A stretch of DNA of 64,000 nucleotides, from assembly GCA_027676805.1 (NCBI GenBank), contig JAQENU010000007.1, forward strand, positions 62,001 through 126,000, given 5' to 3'. Under the pieces are notes generated by a model that was not told the origin of the DNA, searched no databases, and was given only the letters and a program-made list of their open reading frames with translations. This document shows positions 1-64,000 of the stretch, piece after piece. The first letter of the stretch is position 1, and each line of letters begins with the position of its first letter. Position numbers and translations under genes: made by a program. This stretch comes from Coprobacillaceae bacterium UN01-12pH3A (lineage in GTDB: Bacteria; Bacillota_I; Bacilli_A; Erysipelotrichales; Coprobacillaceae).

Positions 1-764
1 TTGCAGTTTTCTCTTAATGCCAGTTCAGTTTCATCTGCACTGATTTCTACAGTATGAGGAAGTCCGGTTACCAAGTCACGTCCTCTAACTTCCATGACTT
101 TATCTTCTCTTCCACCTCTTACAGCTGTTCCGATTTCAATTTTGATTTGTTCGGCAGTACGATCACCGATCAATAATTTATATTTATCTTTCAAGTAATG
201 AATAATTTCTTCATCCATACGGTCACCCGCAATTTTCAATGATGTACTTGTTACGATATCTCCTAAAGATAAGACAGCAACATCGGTTGTTCCCCCACCG
301 ATATCAATCACCATATGTCCAGCCGGTCTTGAAATATCCAAGCCTGCTCCGATAGCCGCTACTTTTGGTTCTTCTTCAATAAATACACGTTTAGCACCGC
401 AGCGTTCAGCTACGTCTTTAATTGCACTTTTTTCAATAGAAGTAATATTAGAAGGACAGCAGATCAAGATAGTCGGTCTTGAAAAAACACCTTTTAAATT
501 TAATTTATTGATAAAATGTGTAATAAGGATTTCAGTTACCTGAAAATCTGCGATAACACCGTCTTTTAAAGGACGAATGGCTTGTACACGACCCGGTGTT
601 TTTCCTAACATTTCTTTTGCTTCAGCTCCAACTGCCAATGCTTTATGTGTTTCAGCATCCATCGCTACAACTGAAGGTTCATTAACGACGATTCCTTCGC
701 CTTTAACATAGATTAATATATTTGCAGTACCTAAATCGATACCAATTTCTTTTGAAAATCCCAT
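1..764 (-). CDS. mbl: MreB/Mbl actin-like cell-shape protein (3' end outside window)
   Basis: Bacterial actin that forms membrane-associated filaments and guides lateral wall synthesis. About 254 codons are visible and the reading frame runs off the left edge. The N-terminus reads MGFSKEIGIDLGTANILIYV, containing the actin phosphate-1 motif, and further on there is a GGGTTDVAV phosphate-2 motif. The ATG at 762-764 follows an AGGAGG ribosome site. The name mbl rather than mreB rests on position: in Bacillus subtilis mbl follows atpC, ywzB, spoIID and spoIIQ in this order. The usual spoIIID between spoIIQ and mbl is absent. An extended -10 (TGATATAAT) lies about 30-40 bp upstream of the start. 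Confidence 0.9.
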   Translation of the reverse strand, partial: MGFSKEIGIDLGTANILIYVKGEGIVVNEPSVVAMDAETHKALAVGAEAKEMLGKTPGRVQAIRPLKDGVIADFQVTEILITHFINKLNLKGVFSRPTILICCPSNITSIEKSAIKDVAERCGAKRVFIEEEPKVAAIGAGLDISRPAGHMVIDIGGGTTDVAVLSLGDIVTSTSLKIAGDRMDEEIIHYLKDKYKLLIGDRTAEQIKIEIGTAVRGGREDKVMEVRGRDLVTGLPHTVEISADETELALRENC

Positions 765-941
765 GATTTTTTCCTCCTATGAACCTATTTCTACAGTATT
801 ATATCATATACTATATCTAATAATCTAGCAATAAGAATAATAAAAACTCATAAACTTTTTATTATTTTTTTGTTTCTTTTCGAATTGCCTGCCACTATTA
901 GTATAGATAAGGACTAAATTTATATTCATGAATAAGAAAAT

Positions 942-968
942 AAAAAAAGTTAGAAACGAATTCTAACT
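942..968 (-). terminator. Rho-independent terminator of the spoIIQ-like gene
   Basis: Inverted repeat AGTTAGAA/TTCTAACT followed on the minus strand by a run of seven T. It sits just after the M23-family gene and separates it from mbl. Confidence 0.8.
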
Positions 969-978
969 CTTAAATCGC

Positions 979-1584
979 CTATAATTCTTTCGTTGTCTTT
1001 TCGAAGCATTTTTCCGGGTTTAAAACATTCCCATTCTTTTCAACAATCATGTGTAAATGATTGCCAAGATCTGCTTCGTAAAGGTTTTCTCCGGTTTTTC
1101 CTAACACATCGCCTTGTTTTACTTTAGCGTTAAGTTCTACAGAAACTTCAGACATGCTTTGATAAGTGATTGTTACACCATTATCACTTTCAATGGATAC
1201 ACATAATCCGAAGATTGGATCTTCTTTTTTACTTGTTACGGTTCCGCTTAAACTAGCTAATACTTCAAATGCTTTATTATTGCTTGTAAAATCGGCACCT
1301 TGATTAGGACGATAAACACCTTCAAATAGCACTAAAGATTTTCCTTGTTTTTCAGCATCGTCGCTTTGGTCATAGAAACTTCTTGCTACTTGTACTTCAC
1401 CTGCATATGGTTTAGCGATTTTTTCCTCTGTTTTTGTTTCTGTTTCCGTTGGTGTAGGATTCATGGAAACAACGGGGATATCCTGGTTATTTTCATTAAA
1501 CTTTTCATATACCACCAATCCCGTTAAGAAAACAAAGACAGATAAACAAAACAATAAACCAATTTTATATGTTTTTTTATTCAT
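979..1584 (-). CDS. spoIIQ: SpoIIQ-like M23 (LytM) domain membrane protein
   Basis: 201 aa: a short cytoplasmic N-terminus, one membrane segment (about residues 8-26), a Thr/Glu-rich linker, then an M23/LytM fold (about 85-190). In LytM enzymes zinc is held by H-x(3)-D and H-x-H. Here the first histidine is Asn94 (context RPNQGADF), while Asp98 and H176-L-H178 remain, so the site is incomplete. B. subtilis SpoIIQ also lacks this first histidine and acts as a structural partner of SpoIIIAH in forespore engulfment. Position next to spoIID supports SpoIIQ. Inference: non-catalytic or weakly zinc-binding sporulation channel protein. A degenerate wall hydrolase is the alternative. Confidence 0.78.
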   Translation of the reverse strand: MNKKTYKIGLLFCLSVFVFLTGLVVYEKFNENNQDIPVVSMNPTPTETETKTEEKIAKPYAGEVQVARSFYDQSDDAEKQGKSLVLFEGVYRPNQGADFTSNNKAFEVLASLSGTVTSKKEDPIFGLCVSIESDNGVTITYQSMSEVSVELNAKVKQGDVLGKTGENLYEADLGNHLHMIVEKNGNVLNPEKCFEKTTKEL

Positions 1585-1628
1585 AATTTCACCTCATAAA
1601 CAGTATTTCCATTATGAATAAATTTATT

Positions 1629-2561
1629 CTACAATTTACAAATTTCCACGTTTTGATAATAGTAAGCTAAAATTTCCTCATAGCTATAGCCATTCATTGC
1701 CATTCCGTTGGCACCATACTGACTCATTCCTACACCGTGTCCGAATCCAACGGTATCAAATATATACTGATTGCCGTCATAATTAATTTTAAAATCCGTT
1801 GACGCTAAATTCAATAATTCTCTTACTTCTCTGCCACTGTAAATTTGATTATTAACACTGACCTCTTTTACACGTCCGCTGTCATAATGAGAGACGATAT
1901 GAATATCTTCGATATCCTGATTAAAAGCTGCTTTCATTTGTTCAGGTGTAAAACTACTGGTACGTTCGATGTTGGGACATATCGATAATTCCCAAGTGCT
2001 GTCTACAGAACGTAAGTAAGGAACACTGCTGGAAGCAAAATAATCTTCACTATTTTCTGTTTTACCGTTTGAACTTGAAAAAAACAAAGCAGAGATATAA
2101 TTATTATTATATTTCATCACTACATTATGAGTAGAACTTACAATATTTTTTAATCGTTCATATTTTTGATCAAATTCATCTTTCCAGTTATTCTTCATCT
2201 GCTCAACAGTTAAATAGACTTGTGTGTTAGTCGTTGTATCAACCTTTAAGCCTCTTGAAAAAGCAAAGGTACGGCTGGCAACTGTTTGTGCTTTTAAAGC
2301 TTCATCTTCAAATGATAAAGGCATCTCTCCGGCAACTACGCCGACTAAATAATCATCTAACGCTAAATATTGAACGCTTCCGTCTTTCTGAGTCACTTCG
2401 ACTTGATACTCACTGGGAAGTGTAGTTTTATCATTTGTATCGTTTAACTGCTGAATATCCGGTTCTTTTGCATGGGATTTATCCGGTTTTAAATATAATG
2501 AATAATTAATCCAAGCAAATAATAGAGCCAAAGCTCCTAATCTCATAAATATCTTTTTCAA
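1629..2561 (-). CDS. spoIID: Stage II sporulation protein D, lytic transglycosylase
   Basis: 310 aa with an N-terminal membrane anchor (about 5-23) and an extracytoplasmic SpoIID domain. The family cleaves glycan strands lacking stem peptides during engulfment, working with SpoIIP and SpoIIM. Visible hallmarks are the region around the catalytic glutamate (VVAGEMP, Glu79) and the C-terminal GFGHGVGMSQYGA signature. Length fits the family (B. subtilis about 340 aa). It lies four bases after ywzB and upstream of the spoIIQ-like gene, so the two sporulation genes are probably co-transcribed. The sequence looks intact, which argues that the organism can sporulate, or did recently. Confidence 0.92.
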   Translation of the reverse strand: MKKIFMRLGALALLFAWINYSLYLKPDKSHAKEPDIQQLNDTNDKTTLPSEYQVEVTQKDGSVQYLALDDYLVGVVAGEMPLSFEDEALKAQTVASRTFAFSRGLKVDTTTNTQVYLTVEQMKNNWKDEFDQKYERLKNIVSSTHNVVMKYNNNYISALFFSSSNGKTENSEDYFASSSVPYLRSVDSTWELSICPNIERTSSFTPEQMKAAFNQDIEDIHIVSHYDSGRVKEVSVNNQIYSGREVRELLNLASTDFKINYDGNQYIFDTVGFGHGVGMSQYGANGMAMNGYSYEEILAYYYQNVEICKL

Positions 2562-2565
2562 ATCA

Positions 2566-2772
2566 TCACCCGATTCTTATTGTCATAAATTCGAGTATAA
2601 ATGAAGCTACTAAATAAGCTAAAGCAAAGCACATCAATATAAAGAGGGTATTGAACTCTCTTGCTTTATTCTTTTTTAGAAAACGAGCAAAGTCTATACA
2701 ACTTAAAGCATAGAAACTTACCATCACACTTCCTATATACGTCACTAATTTTATGATTGAATATACCATCAT
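2566..2772 (-). CDS. ywzB: DUF1146 (YwzB-like) small membrane protein
   Basis: 68 aa with two predicted membrane helices (about 6-25 and 42-62) separated by a charged cytoplasmic loop (RFLKKNKAREF). It matches the size and layout of the DUF1146/YwzB family, whose role is unknown, and occupies the same place after atpC as in B. subtilis. A GGAGG ribosome site precedes the doubled ATG. A terminator separates it from atpC, so it starts the small ywzB-spoIID-spoIIQ cluster. The call rests on layout and synteny more than on motifs. Confidence 0.75.
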   Translation of the reverse strand: MMVYSIIKLVTYIGSVMVSFYALSCIDFARFLKKNKAREFNTLFILMCFALAYLVASFILEFMTIRIG

Positions 2773-2796
2773 TATTCCTCCTTTCTTTAGTTTTAT

Positions 2797-2824
2797 AAAA
2801 AAATTATCCCCAATCGGGATAATT
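2797..2824 (-). terminator. Terminator of the ATP synthase operon
   Basis: Perfect 8-bp arms ATTATCCC/GGGATAAT with a 5-nt loop, followed on the minus strand by seven T. It abuts the stop codon of atpC. Confidence 0.85.
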
Positions 2825-3220
2825 TTATAAGTTTTTGACGTGAATACGGTTCAAAGCCTTTCTTAAAGCGATCTCTGCACGAATAATATCACCGTCTTTG
2901 CTCTGCAGACGTTTTTCTGCACGTTCCTTTGCCTGCGTAGCACGTGCTAAGTTAATTTCTTCCTGACTTTCGATTGAGTTGGCAATAATCGTTGTTTCAT
3001 CATTTCCGACATATACAAAACCACCGCCAATTGCATAAAAAGTTCTTTGATTATTTTCCACAAAATTCATTTCCGAAATTTCAATCGCACTGGCTAAAGG
3101 CAAATGATGGGCTAAGATTCCCATTTGTCCTCCGGTTGTTCGAATATTTAAAATATTCACATCTTTTTCTGCGTAAACACCACTGGGGGTTACGATTTTT
3201 AAATGAAAGGTACTCATCAT
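2825..3220 (-). CDS. atpC: F1Fo ATP synthase epsilon subunit
   Basis: 131 aa. N-terminal beta-sandwich (FHLKIVTPSGVYAEKDV start, GxMGILAHHLPL core) and a C-terminal two-helix domain rich in Arg/Ala/Glu (about 90-131), the normal epsilon layout. The subunit links gamma to the c-ring and can inhibit ATP hydrolysis. Two start codons stand in tandem; spacing from the GAGG ribosome site favours the second (3217). It is the last gene of the atp operon, eight bases after atpD. Confidence 0.97.
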   Translation of the reverse strand: MMSTFHLKIVTPSGVYAEKDVNILNIRTTGGQMGILAHHLPLASAIEISEMNFVENNQRTFYAIGGGFVYVGNDETTIIANSIESQEEINLARATQAKERAEKRLQSKDGDIIRAEIALRKALNRIHVKNL

Positions 3221-3227
3221 TGCACCT

Positions 3228-5497
<2,270 letters not shown>

Positions 5498-7024
5498 CTA
5501 TCCTTCTTTTTCGGCGGTTTTGACGAATCTTTCCGCAAAAGTTCCGATAGTTTCTTTTAGCTTCGCTTCTAATTCTGGTGAGATGGCTTTTGCCTCTTTG
5601 ATTTCTTGGATATAGTCTTCATGATTTGCTGCTATGTCTTCTAACAGTTCATCCATAAATAAATTAATTTTATTTACCGGAATTTGTTTAGTGAAGCCGT
5701 GCTTCAAGGCAAACAGTGTAATGACCTGAGTTTCTACACTGCGTGGTGAATACTGTGCCTGCTTTAATACTTCACGTACTTTTTGTCCATGATCCAATAC
5801 GGCTTTTGTCGCATTATCCAAATCTGATCCAAATTGCGCAAATGCCTGCATTTCTGCAAACTGAGCTAATTCAAGCTTCAACGATCCGGATACTTGCTTC
5901 ATTGCTTTGATCTGTGCGGCAGAGCCTACACGAGATACAGATAATCCGGTATCAATGGCAGGTCTGAAGCCGGCATTGAATAGATCCTGCTGCAAGAAAA
6001 TCTGACCATCCGTAATCGAAATAACATTCGTTGGGATATAGGCTGAAATATCCCCGGCTTGTGTTTCAATGATTGGCAAAGCAGTGATTGAACCTCCACC
6101 CATTTCGTCATTTAAACGGCAGGCACGTTCCAACAGTCTTGAATGCAAATAGAAGACATCCCCCGGATAAGCTTCACGTCCCGGTGGTCTTTTTAATAAT
6201 AAAGACACTGTACGATAAGCTACGGCATGCTTCGATAAATCATCATAAACGATCAAAACATCTTTTCCTTTATCCAGCCATTCTTCCGCAATAGCACTTC
6301 CTGCATAAGGGGCAATATACTGCACTGGAGCCAATTCTGAAGCAGAAGCTGATACAATCGTCGTATAATCCATTGCTCCGCCCTGACGCAGTTTTTCAAC
6401 AATTTGAGCAACTGTCGAATTCTTTTGTCCAATCGCAACATAAACACAATAAATATCCTGACCTTTTTGATTTAAGATCGTATCGATCGCAATCGCTGTT
6501 TTTCCGGTTTGACGATCTCCGATAATCAGCTCACGCTGACCACGCCCAATTGGAATAATCGCATCAATCGATGTGATTCCTGTCTGAAGCGGCACACTTA
6601 CTGATTTTCTTGTCATAACCCCTGGGGCTACTCTTTCGATTGGTCTTGTTTTATTTGTCAAGATCGGTCCTTGTCCATCGATGGCTTGTCCTAATGGATT
6701 AACGACACGTCCCAGCATTTCATCTCCGACCGGTACCTCAATAATTTTTCCGGTACGTTTTACTTCATCGCCTTCCTTGATCTCATCACTTTGACCAAGC
6801 AATACGGCACCTACATAATCTTCTTCAAGATTCATAACCATCCCATAGACTTCATGCGGGAATTCCAACAATTCACCCAGCATAGCATTGTCTAATCCAT
6901 GGATCAATGAAACACCGTCTCCGATTGTCATGACTTTTCCGATATCTTTGGTTTCAACAACTTCGTCATAACGTTTGATTTGTTCTTTTATGATTGAACT
7001 GATTTCATCTGGTCTTAGACCCAC
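5498..7024 (-). CDS. atpA: F1Fo ATP synthase alpha subunit
   Basis: 508 aa non-catalytic nucleotide-binding subunit. Walker A is GDRQTGKT; the [16 protein letters not shown] segment is the alpha/beta family signature. Start: the GTG at 7031-7033 directly abuts the atpH stop and overlaps the AGGTGG ribosome site. The GTG three codons later (7022-7024) has proper spacing and gives a protein beginning MGLRPDEIS, which aligns with the common MSIRPDEIS start, so it is preferred. Confidence 0.97.
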
Positions 7025-7033
7025 TCGATCCAC

Positions 7034-7567
7034 CTACTTTCTAAGCAACTCATTTTTCAATAAGTCCATTTTATTTTTAACTGTTCCATCAATCACATGA
7101 TTTCCAATCACTACTTTAATACCGCCAATCAGACTTTCATCGATCTTTGGTGTTAAGACAATCTTCTTATCCATCTTAATTGATAAAACATGTTCTAATT
7201 TTTTTATTTCCTGTTCATCTAGCGGCATACTTGAATAAAGCGTTCCTTCTTTGATCCCTAAATAATCATTAGTCAAAGAATGATAAGCCTGAATAATCTC
7301 CGGCAGTGAACCCATACGATTTTTATCAATCAGCAATTTGATAAAGTTTTGCACATAGATAGAGAGAGTATTATCAAACGCTTTATCAATTGTTTCTTTC
7401 TTTACTTTTTTATCGACATTATAATGCATAAAAAAGCTTAGAACTTCTTCATCCGAGCAAATGATATTTTTCACTAAGGCTAAATCTGCTTCATAGCGTT
7501 CGATCTTTCTTTCTTCCTGAGCTAACTCAAATAAAGAAGAAGCATAACGCAATGCTACGGATTCCAT
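7034..7567 (-). CDS. atpH: F1Fo ATP synthase delta subunit
   Basis: 177 aa OSCP/delta subunit of the peripheral stalk. The N-terminal six-helix bundle (ALRYASSLFELAQEE) and the C-terminal GGIKVVIGNHVIDGTVKNK segment (about 147-165) are typical of the family. Its start codon overlaps the last base of atpF, which suggests translational coupling, and it ends immediately before atpA. Confidence 0.96.
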   Translation of the reverse strand: MESVALRYASSLFELAQEERKIERYEADLALVKNIICSDEEVLSFFMHYNVDKKVKKETIDKAFDNTLSIYVQNFIKLLIDKNRMGSLPEIIQAYHSLTNDYLGIKEGTLYSSMPLDEQEIKKLEHVLSIKMDKKIVLTPKIDESLIGGIKVVIGNHVIDGTVKNKMDLLKNELLRK

Positions 7568-8070
7568 TAGTTCACCAAGTCGTCGATAAATTCATCGACC
7601 ATATCTTTATTCGTTTTTTGATCTACTTCTTTATTCATTACTTTTTCAGCTACTTCAAAAGCAACCTCAATGATCTCTTGCTTCATTTCCTCTTTTGCTT
7701 TTAACTTTTCAGCTTCAATTTCTCGATCTGCCTGTTCGATCTTTATTTTAGCTTCCTGTGCTGCTTCAGCTAAGATTCCTTCTTTTACTTTAGCGGCATC
7801 TTCTTTTGCCTTTTGAATCGTAGCACGATATTCTTTGGCTGCTTCTCGTGCCTGCTGCTCGCTTTCTTGTACAAAGACTTTTGCTTGTTCATTCATTTGT
7901 CGAGCTTCTGTAATATTTCCTTCAATCGCTTCAGCGCGCTTAGCCATATATTCACGAATCGTGCTCCATAAGTATTTCTTAAAAACTAAAAGCATGATAC
8001 CTGTTGAACACAGCTGTACGATCAATGTCGTGATATTCGGGAATAACTTTCCGGCTATATTGATATCCAT
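7567..8070 (-). CDS. atpF: F1Fo ATP synthase subunit b
   Basis: 167 aa. One N-terminal membrane helix (about 10-30), then a long charged Ala/Glu/Lys-rich helix (about 40-165), the peripheral-stalk coiled coil. There is a single b gene and no b' gene. It lies between atpE and atpH, sharing one base with atpH. Confidence 0.95.
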   Translation of the reverse strand: MDINIAGKLFPNITTLIVQLCSTGIMLLVFKKYLWSTIREYMAKRAEAIEGNITEARQMNEQAKVFVQESEQQAREAAKEYRATIQKAKEDAAKVKEGILAEAAQEAKIKIEQADREIEAEKLKAKEEMKQEIIEVAFEVAEKVMNKEVDQKTNKDMVDEFIDDLVN

Positions 8071-8099
8071 CTTATTCCTCCTATTCTAATTAATAATGA

Positions 8100-8327
8100 T
8101 TAATAAACGAATAATAGGATGAAGGCGATCAATAACCCGTAAATTGCTACTGTTTCAGATAAGGCAATCCCTAAGATCATCATGGTACGGATCTTTCCTT
8201 CTGCTTCTGGGTTTCTTCCTACTGCTTCAACTGCCTTACTTGCGGCAATCCCTTCACCGATACCGGTTCCTAATCCGGCACATACTGCAATCCCTGCAGC
8301 GATCGCGATTAATCCAACGTCTGTCAT
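8100..8327 (-). CDS. atpE: F1Fo ATP synthase subunit c, two-carboxylate ion site
   Basis: 75 aa hairpin of two membrane helices joined by the polar loop GRNPEAEGK; these form the rotor ring. The ion-binding carboxylate of helix 2 is Glu58 (context ALSETVAIY), followed by Thr59 and with Tyr63 nearby. Helix 1 carries a second carboxylate, Glu25 (GIGEGIAA), where Na+-type rings usually have Gln (Ilyobacter tartaricus Q32/E65 numbering, same 33-residue spacing). An E32/E65 pair was described for the Na+-driven Fusobacterium nucleatum ring. Inference: this ATP synthase probably uses Na+. H+ coupling cannot be excluded from sequence. Confidence 0.96.
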   Translation of the reverse strand: MTDVGLIAIAAGIAVCAGLGTGIGEGIAASKAVEAVGRNPEAEGKIRTMMILGIALSETVAIYGLLIAFILLFVY

Positions 8328-8362
8328 TTTTAAAATCCTCCAATATTGTTTTTTATTTTGTT

Positions 8363-9052
8363 TTATTCTTCTGCTTCAATAGCGATCAGAATACATGAGA
8401 GTGTTACGAACACTAACGTTTGAATACACCCTGCAAACACATCAAAATAAACATGCAGTACAGGGGCTAAGATTGGTCCGACAAAGTTAAACGGAATGAT
8501 TTTGAATGAAAGCCACCCGGTAAAACTGTATACCAATCCCATTAAGATGGTTCCGCTTAGAATATTACCGAATAAACGCATAGATAATGAAATAAGCGGT
8601 GAAATTGCTCCTAAAATATTAGTGGGCGGCCATACTAATTCTTTAATGTAGGTCAGTCCACCTTTCTTTTTGATAGCGTTGTATTGTATTAATGTAAATG
8701 TAATCAAAGTGATGGCTAATGTGATTGAGAAATTAGATGTCGGAGAATCAAATCCGATCAGTCCGCTTAAATTAGCACACACTAAGTACACAAACATCAA
8801 TGCGAAATAGGGGTAATAGTTTTTGGCAAATTTCTCCGGCATAATAGATGCCATGTAATCCTGCACAGTACGTACACCTACCTCACAAATTAAGACGACT
8901 CCTTTAGGCTTTTCCAAAGGATCCGCTGCTTTGATCTTTCTTCCCGCATAAACGCAAAAAAGGCAGATTGCGGCCATGATGATCAAAGAAAATATAAGTT
9001 CTGGCTGAATGATGATGTGAATATCCGCTAACATCAAACGCATTGTATTCAC
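8363..9052 (-). CDS. atpB: F1Fo ATP synthase subunit a
   Basis: 229 aa polytopic stator subunit forming the ion half-channels. The essential arginine is visible in SMRLFGNILSG, and the C-terminal helix LVFVTLSCILIAIEAEE is typical. It begins with GTG overlapping the atpI stop by four bases (GTGA), a sign of coupled translation; an ATG three codons in (9043) is an alternative. It precedes atpE in the standard order. Confidence 0.95.
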   Translation of the reverse strand: MNTMRLMLADIHIIIQPELIFSLIIMAAICLFCVYAGRKIKAADPLEKPKGVVLICEVGVRTVQDYMASIMPEKFAKNYYPYFALMFVYLVCANLSGLIGFDSPTSNFSITLAITLITFTLIQYNAIKKKGGLTYIKELVWPPTNILGAISPLISLSMRLFGNILSGTILMGLVYSFTGWLSFKIIPFNFVGPILAPVLHVYFDVFAGCIQTLVFVTLSCILIAIEAEE

Positions 9053-9429
9053 ATACCCTCACCTCGCTTTCTAATCCTATAATCATAATAGAATATAGTC
9101 AATTTTATCATAAAATAGCCAATTGTTACAGTAAATATGTTAAAAACTGAAGGGAGTTTCACAGCTAGAAAAAATCCAAAACCATAGACGACCATTTTAA
9201 TCAGATAACTAAACATCACAATCATTGCCGAGATCTTGCTTCTAAATAAAAGAATGTTATCAACGGTGATCGTAATGATCTTAAATATGATTAAATTGAT
9301 CCCATACCCTAATGCGAGTCCAAGAACATAGGAGATTTCCCCAAATAACAAACCAATCCCCGCAGTAACTACAGCAATAACTAAAAAGACAGGGATTGAT
9401 TTTTTTACAATGGCTTCTTCTTCCTTCAC
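9049..9429 (-). CDS. atpI: ATP synthase subunit I (AtpI-like)
   Basis: 126 aa with four predicted membrane segments and a basic C-terminus (YRIRKRGEGM). Size, topology and position between atpZ and atpB match the AtpI family, which helps c-ring assembly and may carry Mg2+/Ca2+. The start is GTG directly after the atpZ stop, with a GGAGGG ribosome site. Sequence in this family is poorly conserved, so the call relies partly on context. Confidence 0.8.
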   Translation of the reverse strand: MKEEEAIVKKSIPVFLVIAVVTAGIGLLFGEISYVLGLALGYGINLIIFKIITITVDNILLFRSKISAMIVMFSYLIKMVVYGFGFFLAVKLPSVFNIFTVTIGYFMIKLTIFYYDYRIRKRGEGM

Positions 9430-9630
9430 TTACTTCCCTCCTAATCGCAGAATATGCTTAAAACTGCTGACGATTCCTAAAGCACTTCCTAACAGTATTC
9501 CAATTGGCTTAATTCCAAAATAATGGTCAATTGCCAGACCGATAAAGACACTAAGAATCAAAAAGCCAAATATTTCCCAGCCGATTCCCAGTGCCAATAC
9601 AATATACTTCCAAATCTTATTCTGTTCCAA
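9430..9630 (-). CDS. atpZ: AtpZ/AtpI-family small membrane protein
   Basis: About 66 aa with two membrane segments; the [19 protein letters not shown] and [14 protein letters not shown] stretches fit the AtpZ-like family encoded at the head of many atp operons. The start is uncertain. A TTG at 9628-9630 lies nine bases after GGAG and is preferred; an ATG at 9648 lacks a good ribosome site, and longer frames would overlap upp deeply. The chosen start overlaps the 3' end of upp by 14 bp, which ties atp transcription or translation to upp. Confidence 0.7.
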
Positions 9631-10240
9631 AAATACGATCTCCTGCATCACCAAGACCCGGCAGAATATAGCCATGCTCATTGAGCTTTTCATCAACTGC
9701 ACAGATATATAAGTCCACATCCGGGTGAAGCTGTTCAATCAGCTTAATACCTTCAGGAGCTGCCACTAAGCATAAGAATTTGATATGTTTAGCTCCTTTT
9801 TGTTTAATACTGTCTAACGCTTTTGCCAAGCTTGAACCGGTCGCCAGCATTGGATCCAAAACAATAATTATATCTTCGTTAATGGAACTAGGAAAATTAG
9901 CATAGTATTCCTTAGCTTCTAAAGTTTCTTCATCACGCTTCATCACAATGTGTCCTACTTTAGCGTTGGGAATAACTGATTTCATACCATCTAAAAAGCC
10001 AAGTCCGGCTCTTAAAATAGGCACCAATATTACATCTTTAGCCAACATTTTGGTTGTTGTTGACATTAATGGTGTTTCTACTTCTACAATTTTTGTCGGC
10101 AGATCTTTTGTCACTTCATAAGCGGCAAGTGCTGCAATCTCTTTAAGATTTTCAGCGAAGTCTTTACACTTCGTTTCTTTATTGCGCATGATGGCTAATT
10201 TATGGGTAATCAATGGGTGTTCAATAACAAATGTTGCCAT
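9617..10240 (-). CDS. upp: Uracil phosphoribosyltransferase
   Basis: 207 aa. Converts uracil and PRPP to UMP in pyrimidine salvage. The PRPP-binding motif is [14 protein letters not shown] and the C-terminal uracil-binding segment [18 protein letters not shown] is present. Length equals the family norm (about 208). It lies 15 bases after glyA and overlaps atpZ, as in the B. subtilis glyA-upp-atp order. Confidence 0.97.
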
Positions 10241-10255
10241 AGTATCCTCCTTTCT

Positions 10256-11503
10256 CTAAAGATAAGTTAACCCTTCGTATAAAGGATATTTATCTGTTAA
10301 TGCTTTCACACGACGAATACATTCTGCTTTTATTTCATCGGTTTCTTCATTTTTTAAACGATAAGCTATAATCTTACCAATTTCAATGAAATCCTCTTCA
10401 GTAAAGCCTCTGGTCGTCATTGCCGGAGAACCCACACGGATCCCACTTGCTTTAAATGGTTTTTCTGTGTCAAACGGTATCGCATTCTTATTAACGGTAA
10501 TATGAATATCATCTAATAGACGTTCTGCTTTTTTACCGCTGATACCACAGCTGGCTTTGACATCAACTAACAGCAAATGATTATCTGTTCCATTCGATAC
10601 TAATCTAAAGCCTTCTGCTTTTAAAGAATTTTCCAATGCTTTAGCGTTCAATACAACATTTTTAACGTATTCTTTAAAGCTTGGCTGTAAAGCCTCCCCA
10701 AAGCAGGCAGCTTTAGCTGCGATAATGTGCATCAATGGTCCGCCCTGCATTCCCGGGAATACCGCTTTATCAATGGCAGCCGCATATTTTTGCTTGCACA
10801 TAATGACACCGCCGCGAGGTCCGCGCAAGGTTTTATGTGTCGTTGAAGTCACAAAGTCTGCATAAGGCACTGGCGATTGATGGTATCCTGTCGCTACTAA
10901 AGCGGCAATATGAGCAATATCCACCATCAGCATGGCACCGACTTCATCTGCCGCCTCACGCATTTTTTTAAAGTCAATTTCACGGCTGTAGGCACTTGCC
11001 CCAGCAACGATCAATTTCGGTTTGAAAGTCAGGACTTTTTCTCTGAATGCTTCATAATCGATTGTTTCTGTATCTCGGTCTACGCCATAGCTTTCAAATT
11101 CATAATTCATTCCTGAAAAATTTAACGGATGTCCATGGGTTAAATGTCCGCCGTCCGCTAATGACATTCCTAATACACGGTCTCCATTTTTCAATACAGC
11201 CAAGTAAACAGCAGTATTTGCCTGTGCTCCCGAATGGGGCTGAACATTGGCATATTCACAGCCAAACAGCTGGCATAGTCTTTCCTTCGCTAAAGATTCA
11301 ACGGTATCCATGTTTTCACAACCGCCGTAATAACGTTTCCCCGGATACCCTTCTGCATATTTGTTTGTAAATACACTTCCGGCTAATTCCATGATTTGTT
11401 TCGATACAAGATTTTCAGATGCGATCAACTCAATATTTTCTCTTTGACGCATCAATTCTTTTTCTACTGCCTCAAATACTAATTCATCTCTAAAATCATT
11501 CAT
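10256..11503 (-). CDS. glyA: Serine hydroxymethyltransferase
   Basis: 415 aa PLP enzyme converting serine and tetrahydrofolate to glycine and 5,10-methylene-THF. The PLP lysine lies in [13 protein letters not shown], preceded by [14 protein letters not shown]; the N-terminal ELIASEN motif is also present. Full length, starting [13 protein letters not shown]. It sits between rpiB and upp in the conserved block and supplies one-carbon units for purine and thymidylate synthesis. Confidence 0.98.
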
Positions 11504-11524
11504 CCTAAATCCCCTCTCTTGTTT

Positions 11525-11965
11525 TTATTGTTTTTCAATAGCCATCATTTTTTCGATACGCTGATCGTGACGTCCTCCCTCATAATCGGTATGAAGCCAA
11601 GTATTTAATATTTCTAAAGCTAATCCTTCACCAATCACACGTCCGCCCATTGCGATCATATTGGTATCATTATGCTGACGAGTTGCTTTGGCACTAAACA
11701 GATCATGTACCAAGGCACAGCGAATACCATCTACTTTATTGGCAACGATGCTGACCCCGATTCCGGTTCCGCATACGACTACACCGCGTTCACATTCTTT
11801 ATCCGCTACTGCTTTAGCAGCTTTATAAGCATAGTCTGGATAATCCACACTGTCCTCACTGTTAGTTCCAAAATCAATGACCTCATATCCTTGAGCAATC
11901 ATTGATGCTTTTAATACTTCTTTAAGGCGATATCCGCCATGATCACATGCAATCGCTATTTTCAT
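11525..11965 (-). CDS. rpiB: Ribose-5-phosphate isomerase B
   Basis: 146 aa LacA/RpiB-fold isomerase interconverting ribose-5-P and ribulose-5-P. The N-terminal IAIACDHGGYRLKE motif and the catalytic cysteine segment VVVCGTGIGVSIVANK are intact, as is ARQHNDTNMIAMGGR. The start overlaps the tsaC stop by four bases. In B. subtilis the homologue (ywlF) occupies the same neighbourhood. A galactose-6-phosphate isomerase subunit is unlikely because only one such gene is present. Confidence 0.95.
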   Translation of the reverse strand: MKIAIACDHGGYRLKEVLKASMIAQGYEVIDFGTNSEDSVDYPDYAYKAAKAVADKECERGVVVCGTGIGVSIVANKVDGIRCALVHDLFSAKATRQHNDTNMIAMGGRVIGEGLALEILNTWLHTDYEGGRHDQRIEKMMAIEKQ

Positions 11966-12546
11966 TTCAGTTCCTCCTCAATCATTTCGATAGTGATTCT
12001 TCCTTGTCTTAATATTTTAATTTCATCTGTGGTTAAATCCACTACACTGCTAGCCTGAAGCTTGCCGCATTCTCCCTCTACGACAAACGGAATGCGTCCG
12101 TTTAGCTGTTCAAGCACTTCTTTAGTAGTGGTGGTGCTAGGTCGGTGAGAAATATTCGCACTTGTAACAAACAATGGTTTTCCTGTTTTTCGTATTAATT
12201 CACGAACAAACGCATCATCTGGTATACGAATTCCGATCGTTCCTTCTTCTTTTTTACTGTTAAGGATGACGGTAATATCTCCCGGCATAAATTTATCAAT
12301 AATCAATTGATCCCGATAGGAGACATAGACATACTCATCAAGCTCTTCTTTGTCTGACAACATCAATGTAAAGCGTTTCGACATATCTCTCTGCTTTGCT
12401 TCAATAAGACGTTCTACCGCCGTTGCCGAATCATAAATAACCCCTAATCCGTAGACCGTTTCCGTTGGAAAAGCAACGACTTTTTCTTGCTTTAAAGCAG
12501 CCGCAACATCATCTATTTCCGCTCTTTTTTTGATTTGTGTTTCCAT
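11962..12546 (-). CDS. tsaC: L-threonylcarbamoyladenylate synthase (TsaC/YrdC type)
   Basis: About 194 aa YrdC-domain protein making threonylcarbamoyl-AMP for the t6A modification at tRNA position 37. The motif VVAFPTETVYGLG (about 20-32) and SANISHRPS are diagnostic. It is the short TsaC form: the C-terminal Sua5 domain of B. subtilis YwlC (about 340 aa) is missing. A GTG at 12555 overlaps the ribosome site AGAGGTG, so the ATG at 12546 is preferred. It heads the tsaC-rpiB-glyA-upp-atp block. Confidence 0.93.
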   Translation of the reverse strand: METQIKKRAEIDDVAAALKQEKVVAFPTETVYGLGVIYDSATAVERLIEAKQRDMSKRFTLMLSDKEELDEYVYVSYRDQLIIDKFMPGDITVILNSKKEEGTIGIRIPDDAFVRELIRKTGKPLFVTSANISHRPSTTTTKEVLEQLNGRIPFVVEGECGKLQASSVVDLTTDEIKILRQGRITIEMIEEELK

Positions 12547-12617
12547 CGGCTTCACCTCTTAGACATCATATCATAAATGGAATAAAAAGGGAATTTTAAC
12601 ACAAAATTAATACCCAA

Positions 12618-12640
12618 CAAAAAAAGCACTTATCGTGCTA
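12618..12640 (-). terminator. Terminator of the SpoIIR-like gene
   Basis: AGCAC/GTGCT hairpin followed on the minus strand by seven to eight T, overlapping the 3' end of the preceding gene. Confidence 0.75.
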
Positions 12641-12997
12641 TTCAAACAAACTGCCAATAAATGATTTTGGCTTTACATCTACCTCACAGTAATCCTTTTT
12701 TAATTCACCGCTGATTCTCTTTCCTTTTCCTTCACCGATAACCAAAACTAATTGATTATTTTCATAATTCATTTGTGGATAGAGAAGGGTCAGATCTTCC
12801 ATGACTTCGTCTTCACTAACTCCGGTAATCATTTCTTGATAACTTCCGATTATTTCATTTTTATATTGATACATCTCTGCGATATCTTCTTTTGTATTTG
12901 AATTAGCGACAATGCTGAAGGTTTTAGAAGAGGTCGGATTAGACAGTGTCATTCCAATTAAAAAGGTACAAAATATTTTTCTAAACATGTTTCTCAC
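12638..12997 (-). CDS. Short secreted protein, possible reduced SpoIIR
   Basis: 119 aa. An N-terminal hydrophobic segment (about 7-22) looks like a signal or anchor. The segment FSIVANSNTKEDIAE (about 27-41) resembles the R-x-H-V-I-A-N-S-D start of SpoIIR, the signalling protein that activates SpoIIGA in the mother cell. Position also fits: spoIIR lies between prmC and the tsaC homologue in B. subtilis. However, SpoIIR is about 200-220 aa and this protein is about half that. It may be a reduced SpoIIR, a degraded copy or an unrelated secreted protein. The identification is tentative. Confidence 0.45.
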   Translation of the reverse strand: MRNMFRKIFCTFLIGMTLSNPTSSKTFSIVANSNTKEDIAEMYQYKNEIIGSYQEMITGVSEDEVMEDLTLLYPQMNYENNQLVLVIGEGKGKRISGELKKDYCEVDVKPKSFIGSLFE

Positions 12998-13179
12998 CTC
13001 ATTTGGATTATGACCATTCCCTCTTTTTTTAAACTATAAAGAAAAGAAAATAGAAGACTTTATTTCTTTCTATCTATTGAATACGTATAATAAAGTCAAA
13101 GGCTCGGGTATGTTAGCTAAAATGGTCGAGAGACTAATATTGAAAGAACTTATAATAGAAAATGTAAGGAGGAATATCT

Positions 13180-14049
13180 ATGCAGGAACAAATTGAGGCG
13201 GTGCAGCGCATGCAGGATTACATTGAAACACATTTAGAAGAAAATATTACACCTGCCGATTTATCAAGGGCATCCTTGTTTTCTCCTTGGTATTCTAGGC
13301 GCTTATTCATCAAACAATTAGGCTTGTCTCCGGCAGATTATATTCGTAAGCTAAGACTGTCAAAATCCGCCCTTAGACTGCGTGATAAGCCATGCAAGAT
13401 TATTGAAATTGCATTTGACTTAGGTTTTAAAAGTGTCGATGGCTATCAGAGGGCTTTTCAGCGAGAATTCGGTTGTAATCCCAGCGAATATGCCGCTCAT
13501 CCAGTCCCTATATACTTATTTACCCCTTATGGCGTTAAATTCAGACATATTGAAAGGAGAATGCATATGTTAAATTCAAAAAATATTTTTATTCAAGTCA
13601 TTGATAAGCCCGCCCGAAAAGTCATAGTGAAAAGAGGCATCCATGCGAATGATTACTGGTCTTATTGTGAAGAAGTGGGATGTGATGTCTGGGGACTTCT
13701 TCAAAGCATCAAATCGATTAGTGGTGAACCTGTCTGTCTTTGGCTTCCTGAACGTTATCAGTTACCGCAAACATCCCAATATGTTCAAGGAGCAGAAGTG
13801 CCTTTAGAATATGACGATGTTATTCCAAACGGACTGGATATCATTGAATTGCCAGCTTCTAAATATCTGATGTTTCAAGGAGAACCGTTCAACGAAGAAG
13901 ATTACTGTGAAGCCATTGAACTGGTTCAATCCGCTATTGAAAAATATGATCCTGCCATTATTCATTATCAATGGGATCATGACAATCCAAGGATTCAGCT
14001 TGAGCCTATCGGAACAAGAGGGTATATTGAATTAGTGCCTATTAAATAA
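13180..14049 (+). CDS. AraC-family regulator with GyrI-like effector domain
   Basis: 289 aa. Residues about 1-105 hold two AraC helix-turn-helix units (ADLSRASLFSPWYSRRLF, then IIEIAFDLGFKSVDGYQRAF ending in the GCNPSEY signature). Residues about 130-289 form a GyrI/SOUL-like small-molecule-binding domain, the layout of Rob and multidrug or lantibiotic-responsive regulators. The start has a GGAGG ribosome site. It stands alone on the plus strand between minus-strand genes and converges on an ECF transporter gene, sharing a bidirectional terminator. Its targets cannot be read from the window. Confidence 0.9.
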   Translation: MQEQIEAVQRMQDYIETHLEENITPADLSRASLFSPWYSRRLFIKQLGLSPADYIRKLRLSKSALRLRDKPCKIIEIAFDLGFKSVDGYQRAFQREFGCNPSEYAAHPVPIYLFTPYGVKFRHIERRMHMLNSKNIFIQVIDKPARKVIVKRGIHANDYWSYCEEVGCDVWGLLQSIKSISGEPVCLWLPERYQLPQTSQYVQGAEVPLEYDDVIPNGLDIIELPASKYLMFQGEPFNEEDYCEAIELVQSAIEKYDPAIIHYQWDHDNPRIQLEPIGTRGYIELVPIK

Positions 14050-14053
14050 CAAA

Positions 14054-14085
14054 GCCCCGATAGCATAAATATGCTATCGGGGTAT
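14054..14085 (+). terminator. Bidirectional terminator between araC-type gene and ECF S-component
   Basis: Perfect 12-bp arms CCCCGATAGCAT/ATGCTATCGGGG with a 4-nt loop in the convergent intergenic space. The tails are short, with a moderate T-rich tract on the plus side. Confidence 0.75.
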
Positions 14086-14087
14086 TA

Positions 14088-14702
14088 TTATGATTTCAGT
14101 TTTCTTGTCTGCAATGCTTTTACTGCTGCCAAACAAATGACTGCCGCCAGCAAAATCTCTAAAATCCCATTTGTTAGAATCGTTGTCAACAAAACAGTGA
14201 ATAAAGCTGAATATTCAATGCTTCTTACAGCTGCATAAGCAGGTCCAAAGAAAAGATAAATTCCGCCTAACACTAAAAGCGTATTCGTTAATGTTCCTAC
14301 ACATGCACTGAGTATGATCCGACCGGTATCATTTATATAGGAAGCAAGTCGTTCATAGATCACTCCGCTGCTCCATCCCAGCAGTATTCTTGGTAAAACC
14401 GCAATGATCAGGCTATATCCATTTCCGTTTACTGCTCCCACACTAATAAAAGGAGAGAACACAAAAGAAGTTAAAGTCGGCTGCAATGTATTGATGATCA
14501 CTGAACTGATGCCAAATAAAGCCCCCATCATCATCCCTTCTTTTTTACCTAATACCATCGCCGTAATTAAGACCGGGATATGCATGGTGGTAATGCGTAA
14601 TACACCTAACGGAATATACCCTAACGGGGTAAACATCATGATAACTAAAACAGCGCTCATCATCGCTAAAAAAGCCATTTTAAAAATTTTTTTATTTTTC
14701 AT
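14088..14702 (-). CDS. ECF transporter substrate-binding (S) component, possibly pantothenate-type
   Basis: 204 aa with about six membrane helices. The pattern TPLGYIPLGVLRITTMHIPV, followed by GKKEGMMMGALFGISS, resembles vitamin S-components, closest in my judgement to the PanT-like group. Such proteins capture a vitamin and pass it to a shared EcfA/A'/T motor, which is not encoded in this window. The ATG at 14702 has a GGAGG five bases upstream; a longer frame adds only 12 poorly supported residues. Substrate assignment is inference. Confidence 0.75.
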   Translation of the reverse strand: MKNKKIFKMAFLAMMSAVLVIMMFTPLGYIPLGVLRITTMHIPVLITAMVLGKKEGMMMGALFGISSVIINTLQPTLTSFVFSPFISVGAVNGNGYSLIIAVLPRILLGWSSGVIYERLASYINDTGRIILSACVGTLTNTLLVLGGIYLFFGPAYAAVRSIEYSALFTVLLTTILTNGILEILLAAVICLAAVKALQTRKLKS

Positions 14703-14841
14703 ATTTTCCTCCACTATCGCTCCTATACAGGATGCCATGCGTCTTTTATATTGCCTTTTATTTAGAAGGTTAGTGTCTTTTGATCACTACCATTACTCTA
14801 TAAGGCTTTTTTATTATAGCGAATCCACATGGGATTGTCAT

Positions 14842-15474
14842 TTATTTCTTTTTTATTTTGACACTTGTCCCATTGGCTATGACGGTAATTAATCCTTCAA
14901 TAGTAATGTAGTCAAAATCAATGCCTATAATAGCATTACCGCCTTTCATCAAAGAACTGACAATCAATTCACGCATCGCACTTTCTTTCGCTTCAATCAG
15001 ACGATTGCCAAAATAACTGGATTCTGTTCCTAAAAAATTATTAGCAGAAGCACTCAGCCCACTCAACGCACCTGATCCTAAAGCAGATTGTCCGCTAATC
15101 ACACCTACATACCCACTGATTTCATACCCTTCAAAGTTATATCCAGTGGTCAGCATATGTGTATTCATATCACTTAGATCCACATATTTTTTCTTTTCTT
15201 CAAGGATATTTCGTTCAATCCTTGCTCGTCGCTTCTGTAAGAAGCGCATCATTGCTGTCTTTGTTTCATCATTAAACTGGTGTTCTTCCATTTCCATTTG
15301 AATCAGCTTGAATGTCTCATCAAATTTTTGAATGTCATTTTCATCTGATTTAATTTGAAAATGTTCCAATTTCTTATAACATTCTCCGCATAATACCTGA
15401 GTCATATCTGAATCCAAATAATATTCAGGATTACGCATTCCGGTCTTTTTGCCACAATTCATACAGATTGCCAT
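14842..15474 (-). CDS. YbjQ/UPF0145 domain protein with N-terminal zinc ribbon
   Basis: 210 aa. The N-terminus carries two Cys pairs (CMNCGKK, then CGECYKK) that look like a zinc ribbon. A charged helical linker (about 40-100) follows, and a C-terminal YbjQ-type domain (about 107-210: TGYNFEGYEISGYVGVISG, NAIIGIDFDY). YbjQ domains form pentamers of uncertain function and are often labelled heavy-metal-binding. The gene stands alone, head-on behind the ECF gene region, with its own GGAGG ribosome site. Confidence 0.78.
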   Translation of the reverse strand: MAICMNCGKKTGMRNPEYYLDSDMTQVLCGECYKKLEHFQIKSDENDIQKFDETFKLIQMEMEEHQFNDETKTAMMRFLQKRRARIERNILEEKKKYVDLSDMNTHMLTTGYNFEGYEISGYVGVISGQSALGSGALSGLSASANNFLGTESSYFGNRLIEAKESAMRELIVSSLMKGGNAIIGIDFDYITIEGLITVIANGTSVKIKKK

Positions 15475-15491
15475 TTTCTTTTCCTCCTAGC

Positions 15492-15515
15492 AAAAAAGGA
15501 CATAATCGTCCTTTT
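15492..15515 (-). terminator. Terminator after the 208-aa gene
   Basis: AAGGAC/GTCCTT hairpin with 6-nt loop followed on the minus strand by six T. Confidence 0.75.
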
Positions 15516-15518
15516 GTC

Positions 15519-16145
15519 TTATTTTTCATCTTTAATTAAAATTAATTCTTTAGCATAAGGCAGCGTTTCAATCCAATCACAAACTGTATGCCATTCTGCC
15601 AATTTATGATTTTTTCGCGCATAGTAAATATTGATCAGTGTTTCATAGTTCATGCTGCAAGTGCGCATTTGCTGATAGCTGCTTGGCAGCAATTGAATCA
15701 TGCTGTACCAAACTGTCTTGTCTTTTGTTTCTAAATATTGCTGACGCAAGGCTTCTAAAGTGTCAACGATCTGATTTAAGCAGGCTAATGTTTCTGTGTT
15801 CATATGATCATGCGAAAAATCTTCAATCGCAAAACGCTTGCTCGCTATTTTATGCATCGTTGAAGTAGAATTAGCGACAGTTCCTACCTTGTATGTATCG
15901 AATTCTTTCCACCAATATAACGGAGCCGTAATATCAACAGAAACAAAAATCTGACGTAAATATTTACGATGATCACTTCCCGCTTTAGCTAAGCGCATCG
16001 CTAAACTTAAATCATTGGGACCTAATATGTACTGGCCCTCTTCATCATAAGTACTATCCATACGATTCCAGCTATTCATCGGATTGCGTGCTCCACGAAT
16101 AGCATTTTCAAAATTCATCACACTGCTGTTTTTGATTTCTAACAT
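15519..16145 (-). CDS. Conserved hypothetical protein, distant ThyX-like features
   Basis: 208 aa soluble protein. The N-terminal half (NPMNSW, LAMRLAKAGSDHRKYLRQI, WWKEFDTYKVGTVANSTSTM) has the order expected of flavin-dependent thymidylate synthase-like folds. The clear ThyX signature RHRxxSxxExSxRY is not present; EFDTYKVGTVANSTST stands in its place. I recognise it as a widespread family in Firmicutes and phages but cannot name a reaction. It lies six bases downstream of the 91-aa gene and probably shares its transcript. Confidence 0.6.
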   Translation of the reverse strand: MLEIKNSSVMNFENAIRGARNPMNSWNRMDSTYDEEGQYILGPNDLSLAMRLAKAGSDHRKYLRQIFVSVDITAPLYWWKEFDTYKVGTVANSTSTMHKIASKRFAIEDFSHDHMNTETLACLNQIVDTLEALRQQYLETKDKTVWYSMIQLLPSSYQQMRTCSMNYETLINIYYARKNHKLAEWHTVCDWIETLPYAKELILIKDEK

Positions 16146-16150
16146 TTCAT

Positions 16151-16426
16151 TTACTCCTTTATTAAAGCATCATACCATTTTTCAATTTTCATAGGGTCTA
16201 AGCTGCTTTTAGTCAGTTCACTGCAGACACAATGAATAAGATATTTCTGCATCTTATCTCCATTTTCTCCTAAAACTTGGTAAATCGTGTCTATAATCTG
16301 TTTCCCCTCCTGATCATTATACACTTCATCTTCTAAGATGAGGGCTGTTTTATCTAATAGCTCTGCGGTACTTGTGAAAAGTTCAGATGTATCGCCTATC
16401 CAGTTTTTTATTGTTTGTTTATCCAT
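16151..16426 (-). CDS. Hypothetical 91-aa helical protein
   Basis: About 91 aa, acidic and predicted mostly alpha-helical, with two cysteines (HCVCSEL) and no membrane segment. The ATG at 16426 follows GGAAGGTG with good spacing; an upstream in-frame start adds five residues only. It precedes the 208-aa ThyX-like gene by six bases, so the two are likely one operon. I do not recognise the family. Confidence 0.6.
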   Translation of the reverse strand: MDKQTIKNWIGDTSELFTSTAELLDKTALILEDEVYNDQEGKQIIDTIYQVLGENGDKMQKYLIHCVCSELTKSSLDPMKIEKWYDALIKE

Positions 16427-16476
16427 GTTTTCACCTTCCACTTCCTATTTTATCAAAGAACAAAGAAAAAGACTAT

Positions 16477-16974
16477 TCATTTTAGTAATCTAAAAAAATA
16501 GTCACCGTATTTCTCATCATAATCAATGAGCTGGAATCCTAATGAAATGAGCAAACGCATAGAAGCCACATTGCCTTCCATGACATAGGCATCAATTTCA
16601 TTCTTTTTATAATACATAAATAAATAGTCAATCATTGCACTGACCGCTTCACGAGCAAATCCCATATGATGATAGGCTGGATGAAATGTATAGCCAATAC
16701 TCACGCTTTGCGGATTGTTGACATTCACGCCGATAAAAAGATCGCCAATCATTTCACCATGGTATTCGACAGCAAAGTTTCCGCAATCAAAATAGCCAGT
16801 AAAAGGATGCATTTTATTACGTCTGACTAATTCGGTTGCTTTTTCAATTGAATAGTCATCCCAAGACTGGTAGCGTTTAATCTCATCAAGATGACGGTAT
16901 TCAAATAAAGGATAAATATCTCTTTCTTCCAATGGTCGAATTCTCAACCGTTTGGTTTGAATAAATCCAAACAA
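16477..16974 (-). CDS. GNAT N-acetyltransferase (RimJ/RimL type)
   Basis: 165 aa single GNAT domain. The N-terminal IQTKRLRIRPLEERDIYPLF pattern and the acetyl-CoA-binding segment HMGFAREAVSAMIDYL (with the expected R/G-x-x-G/A loop) identify the family. The substrate, whether a protein N-terminus or a small amine, cannot be told. It follows prmC by nine bases and may be translated from the same transcript. Confidence 0.88.
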   Translation of the reverse strand: MFGFIQTKRLRIRPLEERDIYPLFEYRHLDEIKRYQSWDDYSIEKATELVRRNKMHPFTGYFDCGNFAVEYHGEMIGDLFIGVNVNNPQSVSIGYTFHPAYHHMGFAREAVSAMIDYLFMYYKKNEIDAYVMEGNVASMRLLISLGFQLIDYDEKYGDYFFRLLK

Positions 16975-16983
16975 GTGATCACC

Positions 16984-17844
16984 TTATTTCTTACTGATAT
17001 TTTTATAAATAAACAGCATACGATCTTTCCCATTGATATCTTTTAGTATTTCAAAAGGATAATCAGGGAAATAATGTTTAACTTCTTTTTCCATGTCTTC
17101 TTTTTGATCATATCCCATCTCAAAAGCTAAAACAGCTTTATCTTTTAAAATGGCTTCTACACTATTAAAGATCTGACGATAAAAATCAAGTCCATCCTGT
17201 CCGCCAAATAAGGCAACATGGGGTTCATGATCTTTCACTACGCTTTCGATGTCCTGCTGAACCGGAATATAAGGCGGATTAGAGACAAAGATGTCTACTT
17301 TAATTCCTGCATCAATTAATGGCTGTACCATGTCGCCTTGCATAAACGTAATCTTTGCATTATTGTTTTCAGCGTTCTTTTTCGCAGTTTCCAATGCCTC
17401 ATTAGAAATGTCTGTTGCCCAAACATTTAAGCGCGGTTCTTCACATTTTAAAGACACTGCAATAGCTCCGCTTCCAGTCCCAACATCACATAAATCAATA
17501 GGATCCAAATCTTCAAAATAATCATCAATAGCGTATAAAATATGTTCAACTAATTCTTCAGTTTCATAACGGGGAATTAAAACATCTTGGTTCACAATGA
17601 AATCTCGACCAAAAAAGTTTTCAACACCCTTGATATATTGTATGGGTCTTCCTTTTAAATATTCATTTATTCCATCTTGAAAGGAAGTTAAAACAGCTTC
17701 ATCAACCTCTTCATCCATCATCAGATAAAGTTCATGGGGTTCTTTATCAGCAAGGTGATAGAACCATACTTTTGCTACTTGGATGTCTTTTCCTTGTTCT
17801 TCCAATTGTTTTTCCGTTTGACGTATTAATTCCCTGACAGTCAT
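16984..17844 (-). CDS. prmC: Release factor glutamine methyltransferase
   Basis: 286 aa SAM-dependent enzyme that methylates the GGQ glutamine of release factors. The SAM motif DVGTGSGAIAVSL and the catalytic NPPY (VSNPPYIP) are intact; the N-terminal helical domain is present. It shares one base with prfA (TAATG), the normal prfA-prmC coupling, so the enzyme is made with its substrate. Confidence 0.96.
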   Translation of the reverse strand: MTVRELIRQTEKQLEEQGKDIQVAKVWFYHLADKEPHELYLMMDEEVDEAVLTSFQDGINEYLKGRPIQYIKGVENFFGRDFIVNQDVLIPRYETEELVEHILYAIDDYFEDLDPIDLCDVGTGSGAIAVSLKCEEPRLNVWATDISNEALETAKKNAENNNAKITFMQGDMVQPLIDAGIKVDIFVSNPPYIPVQQDIESVVKDHEPHVALFGGQDGLDFYRQIFNSVEAILKDKAVLAFEMGYDQKEDMEKEVKHYFPDYPFEILKDINGKDRMLFIYKNISKK

Positions 17845-18920
17845 TATTGTTCTTCTCCAGCTAATTTCAAGCGCTGATCTTCATTCACTAACGCTGTGAT
17901 TAAATCATCAATGCGTCCTTCCATGATACGATCCAATTGTTGTACAGAATATCCGATACGGTGATCTGTCACACGATTTTGCGGATAGTTATATGTTCTG
18001 ATTTTTTCTGCGCGATCTCCGGTTCCGATCTTACTTTTTCTTTCACTGCCGATTGCTTGTTCCTGTTCTGTAATCATCTTATCGTAAATTCTTGTGATTA
18101 AAGCTTTCATTGCTTTATCTTTATTATCATGCTGACTGCGTCCATCCTGACTTGAGGCAACAATCCCCGTTGGCAAGTGGGTAATACGCACTGCTGAATC
18201 AGTTTTGTTGATATGCTGACCACCGGCTCCTGATGCACGGTAAGTATCAATACGCAAATCACCCGGATTAATATCTACATCGACTTCTTCTGCTTCCGGC
18301 ATCACTAACACCGTTGCTGTTGAAGTATGAATTCTTCCTTGTGTTTCTGTCTTTGGCACACGCTGTACTCGATGTGACCCGGATTCAAATTTCAGCTTTG
18401 AATAAACGCCGTCCCCTTTTACCATGAAAGAAATATTACTAAATCCTCCCGCTTCGGCTTCTGTTGCTTCCATTAAATCTATAGACCATCCTTGAGACTC
18501 TGCATATTTTGTATACATACGGTAAAGGTCTCCGGCAAAAATATTTCCTTCATCTCCGCCTGCTGCTCCTCGAATTTCGACAATAACGTTTTTCATATCA
18601 TTTGGATCTTTTGGAATCAATTCTAAATGTAGTTTTTCTTCTACTTCTACTAATCTCTCTTCCAGTTCAGCTAATTCCATTTTAGCCATTTCTTTAATTT
18701 CCGGATCATTTTCCTTTGCAAGTTCTTTTGCTTCTTCAATGCCAGTTGTTACTTTTTTGTATTCCTGATATAAATCATAAGCATTTTGCAAGCTGGCTTG
18801 CTCTTTGGTCACTTCTGTCATTTTCTTGATGTCTTCTCCGATACTAGGGTCCATCAGCATCTGATTTAACTCTTCATATCGTCTCTCCATCGATTCTAAT
18901 CTATCAATCATGTTGTTCAT
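17844..18920 (-). CDS. prfA: Peptide chain release factor 1
   Basis: 358 aa. Recognises UAA and UAG. The catalytic loop GAGGQHINKTDSAVR holds GGQ, and the codon-reading loop occurs earlier in the usual place for RF1. GGAGG lies eight bases before the first ATG; a second ATG three codons later is possible. It heads the prfA-prmC unit. Upstream lies a 430-bp region carrying two putative small-RNA units rather than rpmE, which precedes prfA in many Firmicutes. Confidence 0.97.
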   Translation of the reverse strand: MNNMIDRLESMERRYEELNQMLMDPSIGEDIKKMTEVTKEQASLQNAYDLYQEYKKVTTGIEEAKELAKENDPEIKEMAKMELAELEERLVEVEEKLHLELIPKDPNDMKNVIVEIRGAAGGDEGNIFAGDLYRMYTKYAESQGWSIDLMEATEAEAGGFSNISFMVKGDGVYSKLKFESGSHRVQRVPKTETQGRIHTSTATVLVMPEAEEVDVDINPGDLRIDTYRASGAGGQHINKTDSAVRITHLPTGIVASSQDGRSQHDNKDKAMKALITRIYDKMITEQEQAIGSERKSKIGTGDRAEKIRTYNYPQNRVTDHRIGYSVQQLDRIMEGRIDDLITALVNEDQRLKLAGEEQ

Positions 18921-18991
18921 GGTTTATACCTCCAAATCTTTAATATTATATACTATTATATATAAATAATCAAAATATAATCTACTAGAAA

Positions 18992-19123
18992 CAAAAAAAT
19001 CATGATTTTCTCATGATTAATTGACAAAATGGGGAAAGGTACTGCATTGCAGTACCTTGGGGATTAGTGTAGGTGCTTATTTTGGGAGAGGGGCACCTAC
19101 ATTATTATTATTGTCCTTCGACA
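18992..19123 (-). ncRNA. Putative small RNA B (C-rich loop, paralogue of RNA A)
   Basis: A promoter-hairpin-hairpin-terminator unit with no reading frame. Minus-strand order: -10 TATTAT (19130-19135); short hairpin TGTC-GAAG-GACA; A/T-rich spacer; hairpin GTAGGTGC/GCACCTAC whose loop shows CTCTCCCA; linker with TCCCC; a palindromic hairpin AAGGTACTGCA/TGCAGTACCTT (about 19036-19058); and a final hairpin ATCATGA/TCATGAT followed by seven T (18993-19017). RNA A has the same architecture with compensating base changes. C-rich loops of this kind are typical of Firmicutes sRNAs that pair with ribosome sites (RsaE/RoxS and LhrC types). End points are estimates. Confidence 0.62.
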
Positions 19124-19144
19124 TAGAATATAATACTCAATAAA

Positions 19145-19161
19145 TATGAATTAAATATGAA
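19145..19161 (-). promoter_or_regulatory. Pho-box-like direct repeat upstream of small RNA B
   Basis: Minus-strand TTCATA-N5-TTCATA, an 11-bp period, placed nine bases upstream of the TATTAT -10, where a -35 would be. The hexamer fits the B. subtilis PhoP half-site TT(A/C/T)A(C/T)A and the arrangement fits OmpR/PhoB-class regulators. Copy A has the identical spacing. Confidence 0.5.
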
Positions 19162-19205
19162 CTTTGAAAAAAATGTTTAAATAAAAATACAAATCATTGT
19201 TTATA

Positions 19206-19315
19206 CAAAAAGACAACCACTGTTACCAGAGTGGTTGTCTTTTATGGGGAAATTTTGTAGGTTAATTGTTTGGGAGAGTTTTTCCTACAGTTATTATTAT
19301 GTTGTCCTTTGACAA
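19206..19315 (-). ncRNA. Putative small RNA A (C-rich loop, paralogue of RNA B)
   Basis: Minus-strand unit: -10 TATTAT (19320-19325); hairpin TTGTC-AAAG-GACAA; A/T-rich spacer; hairpin TGTAGG/CCTACA with CTCTCCCAAA exposed in a large loop; linker with TTCCCCA; then a strong terminator AGACAACCAC/GTGGTTGTCT followed by T-rich sequence (19207-19241). It starts about 40 bp after the tdk stop codon. Shared blocks with RNA B (AAGGACAA, ATAATAATAA, CTCTCCCA, TCCCCA) and covarying stems indicate a duplicated structured RNA. Alternative: two unrelated hairpin-rich tails of tdk, which would not explain the matching promoters. Confidence 0.65.
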
Positions 19316-19334
19316 ACATATAATAACAATTCTA

Positions 19335-19351
19335 TATGAATTATTTATGAA
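19335..19351 (-). promoter_or_regulatory. Pho-box-like direct repeat upstream of small RNA A
   Basis: Minus-strand TTCATA-N5-TTCATA, nine bases before the TATTAT -10 (19320-19325), with no separate -35 hexamer, as in activator-dependent Pho promoters. It lies four bases from the tdk stop codon. Same geometry as the copy at 19145-19161. Confidence 0.52.
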
Positions 19352-19354
19352 CAT

Positions 19355-19957
19355 TTAAAGTTTTTTTAATTTAGGTTTGTCGGGTACGCTATGGCAATGA
19401 CGACAGCGCGGTTCATAGTGATCCGTAGCTCCAACCAGCACAATTGGATCATCAAATGAAGCCGGTTCACCATTAATCAAACGCTGTGTTCGTGTTGCCG
19501 GCGCCCCGCATTTTGCACAAACAGCAGTTAATTTTGTTACAAATTCTGCTCTTGTTAATAACTCCGGCATAACTCCAAATGGTTCTCCTCTAAAATCTTT
19601 ATCCAATCCGGCAACCATCACGCGTTTTCCTTGATCTGCCAAATAATCGCAGATTTCAACGATATCTTTATCTAAAAATTGTACTTCATCAATAGCGACA
19701 ACATCAATTTCCGGATCTTTGCTGACATAATCTAAAATATCAACTGCTTTGTCCACAACGATACAGTCAATGCGTGTTCCTGAATGAGATACGATTTGTT
19801 TTTCTGAATAACGGTTGTCAATTCTTGGTTTAAAAATCACAATCTTCTTTTTCGCATAGCTCAAGACATTTATTCTTCGGATCAATTCTTCCGTTTTACC
19901 TGCGAACATACATCCGCAAATGACTTCTAGCCATCCTTCTCTATATTGATGATACAT
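19355..19957 (-). CDS. tdk: Thymidine kinase
   Basis: 200 aa type-II thymidine kinase (thymidine plus ATP to dTMP). Walker A-like [11 protein letters not shown] (about 15-25), Walker [10 protein letters not shown], and a zinc ribbon with paired cysteines CAKCG and CRHC near the C-terminus are all present. It follows dnaB by 12 bases. In B. subtilis tdk is likewise near prfA. The sequence is intact. Confidence 0.97.
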
Positions 19958-19969
19958 CCTGTTTTACCT

Positions 19970-21334
19970 CTAAGTTCTTAAATCTTTTGTTCCTTCAATT
20001 TGTTCTTTATAGCGATTATCAATATTACTGAAACGACTGAAATTCTTTTCAAATAATAAATCTACTTCGCCTAAAGCCCCATTTCTGTGTTTAGAAATGA
20101 TAATTTTAACCGGTCCGGCATTTTCAACCTGACCATCCTCTGTCTTTTGATAATCTTCACGATGCAGGAATGCAATAATATCGGCATCCTGCTCGATTGC
20201 TCCCGATTCACGCAAATCGGACATTAATGGTCGCTTGTCTTCACGTTTTTCAATTGAACGTGATAACTGTGATAATGCGATCACCGGAACTTCTAATTCT
20301 CTGGCTAATGCTTTGAGCTGACGTGAGATATCCGATACTTCCTGCTGACGGCTGTCACTTCTGCCGCTGCCCGTAATCAACTGTAAGTAGTCAATCACAA
20401 TTAAGCATAAGCCATGTTCTTGTTTTAAACGACGGCACTTCGCAATAATATCATTAATTTTAATTCCGGCTCCATCATCGATATACAAATTACACTGTGA
20501 CACACGGTCAGCAGCGGCATGATAACGATTCAAGTTTGTTTTAATAATTTCACCTGTTCGGATCTGATTGCTGTCGATTCCGCCCATTGAAGAAATGGTT
20601 CTGCTGACTAACTGTTCAGCAGGCATTTCTAATGAGAAAACAGCAACTGGCTCTTTCGACTTGTAAGCAATATTGGTCGCTAGATTTAAAGCAAACGCCG
20701 TCTTTCCGACAGAAGGACGGGCCGCTAAAATAATTAAATCTCCCTTTTGCAAACCGGAAGTGATTTTATCTAAGGCATAATAGTTTGTCTTTAGCCCCGA
20801 TATTTCTCCTCCTTGACTGCTTAAAAGCATCAAGCGGTCAGTCACGTTCTGAACCACCTGTTTAATATTTTTAAATTCTCCTGAATTTCGATCGCGGGTT
20901 ACCGATAATAAATCCTTTTCTGTTTCTCCGACAAAGTCACCGACATCATCCACTTCACCTGTTGCTTTTTCAATTATGGAAGTCGCTTCTTTAATCAATT
21001 TACGCAGCATTGATTTATCTTCTAAGATGCGCATGTAGTAACGGCTGTGTGCAGTTGTCGGAACCGATTCACTTAATTCCAAAAGATATTCTACACCGCC
21101 CGCTTTATCTAAGATTTGCTTATCTTTAAGATGAGCGGTCAAAGTGGTAATATCAATCGGCATATTCTTCTTATGTATATCGATCATCGTATCATAAATC
21201 ATACGATGTCGATCCAAATAAAAGTCTTCCGGCATTAGTGAACCGATCACTTCATAACATACTTCCTTAGATAACAGCATGGCACCAAGAATGGAGCGCT
21301 CCGCATCTGTATCATGAGGTAAGGTATTTGGCAT
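19970..21334 (-). CDS. dnaB: Replicative DNA helicase
   Basis: 454 aa hexameric helicase that opens the replication fork. The N-terminal domain starts LPHDTDAERSILGAML; the RecA-like core has Walker A AARPSVGKTAFALNL near residue 210 and Walker B LIVIDYLQLI. No intein or insertion is seen. It sits between rplI and tdk, matching the B. subtilis yybS-yybT-rplI-dnaC order. Confidence 0.98.
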   Translation of the reverse strand: MPNTLPHDTDAERSILGAMLLSKEVCYEVIGSLMPEDFYLDRHRMIYDTMIDIHKKNMPIDITTLTAHLKDKQILDKAGGVEYLLELSESVPTTAHSRYYMRILEDKSMLRKLIKEATSIIEKATGEVDDVGDFVGETEKDLLSVTRDRNSGEFKNIKQVVQNVTDRLMLLSSQGGEISGLKTNYYALDKITSGLQKGDLIILAARPSVGKTAFALNLATNIAYKSKEPVAVFSLEMPAEQLVSRTISSMGGIDSNQIRTGEIIKTNLNRYHAAADRVSQCNLYIDDGAGIKINDIIAKCRRLKQEHGLCLIVIDYLQLITGSGRSDSRQQEVSDISRQLKALARELEVPVIALSQLSRSIEKREDKRPLMSDLRESGAIEQDADIIAFLHREDYQKTEDGQVENAGPVKIIISKHRNGALGEVDLLFEKNFSRFSNIDNRYKEQIEGTKDLRT

Positions 21335-21349
21335 TTTAACCCCTCCCTA

Positions 21350-21796
21350 TTAATCTTGTGTCAAATGAACTTTTAATTCCGCAATGACTCCTTTATATAA
21401 CTCTACTTTATATTTCGTTGTTCCTAGACTTTGAGCCGGTTTGGCATCTAAGAATTTACGTTTATCTACTTTAATATCATGTTCGCTTTGAAGTTTTTCC
21501 ACGATATGCTTAGTGGAAACACCGCCAAACACACGTCCACCTTCTCCGGCTTTCACTTTAAAATCTAAAGTAATCTTTTCGATTACTTCTTTCAAAGATT
21601 CTGCATTCTTTTTATTTAATGCATCCTGAAGTTTTTCCTCTTCTTTGTTCGCTGCAACGATTTCTTTTCCGGTTTCTGTAGCAATTACAGCTAAACCGTT
21701 CTTGATCAAATAGTTTTGTCCATAACCATCTGCAACTTTCACGATATCGCCTTTTTTTCCTAATTTTTTTACATCCTGAGTTAAAATTACTCTCAT
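21350..21796 (-). CDS. rplI: 50S ribosomal protein L9
   Basis: 148 aa. The N-terminal RNA-binding domain [19 protein letters not shown], the long connecting helix (about 40-75) and the C-terminal [13 protein letters not shown] domain are standard. One base separates it from gdpP. Confidence 0.98.
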
Positions 21797-21797
21797 T

Positions 21798-23768
21798 TTA
21801 TTCCCCTCTTTCTTCTAAATACTGACTGATCTGTACCTCTAATTCATTGGTAGCATCGTCTAATTTATAATCATGGAGCTGGCAGGCTGCCATTGAAAAG
21901 TGTCCGCCGCCGCCAAGTGCTTCCATAATAATCTGTACATTGATATTTCTTGAAGAACGTGCTGATATAGCGACTTCTCCTTCTTCTATATAACCTAATG
22001 TAAAGACTGCATCGATTCCGACCGTTGCCAGCAATTCGTTTCCGACTTTTGCCAGCAATGCACGGCTCACATAAGTGTCTTCATTATTATAGGCAATTAA
22101 AATATTGTTTTGATAGCGATAAGCGGTCTGCATAATGCTGATACGTGCCATCACATCTTTAAAATCGTCTTCGAGATATTCATAGGCTGTACAAACATTC
22201 GCCCCTTGTTCTTTTAGTTTGGTTGCCGATTGGAATGTACGCACTCCAACTCGAGCTCTGAAGTTATTCGTATCGACCAGCATCCCCGCATACATAATCG
22301 TTGCCTCTTCTTCTGTCAGCTTTATCGCCGATTCCTGATAGTCAAACAATTCTGTAATTAGCTCAACTGTGGAAGATGAAGTAGGTTCCATATAGGTTAA
22401 TACGGGTGAATCAATAAATTCTTCACCACGACGATGATGATCGATCACGACTACATTTTTTGTAACATCAATTACTTTATGATCAATAGCCAATGACGGT
22501 TTATGATTATCCACTATGATAAGCAATGTAGTCGGCTTAGTGAGTTCAATCGCTCGATTCGGCGAAATTATAACGCCTTGATAGTCCTCCTGCTGTTTCA
22601 TTTCAGTTACCACGCGTCCGGTTTTATCTTCCAATGAGCTGCCATCTATAATAATATTCGCCGGAATACCATAAGACTGAACAATCTTATACATACCTAA
22701 AGATCCCCCAAAGGAATCAAGATCGGATTGCTTATGTCCCATAATCATAACATTGCTGCTTGATTTAATTAAACTACGCAAGGTTTTAGCGATAACACGC
22801 GCTCTTACTTTATTATTCTTAGAAGAGGCTTCACTGTTTCCGCCAAAGAAGCGAATCTGTTCATCCATTGACTTAATGACGACTTGATCTCCGCCACGTG
22901 AAAAAGCAAGATTCAAAGCAGATCCTGACATTTCTTCCAATTCTTTTAAGGAATCGTATTTTCTTGCAATTCCCATACTTAATGTCAATACTACGCCTAG
23001 TTTGTCGGCTTCTTCTTTAATTAATTCCAAAATATCAAATTTATTGTGTACTAATGAATCATAAATTTGTTCATTAAAAACTAAAATATAGCCATCTGAT
23101 TTAAAACGACGCAATACAATACCGTAATCACTTGCCCATTTAGATATATCATTACGAACTGCGGATTGGATCATCGCCATTTTTTGTTCATCGACACTTG
23201 CGATCGTATCATCGTAATTATCAATTGATAAATATCCAAACACTGCTCGCTCATTATGATAAGATTCACTTAATCCATTAAAATCTGTTACATCACGCAA
23301 ATAGAGTACACGTGAACTGGCATTATTGAAAACTTCAAAACGACGCTTGTTTGCCTCAATCATTTTCACAGATTCTTCTTCAAACAAGATTTCTAATCCT
23401 GGCTGCCACTCTAATAATTTCTGTCCAACTAAGTCCATGCCTAACTCTTTTAAAAGTTCACTCGTCCACATAATATTACGATTCTCATCATACATGATTA
23501 ACCCAATTCCACCAAAGATACAAGCATTTCCAACATCTTCACCTAAAACTGTTGAAATATCCACCTGTTCCTGGTCAAATTGTCGGCACAGTAAATACAA
23601 GATCGCAATCATAATGCTGTTTTTAACAAAGATATATAAACTTAAGGCTAATATGAAACTGGATGTCGTTAAAGCACTTATAGAAACCACAATAATAAAC
23701 TCAACTAATAAGATAAACATCACAGCGTTTCTATACTTAAATAATGTTTTTGACAATTCAATCACCAC
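21798..23768 (-). CDS. gdpP: Cyclic-di-AMP phosphodiesterase GdpP (YybT)
   Basis: 656 aa membrane protein hydrolysing c-di-AMP to pApA. Two N-terminal membrane helices (about 12-60) are followed by a degenerate PAS domain, a degenerate GGDEF domain (about 170-310) and DHH/DHHA1 domains (about 335-650) with [20 protein letters not shown] and [10 protein letters not shown] motifs. Several GTG/TTG codons cluster at the start, so the first residue is uncertain by a few codons. The partner yybS lies four bases upstream. It links osmotic and wall homeostasis to this core cluster. Confidence 0.96.
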
Positions 23769-23771
23769 CTT

Positions 23772-24662
23772 TTACTGCTTATGTTTATTATACAGTAATT
23801 TTTTCTTTATACCAATCATTATGTCAATAAAACCAAGGATTCCATAGATATACCAGACATAAGGAATAATCACTAAAAGCATTGACAAGAAGTAAAAAAC
23901 AATCTTTTTATGAAGAGTAAAATAGAGCCCAACAAGAGATGCGCCCTGAACAATCAGGATTGTTTTTAAAATAACATCTAAATAATGAAGGAGTAAGCCA
24001 CCCTCTATAAAATAGTTCAGTCCGATAATAAATAGACTTATAATGCCAAAGCCCTTAGGAAATTGCATCAACAAAAAATTAAAGCGGAATGAAAATGGCA
24101 CTTTCAGCCTTGGTAAAATGAGCATCATCAAAAGAATCATGACATAGGCTTCAATAATCCCCATAAAGAAGATGACTAATGGAACAAATTGTAAAAATAC
24201 ATCAAGAGCGATCATACTGCCTGATGGCATAAAACCTTCTACCATATGATAAATTGAGGTTGCTTCACTGATCAAGTCCATTTCAAACAGCTTTGAAAAC
24301 AGCGTATACATCAATATATTAGAGAGTAATGTTATCGTGGTTGTGACTAAAAACAAAGTCGTAGCATTGACTTTCTTTTTTACACAATAGCCAATCACAA
24401 TCCCTGCCAATAGTGCCGATACCGCATAATAAAGGCTGAGCGGTGATGCAACAAATAACGTAATAAAGAAAATCGCTATGCTTAATGTCAGTGAATCCTT
24501 CAGTTCATATTTATATCCATACCAGACAATTAAGGTCGGCAGTATAAAATACAAATAATAACCAAACAATCCCCCACTGTACATATCAATTAAAAAGAGG
24601 GTTCCAAAAATAGCGGAAATAGCCGCCCCTTCTACGATTTTTCTTGTTTTTTTCTGTCTCAT
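23772..24662 (-). CDS. yybS: DUF2232 membrane protein (YybS)
   Basis: 296 aa with about eight membrane helices. Size, topology and position immediately before gdpP match YybS/DUF2232, a family of unknown function related to energy-coupling transport S-components. It is the first gene of the yybS-gdpP-rplI-dnaB-tdk run. A promoter with TGGTCA-17-TAAAAT lies about 60 bases upstream. Confidence 0.85.
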   Translation of the reverse strand: MRQKKTRKIVEGAAISAIFGTLFLIDMYSGGLFGYYLYFILPTLIVWYGYKYELKDSLTLSIAIFFITLFVASPLSLYYAVSALLAGIVIGYCVKKKVNATTLFLVTTTITLLSNILMYTLFSKLFEMDLISEATSIYHMVEGFMPSGSMIALDVFLQFVPLVIFFMGIIEAYVMILLMMLILPRLKVPFSFRFNFLLMQFPKGFGIISLFIIGLNYFIEGGLLLHYLDVILKTILIVQGASLVGLYFTLHKKIVFYFLSMLLVIIPYVWYIYGILGFIDIMIGIKKKLLYNKHKQ

Positions 24663-24721
24663 TTTCTCACCTGATTTGCATATTTTAAAATATTTATCGT
24701 ATATCTATTGTTTTTCATATC

Positions 24722-24750
24722 ATTTTAATATAATTATAGCCTTTTGACCA
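24722..24750 (-). promoter_or_regulatory. Probable sigma-A promoter of the yybS operon
   Basis: Minus-strand TGGTCA and TAAAAT hexamers with a 17-bp spacer, upstream of the first gene of the run. The remaining intergenic DNA (24751-24859) shows nothing else I recognise. Confidence 0.5.
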
Positions 24751-24859
24751 CTGTTTTTTATCATAATTTGTAATTATCACCGTAATATCTTTAGTATTTT
24801 ATTCTCTGCTAATTTATTATTTACTTAAATTAATTGGAATTTTAAAAGAAATTCGAAAA

Positions 24860-24888
24860 TAAAAAAACTCCTGTTTCTACAAGAGTTA
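24860..24888 (-). terminator. Terminator downstream of the AEC carrier
   Basis: AACTC/GAGTT hairpin with a 12-nt loop followed on the minus strand by seven T, about 90 bp after the carrier stop codon. Confidence 0.6.
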
Positions 24889-24978
24889 AGTGTATACAAA
24901 GTTATTTGAGCCTGTACAATGATCTATCTGATATTGCTTCTGTCCGATTTAAAATATTTACTTTATTTAACAAATCAT

Positions 24979-25914
24979 TTAATAGACAAAGACAACAATG
25001 AATGTATATACAATTAGAGTAACAATCATGAATAATGATATAAAGGCGGCTTGAAAATCTGCATCCTCTTCTGATTTATTCAGAGGGGATACTAACATTG
25101 GTATTGCAAATCCGGTTGGACACATAAAATAAATAAGGACTGCGATTCTATAGATTTTATCTGCCATTAAATGTGGGAAGAAAATAAAGAATCCGGCAAT
25201 CACACAGATATAAAACAAAACTCTAACAGTCAGCAGTTTTATGAGTGAGCCTAATGTTCCCTTGTTAATCTTCAAATTATAACCAATAATAAACAGAATC
25301 GTCCCGACAATTGGCCCTGTTGCCTGCGAAATCGTATTAGTATAAATATCAATAAACGGTGTTGTACTTAAATAGGCATAGGCTCCTGTAAAGTTTAGTA
25401 TTAGGGCAAGACTGACGGCAATGACAAATGAGTTTGTGAAAATGGTTTTTATCAATTCTTTTGCACTTGTTTTTCCGGCTGTTGATTTAGCTACCAAAAT
25501 CGGAATAACCACAAACGCTATAAAAGTTCCTGCAATATCAAAAATTACAGTATTACTGGCAAAACTCAAACCAACAATAGAGGTATATAATGGTAAAGCG
25601 ACATTTCCTCCCTCACAAGTGGTCAGCAAATAAGGGGAAATATGAGCCACCTTTTTGCCTGTAAAGCGACTTAAAACTTTCCCTAGAATAATCGCTAAGC
25701 CAAAAGCGATAAATACATATAGAATAATCCATATTGCAGAAGTTTCTATTTTCGCTGTAAATAGGACATTAAAAATCATAACAGGAAATAAAATATTAAA
25801 AACAATGTTATTGGCGCCGTCTTTTTGTTCAGGTGTAATCCATTTTTTTATTCTTGCTAGCAAACCTAGTCCGATCATAAAAAAGACTGGAAATAACGTT
25901 GATAATGCTGTCAT
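24979..25914 (-). CDS. Auxin efflux carrier (AEC) family transporter
   Basis: 311 aa with about ten membrane helices in the BART/AEC fold; the helix-breaking CEGGNVALPLYTSIVG and CPTGFAIPMLVSPL segments are typical. AEC members in Firmicutes often export or exchange organic acids such as malate. The ATG at 25914 follows GAGGAG and replaces a longer frame whose first 17 residues are unsupported. It is divergent from a LysR regulator, which probably controls it. This pair separates rpsR from yybS, genes that are neighbours in B. subtilis. Confidence 0.88.
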   Translation of the reverse strand: MTALSTLFPVFFMIGLGLLARIKKWITPEQKDGANNIVFNILFPVMIFNVLFTAKIETSAIWIILYVFIAFGLAIILGKVLSRFTGKKVAHISPYLLTTCEGGNVALPLYTSIVGLSFASNTVIFDIAGTFIAFVVIPILVAKSTAGKTSAKELIKTIFTNSFVIAVSLALILNFTGAYAYLSTTPFIDIYTNTISQATGPIVGTILFIIGYNLKINKGTLGSLIKLLTVRVLFYICVIAGFFIFFPHLMADKIYRIAVLIYFMCPTGFAIPMLVSPLNKSEEDADFQAAFISLFMIVTLIVYTFIVVFVY

Positions 25915-25996
25915 ATAAATTTCTCCTCTCTTTTCGGTATCATTATACATAGTTGTTTTCTCCATATCAAATACCTATATTTTATGTCTATCTATA

Positions 25997-26033
25997 CTTG
26001 ATAAGCATGGATAATTAAAATATAATTATCAAG
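25997..26033 (+). promoter_or_regulatory. lysR promoter embedded in a wide inverted repeat
   Basis: TTGATA (25998-26003) and TATAAT (26021-26026) are 17 bp apart. The 8-bp arms CTTGATAA and TTATCAAG (25997-26004 and 26026-26033) coincide with these hexamers, making the promoter itself a candidate operator in the divergent intergenic region. Confidence 0.6.
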
Positions 26034-26045
26034 AGGTGATACATT

Positions 26046-26930
26046 ATGGAATTAAGAGTATTACAATACTTTTTAACAATCACTAGAGAGGAAAGCATAT
26101 CAAAAGCAGCAGAATCATTGCATATTACTCAACCTACATTATCAAGACAGATAAAGGAATTGGAAAATGAATTTAAAAAACCGTTGTTTATTAGAGGAAC
26201 TAGAAAAATCACTTTAACTAAAGACGGCGTTTTGTTTAAACAATATGCACAGGAAATTGTTAGCTTAGCCGAAAAAGCAGAAAGAGACATGTTGAAAAAA
26301 GATGAAGAGCTTTCTGGAGATATTTATATTGGCAGCGGCGAAAGTCCAGGAATTCGATTAGTAATGAAAGTTTTATCAAAAATGCAGATCACATATCCGC
26401 ATATTCAATTTCATCTGTTTAGTGGTAATGCCCAAGATGTAGCCTATCGATTGGATAGCGGTTTGTTGGATTTTGGAATCTTTATAGATCCCGTTGATCT
26501 CACTAAATATGATTATTTTAGACTCCCTGTAAAAGAAACTTTGGGAATTTTAATGAGAAAAGACAGTCCTTTAGCCAGTTACGATTATATCACTCCTCAG
26601 TTATTGAAAAACGAATCCATTATTTTATTTGACCAAGATATTGTTAAAAATGAAATTGCTGGGTGGATTGGAGGCAATCAACGAAAATTAAATGTCAGAG
26701 TAACCTATAATTTGATCAATAATATTGCTTTGCTTGTTGAAGAAGGCGGCGGTTACGCATTCACGTTTCAGGATCTCGTTTCCACTGATGATCACAGCGA
26801 ATTATGTTTTAAGCCTCTTTCTCCAAGCTTAGATGTAGGTATCAATATTGCATGGAAAAAATACCACTTATTTTCAAAGCAGTCTGAACAATTTTTAGAG
26901 TTGTTAAAGGAGGAGGCTGGAAAAGTTTAA
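26046..26930 (+). CDS. LysR-family transcriptional regulator
   Basis: 294 aa. N-terminal winged HTH (residues 1-60: RVLQYFLTITREESISKAAE, LHITQPTLSRQIKELE) and C-terminal periplasmic-binding-like effector domain (about 90-290). GAGGTG precedes the ATG. Divergent orientation to the AEC carrier makes that gene its likely target, and the inverted repeat over its own promoter suggests autoregulation. The effector is unknown. Confidence 0.93.
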   Translation: MELRVLQYFLTITREESISKAAESLHITQPTLSRQIKELENEFKKPLFIRGTRKITLTKDGVLFKQYAQEIVSLAEKAERDMLKKDEELSGDIYIGSGESPGIRLVMKVLSKMQITYPHIQFHLFSGNAQDVAYRLDSGLLDFGIFIDPVDLTKYDYFRLPVKETLGILMRKDSPLASYDYITPQLLKNESIILFDQDIVKNEIAGWIGGNQRKLNVRVTYNLINNIALLVEEGGGYAFTFQDLVSTDDHSELCFKPLSPSLDVGINIAWKKYHLFSKQSEQFLELLKEEAGKV

Positions 26931-26933
26931 CAA

Positions 26934-26986
26934 AAAACTGTAATGTTTCCTGATGATTTTAATCATTTAGAAACGTTACAGTTTTC
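26934..26986 (+). terminator. Terminator of the lysR gene
   Basis: Long hairpin AACTGTAATGTTT/AAACGTTACAGTT (one mismatch) followed by TTTTC, directly after the LysR stop codon. Confidence 0.7.
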
Positions 26987-26999
26987 TTATGCCCTATTA

Positions 27000-27031
27000 C
27001 AAAAAAACCTCAGATTAAAATCCAAGGTTTA
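27000..27031 (-). terminator. Terminator of the rpsF-ssb-rpsR operon
   Basis: AAACCT/AGGTTT hairpin with a 14-nt loop followed on the minus strand by T-rich sequence (seven A on the plus strand). Confidence 0.75.
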
Positions 27032-27040
27032 GATACTTTA

Positions 27041-27271
27041 TTATTCACCAACGTATGGTAATAAAGCCATTTGTCTAGCTCTTTTGATAGCAGTTGCTAA
27101 CATTCTTTGATATTTAGCACTTGTACCAGTTACACGTCTTGGGATAATTTTTCCATTAGCTGAAATAAATCTTTTTAATAATTCTACATCTTTATAATCG
27201 ATTTCAGTAATTTTATTTTTTGTGAAATAACAAATTTTCTTTCTACCCATTCTTTGTTTTCTGTAAGCCAT
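27041..27271 (-). CDS. rpsR: 30S ribosomal protein S18
   Basis: 76 aa. The core [21 protein letters not shown] is the S18 signature, and the basic C-terminus is normal. It pairs with S6 on 16S rRNA. It is the last gene of the rpsF-ssb-rpsR operon, the common bacterial order. One cysteine is present in the N-terminal part. Confidence 0.98.
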
Positions 27272-27290
27272 GTTTACACATCCTTCCTAA

Positions 27291-27746
27291 TTAAAATTGT
27301 ATGTCATCATCCATAATGTCGAATGCATTGCTGACATTGTCAAAATCATTACTAAAATCATTTGACTCAACATTATAGAATGATTGATTTGATGTATCGA
27401 TCTGTGGTTGCGCTTTTTCACGAGCCGCCTTTGTTTCTAAGAACTGAACAGAATCACACACAACCTCAACAACAGTACGTTTTGTACCATCTTGAGCATC
27501 ATATTGACGTGATTGAATTCTTCCTTCTACGCCTACTAAAGAACCTTTCGAACAATAACGTTCAACATTTTCGGCTGCTTTATTCCAAACGACACAGTTA
27601 ATAAAATCTGTTTGACGTTCTCCATTAGCACTTGAAAAATTACGGTTGATTGCAAGTGAGAAGCTTGTTACAGCTGCTCCAGAAGGAGTTCTTCTAAGTT
27701 CAGGGTCTCTTGTCATACGCCCCACCAATACTACACGATTTATCAT
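27291..27746 (-). CDS. ssb: Single-stranded DNA-binding protein
   Basis: 151 aa. OB fold (about 1-105, starting [18 protein letters not shown]), then a flexible acidic linker. The C-terminal tip that recruits repair and replication partners reads DIMDDDIQF; the usual proline of DDDIPF is glutamine here, while the acidic run and final Phe remain. Located between rpsF and rpsR as usual. Confidence 0.97.
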
Positions 27747-27757
27747 ATCTCTACCTC

Positions 27758-28039
27758 TTATTTACGAATAATCATATGACGTAAAATGTTGGCATTGATT
27801 CTTGATAAACGATCTAACTCAGCAACGTCTGCAGCTGAAGTAGTTGTATCAACAATGACATAGTAACCTCTTGTGAAGTCTTTGATTTCATACGCTAATT
27901 CACGTACTCCCCATTCGTTCACATTGTCAACAGTTCCATTATTAGCAGTTAAAATGTTTTTCACATTTTCTAATAATGCAGCTCTTGTATCGTCTTCTAA
28001 ATTAGGACGAAGGATAAACATAATTTCGTATTTATTCAT
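27758..28039 (-). CDS. rpsF: 30S ribosomal protein S6
   Basis: 93 aa. [17 protein letters not shown] start and [19 protein letters not shown] middle are diagnostic. First gene of the ribosomal/ssb operon; a GGGAGG ribosome site lies upstream. The leader between promoter and start (about 28040-28112) contains a small hairpin GCTTATA/TATAAGC; I could not confirm the known S6:S18-binding leader motif in it. Confidence 0.98.
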
Positions 28040-28118
28040 CTCTTGTGCACCTCCCTATGGTCTATTGGCTTATACTTAATATATAAGCAGGCAGTAAATT
28101 ATTTTTACATGCTTTATC

Positions 28119-28147
28119 ATTTTAGCATACCCTTAGACCTTTGTAAA
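28119..28147 (-). promoter_or_regulatory. Promoter of rpsF-ssb-rpsR
   Basis: Minus-strand TTTACA and TAAAAT with a 17-bp spacer; TG one base before the -10 makes it an extended -10 promoter. About 80 bp upstream of rpsF. Confidence 0.7.
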
Positions 28148-28246
28148 CAAAAATTACTATGAATCTTCCAACATTTTTCGTTATTTATAAAACATGGCTT
28201 GACTGCTGCTATCTATCTTTCTATACACTTTATTTTGATAAATTCC

Positions 28247-28891
28247 TTAAAGATCTTCCGGTGTTGTTATTTTGATATTACCATAGTCCCCTTCAACCAT
28301 CCTTACTTTTACATCTGTCAGCATCTCAACTAATGAAGCATCATCCGTTCCTAAAATCTGCTGTTTTTTTGCCAAATGGTAAGCTTCTTTAATGATTTCT
28401 GTTTTAAATGCCTGTGGGGTTTGTGCATGCATGAGGCTTGCACGATTTGGTGTTTCTCTCACAAAACCATCTTCATCCACTATTTTGATCGTATCTTTTG
28501 CCGATACCATCAATAAACAAGCCTCATATCGTTCTAAGGCTGCTAACAATCGATCAATACAATCTTTTGTTAAATAAGGGCGAGCCCCGTCATGAATCAT
28601 CACATAATCCGATTTAACTCGCAATAATCCCTGATACACACTGTCTTGTCTTTCTTTTCCGCCTAGGCACCATTCTACTTTTTTTGTGGAATGAAATAAC
28701 TCTATAAATTCTTTTTGATCTTGTGGACTAATCACTAAAATAATTTGAACACAACACTCATCTGCGGTAAAAATACCAACAGTTTTTTCGATGACTGTCT
28801 TTTGTCCATCCATTTTGTAAAGAAGCTTATTATAGCCTAAGCCCATTCTTTTTCCCATACCTGCACAAGGTATTACTACACTATAGTTCAT
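28247..28891 (-). CDS. ispD: 2-C-methyl-D-erythritol 4-phosphate cytidylyltransferase
   Basis: About 214 aa. Transfers CMP to methylerythritol phosphate in the MEP isoprenoid pathway. N-terminal VVIPCAGMGKRMGLGYNKL is the nucleotide-binding loop; MIHDGARPY and the later TDDASLVE motif are typical of the family. A ribitol-5-phosphate cytidylyltransferase is the main alternative. The ATG at 28891 lies six bases after GGGTG; the GTG three codons upstream is less likely. That ribosome site forms part of the terminator-like hairpin of the preceding clp gene. ispF is not adjacent. Confidence 0.85.
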   Translation of the reverse strand: MNYSVVIPCAGMGKRMGLGYNKLLYKMDGQKTVIEKTVGIFTADECCVQIILVISPQDQKEFIELFHSTKKVEWCLGGKERQDSVYQGLLRVKSDYVMIHDGARPYLTKDCIDRLLAALERYEACLLMVSAKDTIKIVDEDGFVRETPNRASLMHAQTPQAFKTEIIKEAYHLAKKQQILGTDDASLVEMLTDVKVRMVEGDYGNIKITTPEDL

Positions 28892-28894
28892 AAA

Positions 28895-28927
28895 AATCAC
28901 CCATGTGTATTATATCACACATGGGTG
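28895..28927 (-). terminator. Terminator-like hairpin overlapping clp 3' end and ispD ribosome site
   Basis: Perfect 11-bp arms CACCCATGTGT/ACACATGGGTG with an 8-nt loop, followed on the minus strand by ATTTTTA. The upstream arm encodes the last residues of the Clp protein; the downstream arm contains GGGTG, the ribosome site of ispD. Folding would both favour termination and hide the site. Confidence 0.65.
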
Positions 28928-30975
28928 TTGTTTAATATCTGCTTATACATATATTGTTTCACAGCGCGCTTTATTGCCCTTGCTCCATACTTTTGAATCT
29001 CCTCTTTAGGTAGCAGCTCATTTAATTTGTTACTTTCATACTGGATATCCATATTTAATTGCTTATTGTAGGTTTCAATCTGCATATCTGCAATCTGTCG
29101 AGCCGCATCTTCACTGATTGGATCAAAATAAATAACCTGATCAATACGGTTCAGCCATTCTTTAGGGAAAATAGAATCGATAATGTTATTCTTTTTCTTA
29201 TCCTTTTTAAAACCAATAGAATCTTTCAAAGCGTCACAGCCGGCATTTGAAGTCATAATAATAATACATTCTTTAAAATCAATGGTTTTTCCACGTTGAT
29301 CTTTTAAAACCCCTTCATCAAAAACAGATAAGAAAAGATTTAATACGTCACGATGCGCTTTTTCAATTTCATCTAATAAGATTACGCTTCGCGGATGGCT
29401 GCTCATATGCTTCACTAGCAATGACTGCTCATCATATCCGATATATCCGGGACTTGCTCCGATGATCTTGCTTACGCTGCTGGATTCCTTGTATTCAGAC
29501 ATATCTAATTTGATAAAATGATGTTCATCATCTAAATAATACTTTGCCAACAGTTTTGCAATCTCTGTCTTACCTACACCGGTAGGTCCCACAAATAAAG
29601 AAACCCATTTAGGCTGTCCATCTTCATATAATCCACTTTCAACCAAAGAGAGTTGCTGAATGATTGTTTCGATTGCTTCGTCCTGCCCTTTAATATACTT
29701 GAGCAACTGTCCTTTTAAGTACTGTAATCGATTGCTGTGGGCTTTCATATTGGTCAGCTCTTCAACCATTTTATCCACATCATGCTTATCGATACTTTCA
29801 CTCTTATTCATCTTCGCTCTTACTAAAATTAAATCTAAAAGATCTATAGCACTATCCGGCATAAAACGATTATGAAAATGACGTGAGGCATTTTCAACCA
29901 GATATGGAATTAAACTGTCCTCTAGCTTTACCTGATGAAATTTTTCAAAGGATTCTTTTAATCCCTCAATGATCGCCGTTGTTTCAGCAAGTGTTGTCGG
30001 ATCTAAATGAACATACTGGAAACGACGGTTTAAAGCTTCATCTTTTTCAAAATACTTGTAGTACTCATCTTGTGTAGTAGCACCGATACAGGTAAACTGT
30101 CTTCTTGCAATATAAGGCTTGATAATATTCGAAGCATCAATCGCTCCTTCTGCACCACCGGCACCTATAATATTATGGATTTCGTCGATAAAAATAATGC
30201 AATGAGGATCATTGCATACTTTACGTATGATCTTCTTAAACTTTTCTTCAAATTCACCACGATATTTTGTTCCTGCTACAACACTGACAAGATCTAATTC
30301 GTAGAGCGTACATTCTTTTAAGGCTTCCGGTACATTTCCATTATTAATTTCAATAGCCAGTTTTTCTACTAAAGCTGTCTTTCCAACTCCCGCTTTTCCA
30401 ACAATGATTGCATTATTCTTTTCTTTACGACTGAGGACTTCTATTAACTGATGAAGTTCTTTATCCCGACCGATGACGAAAGTATTTTGAGCTTTTACTC
30501 GTTTATTGATATTGATTAATTCATTAATTTGATCAAGCTCATTTTCTGTCTTTGTCATTTCTTCCAATTCCTCTTTTACTTCTTCAATATCGACATCATA
30601 CTTTTTCAGCAATTCTATTGCCACACTGTCTTCTACGCTTAAAAGCCCCAAGCATAGACATTCCACGCTTACCTTTTTTTCACCACGCTGATGTGATTCT
30701 TTAATCGCCTTATCTAAGATAACACGAACAATATTTGTATATTCCATATAAAAGGGCTGCATGTCATTGGTTCCAAACAAGCGAATGATGTCATCCTGCA
30801 ATTTCTGCTCCGTAATCTGATACTTTTCCAGTAAGGGATACATTGCATTATCTTTCATTTTCATAATCGATAATAGCAGATGCTCGCTGCCTACGTTTGC
30901 ATGTCCCAAATCAAACGCAACACTTTCAGCTATCACAATGATCTTTTGTGCTTTTTCACTAAACTTAGTTAACAT
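28915..30975 (-). CDS. ClpA/ClpC-type AAA+ unfoldase lacking the M-domain
   Basis: 686 aa. N-terminal double Clp-N repeat (about 1-140), AAA-1 with GKAGVGKTALVEKLA and IIFIDEIHNIIG, then AAA-2 with VGPTGVGKTEIAKLLA. Unlike ClpC (about 810-850 aa) there is almost nothing between the AAA domains, so the MecA/McsB-binding middle domain is missing and the layout is nearer ClpA. A likely ClpP-docking tripeptide IGF occurs in KDSIGFKKD. ctsR, mcsA and mcsB, the usual clpC neighbours, are absent. Probable role: protein unfolding for ClpP. Confidence 0.88.
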   Translation of the reverse strand: MLTKFSEKAQKIIVIAESVAFDLGHANVGSEHLLLSIMKMKDNAMYPLLEKYQITEQKLQDDIIRLFGTNDMQPFYMEYTNIVRVILDKAIKESHQRGEKKVSVECLCLGLLSVEDSVAIELLKKYDVDIEEVKEELEEMTKTENELDQINELININKRVKAQNTFVIGRDKELHQLIEVLSRKEKNNAIIVGKAGVGKTALVEKLAIEINNGNVPEALKECTLYELDLVSVVAGTKYRGEFEEKFKKIIRKVCNDPHCIIFIDEIHNIIGAGGAEGAIDASNIIKPYIARRQFTCIGATTQDEYYKYFEKDEALNRRFQYVHLDPTTLAETTAIIEGLKESFEKFHQVKLEDSLIPYLVENASRHFHNRFMPDSAIDLLDLILVRAKMNKSESIDKHDVDKMVEELTNMKAHSNRLQYLKGQLLKYIKGQDEAIETIIQQLSLVESGLYEDGQPKWVSLFVGPTGVGKTEIAKLLAKYYLDDEHHFIKLDMSEYKESSSVSKIIGASPGYIGYDEQSLLVKHMSSHPRSVILLDEIEKAHRDVLNLFLSVFDEGVLKDQRGKTIDFKECIIIMTSNAGCDALKDSIGFKKDKKKNNIIDSIFPKEWLNRIDQVIYFDPISEDAARQIADMQIETYNKQLNMDIQYESNKLNELLPKEEIQKYGARAIKRAVKQYMYKQILNNTHV

Positions 30976-31122
30976 AGTACACCTACTTTCTCTTTCTATT
31001 GTATGAAATTACTTTTAAATTATTAACCTTTTATCCCGGCTTTAAACAACACACAAAAGTTTATTCAATGCTCTTTATTTTATACGTGACTATGTTACAA
31101 TTAATGACAAGGAGATGTGTAT

Positions 31123-31665
31123 ATGAAACTTTTAGAAACAACACGATTAGTGCTGAGAGATTGGCAACAAAGTGATTTAAATGATTTTTTTGCCTATGCA
31201 TCAAAACCTAATATTGGTCCTGCTGCTGGCTGGCCCGCTCATACCTGCATTGCGACCACACAGCAAATTTTAGACAGCTTTATTAAAGGTCAAGAGGTTT
31301 GGGCAATTACAGATAAACAGTCTCATCGTGTCATCGGTTCTATTGGACTGCATCCTGATGAACATCGCAAGAATCCTAATTGCCGTATGATTGGTTATAT
31401 TTTAGATGATCAATACTGGGGGAAAGGACTGATGAAAGAAGCTGTAGATGCTGTACTCGACTATGCTTTTAATGATCTATCATTAGAACTTATTTCAGTT
31501 TATCATTACCCATTTAATCAGCAGTCAAAAAGAGTTATTGAAAAATGTGGCTTTACTTATGAAGGAACCATGCGCCATGCCCTTATTCATTTTGATAAAG
31601 GAGTCATTGATAGCTGCTGCTACTCCATGACCAAAGAGGAATTTAACCAGCAAAAAAGATCTTAA
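31123..31665 (+). CDS. GNAT N-acetyltransferase (RimJ/RimL type)
   Basis: 180 aa single GNAT domain: LLETTRLVLRDWQQSDL start, acetyl-CoA loop QYWGKGLMKEAVDAVLDY, and the C-terminal NQQSKRVIEKCGFTYEGTMR pattern common to protein-N-terminal and small-molecule acetyltransferases. AAGGAG lies eight bases before the ATG at 31123; a GTG two codons earlier overlaps the ribosome site. It is alone on the plus strand between clp and the alpha-glucosidase. Substrate unknown. Confidence 0.9.
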   Translation: MKLLETTRLVLRDWQQSDLNDFFAYASKPNIGPAAGWPAHTCIATTQQILDSFIKGQEVWAITDKQSHRVIGSIGLHPDEHRKNPNCRMIGYILDDQYWGKGLMKEAVDAVLDYAFNDLSLELISVYHYPFNQQSKRVIEKCGFTYEGTMRHALIHFDKGVIDSCCYSMTKEEFNQQKRS

Positions 31666-31739
31666 ATATTTGATTTGACTCCAATCCGTTCGCTTTTCAT
31701 CTAGCTTTTTGGAGTTATCTCAATTTTCAAGATCTTTTT
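31652..31739 (+). terminator. Bidirectional terminator between GNAT gene and alpha-glucosidase
   Basis: Nested inverted repeats: outer AAAAGATCTT/AAGATCTTTT and inner ACTCCAA/TTGGAGT, with T-rich tails on both strands, in the convergent intergenic space. Confidence 0.6.
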
Positions 31740-31743
31740 CTTA

Positions 31744-33384
31744 TTATTTTATCATCACAAATTGAAACGGCTTCAACTCTCCTAATTGATAGTCCGTATA
31801 GTTGTTCAATAATATATTTCCCTTAATCTCCCTGATTTTAAGTGTTTTTGGACTGAAATTGCATAGACAGCGGATCTTTCCCTCTGCGCTCACACGTGAA
31901 TAAGCAATGACATCATCCGGCATTTCTAATAATTCTTCAAAGTCACCTTCCACTAAGATTGATTCTGCTTTACGAAGTGCTATCATCAATTTATAGAATT
32001 GAAAAACTGAGGGCTCATTGTTTAGTTGTTCAGCTACATTAATTTCTTTGTAGTTATCCATCATTTTAATCCATGGTTTTACGTCTGAAAATCCAGCATA
32101 CTCACTGTCATCCCAATGCATTGGCGTTCGTGTATTATCACGACTTCTTAAATTCACAAAATGCAGTGCTTCTTCTTTACTGTACCCTTCTTCTATCGCT
32201 CTTTGATATTGACCAATACTGCCAATGTCATTGAATTCATCAATGCTTTGACGAGTAAAATTGACCATTCCAATTTCCTGACCCTGATAGATAAATGGTG
32301 TTCCTCTTAAATTAAAGAACATCCCTGCCAGCATTGTTTTTGAATAATAATGTCGATCTTCTTCATTAACAATCAGCTTATCGATGGAACGCGGCTGGTC
32401 ATGATTTTCTAAAAAGCTTGCAACCCAGCCAATCTTTTGAATCTCTCTTTGACCTGTAAATAATAATTCGCGATATTCCTTAGGTGTCCACGCTTTTCTT
32501 TTAAACCATTCTTCATCTTCACCGATATCAAAATTAGAGTAATTAAAATCAAACATCATTGAAAAGCATCCTTGATCTCCAATAAAAATTCCTAAATCAG
32601 GATAGTTAACTCCTACCGCTTCAGCTACTGTCATACAATTATGTTTTGCAAAGGTCTCTCTTTTCATTTCTTCAAAGAATTTTTCTATTCCTGACTGGTT
32701 CCTTGAAAAAGCAAAGCATGCAGATAAGCCATCGGTACCATCAACCGGTCCATCTTGATAACGCTGATCCTTTTTTATAAAGTTGATCGCATCTACCCTA
32801 AATCCCGCAATTCCTTTTTCCAGCCACCAATTGATCATCTTATATAAATCTTGACGCATTTGTGGATTTTCCCAATTTAAATCCGGTTGACGCTGCGAAA
32901 AAGCATGAAAATAATAATCCTCTGTACCTTCCACTTTTTTCCAAACTGAACCGCCAAATACACTGCGCCAATTCGTTGGCTCTTTACCATCTTTTGATGA
33001 TTTAAAGATATAGTAATCCCGATAAGGGCTATCCGGATTCGCAATCGCTTCTTTAAACCAAGGATGTTCGTCTGAGGTATGGTTAATTACCAAATCCATG
33101 ATAATTTTAATATTTTTCTTTTTAGCTTCTTGAATTAACTCTTCTAAATCCTGCATCGTTCCAAATTCCGGGTTAATGTCATAATAATCGGAAATATCGT
33201 AACCATTATCATCCATTGGGGATTTATAGATAGGACACAGCCACAGCAATGTCACCCCTAAATTTTCTAAATAATCCAGTTTTTCTGTAATTCCTTTAAT
33301 GTCACCGATTCCATCATGATTAGTATCCTTAAAACTTCTTGGATAGATCTGATAAGCAACTTCATTTTTCCACCATTCGTTCAT
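31744..33384 (-). CDS. GH13 alpha-glucosidase (MalL/oligo-1,6-glucosidase group)
   Basis: 546 aa intracellular glycosidase, no signal peptide. The catalytic triad is visible: nucleophile Asp198 (GFRVDAINF), acid/base Glu255 (TVAEAVG) and Asp329 (ENHDQPRS). The residue after the nucleophile is Ala199; in characterised relatives Val favours alpha-1,6 and Ala or Thr alpha-1,4 bonds, so maltose-type substrates are suggested (inference). N-terminal WWKNEVAYQIYPRSF is typical. No transporter or regulator lies next to it. Trehalose-6-phosphate hydrolase is a less likely alternative. Confidence 0.9.
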   Translation of the reverse strand: MNEWWKNEVAYQIYPRSFKDTNHDGIGDIKGITEKLDYLENLGVTLLWLCPIYKSPMDDNGYDISDYYDINPEFGTMQDLEELIQEAKKKNIKIIMDLVINHTSDEHPWFKEAIANPDSPYRDYYIFKSSKDGKEPTNWRSVFGGSVWKKVEGTEDYYFHAFSQRQPDLNWENPQMRQDLYKMINWWLEKGIAGFRVDAINFIKKDQRYQDGPVDGTDGLSACFAFSRNQSGIEKFFEEMKRETFAKHNCMTVAEAVGVNYPDLGIFIGDQGCFSMMFDFNYSNFDIGEDEEWFKRKAWTPKEYRELLFTGQREIQKIGWVASFLENHDQPRSIDKLIVNEEDRHYYSKTMLAGMFFNLRGTPFIYQGQEIGMVNFTRQSIDEFNDIGSIGQYQRAIEEGYSKEEALHFVNLRSRDNTRTPMHWDDSEYAGFSDVKPWIKMMDNYKEINVAEQLNNEPSVFQFYKLMIALRKAESILVEGDFEELLEMPDDVIAYSRVSAEGKIRCLCNFSPKTLKIREIKGNILLNNYTDYQLGELKPFQFVMIK

Positions 33385-33470
33385 AAGTCATCCTCCATAT
33401 AATTATATTATACAAAATTGAATTGGTAATTTGTGGCTCTTTTTTGATTTTATTACAGCACATTTTTGAC

Positions 33471-33493
33471 AAAAAAACATGCCGAAGCATGTT
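33471..33493 (-). terminator. Terminator of the L,D-transpeptidase gene
   Basis: AACATGC-TTCG-GCATGTT on the minus strand, a stable tetraloop hairpin, followed by at least six T. Adjoins the stop codon. Confidence 0.9.
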
Positions 33494-34758
33494 TAATATA
33501 AAGCATTATATGATGGATAGATGGCAATCAATGCATCTGACTGCAATCGCTGCATTACACTAGCAAGGACACTTTCCGGTATTGCCACACATCCATATGT
33601 ATAACTTCCTATATCACAGTGGATAAAAATAGCGGACCCTACTCCAGGAGTACAATTCGGATTATAGTTAATATTTACACAGTAATTATAATATCCCGGA
33701 AATTCAACAATATGCTCCGCACTGCTCCAATCGGAAGCAGTTTGTGTGATATCTACAAATTGATTATAGTATTTTGAGTTTACATCATCCACCCAATAAT
33801 GGTTGCTGTTTGCCTGAGTGTAACCGTATGTTGCACCCGGATTTCCATTCAAGCCAAAATTCATTCCTAGACTAAAGACGCCATTTGGTGTTGTTCTTGA
33901 CCATTCTGTTGTTGGACCAATGCCATTCACACCGACACGCGCACTGCATTGAAGAACCTCAACCCAAACTCCGTTGCGTTTTTCATGTAAAGCAAAATCA
34001 GCATACGATCCTCCGGTTCCAACAACCGTAAGTAATTGTGTTGTATTATTTGAAGCACTAAGACTTGCAGCTAAAGACTGCTGAACATCTTGGGGAGGGG
34101 TCTGGTTTTCAACATTTGATGTTGACCCTGCATTTGAATTGCTTGTTGCAGTATTGCTTCCTAACTCTGGCGTATCAGAGGACGCCGTTGCTTCTTGTTC
34201 ATCTGTTTTCTTTTCGATCACTGTTACACTTACTGTCTTTTGTGTTTCGTTTCCGGCAATATCCCTTACAGATACTACCATCGAATAATCCCCAGGTTCG
34301 TCTTTATTAATAAGAGAGAGATCATATTTTATTTCTTCTAATTCATTTAAATCTTTTGCTGTAAATAAATTCTCTGTTGCTAATTCTTCTCCCTGAGTCA
34401 GTTCTAGTTGATCCGGTCCATCTAATTCCGGCTTGATGGTATCTTCAATCACAATCTTAAAAGTAAGTTCTTCTTTGTTATAAAGAATTTTAGCAGAATA
34501 TTCTCCAGTCTTAACAAAAGATAATTCGTCTTTCACCATTTTAGACTGATCCGGAATATCTACAACCAATTCCATTTTTTCCAGTTCATCTTGCGTTATA
34601 TTTTCTGTATCTAAATAATCTTTTAAATCAGTACTTAACGCAGTTCCCAATTCCGCTTTAAATACATCCTGCTTTAATTTTAATTCTTTTTTCTGACTGC
34701 ACCCAGCTATCGCGATAATCAACCCAATCGCAATCCATATTTTACACATCTTTATCAT
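33493..34758 (-). CDS. L,D-transpeptidase (YkuD family) lipoprotein
   Basis: 421 aa. Lipoprotein signal with Cys20 in the lipobox IAGC, two Ig-like or cadherin-like extracellular repeats (about 80-190, DRPD/GPDQ and DIAGNETQKTVSV stretches), a Ser/Thr/Asn-rich linker (about 190-245), and a C-terminal YkuD catalytic domain. His380 and Cys390 (HCDIGSYTYGCVAIP) fit the H..SxGC active site. It would form 3-3 peptidoglycan cross-links or anchor proteins outside the membrane. The ATG at 34758 follows AGGTGG; a longer frame adds 17 residues without support. Confidence 0.87.
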   Translation of the reverse strand: MIKMCKIWIAIGLIIAIAGCSQKKELKLKQDVFKAELGTALSTDLKDYLDTENITQDELEKMELVVDIPDQSKMVKDELSFVKTGEYSAKILYNKEELTFKIVIEDTIKPELDGPDQLELTQGEELATENLFTAKDLNELEEIKYDLSLINKDEPGDYSMVVSVRDIAGNETQKTVSVTVIEKKTDEQEATASSDTPELGSNTATSNSNAGSTSNVENQTPPQDVQQSLAASLSASNNTTQLLTVVGTGGSYADFALHEKRNGVWVEVLQCSARVGVNGIGPTTEWSRTTPNGVFSLGMNFGLNGNPGATYGYTQANSNHYWVDDVNSKYYNQFVDITQTASDWSSAEHIVEFPGYYNYCVNINYNPNCTPGVGSAIFIHCDIGSYTYGCVAIPESVLASVMQRLQSDALIAIYPSYNALY

Positions 34759-34849
34759 TTTATCCCACCTAACATATCCATTATAACAATTCCGACAAGC
34801 AAAAACCAACTACTTTCTTATAAAAGAAAAGAATGAGCTGCCCCCATTC

Positions 34850-35323
34850 TTAACTAGCTAAAACCTTTATAACACCACATGCAATCTTCTTGCCCGCATT
34901 TCCTGCTGGCTGACTGGTAAAATCATCCACCTTATCATGAATGATGATCGTTCGATTAACGATTTGATCCGGAGAAAACTTATCGGTATACACACACATC
35001 CAAGCGTACCCCTGATTTGAAAACAAAGGTGGTAAATCTCCGGTATGGTAAGGGTGCGGACAGTCATTTAAAGAAAAATGACTGCCTGAATTTTTATAAG
35101 GATCTTCTTTATCTCCGGTACAACTATCTCCAGCATGAATGTGTAAAGCATGGATTCCCTGATTGCAGCTTGTCTGCGGCAACCCGGACACCTCAACCAT
35201 GATCAAAGCCCCATCAAGATATTTATATGCTGTCATCATGCCGGTAATCCCATTTCCTGAAATAGAAGCATAAACCTGTGGCGTATCATAATATAAAACT
35301 TTTAAAATATCAAAAGAGTTCAA
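34850..35323 (-). CDS. Cu/Zn superoxide dismutase-family protein, cytosolic
   Basis: 157 aa, no signal peptide or lipobox, unlike most bacterial SodC. All metal ligands are present by alignment: Cu site His61, His63, His82, His129; Zn site His82, His90, His93, Asp96; disulfide cysteines Cys68 and Cys149. The active-site arginine of SOD (human Arg143, GNAGSR) is Lys146 (GNAGKK), a change that usually lowers superoxide turnover. It is upstream of nothing obvious but follows a di-iron ferritin-like gene by 53 bases. Spore-associated or weak SOD activity is inference. Confidence 0.85.
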   Translation of the reverse strand: MNSFDILKVLYYDTPQVYASISGNGITGMMTAYKYLDGALIMVEVSGLPQTSCNQGIHALHIHAGDSCTGDKEDPYKNSGSHFSLNDCPHPYHTGDLPPLFSNQGYAWMCVYTDKFSPDQIVNRTIIIHDKVDDFTSQPAGNAGKKIACGVIKVLAS

Positions 35324-35376
35324 AGCAATTCCCCCTTGTATACCATATGTTTGCTGCTTTGATTTGGTGCCTATCT

Positions 35377-35880
35377 TTATCCACAGTATTTACATAGTAA
35401 ATTATTTAGTAATTCAACATGATGCTGCTCATCTAAAATAATTCTTTCCAACATCTTTACTATATTTTCATCACAAATAATAGCTGCCTGCTGCTGATAT
35501 TTTTTTATGGCATCTTGTTCTCCTTGAATTGCATATTTTAATAAACAGCTTAATTCCTTTGGATATGCATGAAATTGCGGTGACCAATATTCAAAATTGC
35601 CTTGATCGCATGACCACCAGCGGGGATCAACACCCTCCAGCAGACAAAATTGACTAAAAATATCTAAATGATGCATTTCGACAATACTGATTGCGTGAAA
35701 TGTATCTGATATTTCCTTAAATCCCGGGCTTGTAATAATTTTATTATATGTGTACAAACTTACTGCATTTACTTCAGAATTACTGCTTCCTATATTTGAT
35801 AAAAGCATATAACCATATTCAGGATAAACACCATTGATCTGAATTGGCGGATAGGGTAAATCAACTTTATAACGGCTCAT
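35377..35880 (-). CDS. Ferritin-like di-iron protein
   Basis: 167 aa four-helix bundle of the rubrerythrin/ferritin-like superfamily. The di-iron ligands are visible as Glu36, Glu68-x2-His71, Glu121 and Glu151-x2-His154. No rubredoxin domain follows. The ATG at 35880 has GGAGGTG upstream; a longer frame adds 25 unsupported residues. Co-directional with the SOD-like gene, which suggests a two-gene oxidative-stress or spore-coat-related unit. The reaction, peroxidase or iron storage, cannot be decided. Confidence 0.75.
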   Translation of the reverse strand: MSRYKVDLPYPPIQINGVYPEYGYMLLSNIGSSNSEVNAVSLYTYNKIITSPGFKEISDTFHAISIVEMHHLDIFSQFCLLEGVDPRWWSCDQGNFEYWSPQFHAYPKELSCLLKYAIQGEQDAIKKYQQQAAIICDENIVKMLERIILDEQHHVELLNNLLCKYCG

Positions 35881-35955
35881 ATCAGCACCTCCATTATAAA
35901 TATACGGCAGCTTTGTACATTTATGTAAAGAAAACGAAAAAGTGGTTTTCACCAC

Positions 35956-36273
35956 TTATATATTTTATTATATCATATATTTCCATTAAAAGAATAGGCT
36001 TTTTTAAACATAGAAAAACGATTGTATTTCCAATCATGTATGACTATTATGTAAGTAGAAAGAGGAAGAAGTTCTTCAATGATGTAATAATAAAAAGAAG
36101 GGCAAATCCTTTGAGCATTGTTAATCTTAACCTATTTACCCCAAACACAACGTCCACAAAGTTAAGATTGAACGGTGGAACAAATTATCTAATATGGATC
36201 GTACAACGGAGTTTTAGAGAAAATTCTAACTCATAGTTAACTAACTGATGATCAACCATTAGATGAAATGTTC
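35956..36273. other. Intergenic stretch with one inverted repeat, no convincing gene
   Basis: A frame of about 110 codons on the plus strand has no ribosome site and unusual composition, so I do not call it. An inverted repeat AATCTTAAC (36123-36131) / GTTAAGATT (36161-36169) lies in the middle. It could be an operator or the trace of a small mobile element. Confidence 0.35.
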
Positions 36274-36307
36274 AAAAAGAGTTATGACAAAAGTCATAGC
36301 TCTTTTT
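36274..36307 (-). terminator. Terminator of the FAD/Rieske gene
   Basis: Arms AAAAGAGTTATGAC/GTCATAGCTCTTTT, nearly perfect, overlapping the 3' end of the coding sequence, with T-rich tails on both strands. Confidence 0.75.
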
Positions 36308-37721
36308 CATTGTCCTCATCTTCACTTGTCACAATAGTAGATTCAATCGATTCAATAGCCGGACCATCCAATACTTTACCCGTGTAGTCAAAACGTGAAC
36401 CATGGCACGGACATTCAAATGTGTGTTCTGAAGAATTATATTTTAATATACATCCTAAATGACTGCATACAGGAACAAATCCATAATAATGTCCATTTTC
36501 TTTATAGACGGCAACCATTGTATCATTTAAATCTGTCACTGTCCCACTATGATTATCCATATTTTCAATATCAACTTTCTTTAAAACAATACGGTCTACA
36601 ATTTCCGCTTTCATTGTTCTTAATGCTAATCTTGAAAAAGCAGATGCACTGGTTATTGGTTTAAAACGATGCGGTTCATACAAATCTTGATATTCACTTT
36701 CCTTGTTCAATATTAATTCGCTAATTAATTTTCCTGCAACATGACTCATAGTAATACCCCACTTATTGTAACCAGTTGCGACAAACATTGTAGGATCACC
36801 TTTATCATAATACCCAATCATCGGTAAACCGTCATGACTGATACAGTCTTGATTATGCCATGTTTGAATTTTATCATAGACTCGCAACGGTTTTTCTTTA
36901 TCCCCTACAAGTCGTTCATTTGTCACATGCAAATTATAATGATCGATATTGCGACGGCTGTAGATATCATCATCTTCACATAAAACAATTCGACGATCTC
37001 TTTGCGGCGTTAAAAAAAGTGCCGAACGAACCTGATGCATTTTCAAAAAATACATACTAGGAAAATTAAAGATAGGATAGCGTGTCGCTACCACTACATA
37101 TTTAGCGGTAATGCGATGTTGTCCAGATTTTAAAACATGCTTATGCTGAATCTTGGTATGATTAAGCACTTTTGTATGTTCATAGATATTAACATTATCT
37201 AATGTTTCTACGATTCCCTTCATATATTTTACTGGATCAAAGGTACCTAATGGGAACATCTTAATTTGATTGGTTGTAAACTCCATGGTGGAAATACTTC
37301 CTTCAAGCATATCACAAACTGTTTTTAAATCCTGTGGTTTATCAACAGAATAGAAATAATGCGGATTCACACTAAAGTCACACTGAATATTATTTTTCTC
37401 TATGATTTCAACTAAGGAAATATAGGCTTCTAAATTTGATTTAAAATATCGCAGTGCTGTCAATTCATTAAAAGACTGCTTAATATTTTTTAAAACACTC
37501 GGATGGAAATAGGAGATTTTTCCTGTCATATGAGAGGAAGAATGCGATCCAATCTCATCTCCTTCTACCAGTGTAATATGATACTGACTGTCCTTTAAAA
37601 AGTATGCACACATAAGCCCCGTCAATCCACCGCCAATAATTAGAACATCAGTCTCGATATCATGATCTAATGCTGGAAACTTTTTAATTTTTGTTTTTTG
37701 CTGCCAATAAGATTCTTTCAT
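36294..37721 (-). CDS. FAD-dependent oxidoreductase with C-terminal Rieske domain
   Basis: 475 aa. N-terminal DAO-type FAD domain (DVLIIGGGLTGLMCAYFL) and a C-terminal Rieske [2Fe-2S] domain (about 390-465) with C-x-H (CSHLGC) and C-x2-H (CPCHGSRF) ligands. This fusion resembles B. subtilis YhfW-type proteins, whose substrate is unknown. The ATG at 37721 follows GGGTG with proper spacing. The acidic tail (TSEDEDNEKEL) is unusual. It stands alone. Likely a cytosolic redox enzyme acting on a small amine or iminoacid (inference). Confidence 0.88.
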   Translation of the reverse strand: MKESYWQQKTKIKKFPALDHDIETDVLIIGGGLTGLMCAYFLKDSQYHITLVEGDEIGSHSSSHMTGKISYFHPSVLKNIKQSFNELTALRYFKSNLEAYISLVEIIEKNNIQCDFSVNPHYFYSVDKPQDLKTVCDMLEGSISTMEFTTNQIKMFPLGTFDPVKYMKGIVETLDNVNIYEHTKVLNHTKIQHKHVLKSGQHRITAKYVVVATRYPIFNFPSMYFLKMHQVRSALFLTPQRDRRIVLCEDDDIYSRRNIDHYNLHVTNERLVGDKEKPLRVYDKIQTWHNQDCISHDGLPMIGYYDKGDPTMFVATGYNKWGITMSHVAGKLISELILNKESEYQDLYEPHRFKPITSASAFSRLALRTMKAEIVDRIVLKKVDIENMDNHSGTVTDLNDTMVAVYKENGHYYGFVPVCSHLGCILKYNSSEHTFECPCHGSRFDYTGKVLDGPAIESIESTIVTSEDEDNEKEL

Positions 37722-37837
37722 TTTTATCACCCTAATAAGTATGACCAGAAAATAAAAGAAATATAGATTTAGAATTATAAATATTAAAAAATAACACTTT
37801 TCCCCATAATTTCATATACACTATAACTATATAAATA

Positions 37838-37868
37838 TTAAAATCCGGAATATTTACTCCGGATTTAC
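37838..37868 (-). terminator. Terminator hairpin downstream of the lipoprotein pseudogene
   Basis: AAATCCGG/CCGGATTT with a 10-nt loop and TTTTAATATT on the minus strand. Confidence 0.65.
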
Positions 37869-37894
37869 GTGATTTTAATGATGGATAACAATTT

Positions 37895-38298
37895 TTAAGA
37901 TTGCTTTTCATCAGCTAACTTTATTTTAAATTTTGAACCACCTTCTACAAGATATTTTGCTTCTTCGTATCTAGTATTTCATAGGACAGCGTGACTGTTT
38001 TGCTTTCTCTAACTTTAACTGAAAAATTCTTCTCACCTAAAATAATATTTTCATATCTCTTCCCATCGATTTCCAACTTCCATAAGGAACTGTCACAAGA
38101 AATCATTTCTTTTGATCAATTCTCCACTTTTATATCGACATCAAGTGTTATTTTGTCATGAAAGATAATTTCAGTCACACCATCCTCTGTGATATGAAAT
38201 TCCACATTTTATATTCAATAATATCACTTAAATTGCAGCTCTTTTGCTTAGTGCATCCTACCAAAAGCAATAAAACGCAAATAATAATTATTTTTCAC
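37895..38298 (-). pseudogene. Decayed lipoprotein gene
   Basis: Pieces of one protein appear in different frames of the minus strand: a signal with lipobox (CVLLLLVGCTKQKSC), then EDGVTEIIFHDKITLDVDIK, then an in-frame TGA, then SSLWKLEIDGKRYENIILG, and after another shift YEEAKYLVEGGSKFKIKL with its own stop. At least two frameshifts and one nonsense codon are needed to join them. The start overlaps the stop codon of the carboxylesterase gene, so it was once the next gene of that operon. Function of the intact parent is unknown. Confidence 0.7.
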
Positions 38299-39617
38299 TA
38301 GATTTTCTTAGATTTAATAACTTCATCTAAGCATTGAATCCACTGCTCAACACTTGTCCATTTATGCCAAATCGGCAGATCAAAATGGTTAGGATCCCCT
38401 TTTTTAACAAACTCACTGAAATAGCAATTCATTTTATCTGATAATTCATAATCTCCAGGTGTAAATGGTCTCCAGCATCTTTTCAAAGTTCCAAATTCAT
38501 ACCATAACTCGCCTGAATGGAATGCTCCCGCTTGATCACCTGGCAATTCCTTTTCAAATGAATACACATAAACCGGTGCATCATGCAGCTGACTCTGTAA
38601 TTTTGCGAATCCTTTTGTGGATTCAAGAATCGCATGTGCTGTTTCTTTGGAAAACAGTTCATCTTTCGTACAGCCAATCATATAAGGAATATCGTGGAAA
38701 GCTGCTTTGGATAAAATCTTGTCGCATTCCTCTATCAGTAATTCTCCATCGATGTTTGGTCCCAGCAGTTCTAATGGATTGATTTGATGGTCTGCCAGAT
38801 ATTGATGAATGTCATGAATAAGCACTTTATATGGTGCGGCTCTTAATTGTGCTAAATCCTTGTATCCCAATCCGGCAATAACCTCTTTCATGATATCAGC
38901 CTGCTTTTCCTGAGTGATCTCCTGACAGATACTATTTGTTCCAGCGGCACTTTGCATAATAGCTTTAGAAAAGAGTCCTTTTGTCTTATCTGTTGAACAA
39001 ATGATTTGGACACTTCGACTTCCTGCCGATTGCCCCATGATTGTAATATTATTAGCGTCTCCACCAAAAGCTTCAATGTGTTCATGGACAAATTGAATAG
39101 CCGCTATTTGGTCATAAATTCCAAAATTTCCTCTTTCATTTTCCTCTTGAAGCCATGGATGAGATAAGAATCCCATCACTCCCAAGCGATAATTAATTGT
39201 AACTAAAATGACCTTTCTCGAACAAAACTTCGCTCCATCAAATTCAATTTCATGACCATATCCACCTGTATATGCTCCTCCATGAATCCAAAGTAAAACA
39301 GGCAATTTTTCTTCTTTTGTTGCCGCCGGTGTCCAAATATTCAAATACAGGCTATCCTCTGACATAGCTTCTTGGTGTTCAAAAAATTCTTTTTGGTAAA
39401 ATGAACCTAATTCATGTCTAGGCTGAACACTAATCGGACTAAAGGTATCCGCTGTATATACCCCTTGAAACGCATCAAGTGGCTGCGGTTTTTTCCAGCG
39501 TAAACTTCCAACCGGTGCCTTCGCATATGCAATCCCCTTAAATACTGTATACTGTGGGTGATCATCCTGAACTCCCACATATGTCCCTAATTTTGTTTTT
39601 GCTTCTAATAATGCCAT
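38298..39617 (-). CDS. Type-B carboxylesterase (PnbA-like)
   Basis: 439 aa alpha/beta-hydrolase. Nucleophile Ser197 in the elbow GQSAGS; oxyanion region WIHGGAYTGGY; catalytic His in GAFHSGELWYEFG near residue 370. No signal peptide, so cytosolic. The ATG at 39617 follows AGGAGG. Shorter than B. subtilis PnbA (489 aa) mainly by a reduced lid region between about 270 and 340. It hydrolyses esters of unknown nature. The decayed lipoprotein gene lies just downstream. Confidence 0.9.
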   Translation of the reverse strand: MALLEAKTKLGTYVGVQDDHPQYTVFKGIAYAKAPVGSLRWKKPQPLDAFQGVYTADTFSPISVQPRHELGSFYQKEFFEHQEAMSEDSLYLNIWTPAATKEEKLPVLLWIHGGAYTGGYGHEIEFDGAKFCSRKVILVTINYRLGVMGFLSHPWLQEENERGNFGIYDQIAAIQFVHEHIEAFGGDANNITIMGQSAGSRSVQIICSTDKTKGLFSKAIMQSAAGTNSICQEITQEKQADIMKEVIAGLGYKDLAQLRAAPYKVLIHDIHQYLADHQINPLELLGPNIDGELLIEECDKILSKAAFHDIPYMIGCTKDELFSKETAHAILESTKGFAKLQSQLHDAPVYVYSFEKELPGDQAGAFHSGELWYEFGTLKRCWRPFTPGDYELSDKMNCYFSEFVKKGDPNHFDLPIWHKWTSVEQWIQCLDEVIKSKKI

Positions 39618-39643
39618 AAACAAACCTCCTTGCTCCCATTATA

Positions 39644-40018
39644 CTACAACTTTAATTTAATTGTATCGTACTCCCTCATTAATTGTATAACTTCTTTATA
39701 CACATGAGCATCTACTTGTTTTAAGTCCCCTAAAATCTGCCCAATCATTGCCTTATTAATGGTGGTCTGTTTATGACAGCGTATAAAGCATTGTTCATGC
39801 AGCCCTAATTGATGACACAGCTCCCAAGATAAACAATAATCAAATTGAGGTGAATAAAATTCTCTGCGTTTCAGCGTTGCAATTGGCAACACTAGAAATT
39901 CCTCATCCGATAAAGGGTAACTTGCCATAATTAAAGCCGGTCTGGCTTTATAAGCATAATGATGATTTTGCACATTATAATAAGGAAATAAGGTAATGAC
40001 AATTTTACCTCTCCACAT
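39644..40018 (-). CDS. PemK/MazF-like toxin of a Panacea toxin-antitoxin pair
   Basis: About 124 aa. The start MWRGKIVITLFPYYN followed by KARPALIMAS matches the PemK/MazF ribonuclease fold (GDIV-F-PF and K-RPA-V elements), and a central cysteine-containing strand follows. The start is uncertain; frames starting further upstream overlap the antitoxin gene by up to 53 bp. The adjacent upstream gene encodes a Panacea/DUF4065 protein, a known promiscuous antitoxin domain. Activity as an mRNA endonuclease is inferred from the fold; catalytic residues cannot be fixed from sequence alone. Confidence 0.7.
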   Translation of the reverse strand: MWRGKIVITLFPYYNVQNHHYAYKARPALIMASYPLSDEEFLVLPIATLKRREFYSPQFDYCLSWELCHQLGLHEQCFIRCHKQTTINKAMIGQILGDLKQVDAHVYKEVIQLMREYDTIKLKL

Positions 40019-40484
40019 CTGCATGTTCTTCAAAGAAGCAACCCCAATCTGTATCAAACGGTTTTATCTTTTGGGCATCCTTCACTATATCACTCATCTT
40101 TAATGGTTTTGTCCCTATTTCGTTTTTACGCATTGCTTTTCTTGAATTTTTCCAAGAAATTTCCTGATGTGTTAAACGACATAAATCTATAGACTGGCGA
40201 TTCCCATATTGCTTTAGCACACTATCTATCAGCATTTTTGTTTGAAGCGAAACCGGGATCGAAAAATCTTCTATACGATAAAATATGCTTCTTACTTCCA
40301 AAGATACCGGTCCATGCACCCAGCCCAGCAGAGATTCCTCAAATATAGGCTGATGATAAACGTTTAAAGCTTCACGCTGTAATAGATATAATAGTTTATG
40401 TAGTTTCAGCTCATCCATAGTCTGCCCGTAAAGAGTGCGATAATGATTATAAAGATACGCCGCTATATGTTCAACTTGTTCCAT
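40005..40484 (-). CDS. Panacea (DUF4065/SocA-like) antitoxin
   Basis: 159 aa. The motif ELKLHKLLYLLQREAL (about 25-40) and GWVHGPVSLEVRSIFYRI (about 54-71) define the Panacea domain, first seen in SocA and phage Gp-like proteins. The family neutralises many unrelated toxins by direct binding. It is immediately upstream of, and overlaps, the PemK-like gene, the classic antitoxin-first arrangement. No HTH domain is visible, so autoregulation may need another factor. Confidence 0.78.
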   Translation of the reverse strand: MEQVEHIAAYLYNHYRTLYGQTMDELKLHKLLYLLQREALNVYHQPIFEESLLGWVHGPVSLEVRSIFYRIEDFSIPVSLQTKMLIDSVLKQYGNRQSIDLCRLTHQEISWKNSRKAMRKNEIGTKPLKMSDIVKDAQKIKPFDTDWGCFFEEHADVER

Positions 40485-40556
40485 AACATCACCATATACA
40501 TTATAGCAGATTGCTCTTGATCATTCGTTTCATCTTCATTCCAACTTTACAGCAAA

Positions 40557-40596
40557 AACCCTGCCCGTTAATCGTTTAACCAGCAGGATTCATTAT
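40557..40596 (-). terminator. Terminator of the MFS gene
   Basis: Hairpin CCTGCTGGTTAA/TTAACGGGCAGG (one mismatch, one G-U) followed on the minus strand by five T. Confidence 0.65.
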
Positions 40597-40607
40597 ACAT
40601 GACACAG

Positions 40608-41843
40608 TTATGATTTTTGTGGAGTCTCCCTAATAATTTCATCCTCCATCCAATGAAGTTTACGATCAATAACAAAATGATCGATCAGTAAACCAAACGA
40701 TACCGCCAGCAATAAGCCACGATATAAATTAAATCCTCCACAGAAATAATTCAGTCCATAGAAAATAAGAAGTCCGGAAATTCTTCCTGCTGCTGTAGGA
40801 AATTCGCAGGCAATGATGTAATCGCCATCATTGAATCCATCTTTCGCCCTAGAAGAAAGCTGATACTTCATGGTTTGGAAGATAACAGAGTTCCAGCATA
40901 GGATAACACCATTTAGGATAAAACACATAATCAAGCTCCATGGCTTAGCCACAATAGCCAAAGTTCCAATAGAAATTAAATAAATAATTGATGCCCATAA
41001 ATGATATTTCTTTTGATTTTCTAAAGTAAATTTACTTGCGATAAAAATCGAACTTAACACACCAATTAATGACATTGCCGAGTTCAGATTTCCGATGATC
41101 TGTTCATTATTTAATATGATATAGGCAAAGACCATAAATATTTGTCCATAAATCGCTTCTCTTAATCCAAAACTAAAATTATAATAGCGATTTGCATCCC
41201 AGTATTTATTATGCTTTAATTTCAAAATAGGTAAAACATGATACTCTTCATCAAACTTAACATTTTTAAGCAAACAGGAAATGATAATAGCCAAGATATA
41301 AACAATGACACTAAATGCAAATAAGATATAGTAACCCGTTAATTCACTGTAACGCACTATAATCGCCCCGGAAATCATAGGTGCAACTACTCCAAAAATA
41401 TAGCTAAATGAGGTTTGATAACTAAAGAATGTGGCACGATGTTTTTCTCCGGTAAATTTTCCTACTAGGATATTAAAGGCAAAGTAATACATTCCCATTC
41501 CAATGCCATTAAAAATCCCCAAATAGATCAAATACTTGCTTGCCTCAGCCTGCAGCAGCAAAATAAGACTGTAGTAGATAATAGATGATACAATTCCAAC
41601 TTTCAGCAAGGTAAGAATAGATCCTTTTTTAACATAATATGTTCCAAACAAAAACGACCCTAATAATGCAATATAATTGGAAACATTTTGCAGAATCATC
41701 AATCCCATATTATCCGTTAAACGTATCAAATATACATTGACAAATGTTGCCGCAATCGTCATTCCCGATAGGAATAAGATTCCAACCATCAATAAGATTT
41801 TCGCATCTCTTGATAACGGCTCTCGCTTCTTTTTCTTCTTCAT
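40608..41843 (-). CDS. Major facilitator superfamily transporter
   Basis: 411 aa with twelve predicted membrane helices, a basic N-terminus (MKKKKKREPLSRDAK) and a charged central loop (about 190-220) between the two six-helix halves. The pattern is of a YqgE/sugar-phosphate-like or drug-efflux MFS protein, but no substrate-diagnostic motif is seen. Its upstream region contains the left repeat of the integrated element, so its promoter may have been altered by the insertion. Confidence 0.85.
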   Translation of the reverse strand: MKKKKKREPLSRDAKILLMVGILFLSGMTIAATFVNVYLIRLTDNMGLMILQNVSNYIALLGSFLFGTYYVKKGSILTLLKVGIVSSIIYYSLILLLQAEASKYLIYLGIFNGIGMGMYYFAFNILVGKFTGEKHRATFFSYQTSFSYIFGVVAPMISGAIIVRYSELTGYYILFAFSVIVYILAIIISCLLKNVKFDEEYHVLPILKLKHNKYWDANRYYNFSFGLREAIYGQIFMVFAYIILNNEQIIGNLNSAMSLIGVLSSIFIASKFTLENQKKYHLWASIIYLISIGTLAIVAKPWSLIMCFILNGVILCWNSVIFQTMKYQLSSRAKDGFNDGDYIIACEFPTAAGRISGLLIFYGLNYFCGGFNLYRGLLLAVSFGLLIDHFVIDRKLHWMEDEIIRETPQKS

Positions 41844-41960
41844 ATGATTATCCCCCTATTAATGCGATAATAGCGCGTTTATGTAAGGAAATAATCTTTT
41901 TTTCAAAGCGTGAAATATTATTAACCAATTTATAGGCACTTTCAAGCACTTTGTTACTTA

Positions 41961-41976
41961 TTTGTTACTTATTCAT
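41961..41976. repeat. Left attachment-site repeat (attL candidate)
   Basis: TTTGTTACTTATTCAT, identical to 51091-51106. A partial extra copy (GTTACTTA) lies just to its left. Together the two copies bound a 9.1-kb element carrying an integrase and prophage genes. Confidence 0.75.
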
Positions 41977-42000
41977 GAATATTTTTCCATATTTTCAATG

Positions 42001-42030
42001 AAAAAAGCTATCTAAATTTGATAGCTTTTC
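42001..42030. terminator. Bidirectional hairpin terminator at left end of element
   Basis: Perfect 10-bp arms AAAAGCTATC/GATAGCTTTT with a 7-nt loop and A/T tails on both sides, downstream of the zinc-ribbon gene. Confidence 0.7.
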
Positions 42031-42048
42031 ATGCTTAAAAAGGGACAG

Positions 42049-42219
42049 TTATCTCTTAAATCCCTTTATAATTTTAGTCTTCCCGTCTGCGTAGTGTACA
42101 ACTATTTGGCAGCACCCACATACCGGACACTGGTAATAATACGCCTTAAACTTTCCATTCTCCTCGTAGAACACATCATATGTACTAACATTTTCTCCAC
42201 ACTTACATTTAAAAATCAT
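42049..42219 (-). CDS. Small zinc-ribbon protein
   Basis: 56 aa. Two cysteine clusters, C-x-C at the N-terminus (MIFKCKCGE) and CPVCGCC in the middle, suggest a zinc ribbon. The ATG at 42219 has GAAGGTG upstream; a longer frame adds 51 residues with no support. Similar mini-proteins occur in prophages and conjugative elements; no function is known. It is the leftmost gene of the element. Confidence 0.6.
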   Translation of the reverse strand: MIFKCKCGENVSTYDVFYEENGKFKAYYYQCPVCGCCQIVVHYADGKTKIIKGFKR

Positions 42220-42401
42220 TTTTGCACCTTCTACTATGTATAAGAACAATATTAATCTTAAACACATTATTTGTAAATAGGTTGATGTGTATAAACACGT
42301 CATGTTTCTATTTACTATATTTCTAAAATTTTGTTGCAATATTTTTAGATTTATTGTTATCATAAATATCATATGTTACTCTTAAAATAACCTTAAGGTA
42401 T

Positions 42402-42418
42402 ATTTCAAGCGCTGAAAT
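42402..42418 (+). promoter_or_regulatory. Palindrome in the promoter of the secreted-protein pair
   Basis: ATTTCA-N5-TGAAAT lies about 40 bp before the start codon and just upstream of a TATATAA -10-like box, where a regulator could occlude or activate. The rest of 42220-42456 shows no feature I recognise. Confidence 0.35.
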
Positions 42419-42456
42419 GTTTATTTGAAAGTCTATATAAAAGAGAGGGAATAAAA

Positions 42457-43380
42457 ATGAAAAAAAATAGTTTTTCAAAACTATTTTGCGCTACAGTGAT
42501 GACATTTTCACTGTTTTGCGTAAATACTCATGCTATTAATGCTCAAGAAAGTCAAGATAATGATTTTTATATCGAAGAAGGTCAAATTAATTTAGAAAAT
42601 CTTTCATTAGAATATGTCGAAGAGAACGATGAAATTGTAGTTAACTCTAAAAGTCGTACCACTAATACAGCAATTGAAGAAGACAGACTACTGACTATTT
42701 TAGAAACTTCACCCGAACTGAATAAATATCTTAAAAGATCACTTTCTGAAGGAAATTCATCTGAAAATATGTACATTGGATATTCTACGGTTTATCTCAA
42801 AGAAATAGAGGTTCAAGGTGGTACGGACGTTTATCCACTATCAAAAACAGAAATGCAAAATATTAATTCGCGTATCGTGGGAAATGGAACAACTTATCAT
42901 GGTGGAAAGTTTACTTTATACACTGTTGCCCAGCAAAATCCTGCTACCGGGCAATATGCTGCTGGAACAGTCGGTCAATGGTATGATTTAGCCCCAGGTC
43001 TTGATAATAAAGTAAGATTATTTTATACTCCTGATGCAATTTCTTTGTATATGCCTGAAGGGTTTATGTGTACTGATTCACGAGTTAATGGTGACTATCG
43101 TTATAGTGATAAAGTTTTTGATGGAGACAGAAATACCATTTATAGTGTGCAACTTGTAAAAGAAGGAGATTTATTACTTGTTGATAGAACTATAGCCTTA
43201 GATACAAAAGGTCTTAATTATGGCTTCAATATGACAGAGAAAAAAGCTACTAGTTGTTATGTACATAATTATTCACAATTAAACTTATCTTTTTCTGGTA
43301 GTCCTACTTCTCCATCAATTGGTGTAGGCGGAAATAGTAATTACTGGACTATTTCAAGCAGTGTAATTTTCCTTGGCTAA
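42457..43380 (+). CDS. Secreted protein of unknown function (element cargo)
   Basis: 307 aa. Sec signal peptide (MKKNSFSKLFCATVMTFSLF, probable cleavage after AINA at about 29). A short acidic pro-region (about 30-65) is followed by a Gly/Ser/Thr/Asn-rich, beta-strand-rich body to the C-terminus. GAGAGGGA ribosome site. No cysteine pair pattern, wall anchor or enzyme motif is visible. The last bases overlap the start of the next gene, so the two are co-translated. The frame is intact, in contrast to the neighbouring phage genes. I do not recognise the family. Confidence 0.75.
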   Translation: MKKNSFSKLFCATVMTFSLFCVNTHAINAQESQDNDFYIEEGQINLENLSLEYVEENDEIVVNSKSRTTNTAIEEDRLLTILETSPELNKYLKRSLSEGNSSENMYIGYSTVYLKEIEVQGGTDVYPLSKTEMQNINSRIVGNGTTYHGGKFTLYTVAQQNPATGQYAAGTVGQWYDLAPGLDNKVRLFYTPDAISLYMPEGFMCTDSRVNGDYRYSDKVFDGDRNTIYSVQLVKEGDLLLVDRTIALDTKGLNYGFNMTEKKATSCYVHNYSQLNLSFSGSPTSPSIGVGGNSNYWTISSSVIFLG

Positions 43381-43873
43381 AAAATTCATTATTCTTATAG
43401 TTTCGGGTTTATGTGTACTTGGTGGTTGTTTAATAATTAATGAGTATAGAGAATTATATAAATATACCTATGCCAAAAATGATTATAATAAAGAGTTGGA
43501 ATTGATAAGAAATAACTATCAAATAACAGATGCTATTCATTTAGTAAAGCAAGTTGAACTAACAAATACGGATATAGCAAAATTATACGTAGATAACAAT
43601 GATAATCTTATTTTTTCATTATCTGAGAAATCAAAAGATCCTGAAAGATTCTATATAAAAGATATGGTATCATCTACCAATCAAGTGGATGAACTTCATA
43701 ATTATGAGTATATTAAAAATGATGAAAAAACGATTATTATTTATGGTTATAATAAATCATATAAAAAATGCATGGTAAACGATAAAGAAATAGAATTTTA
43801 CCCTTCTGCCTATATGTTAAAATACATAAATATACAAAAAGACGAAGTTGTAGAAGATATAAAATATTTATAA
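43373..43873 (+). CDS. Membrane-anchored partner of the secreted protein
   Basis: 166 aa. An N-terminal hydrophobic segment (FIILIVSGLCVLGGCLII, about 5-22) could be an anchor or a lipobox (VLGGC); the rest is an extracellular charged domain with many Lys, Asp, Asn and Tyr. The start is TTG, overlapping the preceding stop by eight bases. Pairing of a secreted protein with a small anchored partner suggests immunity, folding or display, but this is inference only. Family not recognised. Confidence 0.65.
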   Translation: MAKKFIILIVSGLCVLGGCLIINEYRELYKYTYAKNDYNKELELIRNNYQITDAIHLVKQVELTNTDIAKLYVDNNDNLIFSLSEKSKDPERFYIKDMVSSTNQVDELHNYEYIKNDEKTIIIYGYNKSYKKCMVNDKEIEFYPSAYMLKYINIQKDEVVEDIKYL

Positions 43874-43874
43874 A

Positions 43875-43916
43875 ACAAAAAACAACCCTAAGTCCAGCCA
43901 AGGACCTAGGGTGTTA
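43875..43916. terminator. Bidirectional terminator between cargo pair and phage lysis genes
   Basis: CCCTAAGTCC/GGACCTAGGG hairpin (one mismatch), with a T-run in the minus direction and T-rich sequence on the plus side. Confidence 0.7.
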
Positions 43917-43918
43917 CT

Positions 43919-44107
43919 TTACTCTTTTACATATTCTCTTATTTGATCTAAATTAATCTCTTGCTCCCAGTCCCCGCACTTTATTACACAGGTGTGGTTT
44001 TTCATTTTTGTTATATAAACAGCTTTTAGAAAGCAATCGAAACTAACGGGTGTGCCATCTATACACTTTGCATTACTAACCAGTATTACTTCAGGCAAGT
44101 TTTCCAT
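43919..44107 (-). CDS. Small phage-type hypothetical protein
   Basis: 62 aa acidic protein with three cysteines (AKCID, FDCF, VIKCGDW). It lies four bases after the endolysin gene with a weak GAG-type ribosome site (GTAGAG). Small genes of unknown role are common after endolysins in this phage group. No family recognised. Confidence 0.5.
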   Translation of the reverse strand: MENLPEVILVSNAKCIDGTPVSFDCFLKAVYITKMKNHTCVIKCGDWEQEINLDQIREYVKE

Positions 44108-44110
44108 ACT

Positions 44111-45151
44111 CTACCCCTTAATAACTAAGACTTGTCCCGGATAAATTACATCGTTGCTTAAAGAATTCCAAGACATAATATCTTTGTAACGTGTTGGATC
44201 TCCTAGCTGTTGTGCTGCAATATCCCATAAAGTATCTCCACCTTGAACAACATATTGTCGATCCGGATTAGAAGTACCTTCTCGAATGTCACCGTCATTC
44301 ACAAAGCACATACCCTCATTAATCAGATAGGGGTTATTGGTTCCTTCATAAATAGCTGTGATCGTTCCCTCTTTAATATCCGGTACCAAGGCTTCTCCAT
44401 TAGGCTGCCAACCAACTTTAGCTGTAGATGAAGCGTAGCAGCTTCCGAAATAAACATATTCTCCAACATGGTGCTTTAATGTCTGTGGTGTCGGTGCCTG
44501 TACAGGCTCTTGCGCCCCATCGCCATAACCATTTAATCTATTCTCTTTAATCAGAGTCATGAAGTCGTTATATGCAATATTTGCATCTAAGTTGCCACCA
44601 TAACCATTTAGTCTTGCTACAGAAGTATATTGTAACATACCTACACCACTAACCTCTGAATAGTCTCTTTGAATTGTTCCATCATTCGTTCCCCATTCAG
44701 CAATCCATTTATCAAACTGATCTAATCCGGCTAAATGTGAATCAAACCAACTTTTTGAAGCATAGATTCCTACATAATTAATGATTTGGCAGAATTGTTC
44801 TAAAATAGCTTAAACTAAGCTAAAATTAAAACCATGATTTGTTTTGTAATGATCCGCATCTTCCATATCTAAATAAATAGGATATTCAAATTGTTTATAA
44901 GAAATTACGTTTAGACACACTCTAGCTTCATTAATTGCTTCTCCTACATCTAATGCATTACTATACCAATAAGTCCCACAGGGAATGCCTAAACACTTAC
45001 ACTCTGCATAATTTTTTTCAAACAATGGATCAATTACATCGGCATAGCCAGCACGAATAATAACAAAGTCAATTTGATCTTTCAACGCTTCTAAATTAAT
45101 ATGTCCTTGATGTTCGCTAATATCAATACCTCTCATTTTAAATACCTCCAC
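44111..45151 (-). pseudogene. GH25 endolysin with LysM, split by an in-frame TAA
   Basis: One continuous frame of 347 codons with a single ochre codon at 44810-44812. Before it: a GH25 lysozyme start (MRGIDISEHQG, DFVIIRAGY, YPIYLDMED). After it: the rest of GH25 (QIINYVGIYASKSWF, WIAEWGTND), an SH3-like region and a C-terminal LysM (QYVVQGGDTLWDIAAQQ, VIYPGQVLVIKG). The LysM part could restart at the ATG at 44638. Muramidase for host lysis or muropeptide release in the parent phage. A sequencing error is possible, but the neighbours carry similar lesions. Confidence 0.82.
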
Positions 45152-45163
45152 TTTCTTTTTCTT

Positions 45164-45631
45164 CTACTTAGCAGCTTCCTCAATTTTTCCTCTTAACATC
45201 TTTACAGTAGGAGATAAGAAAGGAATACTCACTCCAATTTCTTCACAGTTTTCTGTAATACTAATTAGTTCGTTTAGCACTAACCATACAGCCACAAAAC
45301 AGCTAATGACTGGTGGAACATTTATACCTAAGTTCATATTCACTAAAATATAGACAACTGACATATCCAAGGCACACCCTACAAAAATTAGGACGTACAT
45401 AGTTATTTTCTTTACAATTCCTAAAAAGCTCTTTTGACTTGTTATTTTATTGCCTTTGCTGTAACTTTCTCCTAACCCGGTAAACCAATTGATCAAGTTA
45501 CATCATACCAATAATAAAATTGGAATAGCTAATAAACCAAAGAAACCAAAAAAGGCATTACATATAGTGCCTAAGAACATCTTTACTTTATCCGTCTTCC
45601 CATTATTCCACCCGCTCTCTAGAATAGTCAC
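45164..45631 (-). pseudogene. Phage holin (phage_holin_4-like), broken by in-frame TGA
   Basis: The downstream part (45164-45496, 110 codons) has three hydrophobic segments and a NWFTGLGESYSKGNKITSQK loop typical of the phi-LC3/4_1 holin group. The same frame continues upstream through a TGA (45503-45505) into a hydrophobic segment (FGFFGLLAIPILLLV) reaching a possible GTG at 45629-45631. The full holin would be about 155 aa. It lies upstream of the endolysin, the usual holin-lysin order. Confidence 0.7.
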
Positions 45632-45731
45632 AAATTAAATCATGTGTTAGACAGAAGGAATCTATTTCTTTCGATTTAATTGCAATCTTACTGTTTAATT
45701 TTTCTTATATCATATTTGGTTCCTATTACAT

Positions 45732-46695
45732 TCAAACAGTTTTTCTGTTTTTATATGATCTTAACGATCTTTCCATATCTCTTAATCTCTGAGTGTTTTC
45801 ATAGTATTCTCTATTTTCTTTCTCATCATATGTTTTGGCATATGGAATCGAGATACTCGGAAAAAACAAAAACATTCGATATCGGCAATTTACACCGCCT
45901 AGCCCTAATATATTCCCATAACCAGTGCTTTTAACTAAATTAGGATATTCTTTTGATTCTCCTTCTAATTGCTATTGTTTTCCTTGCCATCCAGCATGAT
46001 TTACAATTGGATTAGTATCATTTACCCTTGCCCCAATATGAGAATAAATATTTATATAGTTACACTCTAATTCGTTGGCTGCAGTTAGTAATGTACGATT
46101 AGTTATTTGATGTGTGGCTGTCAGCGTGTTACGCCTAACTGTTGCTTCTATTGAGTATGAAATTATTGTCCCATCATATGTAGCACCTTTTAGTCCTTTT
46201 TGAGCCATACTTTTAATACCACGTTTAATAGCTTCATTATAACTATATATCCCACATGATACATCAATATAAGTTTTATTTAAAACATCCTTATATGCAT
46301 GTTTTTGGCTTTCTATTGCTTTCGTTTGAATTAACCAAAATGATTTATTCAATTGTTTAAAGCTCTCTTTAAACATACGATTTAAGGTAATACTCTCAAT
46401 CAAGTCCTCATATCTCAAACTAGATAATCCCCTCTGATAAGTCAAATTGATATCATCTTTATTGAAGTTTCCTAGCTTTTCCTTTTTAACATAACTATTA
46501 TTTCTTTTTCTGAAACCTTCGAATATTTAGCAATAATTTTAATTGCATCATTGTTTAAAGCATCTCAGATAACATATTTAAATACCATTCAAGAGAACCG
46601 GATATGGTGAAGTAAGTAGCAAATCTTTTTGCCACGTCAATTAATTCATCAGGTGGATCTTCTTCTTGTTCGTCTTGAAGAGTACGCTTTTTCAT
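45732..46695 (-). pseudogene. Phage minor capsid protein 2, multiply disrupted
   Basis: The middle (46443-45975) reads as one frame with ATVRRNTLTATHQITNRTLL and GARVNDTNPIVNHAGWQGK, hallmarks of the minor capsid protein 2 family of A118-like phages. A TAG at 45972-45974 interrupts it, but the same frame continues with KSTGYGNILGLGGVNC and YYENTQRLRDMERSLR to a TGA at 45732. Upstream, the N-terminal part (MKKRTLQDEQEEDPPDELID from 46695, then NNDAIKIIAKYSKVSEKEI) lies in other frames, requiring two frameshifts. The C-terminus is probably lost in a deletion joining it to the holin. Confidence 0.8.
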
Positions 46696-47415
46696 CTGAC
46701 TCTAAATTTAATTGCCTGATTTTCAGTCATTTTATAAACATCCATGTAATATTTAATATCATCAATTAAATTATTATTAAATTCTAAAAGTGCCTGTTGT
46801 CTTATCTTTTCTGAATCATCTATAATAGAATCATCAAAATCAGTAGTGATATCTTCTATATATTCAGAACCATTCATCACATAGAAAATAGCTTTTACCA
46901 ACTCGATCATGCTGTATTTCAACAGCTTTTCATAATCCTTTATATTTTATATAGTTTAGATTGAGTTGAGATAACTTGATCACTATTTGTATAGACTTTA
47001 CCGTCTTTAAAAATGAATCTATCCGATCCTAACCCGCAATTCTCTGAAAAAAGATTTAAAGCTGTTTGTAACCCATAAATTTCTGATTAAATCGATTACG
47101 CTCTAAGGATTTGTTCAATTTTTCTTGATCCTCCTCTTCAATATTAATACTCACATTATCATTAAAAAGAATGGAGGCCATGTACTCTGTAATTCGTAAT
47201 GTCGGATTTATTTCAGTAATTGGTCCTTTGCCATCTTCCACCTCTCTGGGTAAAGCATAAAACTTTGTTTGTTCCGAATCAAATTCATTTTTTAAACTAT
47301 CATAAATTAAGTCAATGGTCTTATTTTGATCAATACCATTAGCAAAAACACTTAGTCCAAAGGGAGTAAAGAGATCAATGTTATTAGCTATGTAAGGCTT
47401 ATAGATTTGAAACAT
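46692..47415 (-). pseudogene. A118-family phage portal protein, fragmented
   Basis: Three fragments in different frames: DLFTPFGLSVFANGIDQNKT with IYDSLKNEF (47415-47056); SENCGLGSDRFIFKDGKVYT through VISTQSKLYK (about 47065-46955); and KDYEKLLKYSMIELVKAIFY to LIDDIKYYMDVYKMTENQAI (to 46692). They are consecutive parts of an A118/TIGR01542-type portal. At least two frameshifts separate them, and N-terminal and internal parts are missing compared with the usual 450-500 aa. Confidence 0.75.
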
Positions 47416-47646
47416 TTTCGTCGTTTTGTAAATTTATTTAAATGTTACATATCTTGCTACATAAACATTCCTTTTTAGAGGATACAACTTGATTTATTCA
47501 ATAGGAGAAATAACATATGGATAATTGAAAAATTATAAAACAGTAGATTGGGGCATTTTAGTTGAGTGTTCTTACATTTTGTACCTTTATAGATTGTTGT
47601 ATCGCCTTAAAAAGAAAAGAATCCTTGATAGGATTCTTTCGTGCAA
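47416..47646. other. Junction between prophage remnant and nuclease operon
   Basis: No supported gene. It contains a stable hairpin AAAGAATCC/GGATTCTTT (47616-47639) with A-rich and T-rich flanks, probably a terminator or element boundary. A 73-codon plus-strand frame here crosses terminators and has no ribosome site. Confidence 0.4.
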
Positions 47647-47670
47647 AATAAAAAGCACTCGAAAGTGCTC
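47647..47670 (-). terminator. Terminator of the three-gene nuclease operon
   Basis: GAGCAC-TTTCGA-GTGCTTTTT on the minus strand, ten bases after the nuclease stop codon. Confidence 0.85.
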
Positions 47671-47680
47671 TAATATATTT

Positions 47681-48391
47681 TTATTCTGTCTTCATATTTT
47701 TCATTTCATCTTCCGCTGGATGCTTAGATATCAAATTATTAAGTGAGGTATCAAACCTCAAAGCATCTATCTTATCATCAATAAGTTGCAGTAAATTATT
47801 ACCATTTAATATCTTCTCAAAATCATCATATGTGAATTCTATAATGCAAATACGTTCTGGTTCTTTTTCTTTACACATATAGAACTTCTTAATTAATCCA
47901 TTACCGTCTTTCCACCCAGAACCAGAAACTCCGTGATAAGAAAACATTATTCCTAACTTTATATCAGATGTCTGTAAAAGGCTACAAAACTTACCTACAT
48001 ATGTAACACTAACTTTTTTATTATAATTTTTACATTCCCCAATAAACATGCCTAAGCGCTCATTTAAATATTTATGAGCATATAACCATTTTCCTTTTGA
48101 AGAAATTTTTATTATTTGATCTAACTCATTCGTATTTGTTCTAACATTACATTTCACCTCGAAAAGTCCACCTGATACTTCTAACAAAAAGTTGACAAGA
48201 TCTTCTAATGCTTTTCCTCTAATATTTTTATTAGATTCATTTTCATTTACTGATTTAAAATAGTCCAACTTATCTTTATAAACAATCTTATCTTCATCTT
48301 TCATTTTACATAAAGCTTGATAAGAAGATTCTTCTCCTACTTTTTCTAATAAGCTGGTTAGTTTCGAAGCATTTCTTTCTAATTCAGTCAT
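47681..48391 (-). CDS. PD-(D/E)XK restriction-endonuclease-like protein
   Basis: 236 aa. N-terminal helical region (1-55), then a nuclease core: Glu63 (RGKALEDLVNFLL), Asp91 (NELDQIIKI) and Glu119-Cys-Lys121 (FIGECKNYNKKV), in the order E..D..ExK of Mrr-like and type II/IV restriction folds. The VGKFCSLLQTSDIKLGIMFS strand-helix after it is also typical. The start overlaps the previous gene by eight bases with an AAGGTG ribosome site. Third gene of an intact operon inside a dead prophage. Inference: the effector of a defence or mobility module; target specificity unknown. Confidence 0.8.
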   Translation of the reverse strand: MTELERNASKLTSLLEKVGEESSYQALCKMKDEDKIVYKDKLDYFKSVNENESNKNIRGKALEDLVNFLLEVSGGLFEVKCNVRTNTNELDQIIKISSKGKWLYAHKYLNERLGMFIGECKNYNKKVSVTYVGKFCSLLQTSDIKLGIMFSYHGVSGSGWKDGNGLIKKFYMCKEKEPERICIIEFTYDDFEKILNGNNLLQLIDDKIDALRFDTSLNNLISKHPAEDEMKNMKTE

Positions 48392-48749
48392 CTCTAATCA
48401 CCTTAAAAATAATAAGAATATTTTCTATCCCATTTAATTCTTCCTCACAACAATCACACATAAACGTGTCAGGAATATCTTTAAACGCTGTTACTAATCC
48501 CATCGATCTATGGCACTGACTGCAGTACAATTCGTAATAAAGTTTTAAAACACCAATTTTATCTAAATCTATTAATAATTCATAGACTAATTTTGGATTA
48601 ATACCTAATTTGCGTATGATCACTCCTGGATATACCCACATCCCATTTCTATAACTTTCAAACACTTTTATAAGCTTATCTTTACTGGTTCCCTGTAGTA
48701 GTTCATCTTTCGCTATTCCCTCTACTTTTGATAATGTATTCTGTAACAT
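48384..48749 (-). CDS. Winged-helix and zinc-ribbon protein (nuclease operon, gene 2)
   Basis: 121 aa. Residues about 35-72 look like a winged helix (VYPGVIIRKLGINPKLVYEL, then IGVLKLYYELY), followed by a zinc ribbon with Cys76-x2-Cys79 (CSQC) and Cys98-x2-Cys101 (CDCC). This suggests nucleic-acid binding or an adaptor between gene 1 and the nuclease. GGAGAG precedes the ATG although the gene overlaps gene 1 by 47 bp, so translation is tightly coupled. Family not recognised. Confidence 0.7.
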   Translation of the reverse strand: MLQNTLSKVEGIAKDELLQGTSKDKLIKVFESYRNGMWVYPGVIIRKLGINPKLVYELLIDLDKIGVLKLYYELYCSQCHRSMGLVTAFKDIPDTFMCDCCEEELNGIENILIIFKVIRDD

Positions 48750-49797
48750 CGTTCATTCTCTCCATTCCTATAAGGCTTTGACTAAACATATGTTGTATCA
48801 ATGAATATTGTCTTGAATTATAATTAAATGTAATATTTACTTTATTATCATGGCTTAAATTCTTCCCAATTAATAAAAATCGTATAAATGGGTAATCAGA
48901 ATTATTTATAATTTCATTTAAAAATTCATTTAAAGCATTTTTTAAATCAGGAACTATATCCAAATCTTTTTCAAAATCATACATTAATAATTTTAAATCG
49001 TCAATTAATGGAATTCTAAATTTTTCATTATTTCCTACTCCTAATTCTGCTTCACCACCATCTCTAAGCCTCATAGATTGATGAATCAATTTAACAGCTG
49101 GATTAGTGTTTTCCTGAAACAGTTGAACCAAAAAACTTAAATCAATATTTTCCAAGACACAGTTATAAGTTATAGATAAATAAGCAATCATTTGATCAAT
49201 TAGCCTTGAGTATAGAAAGTTGTCCTTTCTATCATTTAAAAAAATTCTTTTTAAAGTATCAAAGCGGAATTCCACAATTTTGTATCTTTTGTGAAAAACT
49301 ACCAAAAATGGATATTTCAAATATAAATCTATAGGCATCTCATTCGCTCTCTCGATAAAACAACTATAAAGAAGATTAAATTTCAAATAAAGAGCATCTT
49401 CATCTTCAAAGTGTACCGGATCTTTAAAATTTCCATCAAAAACAAAGCAAGCATCAGCTTCATTCACACTTTTAGTTTGACGAATATTGTCGATACATGA
49501 ATCAAAATCATTAATGTCAAATAAAACTGAATAGCGATAATCCTTTAAAAATTCCCATTCTTCAAATAAAGATATAGCCTTCTTACCGCTTTCAAGACAG
49601 GTCGCTATTTGTGCTTTGATATCAAGACCAGCTACATTCTTTACCTCCAGATTATCAAAGCTAACTTGCATAATCTTATTTTGATCTCTAATAATTATTG
49701 CGTTTTCCTCAAACATGCGTACTAAATGAGACTTTAATTTCATAGGATATTCATCTACTGTACTTTTAATATACTTTAAATAATTATTATATTCCAT
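48703..49797 (-). CDS. Unknown 364-aa protein (nuclease operon, gene 1)
   Basis: 364 aa, soluble, no membrane segment and no motif I can name. It is rich in Asp, Phe, Leu and Ile, mixed alpha/beta for about 1-170 and mostly helical after. A GGGAG ribosome site and a TTGTAG-18-TATAAT promoter (49832-49861) precede it. It is first in an operon with a winged-helix/Zn-ribbon protein and a nuclease, overlapping gene 2. By analogy with other modules it may be the sensor or specificity subunit, but nothing in the sequence proves this. Confidence 0.7.
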   Translation of the reverse strand: MEYNNYLKYIKSTVDEYPMKLKSHLVRMFEENAIIIRDQNKIMQVSFDNLEVKNVAGLDIKAQIATCLESGKKAISLFEEWEFLKDYRYSVLFDINDFDSCIDNIRQTKSVNEADACFVFDGNFKDPVHFEDEDALYLKFNLLYSCFIERANEMPIDLYLKYPFLVVFHKRYKIVEFRFDTLKRIFLNDRKDNFLYSRLIDQMIAYLSITYNCVLENIDLSFLVQLFQENTNPAVKLIHQSMRLRDGGEAELGVGNNEKFRIPLIDDLKLLMYDFEKDLDIVPDLKNALNEFLNEIINNSDYPFIRFLLIGKNLSHDNKVNITFNYNSRQYSLIQHMFSQSLIGMERMNDVTEYIIKSRGNSER

Positions 49798-49831
49798 ATT
49801 TATTTTCTCCCTTAATTCTTTTGTTTCTTCT

Positions 49832-49861
49832 ATTATACTACAATATCCGAAGGTGCTACAA
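49832..49861 (-). promoter_or_regulatory. Promoter of the three-gene nuclease operon
   Basis: Minus-strand TTGTAG and TATAAT, 18-bp spacer, about 35 bp upstream of the first gene. The following 49862-50157 stretch up to the integrase holds no gene I can support. Confidence 0.55.
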
Positions 49862-50157
49862 GTATGTTTAAGATAGGGCGGTTAATAAGTGACACTTCAT
49901 TTAAAGAAAGAAAGATACATTATGCCTTTTTCTTGTATAACCTAATCAAATTAAGGGGGAGTGTAATTCTCTTCAAAAGAACCATACTAACATAATAACA
50001 TGTAAAACGACTATTTTAGTATCAGTTTAGTATCAGTAACGAATAGTTCTAAAAATTCAGTTAGTACTTTCAAACGATTCTCCCAATAAACGATAAATGT
50101 CGCTCATAAAAAGCCTTGCTCTAATGCCGCCATTTCTCGTGCTGATGAATTGTTTGG

Positions 50158-51087
50158 GTGATTAGCATAAATAATACATACTTGCCTTTGTTCCTACAGC
50201 AATTAGGTGGATCTCTTTATCAATCTATAACAAATTTTAATAACAGTGGTTTACCAACTTTTGAAGATATTTATACGATTCTATTAAACAACGATTTATC
50301 AAAGTTAACTCCCTCACGTTTAGGAGCCTATAATGGTGCCTTTAAGCGTTTATATAGCCTACATGAGAAACACATTAATACCATTACACTATTTGATATG
50401 CAAGAGTGTGTAGATAAAAGTAGATTAGAGGTAGGAAGTAAGGTTCTCTTTGACATGAAAACAATTTGTGTAAAAATATTTGAATACGCTATTATCCACC
50501 AATATATAAAACGTGATCAAGATTTTACAAGTTATCTTAATGTTTCCAAAAAAGAAATTAAAGAGGCAAAACACAAACCATTTACGTTGGAAGAAATAAA
50601 CCTACTAGCATCTGAAAATAGTATTGAATCTAAAATGTGTCTAGTATATATATTTACTGGTTGCAGAGCCCTTGAACTATTCAAGGTTGATGAAAAGAAC
50701 ATATTCATAGATATAAAAGATAATGATAAATTAATTTCCTATTTTATTACAGGATCAAAAACAGAAGCCGGAAAAGATCAAATTATCCCTATACATAATT
50801 TTATAAAACCATACTTAGTTAAAGTAATTAAAAATATAAAAAGATTTGAGACACCTGCAAGCTTTAGGTCTAAATGTTTTTATCCATACGTAGATAAATT
50901 AGGATTAGCACATACACCTTATGATACTCGGTATACATTTGCGACATTAGCAAAATTATATAGTGTAGATGATTTTTGCAGGAAAAGAATAATGGGGCAT
51001 AAAGCACAATATCTAACAGATGATGTTTATACCCACACTTTCAAATTCAAACTTTTTGAAGAAATAAATAAGACAAAAATACAGTAA
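50158..51087 (+). CDS. Tyrosine-family integrase
   Basis: 309 aa. A SAM-like core-binding domain (about 20-125) and a catalytic domain with R (FTGCRALELF), H/D-x-x-R (YDTRYTFATLA), G-H (MGHKAQ) and Y (DDVYTHTF) in the normal order. The N-terminal arm-binding domain of most phage integrases (about 380 aa) is missing, and the start is GTG without a clear ribosome site, so it may be a truncated or internally started protein. The stop lies three bases before the right attachment repeat. Confidence 0.82.
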   Translation: MISINNTYLPLFLQQLGGSLYQSITNFNNSGLPTFEDIYTILLNNDLSKLTPSRLGAYNGAFKRLYSLHEKHINTITLFDMQECVDKSRLEVGSKVLFDMKTICVKIFEYAIIHQYIKRDQDFTSYLNVSKKEIKEAKHKPFTLEEINLLASENSIESKMCLVYIFTGCRALELFKVDEKNIFIDIKDNDKLISYFITGSKTEAGKDQIIPIHNFIKPYLVKVIKNIKRFETPASFRSKCFYPYVDKLGLAHTPYDTRYTFATLAKLYSVDDFCRKRIMGHKAQYLTDDVYTHTFKFKLFEEINKTKIQ

Positions 51088-51090
51088 TTT

Positions 51091-51106
51091 TTTGTTACTT
51101 ATTCAT
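51091..51106. repeat. Right attachment-site repeat (attR candidate)
   Basis: TTTGTTACTTATTCAT, identical to 41961-41976, immediately after the integrase gene as expected for an att core. Confidence 0.75.
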
Positions 51107-51134
51107 CAAAATTGATAAAACTTGAAATCATTTT

Positions 51135-51158
51135 ATAGGGCAAATCGCCCTATTTTTA
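51135..51158. terminator. Terminator between integrase and mscL
   Basis: ATAGGGC/GCCCTAT with a 5-nt loop followed by TTTTT on the plus strand; just outside the right repeat, so it may be an original chromosomal terminator serving mscL from the other side. Confidence 0.75.
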
Positions 51159-51209
51159 AGTATTTTATTTCTAAAACGTGAAAGTGTTTTCACAAACAGG
51201 AAATAAGGT

Positions 51210-52860
<1,651 letters not shown>

Positions 52861-52861
52861 T

Positions 52862-53887
52862 ATGAAATTAAGTGATTTTGATTTTGATTTACCTGAGCAT
52901 TTAATTGCCCAAACTCCTCTTGAAAAAAGAGACACCTCTAAATTACTGGTTTTAGACCGAAAAACCGGTAAAATCGAACATAAACATTTTTATGATATTA
53001 TTGATTATTTAAATGAAGGGGATATTTTAGTACGCAACAACACAAAGGTTATTCCTGCACGTTTATTCGGAACTAAGGAAGAAACCAATGGGCATGTTGA
53101 AGTGCTGCTGCTAAAAGAACTTCATGAAAATACTTGGGAATGTCTGGTAGGAAATGCTCGTATTGTTAAAGTGGGAACCATCATCACTTTTGGTGACGGA
53201 TCATTAAAAGCAGAATGTATTGAAGTCAGAGAAGAAGGCATTCGTTTATTCAAAATGATCTACGATGGGATTTTCTATGAAATTCTAGATCGTCTTGGAA
53301 CCATGCCCTTACCGCCTTATATTAAAGAACGCTTAGAAAACCCTGATCGTTATAATACCGTTTATGCGAAAATTGAAGGGAGTGCCGCAGCGCCCACAGC
53401 AGGATTGCACTTTACTGAAGATATTAATAATAAGCTGTTGGAAAAGGGAATTCAGATCGTAGATGTTACCCTTCATGTCGGGCTGGGAACATTCCGTCCT
53501 GTCAAAGTAGATAATGTACTAGAACATCATATGCACAGTGAGTTTTATATGATCTCTAAAGAAAGTGCAGATATTCTCAACAAGGCAAAAGCTAACGGTC
53601 AGCGGATCATCAGTGTTGGAACTACTTCAACTAGAGTTTTAGAATCCAACTACACAAAATACCACACATTTAAAGAGACAAATGAAAGTACTGATATTTT
53701 TATTTATCCTGGATATGAATTTAAAGCGATTGATGCCTTGATTACAAATTTCCATTTACCAAAATCAACATTATTGATGTTAATTAGCGCACTGGCAAAT
53801 AAAGATTTAATTATGAAAGCTTATCAGGAAGCCATCGAAAGAGAATATCGTTTCTTCTCTTTTGGTGATAGTATGTTTATCTTATAA
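52862..53887 (+). CDS. queA: S-adenosylmethionine:tRNA ribosyltransferase-isomerase
   Basis: 341 aa. Builds epoxyqueuosine on tRNA from preQ1 and SAM. Visible motifs are [40 protein letters not shown] and [10 protein letters not shown]. The ATG at 52862 is one base after the tgt stop; the longer frame inside tgt is not used. It shares one base with queH (TAATG). Confidence 0.97.
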
Positions 53888-54525
53888 TGGAAAAACGTAA
53901 TTTTGATCTATTATTTAAACAGGAATTAGAAAAAATCAAGGATACTCGACCAACACTATTATTGCATGTTTGCTGTGGACCTTGCAGCAGTAATGTCTTG
54001 AGAGAATTATGTGAACAATTTGAAATTACTATTTTGTATGCCAATTCAAACATTTATCCTGAAAAAGAATATCAACGACGCTTTCATGAATTAGTTGATT
54101 TTATTGCACAGTTCAATCAGGATTATTCGCAAAATATCGCGGTCATCGAAGAATCTTATCGTCCACTTGAGTTTTTAAATCATTTGAGTCCATTAAAAGA
54201 AGAAAAAGAAGGCGGTAAACGCTGTTATTTATGTTATAGCCTGAGAATGGACTCTGCTTATCGCTATGCTTCTTCACACCATTTTGATTATTGGACTACA
54301 GTCCTAAGTGTATCTCCACATAAAAATAGTCAATGGATTAATCAGATTGGAGAATCTAAGCCTCAAGATAAAACCCACTTCTTATATGCTGACTTTAAAA
54401 AGAACAATGGCTATAAAAAATCTGTAGATATGGCAAGTCAATACGGCTTATATCGTCAAAATTACTGCGGATGTTTGTTCTCTTATACGGATATGTTAGA
54501 AAGAACCTCTAAAACTAAAGAATAA
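53887..54525 (+). CDS. queH: Epoxyqueuosine reductase QueH
   Basis: 212 aa. QueH (formerly DUF208) reduces epoxyqueuosine to queuosine and replaces QueG in many anaerobes. Cysteine pairs fit the family: HVCCGPCSSN near residue 29, RCYLCYSLR near 113 and YCGCLF near 197, consistent with a 4Fe-4S cluster. Completes the last three steps of queuosine formation; preQ1 synthesis genes are not in the window, so preQ1 or queuine salvage is possible. Confidence 0.95.
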   Translation: MEKRNFDLLFKQELEKIKDTRPTLLLHVCCGPCSSNVLRELCEQFEITILYANSNIYPEKEYQRRFHELVDFIAQFNQDYSQNIAVIEESYRPLEFLNHLSPLKEEKEGGKRCYLCYSLRMDSAYRYASSHHFDYWTTVLSVSPHKNSQWINQIGESKPQDKTHFLYADFKKNNGYKKSVDMASQYGLYRQNYCGCLFSYTDMLERTSKTKE

Positions 54526-54533
54526 CCATAAAC

Positions 54534-54582
54534 TAAAATACATCTCATAATTTATTAAATTGAATTAAGAGATGTATTTTAT
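54534..54582 (+). terminator. Terminator of tgt-queA-queH
   Basis: Perfect 12-bp arms AAAATACATCTC/GAGATGTATTTT with a long loop, followed by T-rich sequence. Confidence 0.7.
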
Positions 54583-54641
54583 TATGTCAAAACAATAGCT
54601 AAATGAAAAATATGTAAGAATATATTAAACATTGTTAATAA

Positions 54642-54700
54642 TAAAAACTACCTTTAGGTTTGACTTTATCATCAACGGAAGTCTAAAAGGTAGTTTTTTG
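54642..54700 (-). terminator. Terminator of lacZ
   Basis: AAAACTACCTTT/AAAGGTAGTTTT arms with long loop; T-runs on both strands, so it may act bidirectionally between queH and lacZ. Confidence 0.65.
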
Positions 54701-54709
54701 TTTTATAAA

Positions 54710-57700
54710 TTAGCGAATATGGCCATTGAAGCTAAACTTAAATACATAGTGTTTTTGGTTGGATAATAAATATTCATCATGAGTTTTGGCTCCCCATGTA
54801 TTATCTCCAGCAACTCCCATCTGAATTTGATTGATACGCACTACACTTTGATATGGTAATGGCAATTCAAAAGGATGACGCGCACTTTCCATCTCAATTG
54901 GTGTATATGGAATCGCAGAAAACTCAAAAGCATCATCAATAAAGCTGAAATGTAATCCGATTTCATCTTTATTATAGATATCCACATATCGAACGCCTGT
55001 TCTGTTTCCACATTCCTGTGGCATTAAATATGGCGTTAAATTTTCATAAATGGTATATTGATAAATTCCCAGCATTGTTCCCTGCTGACGATCAATATGG
55101 TTCTCCATAGGGCCTTCCCCATAAAATTCAACGTTTTCAAAATCCAGCGGTAATTTAAACAGCATTCCAAATTCTGGCATTTCAATTTGTTCAGCGGAAG
55201 GCTGATAATCTAAAGTGACATCCACTTTACCATTGCCATCTACTAAATAAGTAACTTCCATCTCAGTTTCCATATTTCCCGGTAAGATATGATGATAAAT
55301 AATCTCAACACTTGAGCTATCTTCATTTAGCACTGCTTTTTGGAATATAGCTTTTTGGTACAAACTGGCACTAAACCATTGTCCATAACGGAATCCGTAT
55401 TTATTTCCTGTATCATTTTGAGTAGAGGCACGATAGAAATTAGGTTTCGGTACTTCTTTAATCAATGATTTACCAAGATAATTATATTCGACAATTCCAC
55501 CATGGATCTTAGAGAATATAATACGGAAGTCTTCTCCGATAACTCCCACATTAGCAAAATCATCAGCTATACGGATTTTTTTATTTGACAAAGTCTGTAC
55601 AGGTTGATATGGATAAATATATTCTTGCTGTGCCACAATATGTCCGCTATCGCTATATAATGTATCTTCCATTGTCGTATAGACTACCTGTACACAATAT
55701 TCATTTTGTTCATCTAAAGGCGTAAATGGATTTTTAATTGTGATTGAATCATGAGGCATTACATTTAGGATCATCTCTTCTGATTCAATTTCTACACCAT
55801 TACGCAGAATCATAATAGTAGTGACAAATTCATCAAGATTTGTGAATAAATAATGATTCGTAATCGTAATATTTTCATCTGTAATCATTGTATCAATGCT
55901 TTGATAATTATATTTAACTTCCTGCATTTTAGGCGTTAACTGACGGTCTGCAAAAACAATTCCATTTCCACAAAAATCATAATCACTTGGTCTTTCACCG
56001 AAATCTCCGCCATAAGCATAAAACTCATTATTATAACGGTCTAGTGTATAGATTGCCTGATCCGCAAAATCCCAAATAAAACCACCTTGGTATTGCGGAT
56101 ATTTTTTGACTAGGTCTGTATATTTATGCATTGCTCCGTTAGAATTTCCCATAGCATGGGCATATTCACATAAGATGAATGGCTTTTCCGGATGTTCTTT
56201 AATAAATTTCTCAACTTCATCTGCTGGAGTATACATCTGACTTTCCATGTCACTTGTATTTGGATAGCGGCGATCCCAAGCAATTCCCTCATAATGAACA
56301 AGCCTTGTATCATCACGTTCTCTAAAGAATTCCGACATCATAAAGATATCTTTTCCACCATAGGATTCATTTCCGCATGACCAAATCAAAATACTTGGGT
56401 GATTTTTATCACGTTGGAACATCGAGTTGGCACGGTCAATTAAATTTGCTTCCCATTCTAGTTTGTCATCTGGCAAAATAATATCTTTATCATAAAAATC
56501 TGTCCATGTGCCATGTGTTTCTAAGTTCGTCTCATCGATTACATACAATCCATATTCATCGCAGAGCTTATAGAAATAAGAATTATTCGGGTAATGGGAA
56601 GTACGCACTGCATTCATATTGTTTTGCTTAATAATCAGAATATCTTCCAAAATTTCTTCTTTGGTAATAGCGCGCCCAGATTTAGCACTAAATTCATGAC
56701 GGTTAACTCCGTTAAATACAATGCGTTCGCCGTTGATGCACATTAAACCATCTTTCATTTCAAACTTTCTGAACCCTACACGCTGATAAATAACCTCTTT
56801 TACTTCTCCTTTATAAAGAACCGTTAAAATTAAGGTATATAGATGAGGATACTCTGCACTCCATAATAGTGGTGATTCGACTGGGATACTTAATAACGGA
56901 TTCTTTTCGGTTATTTCAAAATCCTGTTTTAATACTTCTGTCCCATCGGGATCTAATAGTTCACTTTGAATAACACAATGTTCAATCTTCCCTTTAACTT
57001 TTAATTCTATTTCAATATTAGCTTCATCGAAAGGTTCTTCCATTACCGTTTTTACAAATAAATCTTTAATATGTGTTGAGGGAATGCTGTAAAGTTCAAC
57101 ATCTCTGAAAATACCTGAGAAACGCCAGAAATCCTGATCCTCCAGCCAGCTTCCGCTGCTGTATTTAAAGACTTGAACTGCTAACTTATTTTCTCCTTCT
57201 TCTAAATAGGGACTTAAAAAGAAAGTTGAGGGTGTAAAACTATCTTCACTATAGCCTACAAACTCACCATTAAGCCATAATGCAAAAGCTGTTTCAACAC
57301 CATGAAAACAAATATACAGCTTTTGATCTTTCATTTTTTCAGGCACACTGAAATATTTTACATAACTGCCAACCGGATTAAAATGTTCTGGAATTTCTCC
57401 AGGTTTAATCCCTTCTCTGCCTGACCATGGATACATTTGATTAACATACATGGGTTTATCGTATCCTTGCATTTGGATATGTCCAGGTACTTTGATATTA
57501 TCCCAGTCTTTGCAATCATAATCCTTTTGTTCAAAATCACGAATCGTTTCTTTGTAGTTCTTTGCATAGTGGAATTTCCATACCCCATTTAAACTGTGCT
57601 TAAAACTGCTTTCATCCATCAGCATTTCTTGTGAACTTGCATAATAGCTGTGGTCTGAATGTGCTTTCTCACGATTGATTTCAAAACATTCTGGGTCTTT

Positions 57701-57724
57701 TACCCATTGATAATCAAATTTCAT
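54710..57724 (-). CDS. lacZ: GH2 beta-galactosidase (LacZ type)
   Basis: 1004 aa cytosolic enzyme. Domains in order: sugar-binding N domain (about 40-215), immunoglobulin-like (216-320), TIM barrel (321-610), second Ig-like and C-terminal small-chain domain (about 730-1000). Acid/base Glu453 (CGNESYGG) and nucleophile Glu520 (CEYAHAMGN) are visible. The ATG at 57724 follows GGAGGACAG; the longer frame adds 29 residues without support. Hydrolyses lactose or beta-galactosides. No lac permease or regulator is adjacent. Confidence 0.95.
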   Translation of the reverse strand: MKFDYQWVKDPECFEINREKAHSDHSYYASSQEMLMDESSFKHSLNGVWKFHYAKNYKETIRDFEQKDYDCKDWDNIKVPGHIQMQGYDKPMYVNQMYPWSGREGIKPGEIPEHFNPVGSYVKYFSVPEKMKDQKLYICFHGVETAFALWLNGEFVGYSEDSFTPSTFFLSPYLEEGENKLAVQVFKYSSGSWLEDQDFWRFSGIFRDVELYSIPSTHIKDLFVKTVMEEPFDEANIEIELKVKGKIEHCVIQSELLDPDGTEVLKQDFEITEKNPLLSIPVESPLLWSAEYPHLYTLILTVLYKGEVKEVIYQRVGFRKFEMKDGLMCINGERIVFNGVNRHEFSAKSGRAITKEEILEDILIIKQNNMNAVRTSHYPNNSYFYKLCDEYGLYVIDETNLETHGTWTDFYDKDIILPDDKLEWEANLIDRANSMFQRDKNHPSILIWSCGNESYGGKDIFMMSEFFRERDDTRLVHYEGIAWDRRYPNTSDMESQMYTPADEVEKFIKEHPEKPFILCEYAHAMGNSNGAMHKYTDLVKKYPQYQGGFIWDFADQAIYTLDRYNNEFYAYGGDFGERPSDYDFCGNGIVFADRQLTPKMQEVKYNYQSIDTMITDENITITNHYLFTNLDEFVTTIMILRNGVEIESEEMILNVMPHDSITIKNPFTPLDEQNEYCVQVVYTTMEDTLYSDSGHIVAQQEYIYPYQPVQTLSNKKIRIADDFANVGVIGEDFRIIFSKIHGGIVEYNYLGKSLIKEVPKPNFYRASTQNDTGNKYGFRYGQWFSASLYQKAIFQKAVLNEDSSSVEIIYHHILPGNMETEMEVTYLVDGNGKVDVTLDYQPSAEQIEMPEFGMLFKLPLDFENVEFYGEGPMENHIDRQQGTMLGIYQYTIYENLTPYLMPQECGNRTGVRYVDIYNKDEIGLHFSFIDDAFEFSAIPYTPIEMESARHPFELPLPYQSVVRINQIQMGVAGDNTWGAKTHDEYLLSNQKHYVFKFSFNGHIR

Positions 57725-57808
57725 TTTCTGTCCTCCTTGATATCTATAATCGATCTTACTACCTCTATTATAAACTTCATTTCCCCTGTTGCCTAGATAA
57801 ATTGACGG

Positions 57809-57840
57809 CAAAAAAAGACTTCGCTAATAGGAAGTCTTAT
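57809..57840 (-). terminator. Terminator of the DUF6054-like gene
   Basis: AAGACTTC/GAAGTCTT with an 8-nt loop followed on the minus strand by seven T. Confidence 0.85.
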
Positions 57841-58174
57841 TCAGGTAACGTTCTATCGCCTCCTGTAGTTTTTCTAAAAATGCTTCTTCACCAAATCTAT
57901 TGAACTTAAAGATCATGCCCTGACTTCCGCCCGCTGCAATACCGATAATATGCACGTCTGTTTGATCGGCTAAAATCGTAATATTCAAGCTTACGCGATT
58001 GCTGCCGGTATAACTGTAACGTTCAAAGACTAAGACTGCACAATCCACGCCATTCAAGTGTATATAGCTTTCTTCTTCCAATGAAGCTGTAAAACTTCCC
58101 GCCATAATCTCTTGCTTTAGACATTCAATCACTTCTTTAAAATCACCTTGAAATTGAGTCGGATATTTTGCCAT
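57824..58174 (-). CDS. DUF6054-like protein
   Basis: 116 aa soluble protein. The pattern CAVLVFERYSYTGSNRVSLN followed by IGIAAGGSQGMIFKFN and a C-terminal helix ending in ERYLN matches, as I recall it, the DUF6054 family; function is unknown. It has its own GGAGGTG ribosome site and terminator and lies between lacZ and the polyamine operon. Confidence 0.65.
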   Translation of the reverse strand: MAKYPTQFQGDFKEVIECLKQEIMAGSFTASLEEESYIHLNGVDCAVLVFERYSYTGSNRVSLNITILADQTDVHIIGIAAGGSQGMIFKFNRFGEEAFLEKLQEAIERYLNKTSY

Positions 58175-58213
58175 AGAGCACCTCCTATACTTATCCTACA
58201 AAATTTTCGTATA

Positions 58214-58238
58214 GAAAAACAGATGCATTGCACCTGTT
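58214..58238 (-). terminator. Terminator of the polyamine operon
   Basis: ACAGGTG-CAATG-CATCTGT hairpin (one G-U) followed by TTTTT on the minus strand, overlapping the nspC stop. Confidence 0.7.
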
Positions 58239-59367
58239 ACAATCTTGACTTAAAATCATCATAGCCAAATTCTCTAATCAAAACATCTTCTCCATTTACT
58301 TTATGTAAATAAATACTTGGTAAATTTATCCCATTAAATGTATTATTTTTAACCATAGTATAGATTGCCATGTCTTCAAAAACGATACGCTGACCGATTT
58401 TCAACGGCTGATTAAAGGAATATTCCCCAATAACATCACTGGCTAAGCATGTCGGTCCACCCAATAAATAACTATAAGGTAAGACTTCCGGTAAATCACT
58501 GCCAATGATACGCGGACGATAAGGCATCTCTAATACATCCGGCATATGACATGCAGCTGAAGTATCTAAGATACAGTTAATCACTCCGTTGACATTAAAA
58601 TCAAGGACTGATGAAACTAAATATCCTGCATCAAGAGCTACCGCTTCTCCGGGTTCCAAGTATACATCTAAACCATATTTTTCCTGCATAAATCGAATGC
58701 TTTTAATAAGTGTCTCAACATCATATCCTTCTTTTGTAATATGATGACCACCGCCAAAATTAATCCATTTCATTTTCTTTAAATACGGCTCATAATGCTG
58801 ATCAATAATTTGTAATGTACGCCACAAAGCATCTGAATTCTGTTCACAAAGGGAATGGAAATGCAGCCCTTCAATGCCTTGTAGCTGACCTTTTTGGAAC
58901 TGTTCAAGCGTAATTCCTAAGCGTGAATGACTTGCACAGGGATCATAGATCCCATGGTCTTGTTCTGAATATTCAGGGTTAATGCGTAATCCGCAGCTTA
59001 TCTTTTTAGAAGCATGACCCACTTTATCCTTATACATTTCCCACTGATTAAATGAATTAAAGACAATATGATCACAATAGTGTAAAATAGCATCAAAATC
59101 CTGTGGAATATACGCAGGTGAAAAGATATGTACCTGTTTTCCCATTTCTTCATACCCAAGACGTGCCTCATTGATTCCACTGGCTGTGATTCCGTCAAGA
59201 TATTTTCCGATTAATGGGAATACACTGTACATCGAGAAGGCTTTTGCCGCTAATAATATATGGCATCCGGTGCGTTCTTTAATACTTGCAAGAATTTTAA
59301 GATTAGATATTAATTTATTTTCATCAATGATGTAAGATGGTGTCATGTATTGATTAAAATCGATCAT
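58237..59367 (-). CDS. nspC: Carboxynorspermidine/carboxyspermidine decarboxylase
   Basis: 376 aa PLP enzyme of the alanine-racemase fold. PLP lysine Lys42 (LLAAKAFSM); FHSLCEQNSDALWRTL, NFGGGHHITKEGYDVE and the C-terminal-domain EPGEAVALDAG and GGPTCLASDVI motifs are characteristic. It removes CO2 from carboxyspermidine to give spermidine (or the nor-compound). One base after the dehydrogenase gene, last gene of the operon. Lysine/diaminopimelate decarboxylases are related but lack this motif set. Confidence 0.93.
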   Translation of the reverse strand: MIDFNQYMTPSYIIDENKLISNLKILASIKERTGCHILLAAKAFSMYSVFPLIGKYLDGITASGINEARLGYEEMGKQVHIFSPAYIPQDFDAILHYCDHIVFNSFNQWEMYKDKVGHASKKISCGLRINPEYSEQDHGIYDPCASHSRLGITLEQFQKGQLQGIEGLHFHSLCEQNSDALWRTLQIIDQHYEPYLKKMKWINFGGGHHITKEGYDVETLIKSIRFMQEKYGLDVYLEPGEAVALDAGYLVSSVLDFNVNGVINCILDTSAACHMPDVLEMPYRPRIIGSDLPEVLPYSYLLGGPTCLASDVIGEYSFNQPLKIGQRIVFEDMAIYTMVKNNTFNGINLPSIYLHKVNGEDVLIREFGYDDFKSRL

Positions 59368-59368
59368 T

Positions 59369-60574
59369 TTAGTCTACCAATACCGGATTAAAAGATTCCT
59401 GCCATGGTAATCCACATACATTTAATTGTTCCATGAATGGATCAGGATCGAATTCTTCAACATTAAACACTCCCGGCTTTTTCCATTTTTCAGTCAATAC
59501 CATCATCGCCCCGATCATTGCCGGTACTCCTGTTGTATAGGAAACGGCCTGTGATCCCACCTCTTTATAGCAGGCTTGATGATCGCATACATTATATAAA
59601 TAATAAGTTTTTTGTTTTCCATCTTTTACACCACTAAATATACATCCTATATTGGTTTTACCTATTGTTCTTGGACCTAGGCTCGCTGGATCCGGCAGTA
59701 CAGCTTTTAAAAACTGCAATGGCACAATTTGTTTTCCTTCAAATTCAATAGGCTCAATTGAAGTCATGCCCACATTTTCCAAACACTTTAAATGTGTCAG
59801 ATAACTCTCTCCAAAAGTCATAAAGAAACGAATTCTTTTAATTCCCGGAATATTAATTCCCAAAGATTCCAATTCTTCATGATGTAATAAATACATATCC
59901 TTTTTACCTACTTGTGCAAAATCATACTCTCTTTTAATTTCCATTGGCTTTGTTTCTACCCATTTGCCATCTTCCCAGTAGCTCCCGTTTGCGCTCACTT
60001 CACGAATATTAATTTCCGGGTTAAAGTTAGTTGCAAAAGGATATCCATGATCTCCGCCATTACAGTCTAAAATATCAATATAATGAATTTCATCAAACTC
60101 GTGTTTTAAGGCATAAGCACTAAATACACCTGTCACACCGGGATCGAATCCACATCCCAGCACTGCTGTTAATCCGGCCTCTTCAAACTTTTGTTTATAT
60201 GCCCACTGCCATTTATACTCAAACTTTGCTGTATCTAACGGTTCATAATTTGCAGTGTCTAAATAATCTACTTTGCATTCTAAACAGGCATCCATGATTG
60301 TTAAATCCTGATAAGGCAGCGCTACATTGATACAGATATCCGGTTTAAATGTATTCATTAAATTTACCAATTCTTCCACTTTATCTGCATCCACCTGAGC
60401 AGTGTGAATAATTGTGTTTGTTTTATCTTTCAATGCTTCTTTATATGCATCGCATTTTGATTTTGTACGGCTTGCAATCATAATCTCTCCAAACACATCA
60501 CTATGCTGACAGCACTTATGAATCACTACCCCTGCAACGCCACCAGCGCCGATAATTAAAGCTTTTTTTGCCAT
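59369..60574 (-). CDS. Carboxynorspermidine/carboxyspermidine dehydrogenase (saccharopine dehydrogenase family)
   Basis: 401 aa. Rossmann NAD(P) motif ALIIGAGGVAGVV at residues 5-17, then a saccharopine-reductase-type C-terminal domain (CGFDPGVTGVFSAYALKHEF, DCNGGDHGYPFATNF). It would condense aspartate semialdehyde with putrescine (or another diamine or agmatine) and reduce the imine. Co-location with nspC supports this over lysine metabolism. Followed one base later by nspC. Confidence 0.9.
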   Translation of the reverse strand: MAKKALIIGAGGVAGVVIHKCCQHSDVFGEIMIASRTKSKCDAYKEALKDKTNTIIHTAQVDADKVEELVNLMNTFKPDICINVALPYQDLTIMDACLECKVDYLDTANYEPLDTAKFEYKWQWAYKQKFEEAGLTAVLGCGFDPGVTGVFSAYALKHEFDEIHYIDILDCNGGDHGYPFATNFNPEINIREVSANGSYWEDGKWVETKPMEIKREYDFAQVGKKDMYLLHHEELESLGINIPGIKRIRFFMTFGESYLTHLKCLENVGMTSIEPIEFEGKQIVPLQFLKAVLPDPASLGPRTIGKTNIGCIFSGVKDGKQKTYYLYNVCDHQACYKEVGSQAVSYTTGVPAMIGAMMVLTEKWKKPGVFNVEEFDPDPFMEQLNVCGLPWQESFNPVLVD

Positions 60575-60585
60575 CTTTCTTCCTC

Positions 60586-61425
60586 CTAATGTTTCTCTAA
60601 CATATCCAGTACATAGTTTGGCAATTTAAAACAGCCATCATGTAACTCTGTATTATAATATTTTGTTTTTAAGTTAAGTTTATTCCAAGATGATACATCT
60701 GTTTGAGGATCAAATCCTTTGCTCGCAAATCCAAACAGCCAATGACCGGATGGATAGCTGGGGATATGTGCCTGATAAACCTTTGCTACTTGAAATGTTG
60801 AAGCGATCTTACGATGCGCCCGCATCATTGCCAAAGCATCTTCACTGTAATAAGGACTTTCATGCTGATTAATTAATATACCATTATCTTTTAATGCCTT
60901 ATAGCAGTTTCCGTAAAACTCTTTTGTAAACAAACCCTCACCCGGGCCGAAGGGGTCAGTAGAATCGACAATGATTAAGTCATATTCATTATTGACAGTT
61001 CTAACGAATTTTAATCCATCCTCATAAAAAATAGTCACTCTTGGATCATCGAAGCTTTTGGCTATGGAAAAATATTGTCGGCAAACTTCCACCACTAACC
61101 GATCGATCTCTACGACATCAATTTTTTCAATTGAAGAATAACGAATCAATTGATTTACTGTTCCCCCATCGCCAGCCCCAATAACAAGGACTTTCTTTAT
61201 CTCCGGATTGACCGCCATCGGCACATGGGTAATCATCTCATGATAAATAAATTCATCTTTTTCGGTCAGCATGACAACTCCATCCAATGTCAGAATTTTT
61301 CCAAATTCATAGGTTTTCAAGATATCAATTCGCTGAAATTCACTTTGTTTACTATAAAGATGTTCATCAACACGAATAGATAATTTAACGTCATCTGTAT
61401 GTTTCTCGCTGTACCATAGTTCCAT
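60586..61425 (-). CDS. speE: Spermidine synthase
   Basis: 279 aa aminopropyltransferase using decarboxylated SAM. GAGDGG at residues 83-88, the polyamine-binding DSTDPFGPGEGLF segment and the N-terminal LYSKQSEFQRIDIL beta-region are standard. Its start codon shares a base with the decarboxylase stop. Substrate could be putrescine, cadaverine or agmatine; sequence alone does not decide. Confidence 0.95.
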   Translation of the reverse strand: MELWYSEKHTDDVKLSIRVDEHLYSKQSEFQRIDILKTYEFGKILTLDGVVMLTEKDEFIYHEMITHVPMAVNPEIKKVLVIGAGDGGTVNQLIRYSSIEKIDVVEIDRLVVEVCRQYFSIAKSFDDPRVTIFYEDGLKFVRTVNNEYDLIIVDSTDPFGPGEGLFTKEFYGNCYKALKDNGILINQHESPYYSEDALAMMRAHRKIASTFQVAKVYQAHIPSYPSGHWLFGFASKGFDPQTDVSSWNKLNLKTKYYNTELHDGCFKLPNYVLDMLEKH

Positions 61426-62876
61426 TACTCCACCTCCACTATATTCAAATAATTTAAATCCATATCCTCTGTCCCGGTTAATACACAGCCCTTTTCTTTA
61501 GCGAAATCTATATATTCTAAAATATCCTTGGTAATTTTTTCTCCCGGGGCTAGAATCGGAATTCCAGGGGGATAACACATTACAAATTCTGCACATACCA
61601 TTCCTTCCGTTTTATCAATCTCCACAGCTTTCTTGTTTGCATAAAATGCAATTTGAGGAGAATAGATAACTTCCGGATCAATATATTCATGATCATAAAG
61701 ACCACTTGGATCTTTTGAAGCAGTGCGGCTGATTTCGGCTAAAGCTGCGATCAGCCGCTCAATCTCGAAGGGACGATCTCCTACTGAAATAATAGCTAAA
61801 ATATTCCCAATATCGCCAAATTCTATTTGTATATCAAAATCATCTCTTAACAGATCATATACTTCGATTCCGGCTAACCCCATTTGGCGTGTATGAATGG
61901 AAAGCTTCGTCACATCAAAATCATAAAGGTCATCGCTATTGCATAATTCTCGGCCAAAAGCATAAAGTCCTGGTATTTTATTGATTTCCTGTCGTGCATA
62001 GTCTGCCATGTCTACTACCTTTTTAAAAATTTCTTTTCCGTGAATTGCTAATTCACTTCTAGCAATATCCACTGAAGACATCAGCAAATAAGATCCTGAA
62101 GTTGTTTGTGTCAGGTTAATCACCTGTCTTACGTAGTCCGCATTCATGGCTTTGCCTAAAAGCAGCAATGAGCTTTGTGTCAGGCTTCCTCCGGTTTTAT
62201 GTGTACTAACAGCTGCCATATCCGCTCCCGCTGCCATCGCATTGATAGGAAGATTTTCACCGAAATATAGATGTGTTCCGTGAGCCTCATCGGCTAAAAC
62301 CTTCATTCCTGCTTGATGTCCTAAAGCAACAATCCTTTTTAAGTCTGAACAAATTCCATAATAGGTCGGATTATTCACAAGAATCGCCTTAGCATCAGGA
62401 TGTTTTTTAATTGCGGCTTCTAAATCAGCGATTTTCATCCCTAGCGAAATTCCAATCTCTTTAGACATTCCCGGATTCACATAAACAGGGATTGCCCCGG
62501 TAATAATCAATGCGTTGATTGCACTGCGATGCACATTGCGAGGCATAATAATTTTATCCCCACGCTTACAAACCGACATGATCATTGCCTGAACAGCACT
62601 GGACGTACCATTCACCATGAAGAAAGCATGAGCTGCACCAAAAGCCTCTGCCGCTAACTCCTCAGCTTCTTTAATGACACCGGTTGGATGACAGAGATTA
62701 TCGAGCGGTTTCATTGAATTGACATCGACATCCAGACAGGCTTGTCCTAAAAACTCCGCTAAGCGCTTATTTCCTCTGCCCTGTTTATGCCCAGGTACAT
62801 CGAATGAGACAATGCGATTACGTTTATATTCATTTAATGCTTCATAAATAGGAGCACGGCTTTGATCTTTAATCAT
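61425..62876 (-). CDS. speA: PLP-dependent Orn/Lys/Arg decarboxylase (SpeA-type fold I)
   Basis: 483 aa. PLP lysine Lys227 ([15 protein letters not shown]), preceded by [13 protein letters not shown], the fold-I Orn/Lys/Arg decarboxylase signature; size matches B. subtilis SpeA/YaaO rather than the 700-aa inducible enzymes. Preferred substrate (arginine, lysine or ornithine) is unclear: no agmatinase gene (speB) is in the operon. The ATG at 62876 follows GGGAG and overlaps the speD stop by eight bases. Confidence 0.88.
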
Positions 62877-63639
62877 ATATATTTCTCCCACTGTAAATTT
62901 CTATCATTTCTTTTCTTAAATTTTGTGTAATCTGCAATCGTTCCTCCGGAGTCAGTTCATAAGTATCTATTTTAAACAAATAGTTTTGTAAGATAATATC
63001 TTTGATCAGAAGTCTGGAATGGAAGATATTGGATTGGTAAACATTTACATCAACTGCATCATATTTTCTTTTTATCTTCTCATCAATATAATCCTGAATA
63101 GAGGTAATATCATGATCAATAAAGCATTTTTTGCCATTAAGATCACGAGTAAATCCACGTACTCGATAGTCAATAGTAATAATATCTGAATCAAAGCTTT
63201 GAATGAGATAATCCAATGTATCAAGGGGTGTAATCTCTCCGCATGTCGATACATCAATATCTACTCTAAAAGTGGCAATGGAAGTTTCGGGATGATATTC
63301 AGGATACGTATGTACCGTGACATGAGATTTATCTAAATGCCCGACTACACTTTCCCCACTGCCGTTATTATTGATCTTAAATTCTTCAGAAATCATGAGG
63401 GTCACACTAGCTCCCTGAGGCTCGTAGTCCTGTTTGGAAATGCTCAATACTTTTGCCCCAATCATTTCTGTAACTTGACAAAGTATATTGGTCAATCTTT
63501 CAGAGTTATATTGTTCGTCAATGTATTTAATATAATCAAGCTGTTCCCGTCTGGTTTTGGCGTAGCATACATCATATATGTTAAAACTTAACGTCTTAGT
63601 CAGATTATTGAAGCCATATAATTTTAATTTTCCATCCAT
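62869..63639 (-). CDS. speD: S-adenosylmethionine decarboxylase proenzyme (E. coli class)
   Basis: 256 aa, self-cleaving to a pyruvoyl enzyme. The processing site is Lys104-Ser105 in [15 protein letters not shown], matching the long class of E. coli SpeD (264 aa) and not the 120-130 aa Bacillus/Thermotoga class. Start: ATG at 63639 with GGAGG nine bases upstream. The frame stays open to a GTG at 63927, at the transcription start, but that upstream part is leader. First gene of the polyamine operon. Confidence 0.93.
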
Positions 63640-63927
63640 AACGGTTCCTCCACTGTATAATATAAAAACGCAGGCAATGCCTGCGATTAAGATAGCTGAA
63701 AATAATAGTTTCACCATTTCATCTCTTGATCTAATCCAAGCATTAATACTTAGTATAGTCACAAGTTTACACCTGTCTAAAATCGGCTTTTGACCCGGCT
63801 GTCCGTTGGCCTTTAACACTGTCGTGTGGTCAAAAATAAGAAATAACTTATTTCGTATGTTCTTATCGAGCGCAGTCATGCGTTCTCCAAAATTAGTGTG
63901 ATGTATGAAATAGCTTCTTGTTATCAC
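63640..63927 (-). promoter_or_regulatory. Long structured 5' leader of the polyamine operon
   Basis: About 288 nt separate the promoter from speD. Minus-strand features: stem GTGAT/ATCAC near the 5' end; stem TTTGACC/GGTCAAA enclosing two small hairpins (ACAC-GACA-GTGT and GGC/GCC) about 110-60 nt into its middle; and an intrinsic terminator next to the speD ribosome site. The design fits attenuation by a small-molecule sensor or leader peptide. I could not match it to a named riboswitch class. The leader is also open in the speD frame, so a short leader peptide from ATG near 63879 (GGAGAACGC before it) is possible. Confidence 0.5.
63662..63686 (-). terminator. Attenuator-like terminator before speD
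   Basis: CGCAGGC/GCCTGCG with a 3-nt loop followed on the minus strand by TTTTTATA, only about ten bases before the speD GGAGG. Confidence 0.8.
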
Positions 63928-63933
63928 GAAACC

Positions 63934-63962
63934 AGTATATCTATTTTGAAATTTCTTGTCAA
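63934..63962 (-). promoter_or_regulatory. Sigma-A promoter of the polyamine operon
   Basis: Minus-strand consensus TTGACA and TATACT with a 17-bp spacer. Transcription would begin near 63927. Nothing else is recognised between here and the right edge. Confidence 0.85.
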
Positions 63963-64000
63963 TATATTTTTAAATATATTAAACAAATAGTTTCATATTA

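Follow-up and report, generated by a model that had tools for sequence, protein, structure and literature searches.

Tandem, box-driven units with C-rich loops between tdk and prfA represent a newly seen family of predicted small RNAs

We analyzed a 64-kb stretch of DNA from a Coprobacillaceae bacterium (hereafter, the window) and found, on its minus strand between tdk and prfA, two units (19351–19207 and 19161–18993, promoters included) that represent a newly seen family of structured, conserved, and mostly box-driven elements; as a statement about sequence, this is nearly certain. It is quite probable that the units of this family are small RNAs (sRNAs) under two-component control, and fairly likely that they act by C-rich pairing at ribosome sites. 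The box, the hairpins, the covarying stems, the predicted unpaired C-runs, and the spread are read from sequence, and transcription, two-component control, and pairing with target mRNAs are what we infer. In the mechanism proposed here, an OmpR-type response regulator acting at a TTCAYA-N5-TTCAYA box would switch on the units, and their exposed C-rich loops would pair with G-rich ribosome sites and repress translation, with each RNA presenting several equivalent C-rich sites. The reading that we favor is therefore a multicopy, two-component-controlled sRNA family whose C-rich loops repress translation, similar to LhrC and the csRNAs, and we hold it to be reasonably likely.

Architecture, folding, and conservation of the two units

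An earlier note, made from the letters alone, had described two homologous, tandem sRNA-type genes in the tdk–prfA gap, and all of the elements that it listed were present on the minus strand (Table 1). The promoter that it considered common to the units is indeed shared, with the addition that neither copy has a TTGACA; instead, an exact TTCATA-N5-TTCATA repeat lies 9 nt before TATTAT in each. Exact copies of this box occurred only twice in the window and four times in the 2.9-Mb genome of Beduini massiliensis, two of the four being at this locus. The combined pattern of 5′ motif, spacer, and CTCTCCC was found twice in 64 kb (mean of 0.00 in 100 dinucleotide shuffles), whereas CTCTCCC alone was ordinary (2 in the window, 3.37 expected). 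An extra hairpin and a third C-run precede the terminator in unit 2 only. Each unit had been said to end in a terminator, and terminator-like hairpins were visible in both folds, although a simple terminator scan of the window flagged neither.

Table 1. Coordinates of the features at the tdk–prfA locus in the 64-kb window
Feature	Position	Strand	Basis and remarks
tdk (thymidine kinase), upstream gene	19355..19957	-	ORF, named by eye; tdk-like gene near relatives' units
Box 1, TTCATA-N5-TTCATA direct repeat, 11-bp period	19335..19351	-	Exact match; OmpR-type site by layout (likely); same box in relatives
Unit 1 -10 element TATTAT	19320..19325	-	Sequence; 9 nt after box 1; same spacing in relatives' units
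Unit 1, predicted small RNA, about 107–109 nt	19207..19315	-	Predicted start ~19313; fold z; model R1 match
Unit 1 5′ hairpin GTC-AAAG-GAC	19304..19313	-	Sequence and fold
Unit 1 spacer ATAATAATAA (AUAAUAAUAA in RNA letters)	19291..19300	-	Sequence
Unit 1 main hairpin TGTAGG...CCTACA	19256..19289	-	Loop with CTCTCCCA at 19278–19271; sequence, fold, covariation
Unit 1 C-rich linker TCCCCA	19245..19250	-	Sequence
Unit 1 intrinsic terminator, 14-bp stem and T-run	19207..19243	-	Fold; perfect 14-bp inverted repeat 19243–19208
Box 2, TTCATA-N5-TTCATA direct repeat	19145..19161	-	Exact match
Unit 2 -10 element TATTAT	19130..19135	-	Sequence; predicted start ~19123
Unit 2, predicted small RNA, about 131–133 nt	18993..19125	-	Fold z; model R1 match
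Unit 2 5′ hairpin GTC-GAAG-GAC	19113..19122	-	Sequence and fold
Unit 2 spacer ATAATAATAA	19102..19111	-	Sequence
Unit 2 main hairpin TGTAGGTGC...GCACCTACA	19068..19101	-	Loop with CTCTCCCA at 19090–19083; sequence, fold, covariation
Unit 2 first C-rich linker TCCCCA	19058..19063	-	Sequence
Unit 2 extra hairpin AAGGTACTGC/GCAGTACCTT, then third C-run TTTCCCCA (19037–19030)	19030..19058	-	Sequence and fold
Unit 2 intrinsic terminator	18993..19018	-	Fold; 30/30 bases conserved over 19017–18988
prfA promoter-like site TTGATT-17-TATAAT, separate	18945..18973	-	Consensus match only
prfA (release factor 1), downstream gene	17844..18920	-	ORF

Unit 1 (z = −3.9) and unit 2 (z = −6.6) each folded more stably than every one of 200 shuffled counterparts, and the mean z over 42 units of the window and its relatives was −5.9. 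This set comprised 49 promoter matches with CCC, minus 9 removed by eye (coding sequences, mRNA leaders, one overlap, and one plus-strand match in the window), plus 2 added by hand. In these units, CCC was predicted to be unpaired with a mean probability of 0.92, compared with 0.79 in shuffles and 0.21 for G; its exposure exceeded the unit's own shuffle mean in 35 of 42 and fell in the top tenth of shuffles in 28 of 42, figures that are descriptive because the units were pre-selected for CCC and include near-identical pairs (window and B. massiliensis). The main loop holds C-rich sites both in Beduini and in many relatives; the remaining sites are in the linkers in Beduini, whose terminator loops are free of C-runs, and in the terminator loop in those relatives.

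The main stems of the two units differ in sequence and yet pair as the note had stated (TGTAGG/CCTACA and TGTAGGTGC/GCACCTACA), and the covariation that it read from this difference proved real: across 32 distinct rows, both sides changed in 11 of 16 pairs overall and in 8 of the 9 pairs of the main stem. Paired cells made up 90.1% of this alignment, which was fitted to the structure and so favors pairing, compared with 79.1% after shuffling and 28–53% after sliding. The covariation score was reached by 0 of 500 shuffles, and the number of further pair types, one of five covariation measures, by 21 of 500. The fold is thus conserved with compensatory changes, in an alignment fitted to it.

The window is 90% identical over 8 kb to B. 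massiliensis, which NCBI taxonomy places in the family Erysipelotrichaceae. The RNA cores of both units were 98.6% identical between the two, compared with 89.4% for tdk and 92.7% for prfA, and the stretches from the box to the −10 element were 100% and 97% identical; the least-kept stretch was that before the unit 2 terminator (7/10). However, the inter-unit gap (93.3%) and the leader of prfA (98.5%) were well kept too, so the RNAs do not stand out by conservation alone. A search of a phage collection gave no match for the locus. Elsewhere, the only match in the window to reach an Rfam gathering score was the SpF59 sRNA (63783–63832, minus strand, 53.1 bits), which may be a polyamine-gene leader because it lies directly upstream of a speD-like start (by eye).

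Spread across the family and beyond

The earlier note had proposed a covariance-model search of relatives as a check, and such a search found matches in 28 of the 43 family genomes. The model, R1, comprises the 5′ hairpin and the main hairpin only, with no promoter and no terminator, and was seeded with 25 of 31 listed units, the ends of the main hairpin being set by typed motifs. It yielded 35 matches in 30 sources, with units 1 and 2, both of them seed sequences, scoring 49.8 and 48.1 bits. Under strict filters, 10 of 392 genomes in a sample of the phylum matched, all ten being members of the family. Although R1 contains no promoter, a box scoring 11/12 or 12/12 lay exactly 9 nt from the −10 element at 19 of the 29 non-seed matches, so that RNA alone led to the box at its characteristic spacing; three others had a 10/12 box at 9 nt, and seven had no box and instead a TTGACA −35 element (one TTGACT) with the −10 element at 17 nt, one of the seven also scoring 10/12 for a box at 10 nt. 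A terminator-like hairpin was present downstream of 28 of the 29 matches, 17 of which were judged by eye; a script detected the hairpin at 11 of the remaining 12.

The seven TTGACA-type copies (L130, L131, L134, L081, L083, L193, and L196), whose promoters are near-consensus and sigma-A-type, each lie upstream of a box-bearing copy in a tandem pair; the genomes concerned are G035, G036, G037, G038, G040, G041, and G043. A pyrG-like gene is close to the pair in four of them (G035, G037, G038, and G041). R1 copies numbered 1 to 4 per genome, with two or more in 13 of 28 genomes, so that the arrangement in Beduini, with tandem or multiple copies, is a common one.

With the promoter pattern included, which added G007, G010, G018, G027, G031, and G032, units were found in 34 of the 43 family genomes; neither R1 nor the promoter pattern gave a unit in the other nine (G008, G011, G015, G016, G017, G019, G020, G025, and G030). 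The promoter pattern without any RNA feature had 29 matches in 20 of the 43 genomes, compared with 4 in the reversed control. By eye, 18 of these 29 head C-rich units with terminators and 11 do not, some of the latter preceding protein genes. Four genomes have a box promoter ahead of an mreB-like gene (L055, L057, L058, and L076), and a SpoIID/M23-peptidase-like pair lies upstream at L055 (by eye). L011 was dropped as a unit, being coding sequence by eye. In B. massiliensis, a weaker 10/12 box with a −10 element (G001:C2:122445, minus strand) lies ahead of a possible hairpin-plus-terminator unit with CUUCC (by eye), possibly a third Beduini copy.

At the level of the order, box plus C-run matched in 32 of 315 genomes, 24 of them in the family, and the reversed control gave none among the matches listed. 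By its matched stretch, a more distant unit is common to five of the eight non-family genomes (G299, G300, G301, G303, and G304), and the other three matches (G121, G216, and G217) look like mRNA leaders. A sample of the class gave 10 matching genomes of 395, nine in the family, with control matches in one genome. The exact pattern scan across genomes returned five loci (L001–L005), including Beduini (L004) and a Lachnospiraceae locus that shares the 5′ motif (L003; 3000–2940, minus strand, on an uncultured Lachnospiraceae contig), where AAGGACAACAGCATAATAATAA is followed by CTCTCCCC; this element may be a chance match or a distant relative.

The prfA search gave a match in all 43 family genomes (in G041 only 38% and release-factor-like), and the region upstream could be read at 29 of 30 loci. 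Among these 29, a shorter unit occurs on the opposite strand in eight other genomes; it has the same box at the same spacing, its −10 element reads TATTAT (TATGAT in one genome), and downstream of this element come a short hairpin, CCCTCCC, and a terminator. Additional units near tdk or prfA are present in G010 and G018. A broader idea, on which we are evenly divided, is that the family would run a hub for post-transcriptional stress control in which a single OmpR-type box would drive several unrelated scaffolds (three-, two-, or single-hairpin, on either strand at the tdk–prfA gap) that share only exposed C-runs, such that a promoter code rather than an RNA sequence is inherited; one genome group would join a housekeeping TTGACA-type copy to a box copy, giving a basal plus an inducible dose. 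Such basal-plus-inducible tandem pairs would constitute a concrete dosage hypothesis, and the promoter signature together with the covariance model identifies loci in 34 of 43 genomes at which the regulon can be tested.

Candidate regulators, possible targets, and rival readings

The PHO box and the HssR box have a repeat layout similar to that of the present box. Judged by this layout, TTCATA-N5-TTCATA is likely an OmpR-type response-regulator site; the CiaR site, TTTAAG-N5-TTTAAG, has a comparable layout, with an 11-bp period and adjoining the −10 element, in the available part of its description (PMC8186281). In G021–G024, the units flank an operon of an OmpR-type regulator and a kinase (Pfam Response_reg, Trans_reg_C, and HisKA), and there are up to four tandem 11-bp half-sites; none of the 25 NCBIfam models listed attained its cut-off. 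This suggests, by guilt by association, a link between the operon and the box. We did not accept this pair as the general regulator, as a relative with more than 50% identity occurred in only 8 of the 43 genomes (G007, G021, G022, G023, G024, G037, G040, and G042, the last two being partial). At E 1e-55, the search matched in 33 of 43 genomes, but most of these matches, at 42–45% identity, were of a second, L118-like type; of the 10 genomes without a match, eight have units (G001, G014, G029, G035, G036, G039, G041, and G043), B. massiliensis among them.

B. massiliensis has 16 OmpR-type regulators above the Pfam cut-off, and no response-regulator gene of Beduini had the full box. L118, the best response-regulator candidate there, reached a box score of 15 at its own promoter, a score also reached by 28 of 1876 genes, and L118-type promoters at 19 other loci scored 11–14. 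A phosphate regulator, considered from what we take to be the PHO-box layout, was rejected: the B. massiliensis response regulator beside phoU/pst-type genes (by eye) has TTAACA, not TTCATA, repeats at its own promoter. A unit is found downstream of an ABC ATPase gene in G007, G021, G022, G028, G033, and G034; the accompanying permease, where tested, scored slightly below the Pfam cut-off for FtsX. At L138 and L139, the neighbors of the unit-adjoining ABC exporter genes include FMN-binding, flavodoxin, and MarR-like genes (by eye), a hint of redox or heme stress.

To look for possible targets, we predicted duplexes at the starts of 1880 genes, which a simple script had called in 2.0 Mb of the B. 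massiliensis genome. At −10 kcal/mol, the unit 1 loop matched 403 of 1880 gene starts, compared with 154 of 1880 coding windows, and the reversed loop matched 364 of 1880 starts. The best site, GTTTGGGAGGG, lies at the start of a gene for a ZIP-type transporter (by eye; −20.2 kcal/mol) and was conserved in 0 of 19 other readable relatives, one of which had only 14 nt upstream (the gene matched in 41 of 43 genomes; of 30 loci given, 20 had readable cores, including B. massiliensis, and 10 were unreadable by motif). As to the complementarity of the C-rich loops to ribosome sites, which the earlier note had claimed, gene starts did match more often than coding DNA, but the reversed query did nearly as well and the best site was not kept where it could be read. 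Such an outcome would be expected if C-rich RNA had an affinity for ribosome sites in general, and it does not prove any target.

Exposed repeated motifs, together with a target complementarity that hardly exceeded its control, are also what would be expected of protein sponges, in which the C-runs or 5′ hairpins bind an RNA-binding protein and not mRNAs, and the Beduini 5′ hairpin contains AAGGA, which resembles CsrA sites. We consider sponges unlikely, and rejected the CsrA version because AAGGA is absent from most of 25 aligned relatives, whereas the C-runs are kept. Moreover, in LhrC, according to the accessible part of its description, exposed C-rich motifs in such a layout are mRNA-pairing sites (PMC4132741).

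It is likewise unlikely that the units serve as 5′ leaders or attenuators for prfA and other downstream genes and are not free sRNAs. They do precede prfA and share its strand, the box precedes protein genes elsewhere (mreB-like in 4 genomes), and the three leader-like matches in the order point the same way. However, a terminator-like hairpin ends each unit and prfA has its own promoter-like site; the unit linked to tdk/prfA is on the opposite strand in the eight other genomes, and the genes beside relatives' units are unrelated ones, namely pyrG, ABC transporter genes, and a kinase operon (names mostly by eye). That the units are merely a small repeat or mobile element with no regulatory role, for which the presence of several copies in some relatives (as many as 4 by R1) might speak, is very improbable, given a copy number of 1 to 4, the box, fold, and terminator kept by most copies, core conservation above that of coding sequence, and no phage match. 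Least probable of all is that the units encode small peptides, as the ATG frames of 25 codons in unit 1 and 15 in unit 2 would allow, since the length of the longest frame varies between 0 and 25 codons among 42 units (10 or fewer in 32 of 42), the longer ones shown look unrelated, and the stems change by compensatory changes.

Relation to described small RNAs

Consistent with the earlier note, which knew of no described family at this locus, we found none by Rfam gathering-score or E-value searches or in the open-licence literature. No Rfam family reached its gathering score here; the 12 matches with E up to 5 included no LhrC, the RsaE/RoxS models gave no match, and the best bit score, that of RsaA, was 24.2 against a gathering score of 50 (E = 0.062). 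The open-licence papers searched held no earlier description of such an sRNA in gut bacteria of the Erysipelotrichia, and the available part of one survey mentions the family once, for another motif (PMC11109978). Of the likeness to LhrC, RsaE, and RoxS that the note had pointed to, the LhrC layout stood, and membership in RsaE/RoxS or LhrC by Rfam model did not.

RsaE/RoxS resemble the window units in having C-rich unpaired motifs, but to our knowledge they are not arranged as box-driven tandem copies. As for the box itself, the HssR box of hrtAB, which we take to read GTTCATATTNNGTTCATATT, compares with GTTCATATTTAATTCATATT in unit 2. The literature, in the part available, does contain a direct repeat for HssR. 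RsaE is grouped with UCCC sRNAs in the accessible part of the LhrC paper (PMC4132741).

The closest parallels to the sRNA family that we favor are LhrC and the csRNAs, here as described in the available parts of the two papers. LhrC is multicopy in Listeria monocytogenes: of the five copies (LhrC1–5), four share a locus and all depend on LisRK, and LhrC has three UCCC sites able to bind the ribosome region of lapB (PMC4132741). The window family shares the multiple copies, the C-rich layout, and two-component control, which is proven for LhrC (PMC4132741) and would apply to the window by inference, whereas the window units differ in their 5′ GUC hairpin, AUAAUA spacer, own promoter box, lack of an Rfam match, and, in Beduini, terminator loops without C-runs. 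In streptococci, several csRNAs answer to one regulator, CiaR, through a TTTAAG-N5-TTTAAG repeat (PMC8186281). The window family has the same hexamer-N5-hexamer design with identical N5 spacing, but its half-site is TTCAYA, and both units read TTCATA-N5-TTCATA and not the CiaR box. If our reading is true, the family would be a further case, beside LhrC and the csRNAs, of two-component, multicopy, C-rich sRNAs in Firmicutes, and would bear on the repeated origin of this design.
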